44,418 bases of DNA, from positions 1-44,418 of the forward strand of contig JANQDZ010000101.1 in assembly GCA_028278645.1 (NCBI GenBank), in the 5' to 3' direction. The notes beneath the pieces are model-generated. The model was not told where the DNA came from and did no database searches. It saw only the letters and a program-made list of their open reading frames with translations. This document shows, piece by piece, positions 1 through 44,418 of this stretch. The position numbers were made by a program, and so were the translations under genes. This DNA comes from Longimicrobiales bacterium. GTDB lineage: Bacteria; Gemmatimonadota; Gemmatimonadetes; Longimicrobiales; Gaopeijiaceae. Each line of letters opens with the position of its first letter. Position 1 is the stretch's first letter.

Positions 1-26
1 GGCGCACCCGGGGGGCTCTAATCAGG

Positions 27-1145
27 CTAGGTTCCGCCCATCCGACGACAGCTTTGGACGATCCTGAAATCCGCTTCCCGTTCGTCGGTGATAACCTCGA
101 AGAACGACTCCACGTAGGTGGTCGCCAGGTGCCGGTTCCTTCCGGTTAATCCTGGTTGGCTGGTTATCAGGTCCAGGATGGCCTCCCTCTTTCCGTTGAA
201 ATGGGAGAAGAGGCCGGCATAGTCGATCTGGTTCGAGCAAACGCCCCAGTATAGCCGCTCTCGGACGTTTGTTATGTACCGGGCCACCACCGGACTCGGG
301 CCTGCGTAAGAAGGGTTCACGAACCCGGAGAAGTCGAAGTCGAAGGGTATGGGGTGGTACACGCGGCCGATCCGAATGGCCTTCATGTTGTGGAAGCGAG
401 CGATGGACCAGTCCGTATTCCCGATCAGATACTGAAAGAGGTACATCGTCCCTGCCTGTTGCGGATCGAAATGATCAGGGTTCGCCTGCTCAGCTCCCGT
501 TACCTCCCCGCCCAACCTCTCCGCCACGGCCTCATCATCCTCGATCAGAAAGGCAAGACGGGAAACGTCCCTTTCCTCCCCTCGGACATCTCGGTAAGTA
601 ACCAGGGCAAGCTGGACCCGGAAGCCGATCTCGGTGAGGATTCCATAGATCCGGTAGGCCAGGTACTCCTCCAGTACATACTGCTCGTAGGTGTTATTGT
701 CCCTGCAGTGGGTGACCATTTTCACCTTGTCCGTCCCGTGCAGCACTGAACCACTTACCGAGTCCGTCGGGAAGTTCAGCCGGAGTGGAGGGAAGTCACA
801 GATATGGCGGTTCAGCCGAAACCGCCCTCGGGTCCGGACCTGAACGGGATAGGAGGCGTCCCCGGCAAGACCTCCAAGGAAGACACGACCAGGCCTTTCC
901 TCGCTTTCCTGTCCCCTATCGTTCCGAAGGGCTTGGAAATCTGCCATGAGGGTCATGGCCAGGGGTACATGGTCCTCAAAGAGCCGCCGCGGGCCGGGAA
1001 CTTGTGAGGAATCACTCGAGACCAATCCGGATTGGCGGTCCGAGCCCGACCACGGCATCCCACCGGTCGTGGCGGCCGTACCTCCACACCCGGACAAAGC
1101 CAAAACCACGGTCAGCCCGACCGGATAAAGGGGGTGGTTCCTCAA
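27..1145 (-). CDS. CotH-like lipoprotein of unknown function
   Basis: A 372-aa protein starting at TTG, chosen because CAGGGAG sits about 8 nt upstream and a signal peptide with lipobox LSGC (Cys20) follows at once; it is therefore probably a lipoprotein. The C-terminal half carries GNTDWSIARFHN followed by PIPFDFDFSG. That pattern (Asn/Asp near His-Asn, then an Asp-x-Asp) resembles the catalytic and metal-binding motifs of CotH-type, PI3K-fold protein kinases. The family link is inference from motifs only. Several Cys residues in the mature part could form disulfides. It is divergent from the amidohydrolase gene and has no partner on its own strand in the window. Function is unproven. Confidence 0.7.
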   Translation of the reverse strand: MRNHPLYPVGLTVVLALSGCGGTAATTGGMPWSGSDRQSGLVSSDSSQVPGPRRLFEDHVPLAMTLMADFQALRNDRGQESEERPGRVFLGGLAGDASYPVQVRTRGRFRLNRHICDFPPLRLNFPTDSVSGSVLHGTDKVKMVTHCRDNNTYEQYVLEEYLAYRIYGILTEIGFRVQLALVTYRDVRGEERDVSRLAFLIEDDEAVAERLGGEVTGAEQANPDHFDPQQAGTMYLFQYLIGNTDWSIARFHNMKAIRIGRVYHPIPFDFDFSGFVNPSYAGPSPVVARYITNVRERLYWGVCSNQIDYAGLFSHFNGKREAILDLITSQPGLTGRNRHLATTYVESFFEVITDEREADFRIVQSCRRMGGT

Positions 1146-1409
1146 GCTTCAACTCCCTGGAGCATGTTTTTGGATAGATGCCACGACCAGCCGATTCGTT
1201 GCACCTGGAACGAGGATTGTTTTTGTGCCCTGGTTTCGCAAGGAAAAGGAACCGCCGGGGATTGGGCCTCGCGAATGTCCGACCATTCTTGCCCCCCTCG
1301 TGCCTGGAACCCCATTTTCTCGGAAACCTCCACCTTTCCTGGAGGCCGAGCCCTCCCCCTTCTCACAGGGTGTGTCCTCGGATCAATCGAAGACAAAGGA
1401 GCGGACAAG

Positions 1410-3143
1410 ATGGTTGGTATCAAGAAAGCATTCGGTCTCGGTTCCGTTTTGTTCCTGATTGTGGGAGTACACCTGGCCCTGGAGGGTTGCGCTCCAAGCC
1501 AAGAGGCCGATCTGGCCTACATCAACGGCAACATCTATACGGTCGACGGAGATTTCAGCACCGTGTCGGCCCTGGCCGTGAAAGACGGGAAATTCACCTA
1601 CGTCGGGGACGATGCTGGTGCACAGGCACACATCGGGTCTGGGACCGATGTCGTCGATCTCGGGGGGCGAACCATACTTCCCGGCCTCCACGATTCCCAT
1701 CTACATATCCGGTTTGGGGAAAGGGAGCTGTATCCCCAGGTCCCTGACATCAGGGAGAACCTTGGGGAATGGGCTTCGGTGGAGCGAATGCAGGAGGTGA
1801 TTCGTCATGCCCTCGAGACAGGTGAAGGGATGCGGCCAGGCCCGGAGCCCAGGTGGATCGTCCTGAGAGGTTGGATGGCCGCCGTGTGGGATCCGCCGGT
1901 CTTCCGGAAGGAGCTCCTGGACGCGGCCGCGCCTGACAACCCCGTCTTCATCAGCCGGTACACCCACGGTAGCGGTGCCAACAGCAAGGCGCTGGAGCTC
2001 GCTGGGATCACACGGGACACCCCCGATCCTGAAGGCGGTCACATCAAAAAGGACGAAAACGGGGAACCCACAGGTGAATTCGTGGAGAGGGCTCCACCTC
2101 AACTGACCAGCCTTATCCCCGATGTAGCTCCGTACACGGACGCCGAACGGGACCGAAACTTGGTGGATGGAACCGCCCTGGCCGTCGCCAGTGGGCTCAC
2201 GACCCTTCATGGGGCCAGCCGAACCGGGTACAACGAGGTTCAACGACGGATCAGGCTTTATGACGAAGGTCGCCTGAAGGTCCGCATCAACGAGATGGTG
2301 AACGAGGATGCCGCGAGACGTCTCGGTGAACCGCTGAACCACGAAAACAAGTATTTCGTTAGGTCCGTGAAGGCGTTTGCCGATGGCGCCCTGGGATCAC
2401 GAGGGGCCCTCCTGATGGAGGAGTACAGCGACTATCCAGGATATACCGGTGAGCCGGTCAGGAGCGAGGACCAGCTGGCAGAATTGGGAACCGAGCTCCT
2501 CCCCATGGGCTTCAATCTCCGGGTCCACTGCATCGGAGACGGCGGCAATCACGTTGCAATCAACGCCTTCGAGCGTGCCATGGAAGCAACGGGTACGTCA
2601 GGTGAAGACGCCCGCATGGCCCTCGAGCACGCCCAATTCTTCGTCCCCGAAGACATCCCACGGATCAAGGAGCACAACATCATCGCCTCCATGCAACCGC
2701 TTCACGCAACGGAAGACATGAACTTCGCGGTGGAGCGCGTGGGTGAGGAGCGTTTGAAGTACGGCTACATCTGGAGCGACCTCATCGACCTGGGGGTGCA
2801 TTTGCCCACCGGGACCGACTACTCCGTTTCCCCGTACAACCCCTTCTATACTCTGCATGCGGCGATTACCCGACAGGATCGGGGGAACAACCCCCCTGGA
2901 GGCTGGTATCCCGAACAGGCCATGACCAGGGAGGAAGCTCTACGGGCGGCGACCATCGAAGGCGCATACGTCATGTTTGCAGAGGATATCCTGGGTTCAA
3001 TCGAGGTCGGGAAGCTCGCCGACTTCGTGGTGATCCCGGTGGACTACATGACCGTCCCAGCCGAGGACATATGGAAGATCCAACCGGATCAGACGGTGAT
3101 CGGCGGTGAAGTCGTGTATTCGAAGTCGGACGACGGCAGCTGA
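1410..3143 (+). CDS. YtcJ-type amidohydrolase, predicted lipoprotein
   Basis: A 577-aa metal-dependent hydrolase of the amidohydrolase 3 (YtcJ/NfdA) family. The ATG is preceded by AAAGGAG and starts a signal peptide with lipobox LEGC (Cys27), so the enzyme is probably lipid-anchored outside the cytoplasm. The fold landmarks are in order: an N-terminal beta-sandwich strand (INGNIYTVDG), the metal motif HDSHLH (about residues 94-99), HCIGDGG, ALEHAQF, and the C-terminal PTGTDYSVSPYNP and GKLADFVV segments. The open frame extends upstream to 1032, but that part lacks a ribosome binding site and signal peptide. Family members act on amides and N-acyl or N-formyl compounds; the substrate here cannot be read from sequence. 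Confidence 0.9.
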   Translation: MVGIKKAFGLGSVLFLIVGVHLALEGCAPSQEADLAYINGNIYTVDGDFSTVSALAVKDGKFTYVGDDAGAQAHIGSGTDVVDLGGRTILPGLHDSHLHIRFGERELYPQVPDIRENLGEWASVERMQEVIRHALETGEGMRPGPEPRWIVLRGWMAAVWDPPVFRKELLDAAAPDNPVFISRYTHGSGANSKALELAGITRDTPDPEGGHIKKDENGEPTGEFVERAPPQLTSLIPDVAPYTDAERDRNLVDGTALAVASGLTTLHGASRTGYNEVQRRIRLYDEGRLKVRINEMVNEDAARRLGEPLNHENKYFVRSVKAFADGALGSRGALLMEEYSDYPGYTGEPVRSEDQLAELGTELLPMGFNLRVHCIGDGGNHVAINAFERAMEATGTSGEDARMALEHAQFFVPEDIPRIKEHNIIASMQPLHATEDMNFAVERVGEERLKYGYIWSDLIDLGVHLPTGTDYSVSPYNPFYTLHAAITRQDRGNNPPGGWYPEQAMTREEALRAATIEGAYVMFAEDILGSIEVGKLADFVVIPVDYMTVPAEDIWKIQPDQTVIGGEVVYSKSDDGS

Positions 3144-3173
3144 GGCTCGACCCGTTGGGACGACACCGGAGTC

Positions 3174-3215
3174 GGGAAAGCCGGTCCAAGGTTGGGACCG
3201 GCTTTTCCCTTTCCT
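3174..3215 (+). terminator. Intrinsic terminator after the amidohydrolase gene
   Basis: Inverted repeat 3174-3187 / 3195-3209 (GGGAAAGCCGGTCC against its complement with one bulged base), 7-nt loop, then a pyrimidine-rich tail. It lies 30 nt after the stop codon. Confidence 0.7.
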
Positions 3216-3253
3216 TCGTAGATGAGGGACCCAAAACGCGAATTTCCCGCTGT

Positions 3254-3283
3254 TTGTGACCGGCCAATCCGGGACCATCTAAT
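3254..3283 (+). promoter_or_regulatory. Candidate sigma70-type promoter for the S51 peptidase gene
   Basis: TTGTGA (3254-3259), an 18-bp spacer, then TCTAAT (3278-3283). It would start RNA near 3290, leaving a leader of about 200 nt. The 359-bp gap between the two genes otherwise shows the terminator above and a 56-codon frame (3296-3466) that ends in TAG just upstream of, and in frame with, the next gene. I see no good sign that this frame is coding. Confidence 0.4.
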
Positions 3284-3502
3284 CTGTTGGGGCGTATGAA
3301 GGTCACCCCCGCCGTCGGCAGAGATCGGGAAGCCACAATGTCCAGACTGACCAGTGAAGGTGGGGTTCTGGATCGACGGCCACCTTGGTTCTCCGCTTCG
3401 ATCCACCACCGGATGCAGAGGACGAGAGGGAAACCTGGACCTACCCCGAGGTTGCCTCGTGATTAGAAGACTGGAGGTCCTCTGAAAACTGTATTCTGGG
3501 TC

Positions 3503-4399
3503 ATGGCCTTTGGGGTCACCTCCCCATTCCTCACCCATGGGCGTCCGGCCTTGGTGAGCTACCAGGAGGCGACGGGATACGGACCCCCGTCCGGGGCTTT
3601 GGTCATTGTCGGGGGGAGAGCCACGCCGGAGATCCTCGAGCGGTTCATCGAGTTGGGGGGTGGGGCCAGTGAAGGCCGTTTTGTAATCGTGCCCACAGCC
3701 GATGGGAACTTCGACCAGAACGGCTATCCCAGGGTCTACCAACATGAGCGTGTACTGGCCTCCTGGCAGAGTCTGGGGGTACGGAACGTATCCATGCTTC
3801 ATACGCACTCCCCCCGGGTCGCCGACACGGAGGAGTTCGCAGCCGAGCTGGGGCAGGCGACGGCGGTATGGTTTAATGGTGGCCGCCAGCGGAACCTCGT
3901 GGATTCTTACGCAGGGACCCGAACCCTCCAGGAGTTCCACCGGGTCCTCGAGCGCGGGGGCGTGATCGGGGGAAGTTCCGCCGGAGCCACCATTCAGGGC
4001 GAGTACCTGGTCAGGAGTGGCCCCGACGGTTCTCATATCGTGATGACCGATGAGGAGGAACATCACCACGGTTTCGAATTCCTTCGGAGATCGGCTATCG
4101 ATCCCCATATCAATACGAGGAACCGTTGGGACGACCTGACATCCGTTGTCCAGAGATACCCTCATCTCCTGGGCATCGGCCTCTCGGAGGGTACCGCAAT
4201 CATCGTAAGCGGCGATCGGTTCGAGGTTCTTGGGGAATCCCTGGTCACCGTTCATGATCACACTCGGGCGGTTAGCCCGGGGGAGAGGCCATACCTGGTG
4301 CTGGCTCACGGGGACCTTTACGACATGAAGGCGCGCCGAATCGTGAAGCTGGGCGTCGGGGGCGTGGGGAGTGTTTGGCCGTCGCCGGCGCACTGGTAG
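3503..4399 (+). CDS. Cyanophycinase-like peptidase (S51 family)
   Basis: A 298-aa protein with the S51 layout: ALVIVGGRA strand, NGGRQRNLVD (about 126-134), and the nucleophile elbow GGSSAGA (Ser159 the likely catalytic Ser), followed by a His-rich HHHGFEFL segment and DPHINTRNR. Cyanophycinases release beta-Asp-Arg dipeptides from cyanophycin. No cyanophycin synthetase is in the window, so the substrate may be another isopeptide or dipeptide. The start is uncertain. GGAGGT (3473-3478) is too far from this ATG but 3-4 nt from an in-frame CTG at 3482. Starting there would add LKTVFWV and give a complete signal peptide. A TAG at 3464 rules out any earlier start. Confidence 0.85.
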   Translation: MAFGVTSPFLTHGRPALVSYQEATGYGPPSGALVIVGGRATPEILERFIELGGGASEGRFVIVPTADGNFDQNGYPRVYQHERVLASWQSLGVRNVSMLHTHSPRVADTEEFAAELGQATAVWFNGGRQRNLVDSYAGTRTLQEFHRVLERGGVIGGSSAGATIQGEYLVRSGPDGSHIVMTDEEEHHHGFEFLRRSAIDPHINTRNRWDDLTSVVQRYPHLLGIGLSEGTAIIVSGDRFEVLGESLVTVHDHTRAVSPGERPYLVLAHGDLYDMKARRIVKLGVGGVGSVWPSPAHW

Positions 4400-4416
4400 G
4401 AGAGGCTCCGGAACAA

Positions 4417-4440
4417 CCAAAAGGCCCCGACAAGCGGGGC
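4417..4440 (-). terminator. Intrinsic terminator downstream of repeat unit B
   Basis: On the minus strand GCCCCG-CTTGT-CGGGGC followed by CTTTTGG. It ends the second non-coding unit (4447-4626) and faces the end of the S51 peptidase gene, whose stop is at 4399. Confidence 0.65.
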
Positions 4441-4446
4441 GCATCT

Positions 4447-4626
4447 AAAGGCGCCGGCCGAATGGAGTTGCGGACGCCGGATGCTCATTCGCCCCCAAAA
4501 GGACGTTTCAGCTGAAACGTCTTCTGACCACAGCAAGCACATTCACCGCCCATCCTCGCTCGTCTCGGGGATCAGCGATAGGAAAAACCTCGACTCCCCT
4601 GCCCCTCGGCTCGAACCGAGGTTCTC
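4447..4626 (-). repeat. Non-coding tandem unit B, possible small RNA gene
   Basis: A direct repeat of 4682-4861, offset 235 bp. Hand alignment gives about 20 differences in roughly 172 gap-free positions (near 88% identity). Both copies keep a perfect 20-bp palindrome (GACGTTTCAG and its complement, here 4502-4521) and end on the minus strand in GGCCGGCGCC, the same bases that end tRNA-Cys. Each is followed on the minus strand by a terminator hairpin, which argues for minus-strand transcription. No frame is conserved as protein between copies. The strand is inference and the RNA family is not recognised. Confidence 0.5.
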
Positions 4627-4644
4627 ATCCGCCGAGAGGCCATG

Positions 4645-4680
4645 AGAAAAGCCCCGGATCCCGAAAGGGACCAGGGCTTT
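4645..4680 (-). terminator. Intrinsic terminator downstream of repeat unit A
   Basis: AAAGCCC (4648-4654) pairs with GGGCTTT (4674-4680), with an inner stem of GATCCC/GGGACC around GAAA. Read on the minus strand it ends in CTTTTCT. Confidence 0.65.
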
Positions 4681-4681
4681 C

Positions 4682-4861
4682 CAAGGCGCCGGCCGGATGG
4701 AGCTGCGGACGCCGGATGCTCATTCGCCCCCAATAGGACGTTTCAGCTGAAACGTCTCCTGACCACAGCAGGCACGTTCACCGGCGTTCCTCGCTCGTCT
4801 CGGGGGTCAACCCCAAGGAAAAACCTGACCTCACATGCCCCTCGACTCGAACCTTCGGTCC
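4682..4861 (-). repeat. Non-coding tandem unit A, possible small RNA gene
   Basis: First copy (in minus-strand order) of the duplicated unit described at 4447-4626. The palindrome is at 4738-4757. In this copy CGCCGG and CCGGCG flank the palindrome and can pair, giving a longer closed structure on the minus strand; in copy B that pairing is weakened by substitutions. It begins about 20 nt after the tRNA-Cys terminator, leaving little room for a separate promoter. It may therefore be made by read-through, or its promoter lies inside the unit. Confidence 0.5.
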
Positions 4862-4882
4862 GATCCGGCCAGAATGCCAACG

Positions 4883-4917
4883 AAAAACGCTCGGTCCCGA
4901 TTGGGACGGAGCGTTTT
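4883..4917 (-). terminator. Intrinsic terminator of the tRNA-Gly/tRNA-Cys transcript
   Basis: AAAACGCTC (4884-4892) pairs with GAGCGTTTT (4909-4917), with GTCCC/GGGAC continuing the stem. On the minus strand it ends in GTTTTTCG, five bases after tRNA-Cys. Confidence 0.8.
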
Positions 4918-4921
4918 CCAG

Positions 4922-4993
<72 letters not shown>

Positions 4994-5041
4994 AAAAAAG
5001 AAGAAGGGGCGACGCACGGCTTTTCAGCGACTCGCCCCCAG

Positions 5042-5114
5042 AGCGGGAAACCGGACTCGAACCGGCGACCCCAACCTTGGCAAGGTTGTGCTCTACCAAC
5101 TGAGCTATTCCCGC
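5042..5114 (-). tRNA. tRNA-Gly (GCC)
   Basis: A 73-nt cloverleaf without encoded CCA. Acceptor GCGGGAA/TTCCCGC, anticodon stem CAACC/GGTTG with loop TTGCCAA (anticodon GCC), T arm GCCGG-TTCGAGT-CCGGT, discriminator U. It lies 48 nt upstream of tRNA-Cys on the same strand. Confidence 0.97.
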
Positions 5115-5190
5115 ATGGTCTCGGAGGCTCATGATGCCGTATCCGGGGGCTCCCGAATGCGTTCCGGCATGCCTCCCAGAACGTAAATTG

Positions 5191-5219
5191 AAGCTAGAAA
5201 TGCGCAAAGGACGTGTCAA
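5191..5219 (-). promoter_or_regulatory. Promoter of the tRNA-Gly/tRNA-Cys transcript
   Basis: On the minus strand TTGACA (5214-5219), a 17-bp spacer, TAGCTT (5191-5196). The predicted start is near 5184, about 70 nt before tRNA-Gly. Confidence 0.65.
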
Positions 5220-5346
5220 CCCAATTCTGACACGGGATCGTTTCCTCTAATCCCTTCCCCCCGTTAGATTTCCTTCCGCTTCTTGAGGTCGATCCATCCT
5301 TGGATCAATCCCTTTTCCCGGACCGAATGGAAAGAGCTCTTCCGGA

Positions 5347-6969
5347 ATGAGCCGGCCGACATCTCGTATCCGCCAGTTGACCTCCGTTTTGGCCTGGATC
5401 GCCCTGATTCTGGGCTACCAGGCTCAACACTTGGAGGGGCAGGAGCTACCTTGGATCCAGGGCGGAAAGGTTCGGCTCGATTTTTTCCCGACCTACTGGA
5501 CCTGGGATTCCCGTTATGGGATCGGACCCTCCGGCGCCGACGAGATTGAAGAGCTGGGCATGGACCTCTGGGGCGACCCTCTGGGTCGTGAGATCCTTCC
5601 AGATCTCGGCAGCCTGGAGGAGAGCCTTCAACAGGCCCTTCAGGATCCGTCGTACCGTGTCAGGTTGGGTGTTAGCCAAGCCTACCGGGATCAATCCAGA
5701 CTCGTTTTCCCTTTCAGGCTGGATATCGGCATCACCGACTGGCTCACGATCGGAGGGATGGCGCCTTTGGTCCGGTCGAGGAGCGAGATCACGTTCGCGC
5801 TGGATGCCGATTCCCTCACTGCCACCGACGGGATCAGTCCGTTCGAGGCGGATCCGGCCGCTGTCATCACCTTCCTGGACGCTTTTCGGAACGCTCTGTT
5901 GACGGCACAGGCCACGCACCCTGCGGACCCGGCGGTACTGGAGGCTCAGGAATACCTGGACGTCCTCACCAAAGCATACTCCCACTCCAGCTTTTTCCCA
6001 GCCGATGGTTCCCAGCCAGGTGCGAAGCTCCAGGAGCGGTTGGAGGAATTCAGGACGGCATTCTCCTCTTTGGGGGTTTTCGGGCTGCCGCTGGCCGTCC
6101 CTTTGGCGGATTCCTACATGGACGAGGAAAGCTTTCAAGGCTTCCTCGGGGGCCGCCATATGCGGGCCGCCCCGTTGGAGGACTGGACCGACCCCTTCGT
6201 CCTCGGAGACATCGAGATCACAGCGGATGTGCGTTTGCTCCACCGTGGCTTCGAACCGGACTCCGCCGGCCAGCTCCCCCGTCTGCGGCTCCAAGCGGGT
6301 GGGGGTGTGTTGGTGCGGCTCGGGACCGGGGCGAACGCCGATCCGGCTCGGTTCTTCGACCAGGACCACGGCGACGGCCAAATGGATTTTGAGGCCAACG
6401 CGTTCGGGATGATGGAGTTCGGGTCCCGGCTCGGTGCCTGGGGGCAAGTCCGGTACGGGATTCAGACCGAAGGTGATGTCTTCCGGAGGATTGCCGCGCC
6501 GTCGGAAACCCTCCCGGCATTCTCCCGCACCGTTCCACTGAAGTGGACTCCAGGTGACTATTTCGAGCTCGACCTGAACCCTCGGGTCTTCCTGACCCCT
6601 GACATGAGCTTCGGTGTCCGATACCACCTTTGGTCCAAAGGGGAGGATTCCTATTCCCTCGGGGCCATCAACACCGAGATCCAGGATCCAGCCGAACTTC
6701 CCCCGGCGGATCTCCTAAATCTGGAAACCGAACAAACCCTCCAGGAAATCGGGTTTTCCGCCACCTACTCTTCCGTGGGCCCCCATGCCCGAGGTGAGGT
6801 GGGTATGCCACTGTTGATCAGGGCTACATACTTCCAACCGGTGGGTGGAAGTGGTGGGCGGACCCCCAAAGGTGGTCGCTTCCAGGTCGGTATTACGATC
6901 TTCAAGACCTTCTGGGGTGGCGAGCGATCAGCCGGTGAATCCCAAGAGCTCTCTGGCGTGGTCCCGTGA
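5347..6969 (+). CDS. Predicted outer-membrane beta-barrel protein
   Basis: A 540-aa protein not recognised as a named family. It starts with a basic stretch and a hydrophobic segment (LTSVLAWIALILGY), a likely signal peptide ending near LEGQ. The rest is rich in alternating polar and aromatic or hydrophobic strands, such as GVRYHLWSKGEDSYSLG and RFQVGITIFKTFWG near the end, as expected of an outer-membrane barrel. The middle (about 170-260) is more helical and polar. Its last 42 bp run through the end of recN on the other strand. No operon partner is visible. The barrel assignment is inference from sequence texture. Confidence 0.65.
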   Translation: MSRPTSRIRQLTSVLAWIALILGYQAQHLEGQELPWIQGGKVRLDFFPTYWTWDSRYGIGPSGADEIEELGMDLWGDPLGREILPDLGSLEESLQQALQDPSYRVRLGVSQAYRDQSRLVFPFRLDIGITDWLTIGGMAPLVRSRSEITFALDADSLTATDGISPFEADPAAVITFLDAFRNALLTAQATHPADPAVLEAQEYLDVLTKAYSHSSFFPADGSQPGAKLQERLEEFRTAFSSLGVFGLPLAVPLADSYMDEESFQGFLGGRHMRAAPLEDWTDPFVLGDIEITADVRLLHRGFEPDSAGQLPRLRLQAGGGVLVRLGTGANADPARFFDQDHGDGQMDFEANAFGMMEFGSRLGAWGQVRYGIQTEGDVFRRIAAPSETLPAFSRTVPLKWTPGDYFELDLNPRVFLTPDMSFGVRYHLWSKGEDSYSLGAINTEIQDPAELPPADLLNLETEQTLQEIGFSATYSSVGPHARGEVGMPLLIRATYFQPVGGSGGRTPKGGRFQVGITIFKTFWGGERSAGESQELSGVVP

Positions 6970-8592
6970 GGCCTGGGATTCCGGATCCCCTCCCAGCATC
7001 CTGGCCACTTCTCTGATCCTCTCCTCCCCGGCCAGTACTCTCACGCTGGTCGAAGCCATCCCCTCGACCTCGTCCTTCTCGACAAGGAGCTGCTGATCGG
7101 CCCGGGCGGCCAATTGGGGGAGGTGGGTAATCACAAAAACCTGATGATGGTGTGCCACCGCGTGGAGTTTCTCCGCGACCTTCAGAGCGATCTCGCCACC
7201 GATCCCTGCATCGATCTCGTCGAATATGAGAGAGGGGATCTCATCCACTCCAGCCAGGACACTTTTGAGAGCGAGCATCACCCTGGAGAGCTCACCGCCG
7301 GAAGCGATCTGCGAGAGCGGGCCTGGATCGAAGCCTGGGTTGAGGCTAACCTGGAAATCCGTCTGTTCGCCGCCGAAAGACCCTGGCTCCTCGAGGGGGG
7401 TGAGCTTGATTCGAAAGATCCCCTTCCCTAGCCCCATGTCCGGAAAAAGGGTAACCACCTCCGCTTCCAGTCGCTTCGCCCCCTCTGCCCGAATCCGGCC
7501 GAGCTCCTTGGACTCACCTTCAAATCGTTCTTCCAGACCCAGGATTTCCTTCCTTATCCCACCTAGGTCCAACGAAGCCTCGTCGAGCTCGTCCAGCTCG
7601 GCCCGGATCCGTGCCCCCGTCGAGAGGACCTCTTCAAGGTCGGGGCCGTATTTCCTCTTGAGTCTGGAGATCCGATCCAGCCTCGATCGGATTTCTTCCA
7701 GACGTACCGGGTCGTATTCGAGGCCAGACGCATAATCCCCCAGCTTCTGCCCCGAGTCGGTCAGAAGGTGGTACGCTTCCTCCAGTGTGCTGACTGTTTC
7801 CCCCAGAGCGGGATCAAGCTTCGATAGGTGTTCAAGGAGTCCCCTCAGAGATGCAACACGGTCGGAGAGAGAGTCGTCTCCACCGTACAGGGATTCGTGG
7901 AGACCCCGCGCCCCCTTGGCCAATTCCTCCACGTGGTCTAGGCGTTTTGCCTCCGCCTCCAAGGCACCGTCCTCGCCGAGCTGGATCTTCGCCTCATCGA
8001 TCTCCGAGAGTTGGAAGCGAAGAAATTCGGCACGGGCTTCCAGATCCGCGACCCGAGCTTCCTTTTCATCGAGTTCGGCCCTTTTTTCCTTGAGGTCGGC
8101 GAAAGTGTCCGCCACGGATCGCGCCGTTTCAGCTGCGCCGGCGTAAATATCCAGGATCTCTCTCTGTGCCTTCCTAGCCAGAAGACTTTGATGTTCGTGT
8201 TGCCCATGGATGTCCACGAGGCGGGCCCCGAGGGCACCTACCACGGAGGCCGTGGCAGGAGATCCGTTCACCCACGCCCGATTCCGACCTTCGGCCGCAA
8301 CCTCCCGCCTCAGGAGCAGGAGGCCTTCTTCGGCTGGGAATCCGAGATCTTCAAGTTGGCGTTGGACCTGGGGAAGGTTCGAGAGGTCGAAGGTGCCTTC
8401 CACAAGTGCCTTTTCGGCACCCTTCCGTACGATCTGAGAGGAAGCCCGCTCTCCCACCAGAAGAGAGAGGGCGCCCACGATGATGGACTTCCCTGCCCCG
8501 GTTTCTCCCGACAGCACATTCAGCCCGTGCCTCAGCTCAAGGGACAGGTCGTCGATGACGGCGTAGTCCCGGACCCTCAATTCGATGAGCAT
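6928..8592 (-). CDS. recN: DNA repair protein RecN
   Basis: A 554-aa SMC-like ATPase acting early in double-strand-break repair. Walker A is GETGAGKS near residue 30. A long charged coiled-coil region (about 150-340) follows. The ABC signature is SGGELSRVMLALK, Walker B is SLIFDEIDAGIGG, and the switch region is VFVITHLPQLAA. Length matches the family. It is last in dxs-nadK-recN, 62 bp after nadK, and its stop lies inside the opposing barrel-protein gene. Confidence 0.97.
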   Translation of the reverse strand: MLIELRVRDYAVIDDLSLELRHGLNVLSGETGAGKSIIVGALSLLVGERASSQIVRKGAEKALVEGTFDLSNLPQVQRQLEDLGFPAEEGLLLLRREVAAEGRNRAWVNGSPATASVVGALGARLVDIHGQHEHQSLLARKAQREILDIYAGAAETARSVADTFADLKEKRAELDEKEARVADLEARAEFLRFQLSEIDEAKIQLGEDGALEAEAKRLDHVEELAKGARGLHESLYGGDDSLSDRVASLRGLLEHLSKLDPALGETVSTLEEAYHLLTDSGQKLGDYASGLEYDPVRLEEIRSRLDRISRLKRKYGPDLEEVLSTGARIRAELDELDEASLDLGGIRKEILGLEERFEGESKELGRIRAEGAKRLEAEVVTLFPDMGLGKGIFRIKLTPLEEPGSFGGEQTDFQVSLNPGFDPGPLSQIASGGELSRVMLALKSVLAGVDEIPSLIFDEIDAGIGGEIALKVAEKLHAVAHHHQVFVITHLPQLAARADQQLLVEKDEVEGMASTSVRVLAGEERIREVARMLGGDPESQASRDHARELLGFTG

Positions 8593-8654
8593 GGGGAGAA
8601 TCTAGAAGGCCCAAGTGGGGCGCCTCAATGGGTGATGGCGTCGCCCCACACGCC

Positions 8655-9566
8655 CTACCCGTCCCCGTGCGGACGGATGGCCCAGTTGAGCTTGTTACGG
8701 AGGGTGCTGAAGAATGTCTGCCCGGGGATACGAACCAGGTTCACCCTGGGCTCAGCCTGCTGAATAATGACCGCTTCTTCGTCGGAAAGCTCGGTGGCTT
8801 CCTGGCCATCGACGGTAAGCACCAAGGTCCCGGCCCCATCCAGTCGAAGGACGGTAAGGGTCTCTTCCGCGGAGATGACGAGAGGCCTCACCGCAAGAGT
8901 ATGGGGGCAGATCGGCGTAACGGTGATACAGTTCATTCCGGGTGCTACAATCGGCCCCCCTGCTGATAGGGAGTAAGCTGTGGATCCGGTGGGAGTGGAG
9001 AGGACGACCCCGTCTCCGGAGAACCCGCCGATCTCTTCCTGCTCTTCCCCTTCACCTACCAGCAGCTCAAGGCGAGTGACCCGGGCCATTCCCCTCTTGT
9101 GAATGACAAAGTCGTTCAGAGCCAGGTATCGAGCTCTTGGTTTCCGGTCTGTCCCCACCACTCTGGCTTCGAGGGTGGACCGGGAGTCCAGCACGTACTC
9201 GCCCCGGAAGAGTTGGTCCAAGGCGTCCTCGACCTCGTCCTTGTTCACGGAAGTGAGGAATCCCATATGGCCGAGGTTGATCCCGAGGACAGGTATACCC
9301 CTTTCCGCCACCAACCGGGCACCCCAAAGGAGTGTCCCATCCCCACCGAGAGTGACCAATAAATCGACCCCGTTATCCAGCGTCCCTTCGATTTCTGGCC
9401 CAGGGAGGTCACCGGGTTGAAGCATACCCTGGAATACCACCTCGACCCCGTGGGTTTCACAAACGGTCAGCAGCCGGTCCAACACGGACTTGAGTCCAGG
9501 TTGGTCTGTTTTTCCTACCAGGCCTAAGCGCCTGAACGGGCGGTCGGCCGAGGGGTCGTTCGTCAT
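8655..9566 (-). CDS. nadK: NAD kinase
   Basis: A 303-aa enzyme that phosphorylates NAD+ to NADP+ in the cytoplasm. The signature GGDGT appears in LVTLGGDGTLLWGAR, followed by LGINLGHMGFLT, the conserved ND of LNDFVIHK, and the Gly-rich STPTGSTAYSLSAGGPI segment that binds nucleotide. The ATG overlaps the dxs stop (ATGA), so the two are translationally coupled. The pairing with dxs and recN is a known conserved neighbourhood in many bacteria. Confidence 0.97.
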   Translation of the reverse strand: MTNDPSADRPFRRLGLVGKTDQPGLKSVLDRLLTVCETHGVEVVFQGMLQPGDLPGPEIEGTLDNGVDLLVTLGGDGTLLWGARLVAERGIPVLGINLGHMGFLTSVNKDEVEDALDQLFRGEYVLDSRSTLEARVVGTDRKPRARYLALNDFVIHKRGMARVTRLELLVGEGEEQEEIGGFSGDGVVLSTPTGSTAYSLSAGGPIVAPGMNCITVTPICPHTLAVRPLVISAEETLTVLRLDGAGTLVLTVDGQEATELSDEEAVIIQQAEPRVNLVRIPGQTFFSTLRNKLNWAIRPHGDG

Positions 9567-11506
9567 GAGACGGTCTCTCGGGGAGCCTCGAGCACAGAGT
9601 CGACTTCCGGCAGCGGTGCCACACCCATCATCTCCCTCACCCAGAGTTCGATCCCTTCTGCGTCGAGATCGACTTCCCGAAGGAGCACGTCCCTGCCTCC
9701 ATGCGCCACAAATTCGTCAGGGATCCCCAGGGTCCTCATTCTGACACCGGCACCCTCCACCATCTCCTTCATTTCCCGGGCCAGGTAGGCGCCAAAGCCG
9801 TTCACCACGGCCCCCTCCTCCACTGTCAGGAGATAGGAATGGGAGGTCAGGACGTCCCTGAGGACTGCCTCGTCGTACGGCTTCATGAAACGACAGTTCA
9901 CCACCGTCGCGTCGATCCCGTCGGCCGCTAGCCCCTCGGCTGCTTTCATGGCTTCGAGGACCATGGTACCGACGGCCAATATGGCCACGTCGGGGCCCCG
10001 GCGGAGAACCTCCCAGGAGGCGTAAGGGATATCCGGGATCTCGGAAATATGGGGAACGGCTTCGGGCACGGAATCCCTGGGCCACCGGACCGAGAACGGT
10101 CCCGAATCGTGGTTTACTCCGCACCGAAGGAGAGCGAGCATCTCCGACCCGTCTTTCGGGGCCGTGACCGTCATGCCTGGCACCGTCAGCATGTAGTTGA
10201 TGTCGAAGGTGCCGTGGTGGGTGGGGCCGTCTGCACCGGCGACGCCGGCCCGATCCATAGCAAAAACCACCGGAAGCTCCTGGAGGGCAACGTCATGAAC
10301 GACGCCGTCGTAGCCCCGCTGGAGGAAGGTGGAGTAGATCGCCACCACCGGCCGAATGCCCTCGGTTGCCAGGCCGGCGGCAAAGGTCACGCCGTGACCC
10401 TCAGCAATCCCCACATCGAAAAAACGGTCAGGATGGGTCTTTTCGAAGAGGTCGGTGCTCGTACCATCCCGCATGCCAGCGGTGATGGCCACCACCCGTG
10501 AATCCATCTCCCCCAGCTCCACCAACCCCTTTCCGAAGACCTTCTGATACCGAGGAAGCCCCCCTCCACCGGCTTTGGTGGCGTTTCCGGAGTCCTTGTC
10601 GAAGGGCTTGGCAGCGTGCCATTTGAAAGGATCCTCCTCCGCCGGCTCGAATCCCTTCCCCTTTTGGGTAAGGACGTGGACCAGGATGGGCCCTCGCATG
10701 TTCCTCACCGCACTGAGCCTTTCCACCAAGGCATCGAGATTATGGCCTTCGATTGGCCCGACGTACCTGAATCCCAATTCCTGGAAGAGCATGCCAGGCA
10801 TGAAGATGTTCTTCACGCTCTCATCCACTTTATAGGCGAAATGCTCCATCGCCTCACCGAGGCTGGACGGCACCCGGTGAATGAGTTCTTTCACTTCCCG
10901 CCGAACCCTGTTGTACATGGGGTTCGTGATCATGCTGGTCAGGTATTTGTTCATCGCACCCACGTTAGGCGCGATGGACATCTCGTTGTCATTCAGTATG
11001 ACGATGAAGTTTCGTCCGGTATGTCCGGCGTTGTTGAGGGCTTCATATGCCAGGCCACACCCCATCGCCCCGTCCCCGATGACTGCGATCACGGAGAAAT
11101 CGTCCCCGTTCAAGTCACGGGCTACCGCCATGCCCCATGCGGAGGAGATGGACGTGGCCGCGTGGCCTGCCCCAAAAGCGTCGTATTCCGATTCATCCCG
11201 CCGACAGAAGGGGGCGAGACCGCCCTTCTTCCGAATGGTGGGGAGTTGGTCGTTTCGGCCGGTGAGGATCTTGTGGATGTATGCCTGGTGGCCCGTGTCC
11301 CAGACGACCTTGTCTCTGGGCGTGTCGAACACGTGGTGTAAGGCGACGGTCAACTCTGCGACGCCTAGGCTGGCGCCGAAATGGCCCCCGACTTCGGAGA
11401 CCACGTCGATATGCCGCTCCCGGGCCTCCTGGGCCAGCTGGTGCAGCTCCTGACGGGAAAGGCCCTTAATGTCCCTGGGGGTTTTTACCCTTTCGAGGAC
11501 TCCCAC
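9563..11506 (-). CDS. dxs: 1-deoxy-D-xylulose-5-phosphate synthase
   Basis: A 647-aa thiamine-diphosphate enzyme that condenses pyruvate and glyceraldehyde 3-phosphate, the first step of the MEP isoprenoid route. Landmarks are HFGASLGVAELTVALH and WDTGHQAYIHKIL, then the ThDP motif GDGAMGCGLAYEALNN...LNDNEMSI, and the transketolase middle domain with DRAGVAGADGPTHHG. The start is GTG, with AGGAG 9 nt upstream. It lies 96 bp downstream of ispA, so precursor supply and prenyl elongation genes sit together. The gap has a weak hairpin followed by six T, a possible terminator after ispA. Confidence 0.97.
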   Translation of the reverse strand: MGVLERVKTPRDIKGLSRQELHQLAQEARERHIDVVSEVGGHFGASLGVAELTVALHHVFDTPRDKVVWDTGHQAYIHKILTGRNDQLPTIRKKGGLAPFCRRDESEYDAFGAGHAATSISSAWGMAVARDLNGDDFSVIAVIGDGAMGCGLAYEALNNAGHTGRNFIVILNDNEMSIAPNVGAMNKYLTSMITNPMYNRVRREVKELIHRVPSSLGEAMEHFAYKVDESVKNIFMPGMLFQELGFRYVGPIEGHNLDALVERLSAVRNMRGPILVHVLTQKGKGFEPAEEDPFKWHAAKPFDKDSGNATKAGGGGLPRYQKVFGKGLVELGEMDSRVVAITAGMRDGTSTDLFEKTHPDRFFDVGIAEGHGVTFAAGLATEGIRPVVAIYSTFLQRGYDGVVHDVALQELPVVFAMDRAGVAGADGPTHHGTFDINYMLTVPGMTVTAPKDGSEMLALLRCGVNHDSGPFSVRWPRDSVPEAVPHISEIPDIPYASWEVLRRGPDVAILAVGTMVLEAMKAAEGLAADGIDATVVNCRFMKPYDEAVLRDVLTSHSYLLTVEEGAVVNGFGAYLAREMKEMVEGAGVRMRTLGIPDEFVAHGGRDVLLREVDLDAEGIELWVREMMGVAPLPEVDSVLEAPRETVS

Positions 11507-11602
11507 GTAGGTACACTCCTTTGAAACAAGACCTAATCCTGAAAGTTATCCAAAAAACACCTAAACAGGCACCCTGCTTCCCCCTGGGCGGCCAGGTGCG
11601 CT

Positions 11603-12514
11603 CTACCGTTTCCTTTCGACGATGTAGCGGGCCAGGGCTTCCAGTTCCGGAGACGCCAGCCCACCCGCTTTTAGCGCATCCACCCCGGCTGAAACCAGCT
11701 CCCTCGCTTTGCGACCTGCCTCCTCGACGCCAAAGAGGGACACATAGGTCGATTTCCCGAGCTCGGCGTCCGAGGGGTTTTTTCCCAGTTCCTCCGCCGA
11801 TGCGGTGGCATCCAGCACGTCGTCCGCAATCTGGAACGCGAGCCCAATGGTCGCCCCATAGCGGTCCAATCCGTCCAGCCCCTCCGGGGGAACATCAGCC
11901 GCGATCCCACCCATCCTCAAGGAAGCGCGAAGGAGAGCCCCGGTCTTTCTCCGGTGGAGATCATCGAGTTCGGGGGCTCCTAGCTCCTCCTCTTCCCCGA
12001 GGAGGTCGAGGACCTGTCCACCAACCATTCCACCACCCCCCGAAGCCCGGGAGAGCTCCCCGACCAGGTCCCGCCGGACGGGTTCCGGGATCCCCATGGA
12101 TTCGGCGGCCCGGTAAGCTTGTAGGGAGGCGCCGGGGATCAGGAGGGTTCCTGCCACGGTTGTGCGCTCCTCACCATGGACCCTGTGAGTCGTGGGTTCC
12201 CCCCGACGGAGGTCAGCATCGTCCATGCAGGGGAGATCGTCGTGCATCAGCGAGTATGCGTGGATCAGCTCCAGGGAGACTGCCAGGTCGTAGATCGCCG
12301 GGTCCGTCCCCCCCGCCGCCCGGTATGCCGCCACACAGAGGATGGGGCGGAGGCGTTTTCCACCGCCGGTGACACCGTGTTGGAAAGCGCCACGGAGTTG
12401 ATCCGGCACCTTGGGGCCCAGCTGGGCTAAAGCCCTCCCCAGAGCGTCCTCAACCCTTTCCCTCTCCACAGACAGGAACTCCTTGAGGTCCGACGCGGAA
12501 AAGGCGGACGTCAT
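11603..12514 (-). CDS. ispA: Polyprenyl diphosphate synthase (FPP/GGPP type)
   Basis: A 303-aa class I trans-prenyltransferase. It has GKRLRPIL, the first Asp-rich motif inside MHDDLPCMDDADLRRG, and the second, DDVLD, in AFQIADDVLDATAS. These bind allylic diphosphate through magnesium and add IPP units. Chain length (C15 or C20) cannot be fixed by reading. The ATG overlaps the xseB stop (ATGA). Product would feed quinones, undecaprenyl carriers and possibly the squalene/phytoene-synthase-like enzyme at 33 kb. Confidence 0.93.
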   Translation of the reverse strand: MTSAFSASDLKEFLSVERERVEDALGRALAQLGPKVPDQLRGAFQHGVTGGGKRLRPILCVAAYRAAGGTDPAIYDLAVSLELIHAYSLMHDDLPCMDDADLRRGEPTTHRVHGEERTTVAGTLLIPGASLQAYRAAESMGIPEPVRRDLVGELSRASGGGGMVGGQVLDLLGEEEELGAPELDDLHRRKTGALLRASLRMGGIAADVPPEGLDGLDRYGATIGLAFQIADDVLDATASAEELGKNPSDAELGKSTYVSLFGVEEAGRKARELVSAGVDALKAGGLASPELEALARYIVERKR

Positions 12515-12783
12515 TCCTCGGCCCCGTCGAAGGGCCTGGTACCTGCCTCGTCCCCGTCGCCCAGGAGTTCCTCCACCCGAAGCTCCGCCGCGGCCAGAGT
12601 TTTCTCCGCTTCTTTAACGTGGCCCACACCTTCCTCGAAGAGAGCCAGAGCCCGGTCCAGCTCCAAGTCTTCGCCTTCAAGTTGGCCAACGATCTCTTCC
12701 AACCGGCGAAGTCGGGACTCCAAGGTTTCCTTTCCGGTTCCAGCACCCCCCACAGGGTGTTCTTTCCCACCGGGATCATTCAT
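12511..12783 (-). CDS. xseB: Exodeoxyribonuclease VII small subunit
   Basis: A 90-aa subunit that binds XseA to form exonuclease VII. The family core is seen in LESRLRRLEEIVGQLEGEDLE followed by LDRALALFEEGV. The start was set at the ATG at 12783, which overlaps the xseA stop by 8 bp; an upstream in-frame extension would lie inside xseA and looks unneeded. The C-terminal tail (GDGDEAGTRPFDGAEE) is acidic and longer than in short homologues. Confidence 0.93.
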   Translation of the reverse strand: MNDPGGKEHPVGGAGTGKETLESRLRRLEEIVGQLEGEDLELDRALALFEEGVGHVKEAEKTLAAAELRVEELLGDGDEAGTRPFDGAEE

Positions 12784-14098
12784 CACGATCGACCTCATCA
12801 GGTTCAACGTCTCTCGTTTCAGCCCGGATCCGCCCATCTAGGATCCGCAGCTGAAACTCTTCTCCAACCACGAAGTCCCCCGTATTCCTCAGGACCGTCC
12901 CGTCGTCCGAATGGGGGACTGCATACCCTCTTTTCAACGTGGATAGGGGAGAAAGCGCATCCATCTTTTCTCCGAGGCGAAGAAGAGAATATCGCCGGGT
13001 TTGGAGAACTTCACGAATCCGCCGGTACATCTGCGCCTGGGCGTCGGAAACCCGCTTCCTTCTGGGAGGAACCAGGTTGGATGCGGACCGTGCCAGCGCC
13101 CGTCCGGCTTCCCTGAAAGCCCCTTTGGGCCCATCGACGCTTCGCCGGAGGCCTCGTCCCAACCGGGTGCTGGCTCCCTTGAGGTATCGCACCAACTCCT
13201 CCATTTCCGGTGCCACGGCCTCGGCTCCCGCGGAAGGTGTGGGGGCCCGAAAATCTGCGACCAGGTCGGAGATTGTCACGTCCACTTCGTGTCCAACGGC
13301 CGAAATCACCGGGACCGGGCTATCAGCAATGGCCCTTGCCACAGGCTCTTCATTAAAAGCCCAGAGGTCCTCAAGGCTCCCGCCTCCCCTTCCCACGATC
13401 AGGACGTCCACCAGACCGCTGCCGGTGAGGGTTCTCACAGCCTTGGCGACCTCGGCTGATGCACCTTCGCCTTGGACCCGGGCTGCCCTGACCACGACCC
13501 GGAGCCATGGCGCCCGACGGCGTAGCACAGTGAGAATGTCCTGGATCGCCGCCCCGGTGGGGCTGGTTACCACGCCCACCACTTGAGGGAATCGGGGGAG
13601 AGGACGTTTCCGTTCCGGGAGAAGTAACCCTTCTTCGTCGAGCCTCTTTTTGAGCCGCTCGAACGCCAGCTTCCAGAGCCCTTCGCCCTCTTCCGCATCG
13701 AGCCTTCTCGTCGAGAGCTGGTACTCGCCCCGCGCTTCGTAGAGGGTGAGCCGGCCGAAGGCCCGTATCTTCATCCCCTCTTCCGGATCCATCGGGAGCT
13801 TCGCAGCCTCGCCTTTCCACATGACGCAGCGCAGCTGGGCCTTCTCATCTTTGAGCGTGAAGTAACAATGACCCGATGCTGCCCGCGTCCAATTGGCTAC
13901 CTCCCCCATGACCCACAGGGGTGGAAGGGACTCCTCCAGTAGAGACCGGACGGCCTTGTTGATGTCTGAGACAGACCAAACCGCAGGTTCCGAGATCGCC
14001 GGCTCAGCTTCGGGGGGGGTAGGGGCCTCCGCCGAGGAAGCGGAGCCTTTCGGCTCCCCTTCCCCATCCGGAGGGATGTCGAACAGATCCAGGTTCAC
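12776..14098 (-). CDS. xseA: Exodeoxyribonuclease VII large subunit
   Basis: A 440-aa catalytic subunit that trims single-stranded DNA to oligonucleotides. An acidic Pro/Glu-rich N-terminus of about 35 residues precedes the OB-fold (VWSVSDINKAVRSLLEE, LWVMGEVANW, GHCYFTLKDEKAQLRCVMW). The catalytic domain shows VVTSPTGAAIQDIL, LIVGRGGGSLEDLWAFNEE and SAVGHEVDVTISD. A helical region and the conserved LKRGYAV segment follow. The start is GTG with GGGA close upstream, 37 bp after folD. Confidence 0.96.
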   Translation of the reverse strand: MNLDLFDIPPDGEGEPKGSASSAEAPTPPEAEPAISEPAVWSVSDINKAVRSLLEESLPPLWVMGEVANWTRAASGHCYFTLKDEKAQLRCVMWKGEAAKLPMDPEEGMKIRAFGRLTLYEARGEYQLSTRRLDAEEGEGLWKLAFERLKKRLDEEGLLLPERKRPLPRFPQVVGVVTSPTGAAIQDILTVLRRRAPWLRVVVRAARVQGEGASAEVAKAVRTLTGSGLVDVLIVGRGGGSLEDLWAFNEEPVARAIADSPVPVISAVGHEVDVTISDLVADFRAPTPSAGAEAVAPEMEELVRYLKGASTRLGRGLRRSVDGPKGAFREAGRALARSASNLVPPRRKRVSDAQAQMYRRIREVLQTRRYSLLRLGEKMDALSPLSTLKRGYAVPHSDDGTVLRNTGDFVVGEEFQLRILDGRIRAETRDVEPDEVDRDE

Positions 14099-14135
14099 AC
14101 GGTTCCCTGAAGCATCCTTCCTTCGTGCGATGTGA

Positions 14136-15032
14136 CTACTCCTGGATTCCAGCTTGGCGGACGCCGGCGTCCACCGTGTTGCACATGAGCATGGTGATGG
14201 TCATGGGACCGACGCCACCGGGGACCGGAGTGATGGCGGAGGCGACGTCCTTCACCTCGTCGAAGGCCACGTCCCCGACCAGACGCCAACCCCGCTCTCT
14301 GGTGTCGTCATCAATCCGGTTTACACCGACGTCGATGACCACCGCCCCGGGCTTGACCATGTCAGCCTTGACCATTTCCGGCCATCCGATGGCGACGATC
14401 AGGATGTCGGCAAGGCGGGTGACCTCACCCAGGTCAGGGGTCCGGGAATGGCAGGTTGTGACGGTAGCGTTCCCACCGGGAGCTTTCCGCAGGAGGAGCG
14501 AGCCCATGGGTCGACCCACGATATTGGACCGCCCCACGATCACACAGTGCTTCCCGGAAGGGTCATTCCCCGAGCGGACCAACATCTCCACCACCCCTGC
14601 CGGCGTGCAGGGCGCGAGAACCTCGGTTTCCCCGGTGGAGAGCTTGCCGACGTTCACTGGGTGGAACCCGTCCACATCCTTTGCCGGATCGATGGCCAAC
14701 AGGACCTTGGACTCGTCCATGTGCTTTGGAAGCGGAAGCTGAACGAGAATCCCGTGGATCTCCGGATCGGCGTTCAGACCCTCGATGAGGCCGAGGAGCT
14801 CATCCTCCGGGATGTCCGCCTCGAGGGTGATCTGGCGGGAATAGATCCCCATCTCCTTGGCGGCCTTGTTCTTCATGCCAACGTAGCTCTGACTGGCCGG
14901 GTCTTCACCGACAAGCACGGTAGCCAAACCGGGCGTGAAGTCATAGTTCTCTTTCAAAGCGGCCACCCGTTCAGTGGTTTCTCCCCGAATGGCCTGTGCA
15001 ATTTCCTTCCCAGAGATGATCTCGGCGCTCAT
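14136..15032 (-). CDS. folD: Methylenetetrahydrofolate dehydrogenase/cyclohydrolase
   Basis: A 298-aa bifunctional FolD interconverting 5,10-methylene- and 10-formyl-tetrahydrofolate with NADP. Motifs: SYVGMKNKAAKEMGI with the catalytic Lys, ILVQLPLPKHMDE, KDVDGFHPVNVGKL, and the Rossmann segment VIVGRSNIVGRPMGSLL. The ATG at 15032 was preferred over a TTG 36 bp upstream because AGGGA lies 8 nt before it and homologues start there. It heads folD-xseA-xseB-ispA. The 149-bp gap upstream holds a GCCCCCT/AGGGGGC hairpin with no T-run. Confidence 0.96.
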   Translation of the reverse strand: MSAEIISGKEIAQAIRGETTERVAALKENYDFTPGLATVLVGEDPASQSYVGMKNKAAKEMGIYSRQITLEADIPEDELLGLIEGLNADPEIHGILVQLPLPKHMDESKVLLAIDPAKDVDGFHPVNVGKLSTGETEVLAPCTPAGVVEMLVRSGNDPSGKHCVIVGRSNIVGRPMGSLLLRKAPGGNATVTTCHSRTPDLGEVTRLADILIVAIGWPEMVKADMVKPGAVVIDVGVNRIDDDTRERGWRLVGDVAFDEVKDVASAITPVPGGVGPMTITMLMCNTVDAGVRQAGIQE

Positions 15033-15181
15033 GTGAATGTCCCTATCTCGATGCTCTTCAAAGTTCAACCCGGGCCTTCAACCGGATCTCTCGGGGCCAA
15101 ACCCGGGCAAGACACGGGAGGGAAGATAACGCTTTCTCTGGCTCTGGACTGCCCCCTGATGCAGAGGGGGCGGAGGGGAGA

Positions 15182-15565
15182 TCAAGGGGTGAGGCCCAGC
15201 CACTCCCGGCACTCGGCGCGATCCCAAAAAACCCGCGTATGACGCCGCCCTCCCTTCGACTCCCTGAGGGACTGATAGAGGCGGGATACACCCATCCCCC
15301 TGGATTCAGAAACGAGGATGGCAATCTTGACTGGATCAGCGGCCGGATCGGTGGCGGCAGCGGCGGCCGCGACGCTGGAGAGGCCGGTATAGGTCAGGTC
15401 TTGTACGTCGGCTTCGGAGAGATCGAAGAGCTCGTCGTAGCCTCCGAGATCGCCTCCACTTAGATAGTCATGGACATATTGGAGGAGTTCCTCATCCGTC
15501 ACGACCCCTTCTCCCGCGACCCGGATCATCTTTTTGTCGACATCCACCACGACGCGTAAAGGCAT
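15182..15565 (-). CDS. STAS/SpoIIAA-like small protein
   Basis: A 127-aa soluble protein. The pattern of a first strand (LRVVVDVDKKMIRV), an alpha-helical VVTDEELLQYVHDYL segment, YDELFDLSEADVQDL, and a late VKIAILVSESRGMG strand resembles STAS/SpoIIAA-like proteins that sense or bind partner proteins. No catalytic motif is evident. It sits 30 bp after rny and may be cotranscribed with it. The family assignment is tentative. Confidence 0.6.
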   Translation of the reverse strand: MPLRVVVDVDKKMIRVAGEGVVTDEELLQYVHDYLSGGDLGGYDELFDLSEADVQDLTYTGLSSVAAAAAATDPAADPVKIAILVSESRGMGVSRLYQSLRESKGGRRHTRVFWDRAECREWLGLTP

Positions 15566-15595
15566 AGGAGGATCCTCGAGAGGAAAAAGCCCCTT

Positions 15596-17164
15596 TTATC
15601 GGGCGAAGTCCACCGCTCTGGTTTCCCGGATGACGACCACCTTGATCTGACCGGGGTATTGCAGCTCCCCTTCGATCTTTCTTGCCACCGCTTCAGAGAT
15701 CTGCGCCATCTCCTGGTCCGACACCCTCTCCGGCTGGACCATGACCCGGAGCTCCCGTCCGGCTTGGATCGCAAAGCAACGCTCGACGCCCGAGTGCTCA
15801 GTAGCAATCTCCTCGAGCTTCTCCAGGCGCTTTACGTAACCCTCGAACATCTCCCGCCGGGCCCCGGGGCGGGATCCGCTGATGGCGTCGGCCGCCGTGA
15901 CCAAAAAGGTCTCCGGGAAATGATGCGGCTCCTCATCGTGGTGGGCTTTGATGGCGTTCAGGACCACGTCCGGCTCCTTGTGCTTCTTGCACAAGCGCCA
16001 TCCCAACTCGACGTGGGTCCCTTCCTGCTCGTGGGTTAGTCCCTTCCCCACGTCGTGAAGCAACCCGGCGCGCTTGGTCATCTGGATGTCCAAGCCCATC
16101 TCGGCCGCCATGTTTCCGGCCAAGATGGCCACCTCTCGTGCGTGGGCCAGCTGGTTCTGACCGTAGGAGGTCCGGAACTTGAGTTGGCCCAGGACCTTCA
16201 CGATTTCTGGATGGACGTTGTGGATGCCGAGGGAGTAGAGAACCTCCTCGGCGGCCTCCCGCATGCCCTCCTCCACCTCTTTCTCACTCTTGGCCACCGT
16301 TTCCTCGATCCGGCCCGGGTGGATCCGACCGTCCTCGATGAGCTTCTCGAGGGCGATTCGCGCCACTTCCCGTCGAACCGGATTAAACCCGGACAGGACG
16401 ACTGCTTCGGGCGTGTCGTCGATGATGACGTCCACCCCGGTGGCCTGCTCGAAGGCGCGGATATTCCGGCCCTCCCGCCCGATGATCCTCCCTTTCATCT
16501 CATCGGAGGGGAGCTGGACCACGGAGACCGTGGTCTCGGCGGTCTGATCTGCTGCCATCCTCTGGATGGAAAGGGCGAGGATCTTCTTGCCCTCCCGGTC
16601 AGCCGTGCGAGCCGCTTCCTCTTTTATGTCCCGGAGGTCCTTGGCTGCTTCGGCTTTCGCCTCGTCCAGAATGGCGTCCATCAGTTGCTTCTTAGCGTCC
16701 CCGCTGGAGAGGCCGGCTAAGCCCTCCAGGCGCTCTCTGGCCTCCGTCTCCAACGCCTCAACGTTTTGTTTCCGATCCCTGAGCGACTGCTCCATCCGGT
16801 CCAACTCACGCGCACGGTTCTCCTGGTTTCCTTCCCGCTCGCTCAGGCTGTCGAATTTCCTGTCCAGGAACTCGGACCGTTCGTCGTGCCTTCGTTCCAG
16901 CCGTTCGATCTCCTCCCGGCGTCGATCCTCCTCTTTCTCCCATACTTCCCGAAGCCGGAAAGCATCCTCCTTCCCGGAGAGGAGAGCGGACTCTTTGAGG
17001 CTCTCGGACTCCTCTTTCGCTTTTCTCAAGATCTGGGAGGCTTCGTCTCTGGCGGCTTCACGCTCCCGCGCCTGCCGGGCCCGTTCCCGGCCTCTGCCGA
17101 AAAGGAAGCCTGAAACAGCAAGCACAGCGGCGACGACCGCCAGCGCGATATCCAGGGGATTCAT
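15596..17164 (-). CDS. rny: Ribonuclease Y
   Basis: A 522-aa membrane-anchored endoribonuclease that starts mRNA decay. One N-terminal transmembrane segment (IALAVVAAVLAVSGFLF) is followed by a long charged coiled coil (about 25-190). The KH domain (GRIIGREGRNIRAFE, GVDVIIDDTPE) comes next, then the HD domain (LLHDVGKGLTHEQEGTH, AIKAHHDEEPHH) and the C-terminal GRELRVMV domain. Length is typical. A hairpin sits directly before its ribosome binding site. Confidence 0.97.
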   Translation of the reverse strand: MNPLDIALAVVAAVLAVSGFLFGRGRERARQAREREAARDEASQILRKAKEESESLKESALLSGKEDAFRLREVWEKEEDRRREEIERLERRHDERSEFLDRKFDSLSEREGNQENRARELDRMEQSLRDRKQNVEALETEARERLEGLAGLSSGDAKKQLMDAILDEAKAEAAKDLRDIKEEAARTADREGKKILALSIQRMAADQTAETTVSVVQLPSDEMKGRIIGREGRNIRAFEQATGVDVIIDDTPEAVVLSGFNPVRREVARIALEKLIEDGRIHPGRIEETVAKSEKEVEEGMREAAEEVLYSLGIHNVHPEIVKVLGQLKFRTSYGQNQLAHAREVAILAGNMAAEMGLDIQMTKRAGLLHDVGKGLTHEQEGTHVELGWRLCKKHKEPDVVLNAIKAHHDEEPHHFPETFLVTAADAISGSRPGARREMFEGYVKRLEKLEEIATEHSGVERCFAIQAGRELRVMVQPERVSDQEMAQISEAVARKIEGELQYPGQIKVVVIRETRAVDFAR

Positions 17165-17181
17165 CTATGCACTCCGAAACC

Positions 17182-17220
17182 CGGACGCATCAGGCGTCCG
17201 AAGGGTGGGCGATGGTTATA
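17182..17220 (-). promoter_or_regulatory. rny upstream hairpin and weak promoter
   Basis: CGGACGC (17182-17188) and GCGTCCG (17194-17200) form a perfect 7-bp hairpin ending about 18 nt before the rny ATG, next to the CGGAG ribosome binding site. TATAAC lies just upstream (17215-17220 on the minus strand) with only a poor -35 box. The hairpin could affect ribosome access; this is inference. Confidence 0.35.
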
Positions 17221-17280
17221 CGATCCCCCGCTACACACGTAACGATCACAGGGGAAAGGCCAAAAGCCACTGAAACAATA

Positions 17281-17357
17281 GGACTTACGGCACCGCAAAA
17301 TCAAGGAACTTCATGCCGAGGCTCGGGCAGCCCCGGTGGGCCCAGCGTTTTGAGTCC
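17281..17357 (-). ncRNA. Candidate structured RNA between zapA and rny
   Basis: Directly after the zapA stop the minus strand can fold. GGACT (17353-17357) pairs with AGTCC (17281-17285), CAAAA pairs with TTTTG, and inside them is an 8-bp hairpin CCGGGGCT-GCCCG-AGCCTCGG. 6S RNA genes often lie next to zapA, so a 6S relative is one candidate, but I do not recognise a 6S consensus. It could also be only a 3' end stabiliser of the zapA mRNA. Confidence 0.3.
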
Positions 17358-17681
17358 CTACTTCTTGGAGTCACCTACGTCGGGATCTTCAAGGGCCCCC
17401 TCCAACCGGAAGAGCAGAGATTCGGCCCTTTTTGTCTGGGTTTCCCTTACTTCTTCAACCTGGGCCCGGGCCTGAAACATCTCATCGGTGATGGAAAGGG
17501 CGGCCAAAATGGCAGCTTTGTGGCTCTCGATGAGCCCGAGTTGGCTTCTGATCTCTGAAATCCGGTCGTCCACCCACTCCGCACACTTCTTCGTGTACTC
17601 CGGTTCCACATTTGCCCGGATCGTATGGTCTTCCCCTCCGATTCGGACTGTGACCGGACTTCTGTCTTGTTCTTTTGCCAT
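17358..17681 (-). CDS. zapA: Cell division protein ZapA
   Basis: A 107-aa FtsZ-ring associated protein. The N-terminal domain (VTVRIGGEDHTIRANVEPEYTKK) and the following helix (VDDRISEIRSQLG, AILAALSITDEMFQAR) match ZapA, which bundles FtsZ filaments. Its ATG overlaps the preceding stop by one base (TGATG). A coiled-coil protein upstream and pheT further up make a common zapA neighbourhood. Confidence 0.9.
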   Translation of the reverse strand: MAKEQDRSPVTVRIGGEDHTIRANVEPEYTKKCAEWVDDRISEIRSQLGLIESHKAAILAALSITDEMFQARAQVEEVRETQTKRAESLLFRLEGALEDPDVGDSKK

Positions 17682-17995
17682 CAGCCTTGCTCCTCGAGGA
17701 AGCGAATCCGGGCCAACAACCGCTCCACGCCCTCTTTGCCCCGTTGGAGTCGTTCGATCAATTCAGCGTTCTCCGATTCCAGGGATTTGAGCCGGGTCAA
17801 CAACCGGCCTGGCTCCTCCTCACCCTCGGTGAACTTCCGAAGGAGCTCCTTCATCTCCAGGCCTTCCCCCTCCGCCTCGGCTAGCCTGCTCCGGAGATCG
17901 TTCAGCTGGGCAACGGCGCTGTCGACGGCCGCTTCCAGCTCGCCAAAGGCTTCGACATCCTGGTTATTTTTCCACCTATCCTCTTTTTTCGACAC
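17681..17995 (-). CDS. Small coiled-coil protein upstream of zapA
   Basis: A 104-aa, almost wholly helical protein with heptad-like repeats (LEAAVDSAVAQLNDLRSRLA, LLTRLKSLESENAELIERL, VERLLARIRFLEEQG). The GTG start at 17995 was chosen because GGGAGGAG ends 4 nt upstream; this overlaps the end of pheT by 20 bp. Its place directly before zapA and its coiled coil suggest a ZapB-like division partner, but the sequence does not prove it. Confidence 0.7.
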   Translation of the reverse strand: MSKKEDRWKNNQDVEAFGELEAAVDSAVAQLNDLRSRLAEAEGEGLEMKELLRKFTEGEEEPGRLLTRLKSLESENAELIERLQRGKEGVERLLARIRFLEEQG

Positions 17996-20483
17996 CAAGC
18001 TCCTCCCGGAGACGGTCAACTACTGCTGTCACCGACTGCTCAACGTCCTGATCGGTGAGGGTCCTCTCGCCCGATTGGTACCGGAGTCTGAATGCCACCG
18101 AACGATGGCCGTCCGGGATACCCTCACCCTCATACAAATCGAAGACTGCGAGGTCCACAAGTAAAGGCCCGGCCGTTTCTCGGATCACCGACTCGACCCG
18201 CTGTGCCGCCATCCCTCGAGGAAGAAGAAGGGCAAGGTCCCTATCCACCCCAGGAAATGCCGGTGGTGGCTTGTAGAGAGGAACCGGTCGGGGAGATGGT
18301 TCGGCAGGCAAAGAGATCTCCAGAATCCACACGGGTCCGGCCCAAGCCGGGGCATCCACGTTTCCGGGCTCGAGGCTGCCAGCGAACCCCACCGCCTGGC
18401 CGCCCTCTCCCACAAGGGTGAATCCCTCGCCCTCTACCACCGGGGCGCCGGCCGGGGCTCCCGGTTCTACCCCCAGGCCTTTCACCCTTGCACATGCGCC
18501 TAGCCGTCCCAAGAGGCCCTTGAGGTACCAGAGGTCCACGTCGAGGGGCTCTCCCCTCCAATGGATCGGGGAGCGGGCACCGGTGACGGCCAAGGCCACC
18601 CGGGCTTCCTCTTCCGGAGCCACCGGCGGTTCGCCGGGACCTTTATTCGCATCTTCCGTGGCCGCTCCGGCCTGGAAAACCGTCCCCAATTCGAAGAGAC
18701 GGATGTCCCTGACACCCCGGGCAAGGTTGTATTCGACTCGGCGAACCAGGCCCGGAAGGATCCGTGTCCTGAGCCAGGCTTCTTCCTTTGATACGGGGTT
18801 ACTGACCTCCACAACACCCTCGGCTTCCGGGGAGAAGGCCATGTTCTGGGCTTCAAGGAAGCCTTCACCGACGAGCAGGTCCCGGAGGTCGTCTTCCAGA
18901 CGGAATAACGGGTGGTCAGGCACGGTTCCGGGCCTGAACGGGCCCAGATCGGCCGGGAACCTATCATATCCGTAGGTCCTGGCCACCTCCTCTAGCAGAT
19001 CCACTTCCCGCAGCGTGTCGTAGCTTCGGAAACCCGGGACGGCGAAGGTGAGTGAATCATCCGCTTCCGAACCGTTGATGACCTGATATCCCAGGGGGGA
19101 GAGAAGATCCTGAATCTCCGCCTTGGAGAGGGTGATCCCAAGGAGTGTTTTCACCCGGGACGGACGCATGGAGACCGACAGGCCCGCCCAAGGTCTCGGA
19201 CAGGCATCCAGGACTGCCGGGTCGGGGACCCCGCCCGCCGTGGCCAGGATGATCTCCACCGCCCGCCGGACCGCCAATTCCATCCCTTCTGGATCTACGC
19301 CCCTTTCGAATCGGTAGCTGGCGTCAGTGGACATGCCCAGCGCGTTTCGAGTGGCCCGGACCGATTTGGGATCAAAGAGGGCGCATTCGAGAAGGATGTC
19401 GGTGGTTTCGCTGGAGACCTCCGAGTCGGCGCCCCCCATCACGCCTGCGATGGCCACCGGCTCGGAGGCGTCGCAAATGGCGAGCATCTCGCTTTCCAGC
19501 TTCCGATCCTCGCCGTCCAGGGTCCGGATCCGTTCCCCATCCCTGGCGGTCCGCACCACGATGGCCGATCCTCCGAGCTTGGCCAGATCGAACGCGTGGA
19601 GGGGTTGACCAAGTTCCATCAGCACGTAGTTCGTGGCGTCCACGACGTTGTTGATGGGCCTGGAACCAACAGCACGAATCCGGGACGCGAGCCAAGCCGG
19701 AGACGGTCCGACTTTCACACCCCGTATCACGGCGCCCAGGTACCGGGAGCAGCGCTCCGGGTCTTCAATGCGGACGGTAACGCCCCCGCCCGAGGCCTCC
19801 GATTCGGCGGTGTGGACGGGTACGGTCGCTTCGGACGACCCGCCCGGCCCCGAGGTGAGGCTCGTGTCATCCTCCGTTTCTGCCCATGGGTTCCCCCTGG
19901 ACCCAGGCACAGGCGGCAGGGTCACCTCACCCGACCCGGAATGGGCAACCTCTCGGGCTACCCCTGAGTGGGAAAGGAGGTCTCCCCGGTTCGGCGTGAC
20001 TTCCACGTCCAGAAGCCAGTCGTCCAACCCCAGGGCAGGTGCCAAAGCGGTTCCCGGCTCGAGGTCACCCGGCAGGGCCATGATTCCGTCGGCGTCGGGG
20101 CCCAAATCGAGCTCTGCTTCCGAACAGAGCATCCCGTTGGATTCCACACCCCGGATGGTCACGGCCTTGAGGGTCATGCCATTAGGCAGGGTGACGCCAG
20201 CCGGTGCGTACGGGTAACACTCCCCTGCCTGGACATTTGGCGCCCCGCATACCACCTGAACCGAGTCCGATCCAGTATCTACTAGACACACCGTGAGGCG
20301 GTCAGCGTCTGGATGCCGGTCCACACTCTCCACCTTCCCCACCACCACGCCATCCAGGCCTGGTGCCAGGTAGGCCAAGTCCTCCAACGGAGCACCCCGA
20401 AGGGCCAGAGTCTCCCCGATCTCTTCCGGTGATTCGGTCAGCCCGGGAAGCAGGGCCTTGAGCCACTGAAACGAAATGTTCAT
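17976..20483 (-). CDS. pheT: Phenylalanyl-tRNA synthetase beta subunit
   Basis: An 835-aa subunit of the (alpha-beta)2 enzyme that charges tRNA-Phe. It starts MNISFQWLKALLPG, has the tRNA-binding OB domain (VVVGKVESVDRHPDADRL), the B3/B4 editing region (RPINNVVDATNYVLMELGQPLHAFD), B5, the synthetase-like domain (YRFERGVDPEGME, EEVARTYGYD) and a C-terminal ferredoxin-like anticodon domain (PGVDRDLALLLPRG). The ATG at 20483 overlaps the pheS stop. A Gly/Ser/Glu-rich insert of about 45 residues follows the DLLSHSGVARE helix and precedes VTVRIEDPERCSRYLG. Confidence 0.96.
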   Translation of the reverse strand: MNISFQWLKALLPGLTESPEEIGETLALRGAPLEDLAYLAPGLDGVVVGKVESVDRHPDADRLTVCLVDTGSDSVQVVCGAPNVQAGECYPYAPAGVTLPNGMTLKAVTIRGVESNGMLCSEAELDLGPDADGIMALPGDLEPGTALAPALGLDDWLLDVEVTPNRGDLLSHSGVAREVAHSGSGEVTLPPVPGSRGNPWAETEDDTSLTSGPGGSSEATVPVHTAESEASGGGVTVRIEDPERCSRYLGAVIRGVKVGPSPAWLASRIRAVGSRPINNVVDATNYVLMELGQPLHAFDLAKLGGSAIVVRTARDGERIRTLDGEDRKLESEMLAICDASEPVAIAGVMGGADSEVSSETTDILLECALFDPKSVRATRNALGMSTDASYRFERGVDPEGMELAVRRAVEIILATAGGVPDPAVLDACPRPWAGLSVSMRPSRVKTLLGITLSKAEIQDLLSPLGYQVINGSEADDSLTFAVPGFRSYDTLREVDLLEEVARTYGYDRFPADLGPFRPGTVPDHPLFRLEDDLRDLLVGEGFLEAQNMAFSPEAEGVVEVSNPVSKEEAWLRTRILPGLVRRVEYNLARGVRDIRLFELGTVFQAGAATEDANKGPGEPPVAPEEEARVALAVTGARSPIHWRGEPLDVDLWYLKGLLGRLGACARVKGLGVEPGAPAGAPVVEGEGFTLVGEGGQAVGFAGSLEPGNVDAPAWAGPVWILEISLPAEPSPRPVPLYKPPPAFPGVDRDLALLLPRGMAAQRVESVIRETAGPLLVDLAVFDLYEGEGIPDGHRSVAFRLRYQSGERTLTDQDVEQSVTAVVDRLREELGVEKRG

Positions 20484-21517
20484 GGCTGGGCGAACTGGTT
20501 GAGGAATCGGATGTCGTTTTCGAAGAATACGCGAATGTCCCTTACCCCGTATTTGAGGGCCGCAATCCTGGCGGGGCCCATCCCGAACGCAAACCCGGTA
20601 TACCGCTCGGAATCGTACCCGACGTTTTCCAGGACTGCGGGATCCACCATCCCGGCTCCCATGATCTCCAACCAATCGGTTTCTTCCGTCGTACCGTCGG
20701 GTAGGGTGATGACCCTTTTCACATCTACTTCCGCGCTCGGTTCCGTAAACGGGAAGAAGCCTGGGCGGAACCGCACTTCGGTTCCGGGGCCCCAGAACCG
20801 ACGGGCGAATTCGGCCAGAGTGGCTTTGAAGTCGATGAACGTGATCCCCTCATCAACCACGAGCCCTTCGAGCTGGAAGAACCCCGGAGTGTGGGTAGCA
20901 TCAGGGGTGTCCCGGCGGTATACCATCCCGGGTGCGATGATGCGGATCGGCGGTTCGTGGGCTTCCATGATCCGGATCTGGACCGGGGACGTGTGCGTCC
21001 GGAGTAGGAGCCCGTTCTTCAAGTAAAGCGTATCGGCTTCGTCCACCGCCGGATGATCCAGGGGCGTATTGAGGGCGACGAAGTTGTACCAATCGGTTTC
21101 CACCTCGGGCCCTCTCGCCCGCGTGAAGCCCAAGGACCGGAAGATCGCCCATAGTTCGTCGATTACCTGTGTCACGGGATGCCGACCGCCCCTCCAGGGC
21201 AGGGCCCCGGGCATGGTCAGGTCGACATCCCCGATATCATCGGCCCCCGACCCGGCCTCCAGGCTGGCGATCCTCGCCTCCAAAGCCTCCTGGACCCGAG
21301 CCTTCACCCTATTTGCCTCGGCTCCCACGGCTGGACGCTCTTTCGGTGAGAGGCCTCCCAGGCCTCTGAGGATCCCCGATATCCGGCCCTCTCTTCTGCC
21401 CAGATACTGGATCCGAAGAGCCTCCAACTGGTCTGATTCGGCGGCCGAGGCAACAGCCTGGAGAGCTTCTTCTTCCAGGGTCTGCAATGCCTCAATCAAA
21501 TCTGTGTTTCCACTCAT
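20480..21517 (-). CDS. pheS: Phenylalanyl-tRNA synthetase alpha subunit
   Basis: A 345-aa catalytic subunit. The N-terminal helical arm (1-85) is followed by the class II core: HPVTQVIDELWAIFRSLGF, DTLYLKNGLLLRTHTSPVQ, APGMVYRRDTPDATHTPGFFQLEG (split here for length: APGMVYRRD then HTPGFFQLEG), FPFTEPSAEVDV and motif 3 in FAFGMGPARIAALKYG. Motif spacing and length are normal. It is coupled to pheT by an ATGA overlap and lies 110 bp after rplT, with a long hairpin between. Confidence 0.97.
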   Translation of the reverse strand: MSGNTDLIEALQTLEEEALQAVASAAESDQLEALRIQYLGRREGRISGILRGLGGLSPKERPAVGAEANRVKARVQEALEARIASLEAGSGADDIGDVDLTMPGALPWRGGRHPVTQVIDELWAIFRSLGFTRARGPEVETDWYNFVALNTPLDHPAVDEADTLYLKNGLLLRTHTSPVQIRIMEAHEPPIRIIAPGMVYRRDTPDATHTPGFFQLEGLVVDEGITFIDFKATLAEFARRFWGPGTEVRFRPGFFPFTEPSAEVDVKRVITLPDGTTEETDWLEIMGAGMVDPAVLENVGYDSERYTGFAFGMGPARIAALKYGVRDIRVFFENDIRFLNQFAQP

Positions 21518-21563
21518 AGGTTTCCGGTTATTCCTCGGTATTGGTCGCGACTGGCTAACCTAA

Positions 21564-21605
21564 GCCAAAGGGCCCCACGACGAAATCGCCGTGAAGCCCT
21601 TTGGC
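21564..21605 (-). terminator. Long hairpin between rplT and pheS
   Basis: GCCAAAGGGC (21564-21573) pairs perfectly with GCCCTTTGGC (21596-21605), with inner CACG/CGTG pairing. No clear T-run follows on the minus strand, so it may be a processing or stability element rather than a full terminator. Confidence 0.45.
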
Positions 21606-21627
21606 CGAAGCGGACAGTAGGAGGGGT

Positions 21628-21993
21628 TCAGCTGGCCTTGGCCAGGCCCTCCTTGGCCCGTTCGGCCAGGTTGGTAAACGCCCCGGGGTCGCGGACGGCC
21701 AAGTCGGCCAGTGCCTTACGATCCAACTCGATACCAGAGAGTTTAAGTCCGTTCATGAAGCGGGAATACGACAGGTCGTTCTGGCGAGCAGCGGCGTTGA
21801 TACGAGTAATCCAAAGTCGGCGGAAGTTGCGTTTCTTCTTCTTACGATCCCGGTATGCGTGTTCCCACCCCTTCTCCACCGCGTCCTTTGCGGTCCGATA
21901 GAGGTTCTTCCGCCCTCCGAAATATCCCTTCGCCGCCTTGAGGATCTTCTTTTTGCGCTTGTTCCGTGCGGGGGCGCGCGTTACACGAGGCAT
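21628..21993 (-). CDS. rplT: 50S ribosomal protein L20
   Basis: A 121-aa 23S rRNA-binding protein needed early in large-subunit assembly. The typical start [35 protein letters not shown] and YAYRDRK-like segment ([14 protein letters not shown]), [10 protein letters not shown] and the C-terminal [18 protein letters not shown] are all present. In other bacteria L20 represses its own operon; no L20 site was identified here. Ribosome binding site AGAGGAG. Confidence 0.97.
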
Positions 21994-22012
21994 ATCTCAG
22001 CTCCTCTCTTCT

Positions 22013-22207
22013 CTACGACGCCAGCAGGCGCCGGGCCCGCTTCTCGTCTGCCTTGGCTACCAAAGTCGCGGTCCGCAGGCGCCGCTTCCGCTTCCGGTCC
22101 TTTTTCGTCAGAATGTGGCTCTTGTAGGCCCGCATCCGCCGGATCTTCCCGGATCCGGTCTTTCGCAGGCGCTTAGCCGCACCCCGGTTCGTTTTCATCT
22201 TCGGCAT
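22013..22207 (-). CDS. rpmI: 50S ribosomal protein L35
   Basis: A 64-aa basic protein, [20 protein letters not shown], with the conserved [16 protein letters not shown] segment. It lies 19 bp before rplT and about 100 bp after infC, the standard infC-rpmI-rplT order. Confidence 0.97.
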
Positions 22208-22310
22208 AAAAAAACTCCTTTGGGGGCATCCCCCGTCATCTTGAAGCTGGGCTCAAAGAACCCCTCTCCAGGAGAGGCCCCTCAGGGGCATCGCGTGATT
22301 ACCAGGTCCC

Positions 22311-22820
22311 TTATTGGGGAGCCATGATCATGAACATGACCCGCCCTTCAAAACTCGGTGGGGATTCCACCTTACCGATGTCCGACAGGTCTTCCTTCAG
22401 GCGCTCCAGAACCTCCAATCCCAACTCGGAGTGGGTTATCTGACGGCCCCGGAACATCATGGTGAGCCTGACCTTGTTGCCCTCCTCGAGAAACCTTCGA
22501 GCGTGACGAGTCTTGAACTCGTAGTCGTGGTCCTCGATCCCGGGTCGGAACTTGACCTCTTTGACCTGGATAGTGTGCTGCTTCTTCCTGGCTTCCCGAG
22601 CCGCTCGAGCCTGCTCGTACTTGAACTTCCCGTGGTCCATCATCTTGACCACTGGGGGCCGAGCGTCCGGCGCAACCTCAACCAGGTCCAACCCCACATC
22701 TTCAGCCCGGTCACGGGCTTCCTCGATGCTCACGATGCCGATCTGTTCGCCATCATCACCGATCAGACGAATGGGGCTGATCCGGATCTGGTCGTTGACT
22801 CGGACCTTTTGTTCTTTGAT
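22311..22820 (-). CDS. infC: Translation initiation factor IF-3, AUC start
   Basis: IF-3 binds the 30S subunit and checks the start codon and initiator tRNA. The N-terminal domain begins IKEQKVRVNDQIRI and the C-terminal domain includes VKEVKFRPGIEDHDYEFK and VRLTMMFRGRQITHSELG. The start was set at ATC (22818-22820): it is 9 nt after GGAGG (within 22828-22834), an in-frame TGA lies two codons upstream, and no ATG or GTG exists before residue 36, which would cut off the conserved N-terminus. This gives 169 aa, the normal size. AUU/AUC starts in infC are known to let IF-3 limit its own synthesis. Confidence 0.93.
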   Translation of the reverse strand: MKEQKVRVNDQIRISPIRLIGDDGEQIGIVSIEEARDRAEDVGLDLVEVAPDARPPVVKMMDHGKFKYEQARAAREARKKQHTIQVKEVKFRPGIEDHDYEFKTRHARRFLEEGNKVRLTMMFRGRQITHSELGLEVLERLKEDLSDIGKVESPPSFEGRVMFMIMAPQ

Positions 22821-22895
22821 GGGTCAGAACCTCCGCTTATGGTGTCGTTTCGTTCCCAGTTCGGGCCGGGCGCTGCGCGCCACGCCTGGCGCACC

Positions 22896-22923
22896 AAAAA
22901 AAAGGCCCGGTTCGACCGGGCCT
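22896..22923 (-). terminator. Intrinsic terminator in the infC leader
   Basis: AGGCCCGGT-TCG-ACCGGGCCT stem (22903-22923) followed on the minus strand by eight T. It lies about 75 nt before the infC start and downstream of a candidate promoter (23042-23069), so it could act as an attenuator. It could also simply end the transcript of the secreted-protein gene. A second hairpin (22873-22894) follows directly. Confidence 0.8.
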
Positions 22924-23041
22924 GACGCGACATCGTAGGAACACTAGGTTCCTCGATTCTCGTTCAAACCCGGCGGCGCCCGATCTCACCTGGGGCCGAA
23001 AGGTGGGGGGATTCCCTCCCCCGCTTCCAATTGTGCCTTGA

Positions 23042-23069
23042 AAGATACCGGTAGACCCCGGCAGGTCAA
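23042..23069 (-). promoter_or_regulatory. Candidate infC operon promoter
   Basis: Minus strand TTGACC (23064-23069), 16-bp spacer, TATCTT (23042-23047). RNA would start near 23035, giving a leader of about 215 nt that contains the terminator at 22896-22923. The 313-bp region between the upstream gene and infC is otherwise non-coding. Confidence 0.5.
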
Positions 23070-23133
23070 GGCTTTAGCAGGGTTTGGCGCCAAGGAGCCG
23101 GATTACGTATCGACCCCCTTCCGCCGTCCCCAT

Positions 23134-23532
23134 CTACGGGTTTTTCCTCGTGAGCTTGAACTCCAACTCTGCACCACCCTGGGTGAACGGCCCTGAGACG
23201 GTCTTACCGTCCTCCGAAAGTGTGCCTTTGAAGGTCGGATCTCCCGGTACCCCGGCCATCATGAAGGAAATGCTCGCTCCTTCCACGGTCACCTCCGCCA
23301 GGGGAACGTCCTGGGCCATCTGAGCGGGGATGCTGATGTCACCCGACCATACACCCTCTTCGTCTACCGTGAGGTCGATGTTGATTTCGATGGGAGCGTT
23401 GGGCACCAGGATTGCTCCCTCCCAATGACCCTCAAACCCGGGTTTCTCCTGGGCGAAAAGGCCAGAAGCCGTTCCTGCCAGAGCTAGAAGGGCAAAAAGG
23501 GCAGGCAGTATATTTCCGTTCATCCTCAACAT
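23134..23532 (-). CDS. Small secreted protein of unknown function
   Basis: About 132 aa. The ATG at 23532 has GGAG 7 nt upstream and opens a signal peptide (NGNILPALFALLALAGTASGLFAQ split: ILPALFALLALAGTASG, then LFAQ). The mature part is all-beta in appearance (GHWEGAILVP, IEINIDLTVDEEGVWSGDIS, FKGTLSEDGKTVSG, ELEFKLTRK), like lipocalin-type or calycin-like domains that describe cleared or bound small ligands. No catalytic motif. It separates thrS from infC, which are adjacent in many bacteria. Confidence 0.7.
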   Translation of the reverse strand: MLRMNGNILPALFALLALAGTASGLFAQEKPGFEGHWEGAILVPNAPIEINIDLTVDEEGVWSGDISIPAQMAQDVPLAEVTVEGASISFMMAGVPGDPTFKGTLSEDGKTVSGPFTQGGAELEFKLTRKNP

Positions 23533-23633
23533 CGTGCGTCTCCAATGGGTGGCGCGCTTTTGGGTCCCCGCCCACCGCCGGCAGAAGAGGCCCCACGTCT
23601 CGAGGTCCTCTACGATCGACCGGCAAGGGTCCT

Positions 23634-25592
23634 TCAATCTTGCCCCGGCTCCTCCAAGGCCCGGCTCAGCGCCCGGCTCTTGGCCTCTACGGCCAAGGTC
23701 TCGACAAAGGCACTCCGTTCGATGACCTCCTGCTTCTTCCCGGCCCCCCTCTTTCTTACCGCGACGGTCCCGGCCTCCGCCTCCCTCTCACCCACCACTG
23801 CCATGTACGGAATCTTCTGAAGCTCGGCGTCCCGGATTCGATAGCCTAGGGTTTCCCGGTCGTACAACGCGGCCCGAAGTCCAGCCTGATTCAGCGACTC
23901 GACGACTTCCTCAGCGCTATCGACCCACTGTTCAGAAACCGGTAGCACTCGCACCTGTTCCGGAGCGAGCCAAAGGGGGAAGTCCCCCGCATAGTGCTCT
24001 ATCAAGCCGCCGACGAACCGCTCCATGGACCCGACCAGGACACGGTGGAGCATCACGGGTCGATGGGGCTCGTTGTCCTCACCCACGTACTCCATTTCGA
24101 ATCGATCGGGAAGGTTGAAGTCCAGTTGGACGGTGGGCCCCTGCCATTGCCGACCGATGGCATCGATGAGCTTGAAGTCCAGTTTCGGGCCGTAGAAAGC
24201 ACCGCCACCCTCGTCCAGGTTGAATTCCTTCCCTCTTTCCGTCAGGACGTCCGCCAGGACCTTTTGTGCCTCTTCCCATTCCTCCTCGGACCCCAAGGCC
24301 TTCTCAGGCCTGGTAGCCAAGTCGATGGTGTACGGATAGCCGAAAGTGGTCAGCATCTCGTCCACCAGGTCCAACAGTCTCTCGATCTCCTCCGCAACCT
24401 GGCCCGGGGTGCAGAAGACGTGAGCGTCGTCCTGTGTGAACCCCCTGACCCTCAACATCCCGTGAAGAACCCCACTTCGTTCATACCGGTATACGGTCCC
24501 GAACTCGGCCATCCGAATCGGTAGATCCCGGTAGGACCGTTGTTGGGACTGGTAGATGGCGATGTGCCCGGGGCAATTCATTGGCTTGGGCCGGTAGCGC
24601 GCACCCTCCACCTCCATAGCCCCGAACATGTTCTCCTTGAAGTTCTCCAAGTGGCCAGAGATCTCGAAGAGTTTTTCGGCGGCTATGTGTGGAGTATAGA
24701 CCAGCACATACCCGTGCTTCAGGATCAACTCCTGCTCGTATTTCTCGACCTCGTTCCGGATCACGGCACCCTTGGGGTGCCAGAGAATAAGGCCTGACCC
24801 TACTCTTTGGTCAGTGGAGAACAGGTCGAGCCGCTTTCCCAACACCCGGTGGTCTCGCTTCTTCGCCTCTTCGAGCCGAAGGAGGTGCTTTTTCAGTCCT
24901 TTTTTGTCGAAAAAGGCGGTGCCGTAGATCCTCTGAAGCATCTGCCGGCTCTCGTCGCCTCTCCAGTAGGCTCCCGCCGCACTGAGGAGCTTGAAGTGCT
25001 TCAATCGGCCGGTGGACGGCACGTGTGGGCCCCGACATAAGTCCAGGAACGATCCGTCACGGTAGACGGTGATGACCTCATCGTCGGTGAATTCCTCCAG
25101 GCGCTCCAGCTTCAGTGCGTCGTCGGAAAACAGCTCTCTGGCTTCGTCCTTGGTGACTTCCCGGCGTTCGAAGGAGAGGTCGGCTTCCACCACCTCACCC
25201 ATCTTCTTTTCGATGGTCTCCAGGTCTTCGGGAGTGAAGGGCTCCGGCACCTCGAAGTCGTAGTAAAAGCCATCGTCGATGGCTGGGCCGAATCCGATCC
25301 CTGCCCCGGGAATCAACTCCCGGACGGCGGTCGCAAGGACGTGGGCCGCGGAGTGGCGGAGTAGGTCTAAAGCCTCCGGATCCCGTGAGGTGATGATACG
25401 GATCCCCACATCTTCCTCGATGGGCTCATGGAGGCCCACCAGGACTCCGTTGACTTCGGCCCCGAGAGCGGCCTTTGCAAGCCCGGGTCCGATTGCCTCC
25501 GCCACGTCGCCGGCTCCCGAGCCCCTTGGCAGCTCGATAACAGTCCCGTCCGGGAGGGTCACTTTGATCATCTGTTCAGCCATGGTTTCCAT
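23634..25592 (-). CDS. thrS: Threonyl-tRNA synthetase
   Basis: A 652-aa class II synthetase. TGS domain (MIKVTLPDGTVIELPRG), editing domain (HSAAHVLATAV, and YWRGDESRQMLQRIYG), catalytic core with MNCPGHIAIYQ (zinc Cys), the motif 2 segment YRYERSGVLHGMLRVRGFTQ, LDFNLPDRFEMEYVG, motif 3 LHRVLVGSMERFVGGL, and an anticodon-binding domain (VRVLPVSEQWVDSAEEVV). Two ATGs compete (25592 and 25583); the first was kept but neither has a strong ribosome binding site. A long structured leader lies upstream. Confidence 0.97.
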   Translation of the reverse strand: METMAEQMIKVTLPDGTVIELPRGSGAGDVAEAIGPGLAKAALGAEVNGVLVGLHEPIEEDVGIRIITSRDPEALDLLRHSAAHVLATAVRELIPGAGIGFGPAIDDGFYYDFEVPEPFTPEDLETIEKKMGEVVEADLSFERREVTKDEARELFSDDALKLERLEEFTDDEVITVYRDGSFLDLCRGPHVPSTGRLKHFKLLSAAGAYWRGDESRQMLQRIYGTAFFDKKGLKKHLLRLEEAKKRDHRVLGKRLDLFSTDQRVGSGLILWHPKGAVIRNEVEKYEQELILKHGYVLVYTPHIAAEKLFEISGHLENFKENMFGAMEVEGARYRPKPMNCPGHIAIYQSQQRSYRDLPIRMAEFGTVYRYERSGVLHGMLRVRGFTQDDAHVFCTPGQVAEEIERLLDLVDEMLTTFGYPYTIDLATRPEKALGSEEEWEEAQKVLADVLTERGKEFNLDEGGGAFYGPKLDFKLIDAIGRQWQGPTVQLDFNLPDRFEMEYVGEDNEPHRPVMLHRVLVGSMERFVGGLIEHYAGDFPLWLAPEQVRVLPVSEQWVDSAEEVVESLNQAGLRAALYDRETLGYRIRDAELQKIPYMAVVGEREAEAGTVAVRKRGAGKKQEVIERSAFVETLAVEAKSRALSRALEEPGQD

Positions 25593-25812
25593 TTCGATCT
25601 ATTCCGTTCGCGGGGGATAAAACCCTCTTCCCTCCCCCGAGGCCCATCAAAAAACGCGACCCCGGGGTTTGCCGGAGGCCGCGCCGTTCTGTCTGTCTCG
25701 TTTGGTTCGGGATCACACAGGACGACCAGCCCCCGGCCCGATAGTCCGGGTCGTGGTGGTTGTGGTCGTCGTATCCTCGAAAGCACGGATCACTGTGAAA
25801 TCCCTGTGGCAT
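25576..25812 (-). CDS. Possible leader peptide ORF upstream of thrS
   Basis: A 78-codon frame starting at ATG 25812 with GGAAGGG 7 nt upstream and ending in TGA just inside thrS, so its stop overlaps the thrS start region. The N-terminal part holds a His/Asp cluster (DDHNHHDPD). The frame runs through the leader hairpins and the terminator, so the later part looks like structure rather than selected protein. It may be a translated regulatory ORF or chance; there is no Thr-codon run of the kind expected for classical thr attenuation. Confidence 0.3.
   Translation of the reverse strand: MPQGFHSDPCFRGYDDHNHHDPDYRAGGWSSCVIPNQTRQTERRGLRQTPGSRFLMGLGGGKRVLSPANGIDRNGNHG
25649..25684 (-). terminator. 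Intrinsic terminator in the thrS leader
   Basis: Minus-strand stem CGCGGCCTCCGG / CCCCGGGGTCGCG (one mismatch, two wobble pairs) followed by six T, ending about 57 nt before the thrS start. It is placed where a riboswitch or attenuator would act. Confidence 0.75.
25709..25804 (-). ncRNA. Structured thrS leader RNA, closed three-way junction
   Basis: On the minus strand GGGATTTCACAG (25793-25804) pairs with CTGTGTGATCCC (25709-25720) in all but two central positions (P1). Inside it, ATCC/GGAT forms a short hairpin (25773-25790, P2). GACGACCA (25763-25770) pairs with TGGTCGTC (25721-25728), forming P3, which carries further CCCGG-type pairing. P3 abuts P1 with no spare base. A terminator follows 25 nt later. 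No T-box consensus or other riboswitch class was recognised. A ThrRS-binding operator is an alternative. Confidence 0.5.
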
Positions 25813-25828
25813 TGTTTTTCCCTTCCAG

Positions 25829-25857
25829 AGGCTAATCACCTGCCCCGGGGTGGTCAA
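25829..25857 (-). promoter_or_regulatory. Candidate thrS promoter
   Basis: Minus strand TTGACC (25852-25857), 17-bp spacer, TAGCCT (25829-25834). The start would be near 25822, just before the leader ORF ribosome binding site and the structured leader. Confidence 0.5.
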
Positions 25858-25902
25858 TGGGCAGAACCCCTCGGGACGTCGGCCGGGACCGACCCGCCTC
25901 AA

Positions 25903-25941
25903 GAAAAAGGAAAGCCCCGCCCCGCCGAAGCGGGACGGGGC
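25903..25941 (-). terminator. Intrinsic terminator after susD
   Basis: GCCCCGTCCCGC / GCGGGGCGGGGC 12-bp stem around a tetraloop (25914-25941), followed on the minus strand by TTTCCTTTTT. It begins 23 nt after the susD stop. Confidence 0.85.
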
Positions 25942-25964
25942 AATGTGGGAGGGGAATTGGGCGA

Positions 25965-27314
25965 TCAGTATCCTGGATTCTGAACCAAGTTTGGAGCTAC
26001 GTCCATCTCTGACTCCGGAATCGGCCAGAGGGACTCGTAGGCGGAGAAGTTCGCGCCAATGGCTTCCGCCGCACGACCGGTACGCACGAGGTCGAACCAG
26101 TACTCCCCTTCGAATGCGAGTTCAAGGCGACACTCCAGGAAGACGGCATCCAATATCTCCGTCTTTGTGGTCAAATCCACGCCGTAGACATAGGGTGCCA
26201 CCCCGGCCCGAGTTCGGATCTGGTTCATGTAATCCACAGCCTCGGCCAGGCTTCCCTGTTGAGCGAGGGCCTCGGCCATGAGGAGGAGAATCCCTCCATA
26301 CCGGATGACGCTGAAGTCCTCAGACCCGATAAACGTAGGCCACTTGCTTACCTCGATACCTCCTGAGTGAGGAGCAAGGAAGGTCACCTCATGACGACGG
26401 TCCCCCGCCGGGAAGAGGTCGTAGATCTCCGAGGTGGCTCCCATTTCGAATCGACCGCCTAGTTGGTAATAAAAACCCATATTGTTGCCGTCGATCTCGT
26501 CGAAATGGACCTTGAAGATGTCCTCGGAAGTTTGAGATCCGAGGGTAGTCCAGAGGTCCCCGAAATCGTTGACGAGGGCGTAGTCGCCGCTGGCCTCCAC
26601 CTGCCGCGCCGCAGACACCGCGCCTCCCCAGTCCTCTTGATACAGGGCTACCCTAGCCTGCATTGCATAGATGAAGCCGGGCGTGACAAAGATCCGGTCA
26701 TTATTTCCCATGCCTGCAAGGCGGCTTTGGGCCTCCGCAAGGTCGGACTCGACCTGGGCCCAAACCTGCGCAACCGGAGCCCGGCTTACCTCCCCTGCCG
26801 CGTCAAGGTCGGACATGGGGGCAAGCACGAGGGGGACATCTCCCCATGCACGGGCCAGGCTGAAATAGTGGAGGGCCCTCAGACCGTAGGCCTGACCCAG
26901 AATTTCGTTTGCCTCGGCAGCAGAGATATCATCGGCGGGGATCTCGGGGACTCTCTCGATCAGATTGTTCACCCGGTTGATCCCATCGTACATGATCCCC
27001 CACATGCCGTTGATCGTGCCGTTATTCGGCAAGACCTGGTTCAGGTCGGCGTCCCCCCAGGAGCTGAAAGTCCCCGTGTGCTCGGTGTTCGGAGTCATCA
27101 ACTCGCTGAACAGGGAGTAGGAATTTCCGTAGTAGCTGCCGCCTTGGAGGGCGCTATAGGCTCCGTAGAGGGCGGCCTGGGCTGAGGTCCCGTCGATGAT
27201 GGCGGTCTCGTTTGCGATGGCGTCCACCGGAAGGACCTCGAGTATGCCTTCTTCACAAGCACCCAGGGTCACTGCGAGGAGGAGTACGGGAACCAATCTC
27301 TTAATAGTCTTCAT
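25965..27314 (-). CDS. RagB/SusD family outer-membrane lipoprotein
   Basis: A 449-aa surface lipoprotein that caps a SusC-type porin and binds its cargo, usually glycans or peptides. Signal peptide MKTIKRLVPVLLLAVTLGAC gives lipobox LGAC. The SusD pattern is clear: an N-terminal TPR-like region (SAQAALYGAYSALQGG, INRVNNLIERVPEI, EILGQAYGLRALHYFSLAR-WGDVPL) and a C-terminal segment (YMNQIRTRAGVAPYV, ECRLELAFEGEYWFDLVRTG, LWPIPESEMDVAPNLVQNPGY split at ESEMD). It is 20 bp after susC with AAAGGAG before the ATG. Substrate unknown. Confidence 0.95.
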   Translation of the reverse strand: MKTIKRLVPVLLLAVTLGACEEGILEVLPVDAIANETAIIDGTSAQAALYGAYSALQGGSYYGNSYSLFSELMTPNTEHTGTFSSWGDADLNQVLPNNGTINGMWGIMYDGINRVNNLIERVPEIPADDISAAEANEILGQAYGLRALHYFSLARAWGDVPLVLAPMSDLDAAGEVSRAPVAQVWAQVESDLAEAQSRLAGMGNNDRIFVTPGFIYAMQARVALYQEDWGGAVSAARQVEASGDYALVNDFGDLWTTLGSQTSEDIFKVHFDEIDGNNMGFYYQLGGRFEMGATSEIYDLFPAGDRRHEVTFLAPHSGGIEVSKWPTFIGSEDFSVIRYGGILLLMAEALAQQGSLAEAVDYMNQIRTRAGVAPYVYGVDLTTKTEILDAVFLECRLELAFEGEYWFDLVRTGRAAEAIGANFSAYESLWPIPESEMDVAPNLVQNPGY

Positions 27315-27334
27315 GGTATTCTCCTTTCTCCTCT

Positions 27335-30300
27335 CTACCAGGTTCCCTGGAAGCCAAAGGTGAACGTCCGGGCAAGTGGGTAGGTGTAGAAATCCCAGGC
27401 CAGGAAGGAAGCGCCCGAGCTCGAACCGCCGCTGTGTACGTCGGGGGCGTAGCCCGTATAATCCGACCAGGTGTAGAGGTTTCTTCCGGTCAGATAGAGG
27501 CGTACCTGTTGAGCACGGACGGCTGCCGCGAGCCGGTCCGGGAGGGTGAAGCCTAGGGTCACCTCTTGGAGGCGGACGTGGCTTGCGTCCTCCAGACGGC
27601 GGTCTGAGTTGTACCGGTACCCGGTACGCCCGCTTGAACTTGGGGCGGGTTTGGATGCGTTGGGATTGTCCGGGGTCCAGTAGTCAACCAAGGCGTCCGC
27701 GAACTTGTTGTCCCAATAGTACCCGCCGTCGTCGCTGTACGTCCTCATTCCGTTGCGGATTTTGTGGCCGGTTGCGTACTGGAAGAACGCCATGAGATCA
27801 AAACCGGCCCAGCGGAGTCGGTTTCTGAAGCCCCCGTAGTACTTCGGGTGCGGGGTGCCGACGAACATGCGATCGGAAGAGCTGGGGCTGGTCGTTGTGC
27901 CGATACGGTTTCCGTCGGCGTCCAGGTCGGTGAAAAGGCCTTTCCCCGTTTCCGGATCCACCCCCTCGAAATGGTACATGTAGAACTCACCAATCGGATG
28001 TCCTTCCTCCACGCGGTTTGTCCCCCCGAAGGGTTCGCCCGGTAGGTTCGGGTCCGGTGAGTACAGCTTAGTGACCTCGTTCTCGTTATGGGTGATGCTG
28101 AAATCGGTCGTCCATTCCAGCGAGCCAGGGCGATCCGCCCTCATGTTCACCGTTCGGAGGGACAGCTCCCACCCTCTATTCTCGATGGCTCCGACGTTGG
28201 CCGTCACTTCGGTGAAGCCGGAAGTGCTGGTCACCGGACGGTCGAGAAGCAGGTCGTCCGTTTCCTTTTTGTAGAGTTCGGCCACGACCCCCAAGCGGTC
28301 TGAGAGAATTGAGAAGTCCAACCCGATATTCCATTCGGTGGTCTTTTCCCACGCCAAATCGGGGTTGGGAATCCCATCGGGAGCTGAGCCGGGGTACTTC
28401 CCGTAGTTGGAAGTATCGTATAGGCCCAGGTACTTAAAGTTCCCGATGGATTCGTTTCCGGTTTTCCCCCAGCTCAGCCTCAGCTTCAGATCCGTGATCA
28501 GATCTTGATCCCCCATGAAGGTTTCGTTGCCCACGAACCAGGCAACGGAGGCCGCCGGGAAGGTCCCCCACTTGCTGTTGGGGCCGAACCGGGAGGATCC
28601 GTCGGTGCGGAGGCTGCCGTTAACTACCAAGCGATTCCCCCAACCCCAGGTGGCTCGGCCGAATGCCGACATCAGGTTGTGGTCCCAGCGGGTACCATCG
28701 TAGCCGGAGACCAACGCAGCGTTCGTCGGATACTGGAGCTCAGTGCTGGTGAATCCGTCGGTCCTCAAGTACTGCTGTTCCCGCGTGTTCCTTTCCACGC
28801 TTCCGCCGGCGGTGACGGTGAAGTCATGGGTTCCGTACGACCTGTCCGCCGTGAGATAGCCCTCCAGTAGGGTTTTTCGCCCCTGGTTATTCGCAATGGT
28901 CATCCTCCCATCCCGGCCGTGCCCCGAACCCCAGAGGATGAGTGGGGAATTGTACCTTTCTTCCCGTAGGTCCAGGACATCAAAACCAGCCCGACCGCTT
29001 GCCCTTAGCCAAGGAACGACCTGATACTCGGCCAGAACGGTTCCGAAGGTTCTGATTGTCAGCGCCTCGCCATGGTCTTCCTTCCCAATGCCTACCGGGT
29101 TGGCATAGCTCGCCCTCCCGCTATAGGTACCGTCCGCCTCGTAGACCGGAGCCCAGGGCTCGTTGGCGATGGCATTCGTCACGGCACTGGCAATGGAGTT
29201 GTCGGAGACGATTCGGAAGTTGGACTCTTTGGCGACGGATACGGAAGTAGACACATTCAACCGGTCGGTCGCCTGGAAATCCAGGTTCATCCTTCCGTTT
29301 CCACGGCTGTATGAGGAGCCAAGGATGATCCCTTCCTGGTCGAAGTAGCTTCCTGAGACCAAGTAATTGAACCTTCCCGTACCACCACTCATCGAAAGGG
29401 TTGTGGTGCTGATGGGTGCGGTTCGCATCACTTCTTCCTGCCAGTCGGTATCGTACGTGTTGTTGATCCCGTAGGCGTCCCAGATGTCCTGGATCTCCGA
29501 CTCCGAATAGCCGTCATAACGAAAACCAGCAGCGTGGTACTCGATCCACTCTGCGGTGTTCATCATGTCTATCTTCTTGGAGGCTTCCTGTAACCCGTAG
29601 GACGAGCTGAATTGGAACCTCGGCTGGCCGGACCCGCCCTCACCTCTGGTGACTGCGCCCCGCTTTGTCGTGATAAGCACGACCCCATTGGAGCCTCGGG
29701 AGCCGTAGATCGCCGCCGCCGCCGCATCTTTGAGAATATCGACGGATTCGATTTCCTCAGGGTTCAGACCCGTAATGGCGTTTAGATCCTGACCCTGGAA
29801 ACCCAACTGGGCAAAATCTTCCCTGTAAATGGGCATCCCGTCCACGACATAGAGAGGCTGGTTGCTCGCCTCGATGGAGGATGAGCCCCTGATTCGGACG
29901 GTGATACCATTCCCTGGATTCCCTGCATTTTGGGTCACCTGGACTCCAGGCGCTTTTCCGAGCAGAACGGCATCTAAACTCGCGACAGCAGGGTTTTCCA
30001 GGTCCAGGGACCGGACGGTGCTGATTGCGCTGCTGACCTCCCGCCGAGTTGCGGTGGCGTACCCGGTAGCAACCAGCTCTTCCAACTCGATGGCGGTGAC
30101 CCCCATTTGGAAGTCCAGGACCACGGTTTGTCCTGCCCCGACATCCACGGTTTGGGCCTCAGGAGAGTACCCTATGTACTCCACGCGCACTTCGACCCTG
30201 CCTGCGGGCACGTTGAGGAGGAGGAAGACACCTTCCTCGTTCGTTAGGATTCCCAATCCAGTACCACGGATCGACACCTGCGCGCCAGCGAGAGGTGCTC

Positions 30301-30430
30301 CGGATTGGGCGTTCGTCACTGTTCCGGTGATCGTCCCCTGCTCCTGTGCGACCAGCGCCTGCGGCGAGACACCGGCTAAGAGCAAAAGGACCACAACGGA
30401 TCCACAGAGAGATAACAACCGTTTTCTCAT
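27335..30430 (-). CDS. SusC/RagA family TonB-linked outer-membrane receptor
   Basis: A 1031-aa TonB-dependent transporter. The ATG at 30430 has AGGAGG 7 nt upstream and a signal peptide (LLSLCGSVVVLLLLAG ... ALVAQ). A carboxypeptidase-like regulatory domain follows (GTITGTVTNAQSGAPLAGAQV). Then come the plug with VDILKDAAAAAIYGSRGSNG and a long 22-strand barrel ending in an aromatic residue (TFTFGFQGTW), as usual for barrel proteins. It forms a pair with the downstream SusD lipoprotein. Neither a sigma/anti-sigma pair nor a glycan hydrolase lies near, so cargo cannot be inferred. Confidence 0.95.
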   Translation of the reverse strand: MRKRLLSLCGSVVVLLLLAGVSPQALVAQEQGTITGTVTNAQSGAPLAGAQVSIRGTGLGILTNEEGVFLLLNVPAGRVEVRVEYIGYSPEAQTVDVGAGQTVVLDFQMGVTAIELEELVATGYATATRREVSSAISTVRSLDLENPAVASLDAVLLGKAPGVQVTQNAGNPGNGITVRIRGSSSIEASNQPLYVVDGMPIYREDFAQLGFQGQDLNAITGLNPEEIESVDILKDAAAAAIYGSRGSNGVVLITTKRGAVTRGEGGSGQPRFQFSSSYGLQEASKKIDMMNTAEWIEYHAAGFRYDGYSESEIQDIWDAYGINNTYDTDWQEEVMRTAPISTTTLSMSGGTGRFNYLVSGSYFDQEGIILGSSYSRGNGRMNLDFQATDRLNVSTSVSVAKESNFRIVSDNSIASAVTNAIANEPWAPVYEADGTYSGRASYANPVGIGKEDHGEALTIRTFGTVLAEYQVVPWLRASGRAGFDVLDLREERYNSPLILWGSGHGRDGRMTIANNQGRKTLLEGYLTADRSYGTHDFTVTAGGSVERNTREQQYLRTDGFTSTELQYPTNAALVSGYDGTRWDHNLMSAFGRATWGWGNRLVVNGSLRTDGSSRFGPNSKWGTFPAASVAWFVGNETFMGDQDLITDLKLRLSWGKTGNESIGNFKYLGLYDTSNYGKYPGSAPDGIPNPDLAWEKTTEWNIGLDFSILSDRLGVVAELYKKETDDLLLDRPVTSTSGFTEVTANVGAIENRGWELSLRTVNMRADRPGSLEWTTDFSITHNENEVTKLYSPDPNLPGEPFGGTNRVEEGHPIGEFYMYHFEGVDPETGKGLFTDLDADGNRIGTTTSPSSSDRMFVGTPHPKYYGGFRNRLRWAGFDLMAFFQYATGHKIRNGMRTYSDDGGYYWDNKFADALVDYWTPDNPNASKPAPSSSGRTGYRYNSDRRLEDASHVRLQEVTLGFTLPDRLAAAVRAQQVRLYLTGRNLYTWSDYTGYAPDVHSGGSSSGASFLAWDFYTYPLARTFTFGFQGTW

Positions 30431-30546
30431 GCGTATTCCTCCTGAAAGGAAGTGGTGGAGAAAAGAACTGTGTCGGGGGGCGCCACGCGGGCGTAGAGGT
30501 GGGACCAATCCTCCTTTCTTTGCTTCAACACGAGGCGGTCTAGCCA

Positions 30547-30591
30547 TACAAAAAGGCACCCATGGGTCTTGCCGGCCCGTCCAGGGTGCCT
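30547..30591 (-). terminator. Terminator-like hairpin in the susC leader
   Basis: AGGCACCC (30584-30591 on the minus strand) pairs with GGGTGCCT (30554-30561), a 22-nt loop between, followed by TTTTTGT. It lies about 117 nt upstream of the susC start and is separate from the groEL terminator. Confidence 0.65.
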
Positions 30592-30754
30592 CCGGGACGC
30601 GTTGCGGTTTTACAGCACTCATTTACGATACGAAATCTAGTAAACCAGGTTACATCGTTTGGGTCCCGGCACAAGGGGCATGCCGTCTTCCAAACCGGAT
30701 CGATCACTCTCTTCACACCCGTAGAACGATCGAGGCCGTCGCGAGCACCGAAAG

Positions 30755-30790
30755 AAGAGCGGCCGAGGGAAGGACCCTCGGCCGCCTTTT
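30755..30790 (-). terminator. Intrinsic terminator after groEL
   Basis: Perfect 11-bp stem GCGGCCGAGGG / CCCTCGGCCGC (30759-30769, 30775-30785). T-rich tails flank it on both strands (CTTTTA on plus, TCTTCTTTC on minus), so it may work in both directions. Confidence 0.75.
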
Positions 30791-30869
30791 ACCTCTTTCA
30801 AGGTCATCCGATGCGGGTTGGGATTCCCCGGGAATCCGGCCCCTAAACAGCGAAGTGTTCCTTCCCTAT

Positions 30870-32851
<1,982 letters not shown>

Positions 32852-32902
32852 TCCAATTCCTCCGCGTTGAAAAACCCGTTGTTTTATTGACTTTTGCTTG
32901 AC

Positions 32903-32929
32903 TTAGCACTCAGAGATGGAGAGTGCTAA
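32903..32929 (-). promoter_or_regulatory. CIRCE operator (HrcA site) of groESL
   Basis: TTAGCACTC (32903-32911), nine bases, GAGTGCTAA (32921-32929): both arms match the CIRCE consensus exactly. HrcA binding here represses groESL without heat stress. It lies just downstream of the -10 box. hrcA itself is not in the window. Confidence 0.97.
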
Positions 32930-32942
32930 CAAAGACGGAAGA

Positions 32943-32970
32943 AATATACTTTTGCCTTGAAAAGAGTCAA
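32943..32970 (-). promoter_or_regulatory. groESL promoter
   Basis: Minus strand TTGACT (32965-32970), 16-bp spacer, TATATT (32943-32948). The transcript would start near 32935, so the CIRCE element covers the start of the leader. Confidence 0.85.
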
Positions 32971-33067
32971 TGCCTCAAAAGGTCTCCTGGGAACCTCCTT
33001 CCCGAACCGCCGGACCTCGCCTACAATGCTCGGGGTGAGCTTGTCCTTTCCCCCTTTTCAGACCTGA

Positions 33068-34033
33068 ATGCCGACCCTCGAAGAAGTCCTCCGGGCCACG
33101 AGCCGAACCTTCGCCATAGGTATCGAGGGCCTGCCCCGTCCCCTAAGGGACGAGATGCGTGTCGCATACCTGATTCTCCGCGTTTCGGACTACCTGGAAG
33201 ACAACACCACGCTGGAACCCGAAACCAAGGCGGCGTTGCTGGACTTGTGGGCCGAAGTCCTGGCGGGAGGGGACCCGGCGCCAGAGCTCCTGGAGCACCT
33301 CGGATCCACGGACGACCCCTCCCCGGACACCATGGCGGCCCACCATGCGTCAGCCATCGTCCACGGCCTGCACGAGCTTACATCCGCTCCTCAGCAGGCC
33401 ATCCGACGCCATACAAGGGATTCCACCATTGGCATGGCTCGTTGGGTGCGTCGGGGCCCGGTCATCGACAATGAAGCTGACCTGGATGACTACATGCACG
33501 AGGTGGCCGGCCGCGTGGGATACCTGATCACGGATTTGTTTTCTCTGGCGTCGGGCCGGGTGGCAAAGAACAAGGAGGAGATGACCAAGCTGGCTCGGGA
33601 GTTCGGCCTTGCCCTCCAAACCGTGAACATCGTTCGGGGCATCCCTTCGGATATCGAGCGGGGGTGGTTCTTCGTTCCTAAGGACCTATTGCCGGAAACG
33701 GTTCGAACGGGGGATGCCTTCCTTGCAAAAGGAAATGAGGAGCTGGCTCTGAGGACGGTCGACAGTCTCCTGGAGAAGGCCTCCCGGCATTTCCAGGGAG
33801 CCGAGAGGTACATCACCCTCCTTCCCCGCTTCCAAGCCAAGATGAGGTATTTCTGCCTTCTCCCCTACCTCTTCGGTGTCCGGACCGTGGCCCTCTCCCG
33901 GGGGAATCCCAACGTCCTGGATTCTGAGGTGAAACTGGATAGGGTAGAAGTGAGGTCCATAGCCGCTCAGACCAAGCTATGGGGGTGGTCCGACCGATGG
34001 ATCCGCCGGTACGGGCGGGAGTTGGGGGCCTAG
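33068..34033 (+). CDS. Squalene/phytoene synthase-like protein
   Basis: A 321-aa member of the trans-isoprenyl head-to-head synthase family, which joins two prenyl diphosphates. First Asp motif DYLED (41-45) fits DxxED. YMHEVAGRVGYLITDLF matches the conserved YxxxVAGxVG region. The second motif is NIVRGIPSDIERGW (187-200): where active enzymes have RDxxxD, this has RGxxxD, so one metal-binding Asp is missing. KMRYFCLLPYLFGVRT is also family-like. No good ribosome binding site precedes the ATG. It is divergent from groES and alone; ispA at 12 kb could supply substrate. Activity is uncertain. Confidence 0.85.
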   Translation: MPTLEEVLRATSRTFAIGIEGLPRPLRDEMRVAYLILRVSDYLEDNTTLEPETKAALLDLWAEVLAGGDPAPELLEHLGSTDDPSPDTMAAHHASAIVHGLHELTSAPQQAIRRHTRDSTIGMARWVRRGPVIDNEADLDDYMHEVAGRVGYLITDLFSLASGRVAKNKEEMTKLAREFGLALQTVNIVRGIPSDIERGWFFVPKDLLPETVRTGDAFLAKGNEELALRTVDSLLEKASRHFQGAERYITLLPRFQAKMRYFCLLPYLFGVRTVALSRGNPNVLDSEVKLDRVEVRSIAAQTKLWGWSDRWIRRYGRELGA

Positions 34034-34100
34034 GGCTCCGATACCCGATGTCGGGCGTTACCCTGCGGCTGCCTGGGGTCAGCAGGGTGACTCCAAAGGG

Positions 34101-34883
34101 TCATCCTGCTCCCGTCAGGTGCTCCCCGGCAAAATAGAGGCCTTTCAGAGTCAGGAAGGGCTCTACCTCCGAAACAGAGCTGCAAAAGCGGGCCATGAGC
34201 TCGGCGTAGCCACCCGTGGCCACTACCAGGGCGTCCGGCTTACCCCACTCACGCTCGATCCGCTCAACCAATCCGTCGATAGCATCCACCGTGGAGAAGA
34301 AGACGCCGCTCTCCATGCAGGTCTCGGTTCTACGGCCGATGACGTTCTCCGGTGGTCGGAACTGGACTCTCGGTAGTTTTGCCGCCCGCATACCCAACCA
34401 CTCCATCCCCACTTGCACCCCTGGAGCAATAACGCCGCCCATGAACACGCCGTCTTTAGTGATGCAGTCGAAGGTGGTGGCCGTACCAAGGTCCACCACG
34501 ATGGTGTCCCTTTCGTAGAGGATCTTGGCCGCCAGGGTATTCACGATCCGGTCGGCACCAACCGTCTGGGGTTCGTCCACATCCAGGGTCACAGGGAGAT
34601 CGGTCCCCGGCTCCACCACAAAGACCGGCCCGGAGATCAGGCCTTCCATGGCCGCCCGCATGCGACCGTTGATGGACGGGACGACCGAGCCCAGCACGGC
34701 CCGATCCAACGTCGTGGCATCAAATCCCTTCCTGGCCAGGAGGGAGTGGATCATATGATCGAACTCATCTGCGGTCCGGGCCGTGCCGGTGGTCAGCCGC
34801 CAATGGTCCTTGATCTCGCCGGTCCCGGAGTCCACCAGGCCCAGTACCGTCTCCGTGTTCCCTATGTCCACCACTAGTTGCAT
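34101..34883 (-). CDS. coaX: Type III pantothenate kinase
   Basis: A 260-aa enzyme for the first step of coenzyme A synthesis, of the actin-fold CoaX type that is not feedback-inhibited by CoA. Phosphate motif DIGNTETVLGL at the N-terminus, VGADRIVNTLAA, DLGTATTFDCI, FMGGVIAPGVQVGMEWL and VVATGGYAELM are diagnostic. Last of the tatD-coaX chain, 37 bp after nadC. Confidence 0.97.
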   Translation of the reverse strand: MQLVVDIGNTETVLGLVDSGTGEIKDHWRLTTGTARTADEFDHMIHSLLARKGFDATTLDRAVLGSVVPSINGRMRAAMEGLISGPVFVVEPGTDLPVTLDVDEPQTVGADRIVNTLAAKILYERDTIVVDLGTATTFDCITKDGVFMGGVIAPGVQVGMEWLGMRAAKLPRVQFRPPENVIGRRTETCMESGVFFSTVDAIDGLVERIEREWGKPDALVVATGGYAELMARFCSSVSEVEPFLTLKGLYFAGEHLTGAG

Positions 34884-34920
34884 GTCTGTAACCCTATTGT
34901 TGGTCTTGTCTTAAGACCAT

Positions 34921-35772
34921 CTACCTGTGAATCACTCTCAAGGAAAGATCCGCCGCCGGTGCCGAATGGGTGAGGGCGCCAACGCTGATAAAGTCCACAC
35001 CGGTGCCTGCCACCTCGCCCACGGTCGACAGGGTCATGTTCCCTGAGGCTTCCGATTTGGGCCGATTCGGGCCCAGGGCCCGGATCCGTTCTACTGCGGT
35101 CCTCATGGTCTCCAGATCCATGTTGTCCAGGAGGACCCTGTCCACACCCAGGGGCAGGAGCTCGTCCAATTGCCGGAGGGTCGTAACCTCAACCTCCACC
35201 TTCAGGCCGGACCGGTTCCGGTCCCTCACCTTCTCGACCGCCTCCCTGACACCGCCGGCGGCAACCAGGTGGTTGTCTTTGACGAGGACCATGTCGTGAA
35301 GCCCGATGCGGTGGTTATCGCCGCCGCCGGCCCGAACTGCGGCCTTTTCCAACATCCGCCATCCGGGAGTGGTCTTCCTCGTATCGAGGATCCGCGTTTC
35401 GGTTCCGGCCACCGCCTCTGCGTACTCCCGGGTGAGGGTTGCGATCCCAGAGAGGTGGCCCAGGAAGTTCATGGCCACTCGCTCACCCGTGAGGATGGAC
35501 CGCAACCGACCGTCGAGACGAAGGACCATCTCCCCCGGTTGGGCAGACGCTCCCTCCTCCGCTTCAGGCTCTATCTCGAGCCCTTCGTCCACTCTATTAA
35601 AAACCGTCACAGCCGCACCGATCCCGGATACAACCAGGGACTCTTTGGCGACAACAATGGCTTCACCCCGGGCTTCCGCATCCACCGTCCATTCGGTAGT
35701 CCAGTCCCCGGGGCCTACGTCTTCCTCCAGAGCCAGGTCGATCAGCCGGACCAGGTTTGAATGGTCGTCCAC
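34921..35772 (-). CDS. nadC: Nicotinate-nucleotide pyrophosphorylase
   Basis: A 283-aa quinolinate phosphoribosyltransferase making nicotinate mononucleotide for NAD. LALEEDVGPGDWTTEW, NFLGHLSGIATLTREY, ILDTRKTTPGWRMLEKAAV, GGGDNHRIGLHDMVLVKDNH and VEVEVTTLRQLDE are typical. Starts at GTG with GAGGGG 8 nt upstream; that site overlaps the end of uppP, three bases away. Neighbouring coaX and nadC both make cofactors. Confidence 0.96.
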   Translation of the reverse strand: MDDHSNLVRLIDLALEEDVGPGDWTTEWTVDAEARGEAIVVAKESLVVSGIGAAVTVFNRVDEGLEIEPEAEEGASAQPGEMVLRLDGRLRSILTGERVAMNFLGHLSGIATLTREYAEAVAGTETRILDTRKTTPGWRMLEKAAVRAGGGDNHRIGLHDMVLVKDNHLVAAGGVREAVEKVRDRNRSGLKVEVEVTTLRQLDELLPLGVDRVLLDNMDLETMRTAVERIRALGPNRPKSEASGNMTLSTVGEVAGTGVDFISVGALTHSAPAADLSLRVIHR

Positions 35773-35775
35773 GTT

Positions 35776-36606
35776 TTAACCCCTCAAAAACAGGTAGCCC
35801 AAGAAAAGACAACCCACGGCCCAACAATAGGGTGCAAACCGATGGAAGGATTTCCTCTTCAGCATGGCAACGAAGGTCCGGATGGCCAAGATCCCCGCCA
35901 CGGCCGCCACGAGTCCCCCGAGAAGGAGGGGGGCCGATCCCAGGTGCCCTTCAACGCCGGCCACGGCGCTGATTCCCACCGCCGGACCGTCCGGGTCCCC
36001 GAGGAGTTCGGGCAGTTGCAACACCGCCGCCCCAAGTATGGCCGGGACGGCCATTAGGAAGGAGAATGTGGCTGTCTCCTCGGCATCCACGCCGAGCCAC
36101 AGTCCCGCCACCACCGTAGCCCCCGACCTGGAAATCCCCGGCACGATGGCGAACGCCTGGGCCAAACCCATGACCGCCGCCACCTTGGCCCCTGGCATTC
36201 CGGAAGGGTCCCTGCCAACAGCCCCCTTGGCCGTCCACAGAAAGCTCCCCGTGACCAGGAGGCCTATGCCGGCCACATGCGGCGCCTCGAAGAGGGCTTC
36301 GAGGGCATCTTTTGCGCCGAGCCCGACGATCACAGCCGGAAGGGTGGCCAGGACCAAGAGGCCCGCGTACCGCCAGGCGTCTGCATCCCGTTTGGCCAAG
36401 CCCGCCAACAGCGATCCGATCCGTCTTCGAAAAACCAGTATGACCGACAGGAGCGTGGCTACATGAACGGCGATTTCGAAGGCCACACCCGGTACCCGGA
36501 TATCCAAAAGGGCCTGCCCCATCACCAGGTGCCCTGAGCTGGAGACCGGCAGGAATTCCGTCAGGCCCTGGACCAGGCCCAGCAAGATGGCTTCGAAAAG
36601 GGTCAT
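35776..36606 (-). CDS. uppP: Undecaprenyl-diphosphatase
   Basis: A 276-aa integral membrane phosphatase (BacA/UppP) that recycles undecaprenyl phosphate for peptidoglycan and other envelope polymers. LGLVQGLTEFLPVSSSGHLVM carries both the Glu-rich and SSSGH motifs (seen as GLTEFLPVSSSGHL), and the second active-site segment is PGISRSGATV. Seven to eight membrane segments. The ATG overlaps the bshA stop by 4 bp. Confidence 0.96.
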   Translation of the reverse strand: MTLFEAILLGLVQGLTEFLPVSSSGHLVMGQALLDIRVPGVAFEIAVHVATLLSVILVFRRRIGSLLAGLAKRDADAWRYAGLLVLATLPAVIVGLGAKDALEALFEAPHVAGIGLLVTGSFLWTAKGAVGRDPSGMPGAKVAAVMGLAQAFAIVPGISRSGATVVAGLWLGVDAEETATFSFLMAVPAILGAAVLQLPELLGDPDGPAVGISAVAGVEGHLGSAPLLLGGLVAAVAGILAIRTFVAMLKRKSFHRFAPYCWAVGCLFLGYLFLRG

Positions 36607-37739
36607 CCGTCCGCTCCGTTCACAACGGAACGGTAGAGGTCTTCATAGATAGGCAGAATGCGATCGGTGGAGAAACGCTCGACCGAATCAGCTCGGGCGG
36701 CGTCACTGAACCGTGTCCAGAGGTCCTTATCCTTCAGGAGGGAAACGCCGGACTCGGCCATCTCTGCCACGGACCCCAGGGCGTGAAGGAACCCGGTCTC
36801 CCCGTGAACGACGACCTCCGGCAAGCCTCCCATGTTGGACGCCACTACCGGCGTGCCGCAGGCCAGGGCTTCCAAAGCCGCCAGACCGAACGATTCGTTC
36901 TTGCTGGGCAAGAGAAAGAGATCGGCGCAGGCCAGGAGCTCGTCCACAGATTGGTGTTTCCCGAGAAAGAGGACCTTGTCGCTTACACCCATTTCCTGTG
37001 CCTTTTCCATGCCCCTGGGCCGCTCGGGGCCATCGCCGACCATGATGAGCCGTGAGGGCACTTCCCGGTTGATTCGGGCAAAAACCTCCACCACGTCGGG
37101 GATCCTTTTCACGGGGCGGAAGTTGGATATGTGCATGAGGATCTTCTCGCCCTGGGGAGCCAGGGTAGCCCTGTGGCAGGGCTCCTTGTCCCGACGGAAG
37201 ATCCTCGGATCGATAAAATTGGGGATTACCTGAATGCGATCCGGCGGCACGCCGAAGTCCTCCACGGTCCGGTCTTTCAGGAATTGCGAGACCGCCGTGA
37301 GGCCGTGGGACTTGTTGATGGAGAACTGTGTGATGGCCTGGAAGGAGGGGTGGAGCCCCACCAGGGTGATGTCGGTGCCGTGGAGGGTCGTTACGATCTT
37401 CAGATCCCTCTCACCCCTCAGCATCTCCTCAGCCACCCACGCCGAAGTGGCATGGGGGATGGCATAGTGAACGTGAACCAGATCCAGCCCTTGGTTGATG
37501 GCCGTATCGTGGATCGCCACCGCCAAGGCCAGGGAATAGGGAGGGTGTTCGAAGAGGGGGTATTGGTCCATCTCTACTTCGTGGAAGAAGATCCTCTCCC
37601 GGAAATGCTCCAGGCGGAAGGGCTGAGCGTAGGAGATGAAGTGGATCTCATGCCCCCGCTCGGCCAGGTCCAGACCCAGCTCGGTGGCAACCGCCCCCGA
37701 TCCGCCGTACGTGGGATAACAGGTAATGCCGATCTTCAT
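36603..37739 (-). CDS. bshA: N-acetyl-glucosaminyl L-malate synthase BshA
   Basis: A 378-aa GT4-family glycosyltransferase joining UDP-GlcNAc to L-malate, the first step of bacillithiol synthesis. The start MKIGITCYPTYGGSGAVATE is the BshA hallmark, with HVHYAIPHATSAWVAEEM, TTLHGTDITLVG, TAVSQFLKDRTVEDFGV, and donor-site FLLPSKNESFGLAALEAL. The ATG at 37739 overlaps the miaA stop (ATGA); an upstream in-frame extension lies inside miaA. bshB and bshC are not in the window, so a bacillithiol pathway is inferred, not shown. Confidence 0.92.
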   Translation of the reverse strand: MKIGITCYPTYGGSGAVATELGLDLAERGHEIHFISYAQPFRLEHFRERIFFHEVEMDQYPLFEHPPYSLALAVAIHDTAINQGLDLVHVHYAIPHATSAWVAEEMLRGERDLKIVTTLHGTDITLVGLHPSFQAITQFSINKSHGLTAVSQFLKDRTVEDFGVPPDRIQVIPNFIDPRIFRRDKEPCHRATLAPQGEKILMHISNFRPVKRIPDVVEVFARINREVPSRLIMVGDGPERPRGMEKAQEMGVSDKVLFLGKHQSVDELLACADLFLLPSKNESFGLAALEALACGTPVVASNMGGLPEVVVHGETGFLHALGSVAEMAESGVSLLKDKDLWTRFSDAARADSVERFSTDRILPIYEDLYRSVVNGADG

Positions 37740-38683
37740 GCAGTTCCCTTCCCTGCGGATGACTCCCATTCCGTTACGATCTGATCTGCCATCTCTTCCG
37801 GCGTCCTCTCCCCATCCAAAACAACGATACTCCCTGGGAGCTGGTGTCGGCACCAGGTTACCTGCCTCCTAGCGTACCTTCGATGGGAGCGCCGAATCTC
37901 CTCCACCGTTTCCTCCAGCGTGAGGCGGCCTTGGAGGTAACCGATCACCTCCCTGTACCCTGATCCGGTCATACCGGGATCCTCGGCCCCATAACCGGCG
38001 GCGAGAAGACCCTCCACCTCCGCCACCAGGCCCTCCTCCACCATCTCTCCCACTCTTCTGTTGATTCGGTCGTACAAGCGGTCACGGGGGAGATCCAATA
38101 GCACGATCATGCCCATCAGCGGAGGCTCCGCCGGCTCGCTTTCCTCATGCCACCACGAGAGGGGCTTCCCGGTAAGGAACGCCATTTCCACGTTCCTGGT
38201 CGCCCGTTGCCGTCCTCCCGCTGCCGCATCCGCCCGTTCCGGGTCGAGGACCCGGACAAAACCAGCCAGTTCTTCCAGGGTGAGGCCGTTGAGGAACTCC
38301 CTGAGACTCGCCAACCGCTCCTGGTCCAGCTCCGGCTCCTGAAACATTGGGTCGGTCAGGGCTTTCAAGAAAAAACCCGTCCCTCCCACCAGCATCGGAA
38401 CCCCACCCCGATCATGGATCTCACCGATCCACCCCCTGGCGTCCCGGGCAAACTGCCCGGCCGAATACCGTTCGTCCGGATCCCTGATATCCAATCCGTG
38501 ATGGGGGAGAAGCGCCCGCTCCCTCAGGCTCACCTTCCCGGTGCCAATGTCCATCCCCCGGTAAATCTGCCGGGAATCCATGGAGATGATCTCTCCACCG
38601 ATCTGTTGACCCACGGTAAGAGAGAGGCCGGTCTTTCCCGAAGCCGTGGGGCCCACGATCGCGAGATAAGCGGGGTTGGCCAT
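37736..38683 (-). CDS. miaA: tRNA dimethylallyltransferase
   Basis: A 315-aa enzyme adding a dimethylallyl group to A37 of tRNAs that read UNN codons, using DMAPP. P-loop IVGPTASGKTGLS, ISMDSRQIYRGMDIGTGK, HHGLDIRDPDERYSAGQF, VGGTGFFLKAL, RQRATRNVEMAF, and the ARRQVTWCRHQ tail region. The ATG at 38683 shares one base with the mutL stop. The long upstream frame inside mutL was rejected. mutL-miaA adjacency is widely conserved. Confidence 0.96.
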   Translation of the reverse strand: MANPAYLAIVGPTASGKTGLSLTVGQQIGGEIISMDSRQIYRGMDIGTGKVSLRERALLPHHGLDIRDPDERYSAGQFARDARGWIGEIHDRGGVPMLVGGTGFFLKALTDPMFQEPELDQERLASLREFLNGLTLEELAGFVRVLDPERADAAAGGRQRATRNVEMAFLTGKPLSWWHEESEPAEPPLMGMIVLLDLPRDRLYDRINRRVGEMVEEGLVAEVEGLLAAGYGAEDPGMTGSGYREVIGYLQGRLTLEETVEEIRRSHRRYARRQVTWCRHQLPGSIVVLDGERTPEEMADQIVTEWESSAGKGTA

Positions 38684-40506
38684 CAGTGCCGGCCGAACTT
38701 CCTCTCCAACTCCCCCGTCCCTAGCCGGACGATAGTCGGGCGCCCGTGGACGTCGTGGTAAGGGAGGTCGGTGGCGAAGAGGGAATCGAAAAGCTCGGCC
38801 ATCTCTTCCCGACTGAGCCGTTGTCCGGCTTTGACCGCCCCTTTGCACGCGAAGGTCATGGCAATCCGTTCGTGCTGGTTCTTTGCAGAACGCACCAGAT
38901 CCGACCCCTCGGTAAGTTCCCGAACCATTTCCCGAAAACACCGCTCTGCGTTGAAGTATCGGTGTGGGTTGGGGACCGATTGAAGGATGACCGTGTCCCC
39001 TCCGAAGTCCTCGACCTCAAAACCAGCCTTGGAGAAAAGGCCTTTGAGGTCCAGAACCTGTTTCACCTCCGCCGGCGTGAGGCGAAGTGTCAGGGGGAAG
39101 AGGAGCCGTTGACCCTCCTGCCCTTCGGCTTGGAACCCGGCCATGAGTTTTTGGAAGAGAACACGTTCATGGGCCGAGTGCTGGTCGATGATAAGGAGCC
39201 CTTCCCTTGTCTCAGCCAAGATGTAGGTGTCATGGATCTGCCAAAGACGAGGCCGGCCGGCCTCGGACGGCCCCACGGGAACCTCCACACCGGGGTCTGA
39301 TCCATCGGCCTTAGTGCCGGTCTCCGGTCCCTCGCCTGCGGCGCCTGCCCCCGATTGGCCCTTCTTGGCAAGGAAGAGGGCCATCTGGGAAACGGAATCC
39401 GATTCGCCCGATTCCTTTCCGGGCGGACTCCCCGCCTTCCCGGGGGTACCCCCCGTGGGCTCTCTGACCGCGAGGGTTGGAGGAGCCAGCTGGGAATCCA
39501 ACGTAGCCGAGCTCTCGGCCCCGGCCAAAGCGGCCCGCACTGTTTCCTCAACCAGGGCTTCGACGCCTCCGCGGTCCTGAAAACGCACCTCGAGTTTTGC
39601 CGGGTGGACGTTCACGTCAACGCCGCCGTCCGTGACCTGTAGGTAAAGGAAGAGCCATGGCCTCTGGCCCGCGGCGGTTGTGGTTCGGTATCCGCGGTCG
39701 GCAGCCCTCAGCAGGGCCGGGTTCTTGAAGGGCCTCCCGTTCACGAACAGGTGAGCCCTTCGGAACCCGGGGCCTGCGGCATCGGGCCGCTGGATCAAGC
39801 CCCGCACCCCTAGTCCAGCACCGTCCCCGCTAGCCGTCAGAAGGGTGGCCGCCTCATCCCGCCCCCAAAGGTCCGAAACCCTGGTGGCGACGTCGCCCAC
39901 CGGCCGCAGTTCCATCAGGACCCTGCCCTTGGACGACAATGAGAATCCAACCGACGGATTGGCCAGGGCCAACCCTATCATGACCTCGTTTACGGCCCTG
40001 GCTTCGGCAGCCGCGGATTTCAGGAATTTCCTTCTGGCCGGGGCATTGTAGAACAGGTTCAAGACCTCCACCGTAGTCCCGGGCTGTCGCGGGAAGGCCT
40101 CTACCGTGAGGATCTTCCCACCCTCCACCCTGAGGATCGTACCGACCGAATCTCCGCCCTCTGAGGTCTCGAGGGTGAGGCGGGAGACGGCTGCGATGGA
40201 CGGGAGAGCTTCTCCGCGAAATCCAAAAGTAGAGACGAGGGAAAGGTCTCCAGCCTTGGATATCTTGCTGGTTGCGTGCCGATCGAGAGAAAGGAGAGCG
40301 TCCTCCCTACCCATCCCGATCCCGTCGTCGGAAACCCTGATCCTTTGCTTCCCCCCACCATCCAACTGGACCTGAACCGACCGGGCGCCGGCGTCCAGAG
40401 CATTTTCGACCAACTCTTTCACTACCGACGCTGGACGTTCCACTACCTCGCCAGCGGCAATCTGGTTCGCCACAGAATCGGGGAGAATGTGGATACGTCG
40501 CGTCAT
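38683..40506 (-). CDS. mutL: DNA mismatch repair protein MutL
   Basis: A 607-aa GHKL ATPase of mismatch repair. ATP motifs: ELVENALDAGA, SDDGIGM and TFGFRGEALPSIAAVS. VNVHPAKLEVRF follows, then a Pro/Gly-rich linker (about 330-400) and the dimerisation domain. The endonuclease metal motif is DQHSAHERVLFQ, differing from DQHAxxExxxxE at the first Ala and the last Glu, and CPHGRP reads DVHGRP. The ACKGAVKAG segment is kept. Whether it nicks DNA is uncertain. Overlaps tatD by 4 bp. Confidence 0.96.
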   Translation of the reverse strand: MTRRIHILPDSVANQIAAGEVVERPASVVKELVENALDAGARSVQVQLDGGGKQRIRVSDDGIGMGREDALLSLDRHATSKISKAGDLSLVSTFGFRGEALPSIAAVSRLTLETSEGGDSVGTILRVEGGKILTVEAFPRQPGTTVEVLNLFYNAPARRKFLKSAAAEARAVNEVMIGLALANPSVGFSLSSKGRVLMELRPVGDVATRVSDLWGRDEAATLLTASGDGAGLGVRGLIQRPDAAGPGFRRAHLFVNGRPFKNPALLRAADRGYRTTTAAGQRPWLFLYLQVTDGGVDVNVHPAKLEVRFQDRGGVEALVEETVRAALAGAESSATLDSQLAPPTLAVREPTGGTPGKAGSPPGKESGESDSVSQMALFLAKKGQSGAGAAGEGPETGTKADGSDPGVEVPVGPSEAGRPRLWQIHDTYILAETREGLLIIDQHSAHERVLFQKLMAGFQAEGQEGQRLLFPLTLRLTPAEVKQVLDLKGLFSKAGFEVEDFGGDTVILQSVPNPHRYFNAERCFREMVRELTEGSDLVRSAKNQHERIAMTFACKGAVKAGQRLSREEMAELFDSLFATDLPYHDVHGRPTIVRLGTGELERKFGRH

Positions 40507-41288
40507 GTATTCAGGCCAAAGAACCGGACAACATTCTGGGACGTGTACTCCAGCACTTGTTTGAGAGTTTCACCGCGTATCGCAGCCAATGAATCGGCAA
40601 CCCGCGCCACAAAAGCAGGTTCGTTCCGTCGACCCCGATGAGGGACCGGAGCCAGGTAGGGAGCGTCGGTCTCTACCATCAAGCGGTCTCGTGGGACCGA
40701 TCGAACCAACTCCCTCCCGTCATATTTCTTGAAGGTGATGATCCCGGTGAAAGACACCATCCACCCCACCTCCACGGCCGTGGTCAGGAGATGGGCGCCG
40801 CCGGTGAAGCAATGGAGCACGCCCCGGACCCTCTGTCCCCACTCTTCGAGGATATGTTGTGTCAACTCGTCTGCACTCCGGCTGTGGACCACGACCGGCA
40901 GTTCCAACTCCTCCGCCAAGGCCAGGTGCGCCCTGAAGAGCTCCTCCTGTAACTCTCTGGGAGAGTTGTCGTAGAAAAAGTCCAACCCGGTCTCGCCAAT
41001 GGCCACGATTCGAGGGTGAGACCGTGCCAGTTCGGAGAGGGCATCCAGATCTCCGTCCCGGGCTCCGGCCGCGTCGTGGGGATGGACACCGGCGGTACCC
41101 CAGAGGGCCGGCCAGCCCGCTCTCCCCATCCCCTCGTCCAGGAGTTCCGCGACTCGTCGAGCGTCCTCCAGGTCGGATGCGATGACCACGACTCCGTCGA
41201 CGCCGGCTTCCGTGGCCCGCACGAGGACCTCGGCCCGATCCGCGTCGAAACGTTCGTCCGTCAGGTGGCAGTGGCTGTCGACTAGCAT
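40503..41288 (-). CDS. tatD: TatD family metal-dependent deoxyribonuclease
   Basis: A 261-aa TIM-barrel hydrolase. Metal-binding DSHCHL at the N-terminus, GTAGVHPHDA, IGETGLDFFYD, VVHSRSADELTQHI, HCFTGG and ETDAPYLAP. Linked to DNA and quality-control turnover; exact cellular role varies. First gene of the chain leading to mutL, following the secF terminator, so a promoter of its own is likely within 41289-41340, where none was clear. Confidence 0.95.
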   Translation of the reverse strand: MLVDSHCHLTDERFDADRAEVLVRATEAGVDGVVVIASDLEDARRVAELLDEGMGRAGWPALWGTAGVHPHDAAGARDGDLDALSELARSHPRIVAIGETGLDFFYDNSPRELQEELFRAHLALAEELELPVVVHSRSADELTQHILEEWGQRVRGVLHCFTGGAHLLTTAVEVGWMVSFTGIITFKKYDGRELVRSVPRDRLMVETDAPYLAPVPHRGRRNEPAFVARVADSLAAIRGETLKQVLEYTSQNVVRFFGLNT

Positions 41289-41330
41289 GGGGTCTCTGGC
41301 CAGAGAGAGAAGAGGGTATTGCTTGGGTCC

Positions 41331-41370
41331 AAAAGTCGTCGGGCCGCCCCTTCTCGAAGAGGGGCGGCCC
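41331..41370 (-). terminator. Intrinsic terminator after secF
   Basis: GGGCCGCCCC (41341-41350) pairs with GGGGCGGCCC (41361-41370); after GACGAC a TTTT follows on the minus strand. It separates secDF from the tatD-coaX chain. Confidence 0.7.
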
Positions 41371-41378
41371 GTCCGTGG

Positions 41379-42350
41379 TCAAACAGGCACGTTGGCGCTC
41401 TTTCGCCTCCGTCGAGCCCTTTCTTTCTCCTTGTCATCCCCTGTACCAAAACGCTTCTGGATTTCGAGGAGGGCCGGAGATGCCACAAAGATGGAGGAGT
41501 ACGTTCCGATGAGCACACCGAGGATCAGGACGAGCGTGAAGTCCCTGATCACCGTCCCACCCAGGAAGAACAGGGCCAAAAGAACGGCCAGGGTCGTCCC
41601 GGAAGTGAGCACGGTCCGAGGAAGCGTCTCGTTGATGGAACGATTCACCAGCTTCTCCGGGTCTTCTTTCCTCCCGCCCTTCCGGTTCAGGTTCTCCCGG
41701 ATCCTATCGAACACCACGATGGTGTCATTCAGGGAGTACCCGACGATGGTCAGAAGGGCCGCAACCGTGGGAAGGGCGATCTCTACCCGAAAGAGTGCCA
41801 AGAACCCCAACGTCAGAATGATGTCGTGGACGGTGGCGATGATGGCCGCGATGCCGAAGCGGAGCTCGAACCGGATCGCGATATAGATCAGGGTGAGGAA
41901 GAAAGAGAAGATGATGGCGAATGCGGCCTTCTGCTGCAGCTCGTCACCGACCTTTGCGCTCACCAGGTCCGCCTCCAGGAGCTCTGAGCTCCCGGCGCCG
42001 AAGGCCGCATCGAGGCGCGCTTCGATCTCCTGACGGACCTCGTCGACGCTGGCTCCCTCAGTCACCGGTGCCCGGATGGTGAAGTCGTTCTCCGTTCCGA
42101 TCCGGGAAATGTCGGTGGCGTCGGTCCCGCTCAAAGCGGTCCGGATCTCGCCGGCATCCATGGGCACGTCGAAACGAACCTGAATCAGGGACCCACCGGT
42201 GAAGTCCACACCGTAATGCTGCCAGCTACCAATGAGGGCGATGTTCCCGAACATGGCGGCGAAGGCGACAAGGATCAGGATACCGGAGACCACATAGGCC
42301 TTTCTCCGGGCGGCGATGAACTCGAAATGGGCGTCGCTAAAGATGCGCAT
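41379..42350 (-). CDS. secF: Protein translocase subunit SecF
   Basis: A 323-aa inner-membrane partner of SecD that pulls exported proteins outward with the proton gradient. Six membrane segments, with a periplasmic P4 domain after HYGVDFTGGSLIQVRFD. The conserved TVHDIILTLGFLALF and TIVGYSLNDTIVVFDRIREN segments and the TSGTTLAVLLALFFLGG helix are present. The C-terminus is unusually basic (KERARRRRKSANV). Starts 9 bp after secD. Confidence 0.97.
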   Translation of the reverse strand: MRIFSDAHFEFIAARRKAYVVSGILILVAFAAMFGNIALIGSWQHYGVDFTGGSLIQVRFDVPMDAGEIRTALSGTDATDISRIGTENDFTIRAPVTEGASVDEVRQEIEARLDAAFGAGSSELLEADLVSAKVGDELQQKAAFAIIFSFFLTLIYIAIRFELRFGIAAIIATVHDIILTLGFLALFRVEIALPTVAALLTIVGYSLNDTIVVFDRIRENLNRKGGRKEDPEKLVNRSINETLPRTVLTSGTTLAVLLALFFLGGTVIRDFTLVLILGVLIGTYSSIFVASPALLEIQKRFGTGDDKEKERARRRRKSANVPV

Positions 42351-42359
42351 GAGATGCCC

Positions 42360-44033
42360 TTAAATGCTGATTGGATCGGAGGCTTTCTTCCCAGAGAGAT
42401 AGATCAGGAAGAGAGTCCGAGTCACGAAGACGGCTGAGAAAAAGGAAGCCACGATCCCGATGGAAAGGGTCACGGCGAATCCACGAACAGGCCCTGTACC
42501 GAACTGGAACAGGATGAGGGCCGTAATCAGGGTCGTGAGGTTGGCGTCCACGATGGCCGAGAGCGCGTTACCGAAACCTTCGTCCACCGCGGTGCGGGTG
42601 GCCCTTCCGGCGATGAGTTCCTCACGTATCCGTTCGAAGATCAGAACGTTGGCGTCCACCGCCATCCCTACCGAGAGGATCAACCCCGCGATTCCCGGCA
42701 CCGTGAGGGTGGCTTGGACCGACGCCAACCCTCCCATGACCATGATCACGTAAACCGCCAGGGCTCCGAGGGCCAGGAGGCCGGCCATCCGGTAGTACCC
42801 GAGCATGATGACCACCACCAGGACCAAACCCACGATGCCCGCCACGATCCCCGCATCAATGGAGTCCTGCCCGAGAGACGGGCCTACCGTCCGCTCTTCG
42901 ACGATCTCCAGGGGCGCGCTGAGGGCCCCGGCCCTGAGAACCAGCGCAAGGTCCCTGGCTTCTTCGATGGGCGAGTTTCCGAGCTCGATCTGGCCCGATG
43001 CACCAATCCGGTCCCGGATCACCGGGGCGCTCATCACCTCACCATCCAACACGATGGCCAGGAAGTCTCCCACGTGTTGGCTGGTGAATTCCGCGAACCG
43101 CCGGCCACCCCGGCGATTTAGCTGGAAATTCACCAGGGGCTGGTTGTACTGGGGATCTCGGTTTGCCACCGCGTTCTCCAGGAACTCACCCGTGATGAAG
43201 GCCTCGTCCTCCAGGAGGTAGAGGCGCCTGTAGATCTGGGTGCCGCTCCCTACCAGGTCCGCTCCCCAGTGGAACCGGACCCTGTTCGGCATGGCCACCC
43301 CGACTTCTTGTAGTTCGAGGAACTGGTTGGCCATCTCGACGTCGGTCTCGGCCACGAGGTAGATCCCCTCTCCGTCACCCTGCCTCAAAAGGGAGGTAAA
43401 AGGCCGGAGTTCAGCCGCAGGGGCCTCTGCCTCGACGGTGTCCGTCTGAGCTTCGTCTACCTCGGCGGTTACGGTGTCACCTGCCACCGAATCCCCGGCG
43501 GTAGTGTCGGACGACTGGAACAGGAGCTCTTCCAGGGACTGGGTTTCGGACGGCGTCTGCACGACCTGACCCATTTCCCTCAAAGCGTCCTCGCCCAGGG
43601 CTGCCACGATGGCCCTGTCGATCCTCGCCAAGGACGGCTCGATCTGGGTCAAGGGGAGGACGAGCTTAAACTCGAGGAAAGCGTTTCGCTGGATCAGTTC
43701 TCTTGCCCGATCCTCGTCCTCGTTCCCGAGGCCTGGAAGCCGGATCTCGAGGCGTTGCGATCCCACCTTCTGGATTATGGGCTCGGCAACACCGAACTCG
43801 TCAATCCGGGTCCGGAGAATCCGATCCGACCGGTCGATGTGGTCTGCCTTGGCCGAGTCTGTGAAGGTCCCGTCTGGGTCATCCACCTCCAACACCAACC
43901 GCATGCCCCCTTGGAGGTCCAAACCAAGTTTGATGGGGCTGCCGATTCTGGCGTTGTTGGCATACAGGTAGCCGACAGCCACCGCTATCACGATGAATAT
44001 GGTGATCAGCCGACCTCGAATGGTCTTGAACAT
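42360..44033 (-). CDS. secD: Protein translocase subunit SecD
   Basis: A 557-aa inner-membrane subunit. N-terminal anchor (LITIFIVIAVAVGYLYA), LGLDLQGGMRLVLEVD, periplasmic P1 head, DGEVMSAPVIRDRI and ALVLRAGALSAPLEIVEER. Five further membrane segments follow, with VPGIAGLILSVGMAVDANVLIFERIREE (given in part: GMAVDANVLIFERI). P1 carries an acidic Thr/Asp/Glu/Ala insert of about 40 residues (near 170-210). A terminator-like hairpin lies 27 nt upstream of the ATG. Confidence 0.97.
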   Translation of the reverse strand: MFKTIRGRLITIFIVIAVAVGYLYANNARIGSPIKLGLDLQGGMRLVLEVDDPDGTFTDSAKADHIDRSDRILRTRIDEFGVAEPIIQKVGSQRLEIRLPGLGNEDEDRARELIQRNAFLEFKLVLPLTQIEPSLARIDRAIVAALGEDALREMGQVVQTPSETQSLEELLFQSSDTTAGDSVAGDTVTAEVDEAQTDTVEAEAPAAELRPFTSLLRQGDGEGIYLVAETDVEMANQFLELQEVGVAMPNRVRFHWGADLVGSGTQIYRRLYLLEDEAFITGEFLENAVANRDPQYNQPLVNFQLNRRGGRRFAEFTSQHVGDFLAIVLDGEVMSAPVIRDRIGASGQIELGNSPIEEARDLALVLRAGALSAPLEIVEERTVGPSLGQDSIDAGIVAGIVGLVLVVVIMLGYYRMAGLLALGALAVYVIMVMGGLASVQATLTVPGIAGLILSVGMAVDANVLIFERIREELIAGRATRTAVDEGFGNALSAIVDANLTTLITALILFQFGTGPVRGFAVTLSIGIVASFFSAVFVTRTLFLIYLSGKKASDPISI

Positions 44034-44059
44034 ATGCCTCGAACCAAGGATCAGGGTCG

Positions 44060-44081
44060 AAAAAAAGGGGCCCGGAGCCCC
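44060..44081 (-). terminator. Terminator-like hairpin in the secD leader
   Basis: Minus strand GGGGC-TCCGG-GCCCC followed by seven T, ending 27 nt before the secD start. A TTGACA box (44122-44127) lies upstream, but its -10 candidate (TTTTAT) has a 20-bp spacer, so the promoter is doubtful. Confidence 0.65.
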
Positions 44082-44266
44082 TCCTCCGAAAGCCCATAAA
44101 ACTGTCGAAGTCGTTGGTTTGTGTCAATTTGAAGAATTCGCGGAGTTTCCCCCCTTTTTGTCGCTGCCTCAGGGTATCAGAGGGAGAAAGGGGAGGTTCT
44201 GGGGGACCGGGGGCGTATCAGAGGTTTTCGAGGACCCCGTTTGGCCGTTCAACGCCAGATGGAACC

Positions 44267-44418
44267 CTACGCCGGATCCACCGCCTCCCAGGCCCGGGCC
44301 TCATCTTCCCAGGGGATGGCCCGGTCGTGGTTGTAGGTTGGTATCCCGCCCCCTTCTGTCACGGCCGGCACCTCGAACCCGCCTTCCCCTTGCTCCCCGG
44401 GCAACGACCGTTCCCGGG
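44267..44418 (-). CDS. C-terminus of an unidentified gene (partial)
   Basis: The minus frame open from the window edge ends in TAG at 44267 after about 49 codons, closing with GGIPTYNHDRAIPWEDE and ARAWEAVDPA. The acidic, Trp-containing tail looks like real protein, and the other two minus frames close early. The family is not recognised. Between it and the secD leader hairpin (44082-44266) I see no gene. Confidence 0.4.
   Translation of the reverse strand, partial: RERSLPGEQGEGGFEVPAVTEGGGIPTYNHDRAIPWEDEARAWEAVDPA

Follow-up and report, generated by a model that had tools for sequence, protein, structure and literature searches.

tRNA-linked repeats (TLRs) were first described in Escherichia coli in 1978. 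The E. coli set comprises 22 TLRs at ten loci, defined by a tail of 18-19 bp identical to a tRNA or an rRNA, and has no known function (PMC8144298). The K-12 set includes rrA/rrB/rrF. The three rrn TLRs are located between dual terminators, are reached by read-through transcription, and in vitro bind both Hfq and CsrA; deletion of all three has modest effects, and an early claim that the tyrT TLR acts in the stringent response was retracted (PMC8144298). In Rfam, the tyrT repeats of K-12 are represented by RtT (RF00391). 3'ETS-leuZ and other small RNAs derived from tRNA trailers likewise originate from the region 3' of a tRNA, but they have no tRNA-tail repeat with a conserved inserted domain. 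It should be mentioned that the term tRNA-linked repeats is hardly used in the open-licence literature, which was the scope of our search, and that earlier reports from outside E. coli are possible.

The window analysed here is the whole stretch of 44,418 nucleotides that forms contig C73 (JANQDZ010000101.1) in the 4.9-Mb draft genome of a Longimicrobiales bacterium (phylum Gemmatimonadota). On its minus strand, a tRNA-Gly gene, a tRNA-Cys gene, terminator T0, unit 1, terminator T1, unit 2 and terminator T2 follow one another (Table 1), and the genes around them (amidohydrolase, peptidase S51, RecN-like, NAD kinase) are ordinary chromosomal genes. The first-pass annotation had described two similar tandem copies at 4417-4881, an interval that spans both units but misses T0, and its description was borne out. 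Without gaps, the units are 87% identical over 147 nt, which BLAST stretches to about 170 nt at 88%; both contain the same perfect 20-bp palindrome and finish with the 3' end of tRNA-Cys, from the T-loop to the discriminator base (15/15 identical positions in unit 1, 14/15 in unit 2); and each is followed by a terminator, as is tRNA-Cys itself, the stems of T0, T1 and T2 being mutually unrelated.

Table 1. Features of the tRNA-Cys locus in the window. Stem strands are given in the direction of the minus strand.
Feature	Position	Strand	Basis or remark
tRNA-Gly(GCC)	5041..5114	-	First gene of the tRNA unit; ARAGORN; Rfam RF00005, 70.2 bits
tRNA-Cys(GCA)	4921..4993	-	Host tRNA with the copied 3' end; ARAGORN, Rfam, sequence
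Source of the copied block in tRNA-Cys	4936-4922	-	
Terminator T0, between tRNA-Cys and unit 1	4880..4917	-	Inverted repeat 4884-4898/4903-4917, 93%, then T run
TLR unit 1	4684..4872	-	R1 match, 109 bits
Unit 1, P1 5' strand	4872-4863	-	Fold
Unit 1, P2	4862-4848	-	Fold
Unit 1, P5	4841-4838/4805-4802	-	Covariation
Unit 1, P3	4796-4793/4703-4700	-	Covariation
Unit 1, P4	4787-4781/4715-4709	-	Covariation
Unit 1, palindrome GACGTTTCAGCTGAAACGTC	4737..4756		20 bp; apical part of P4
Unit 1, copied tRNA tail ATCCGGCCGGCGCCT	4698-4684	-	
Terminator T1, 3' of unit 1	4644..4680	-	Hairpin and T run
TLR unit 2	4449..4640	-	R1 match, 86.7 bits; P1 weaker
Unit 2, palindrome GACGTTTCAGCTGAAACGTC	4502..4521		20 bp
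Unit 2, copied tRNA tail ATTCGGCCGGCGCCT	4463-4449	-	1 mismatch to tRNA-Cys
Terminator T2, 3' of unit 2	4417..4441	-	Hairpin and T run

The order tRNA-terminator-unit-terminator is also the layout of the E. coli rrn TLRs. Like the E. coli repeats, which lie in tandem 3' of a tRNA or rRNA gene, between terminators, and end with the same 3' sequence as that gene, the units of the window are found immediately 3' of a tRNA on the same strand and share its 3' end; two tandem copies are present here, and tandem copies occur at other loci as well. The copied block of 15 nt is shorter than the 18-19 of E. coli because the host tRNA has no encoded CCA. Further differences are found in the inner domain (P3-P5) and in the hosts, tmRNA being an additional host in Gemmatimonadota. 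We interpret the units as a tandem TLR pair, that is, as structured small RNA genes, with transcription predicted to reach them by read-through at the tRNA terminator, and give this interpretation a probability of roughly 0.8. It is based on the location of the units, the origin of their tails, the conserved fold and the complementarity between P1 and the tail.

A DNA search gave weak matches behind other tRNAs of the same genus, and an alignment of 11 copies found there was used for a covariance model, R1. With this model, the element was detected in 70 of 121 genomes of its own Gemmatimonadota family, with up to 14 matches per genome and a best E-value of 5e-27, and in 46 of 298 genomes across the phylum, the four outside the family being weak. 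The arrangement is far beyond chance, since in relatives it is seen again 3' of dozens of other tRNAs. The hosts in the family are tRNA-Ser, -Pro, -Cys, -Arg, -Leu and tmRNA; in the genome of the window itself, 12 places match at E 0.001, including places behind tRNA-Leu, tRNA-Arg and tmRNA, and some of the 12 carry a tRNA-Gly-like tail. The tmRNA case was seen directly at C43:45905-46013, where the element lies behind tmRNA and carries its copied 3' end; other copies also end in tmRNA 3' sequence.

A same-strand upstream tRNA was detected for about 90 of 133 non-redundant copies (hosts Ser, Pro, Cys, Arg and Leu), and most of these copies end in 14-18 nt identical to it. About 65 copies are directly 3' of a same-strand tRNA, with a tail identity of 8-18 nt, usually 14-17. 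The position-wise identity between tRNA and copy is 1.0 from nucleotide 59, 0.49 at nucleotide 58 and 0.13 at nucleotide 57, and drops again beyond the tRNA 3' end; the identity within the block is partly fixed by the choice of pairs, whereas its borders are not. The copied block begins at nucleotide 59, in the T-loop, and runs as far as the discriminator base; judged from the sequences, every copy carries the tail of the particular tRNA that hosts it. Additionally, in many members the 5' end of the element pairs with the copied tail to form P1. The pairing with the own tail has a mean of 7.4 bp, compared to a maximum of 5.75 in 500 permutations, and at least 8 bp are formed by 53% of the copies with their own tail and by 1.8% with unlike tails.

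The unit folds into a domain of about 110 nt with the conserved stems P2-P5, in which P4 is swollen at this locus by insertion of the palindrome. Over 130 distinct rows, both sides vary in 13 of the 14 pairs, and 95.7% of the cells pair. The covariation score was 0.421 (shuffles, 0.098; slid partners, no higher than 0.062), in an alignment fitted to the model, which raises the score, and with a statistic that ignores kinship. Compensatory changes can also be read straight from the sequences: P3, GAGC/GCTC, varies as GATC/GATC, GACC/GGTC and GACT/GGTC. The folding z-score is -2.8 for unit 1 and -0.8 for unit 2, and unit 2 may be partly decayed because it folds less well than unit 1. Its weaker P1 and unremarkable folding energy were counted against the small RNA interpretation, as were two E. 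coli findings mentioned above, the retracted stringent-response claim and the modest outcome of deleting the rrn TLRs. The proposal of repeated small RNA genes in the first-pass annotation stands at the sequence level, where it is favoured by the further copies, the covarying orthologues, the position on the tRNA strand and the placement between terminators.

The events that would follow from the proposed interpretation can be outlined. RNA polymerase would read through the tRNA-Cys terminator into the units; a sigma-70 scan of the unit region found no promoter, and such a scan is weak evidence in this phylum. P1 would then mimic the T-stem/acceptor helix, so that the tRNA 3'-maturation machinery would trim the 3' end of the unit and release a stable, structured RNA, which may act as a small RNA. 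The tandem copies would have arisen by local duplication between the repeated tails.

The palindrome had been regarded as a piece of the unit, and this part of the earlier description was not upheld. Of the three occurrences of GACGTTTCAGCTGAAACGTC in its own genome, two are in the units and one is within a gene, and a sister form of the palindrome is present in 16 copies in a relative (G037). In three genes the palindrome (GACGTTTCAGCTGAAACGTC or GACGTTTCCGCGGAAACGTC) is in frame and reads DVSAETS (L004, 1501-1522; L008, 1501-1523; L012, 1501-1523), and insertion into reading frames is a known behaviour of palindromic elements. Because it is found on its own at other places, and within genes in frame, it was rejected as part of the RNA; the best view is that of an independent dispersed repeat that entered P4 ahead of the unit duplication.

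Another form of the element has neither P1 nor P2, and its domain is lodged within a tRNA remnant, in the T-loop between nucleotides 58 and 59; this subset was also counted against the small RNA interpretation. The examples cited here were read by eye. The hosts are sometimes displaced tRNA 3' halves, beginning at the anticodon loop, which resemble what integrases leave (L045, L065, L072, L225). At L015 (1519-1642) and L016 (1474-1589), both from G001:C286, degenerate 5' parts of tRNA-Pro/tRNA-Ser run into the element at the T-loop; L015 combines a tRNA-Pro 5' part with a tRNA-Ser tail, so its two ends come from different tRNAs.

Such members, and the exact T-loop boundary, are what would be expected if a small non-autonomous DNA element entered tRNA T-loops with a recombinase supplied from elsewhere, doubling the tRNA 3' end into an att-like site, and if its hairpins were DNA structures that the recombinase recognises; the structure could then act as single-stranded DNA instead of RNA. 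Additionally, Ser, Pro, Arg, Leu and Cys tRNAs and tmRNA are favoured by integrases too. We consider this origin unlikely. The conserved covariation and the compensatory changes in P1 require long-term selection on the structure, and near-identical inserts behind unlike tRNAs were not found: pairs with unlike tails mostly have a similarity of 0.80-0.88, and values above 0.95 belong to tandem neighbours or to the two copies at contig ends, which share one tail. A recent transposition was rejected for this reason. The genome has 10 integrase matches, none of them on C73 or on the contigs with strong copies (C7, C58, C67, C101), and an integrase att remnant was rejected because none is on the contig of the window. 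The insertion footprint suggested in the first-pass annotation was right in so far as the shared tail is a duplicate of tRNA sequence, but it is not explained by any integrase-bearing element.

It could also be proposed that tail and second terminator form a back-up 3'-end and termination module, which would shield tRNA maturation if the first terminator leaks, with a domain that does not act in trans. The order tRNA-terminator-unit-terminator would agree with such a role both here and in the dual-terminator rrn operons of E. coli (PMC8144298), but the conserved internal domain P2-P5 would be left unexplained, and we regard this as rather improbable. A functionless, neutral tandem duplication of the tRNA 3' end and trailer, in line with the common tandem copies with duplicated trailers (L010, L062, L083) and with the seemingly decayed unit 2, is very improbable and already disfavoured by the covariation, since neutral duplicates would lose a trailer-to-tail domain that is conserved and covarying across genera and whose motif is common to several phyla.

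In the tyrT repeats of E. coli, GGGGAAGGAT pairs with ATCCTTCCCC, and the repeats of K-12 follow the same plan as the window units (GGGGAAGGATGAGAA...AGGTTCGA.TCGAG...AATCCTTCCCCCACCACCA). Both have a P1 that includes the copied tail, a GATGAGAA...GGTTCGA.YCGAG motif, a P2 hairpin and a tail that starts in the T-loop, whereas the inner domain is rearranged. Only the two tRNAs of the window reach an Rfam gathering threshold, lower matches being at chance level. RF00391 (cut-off 45 bits) has no match in the window and none above the cut-off in 58 genomes of the family, with a positive E. coli control. R1 in turn gives the E. coli copies only 5-11 bits, and formal membership in RtT was rejected, as the two models barely recognise each other.

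A motif derived from both RtT and the Gemmatimonadota element, GATGAGAA-N(3-12)-GGTTCGANYCGAG, was scanned against 84,980 species genomes; tRNA proximity and tail copy played no part in it. It was found in at least 116 stretches, of which 20 were at stretch edges. Among the 96 others listed, 88 are just 3' of a same-strand tRNA and 75 have a copied tail of 12 nt or more; for other tRNAs in these stretches, a downstream copy was found in 3/56 and an upstream copy in 0/56. The hosts include Tyr, Lys, Gln, Ser, Val, Arg, Pro, Cys and Glu. The stretches come from Gammaproteobacteria, Zetaproteobacteria, Lentisphaerota, Verrucomicrobiota, Bacteroidota/Ignavibacteria, Saccharibacteria and Gemmatimonadota, a range to be read with care for phyla with a single bin, since several genomes are metagenome bins or apparently contaminated (L205 is enterobacterial-like). 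Within this motif-selected set, R1, trained on Gemmatimonadota only, detects the Lys copies of Rahnella with E-values of 3e-6 to 3e-5. The exact motif was also observed on three viral contigs (L210, L212, L213), with near-identical surroundings and no detected tRNA; possibly a phage carries a related element, or the match arose by chance.

On balance, we lean slightly towards the view that TLRs are old structured small RNAs that cross phyla, take their 3' strand from the host tRNA or tmRNA, have a 5' strand refitted to this tail through compensatory changes and have a common function. If so, there would be one family of tRNA-tailed RNAs with a shared function beyond Enterobacteria. The fold, the tail-matching rule and the orthologues in several phyla turn TLRs from an oddity into a family open to search, mutation tests and comparison, and suggest a possible route by which small RNAs hitch-hike on the expression and 3'-end processing of tRNAs.

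Finally, a further dispersed repeat, about 200 bp long and without adjoining tRNAs, was observed in six near-alike copies on other contigs of the same genome (C101, C22, C79, C4, C84 and C24; L227-L232), and shows a weak likeness to the TLR core (GAGCCGAGCGGCC...CCGCGAGACCGCC).
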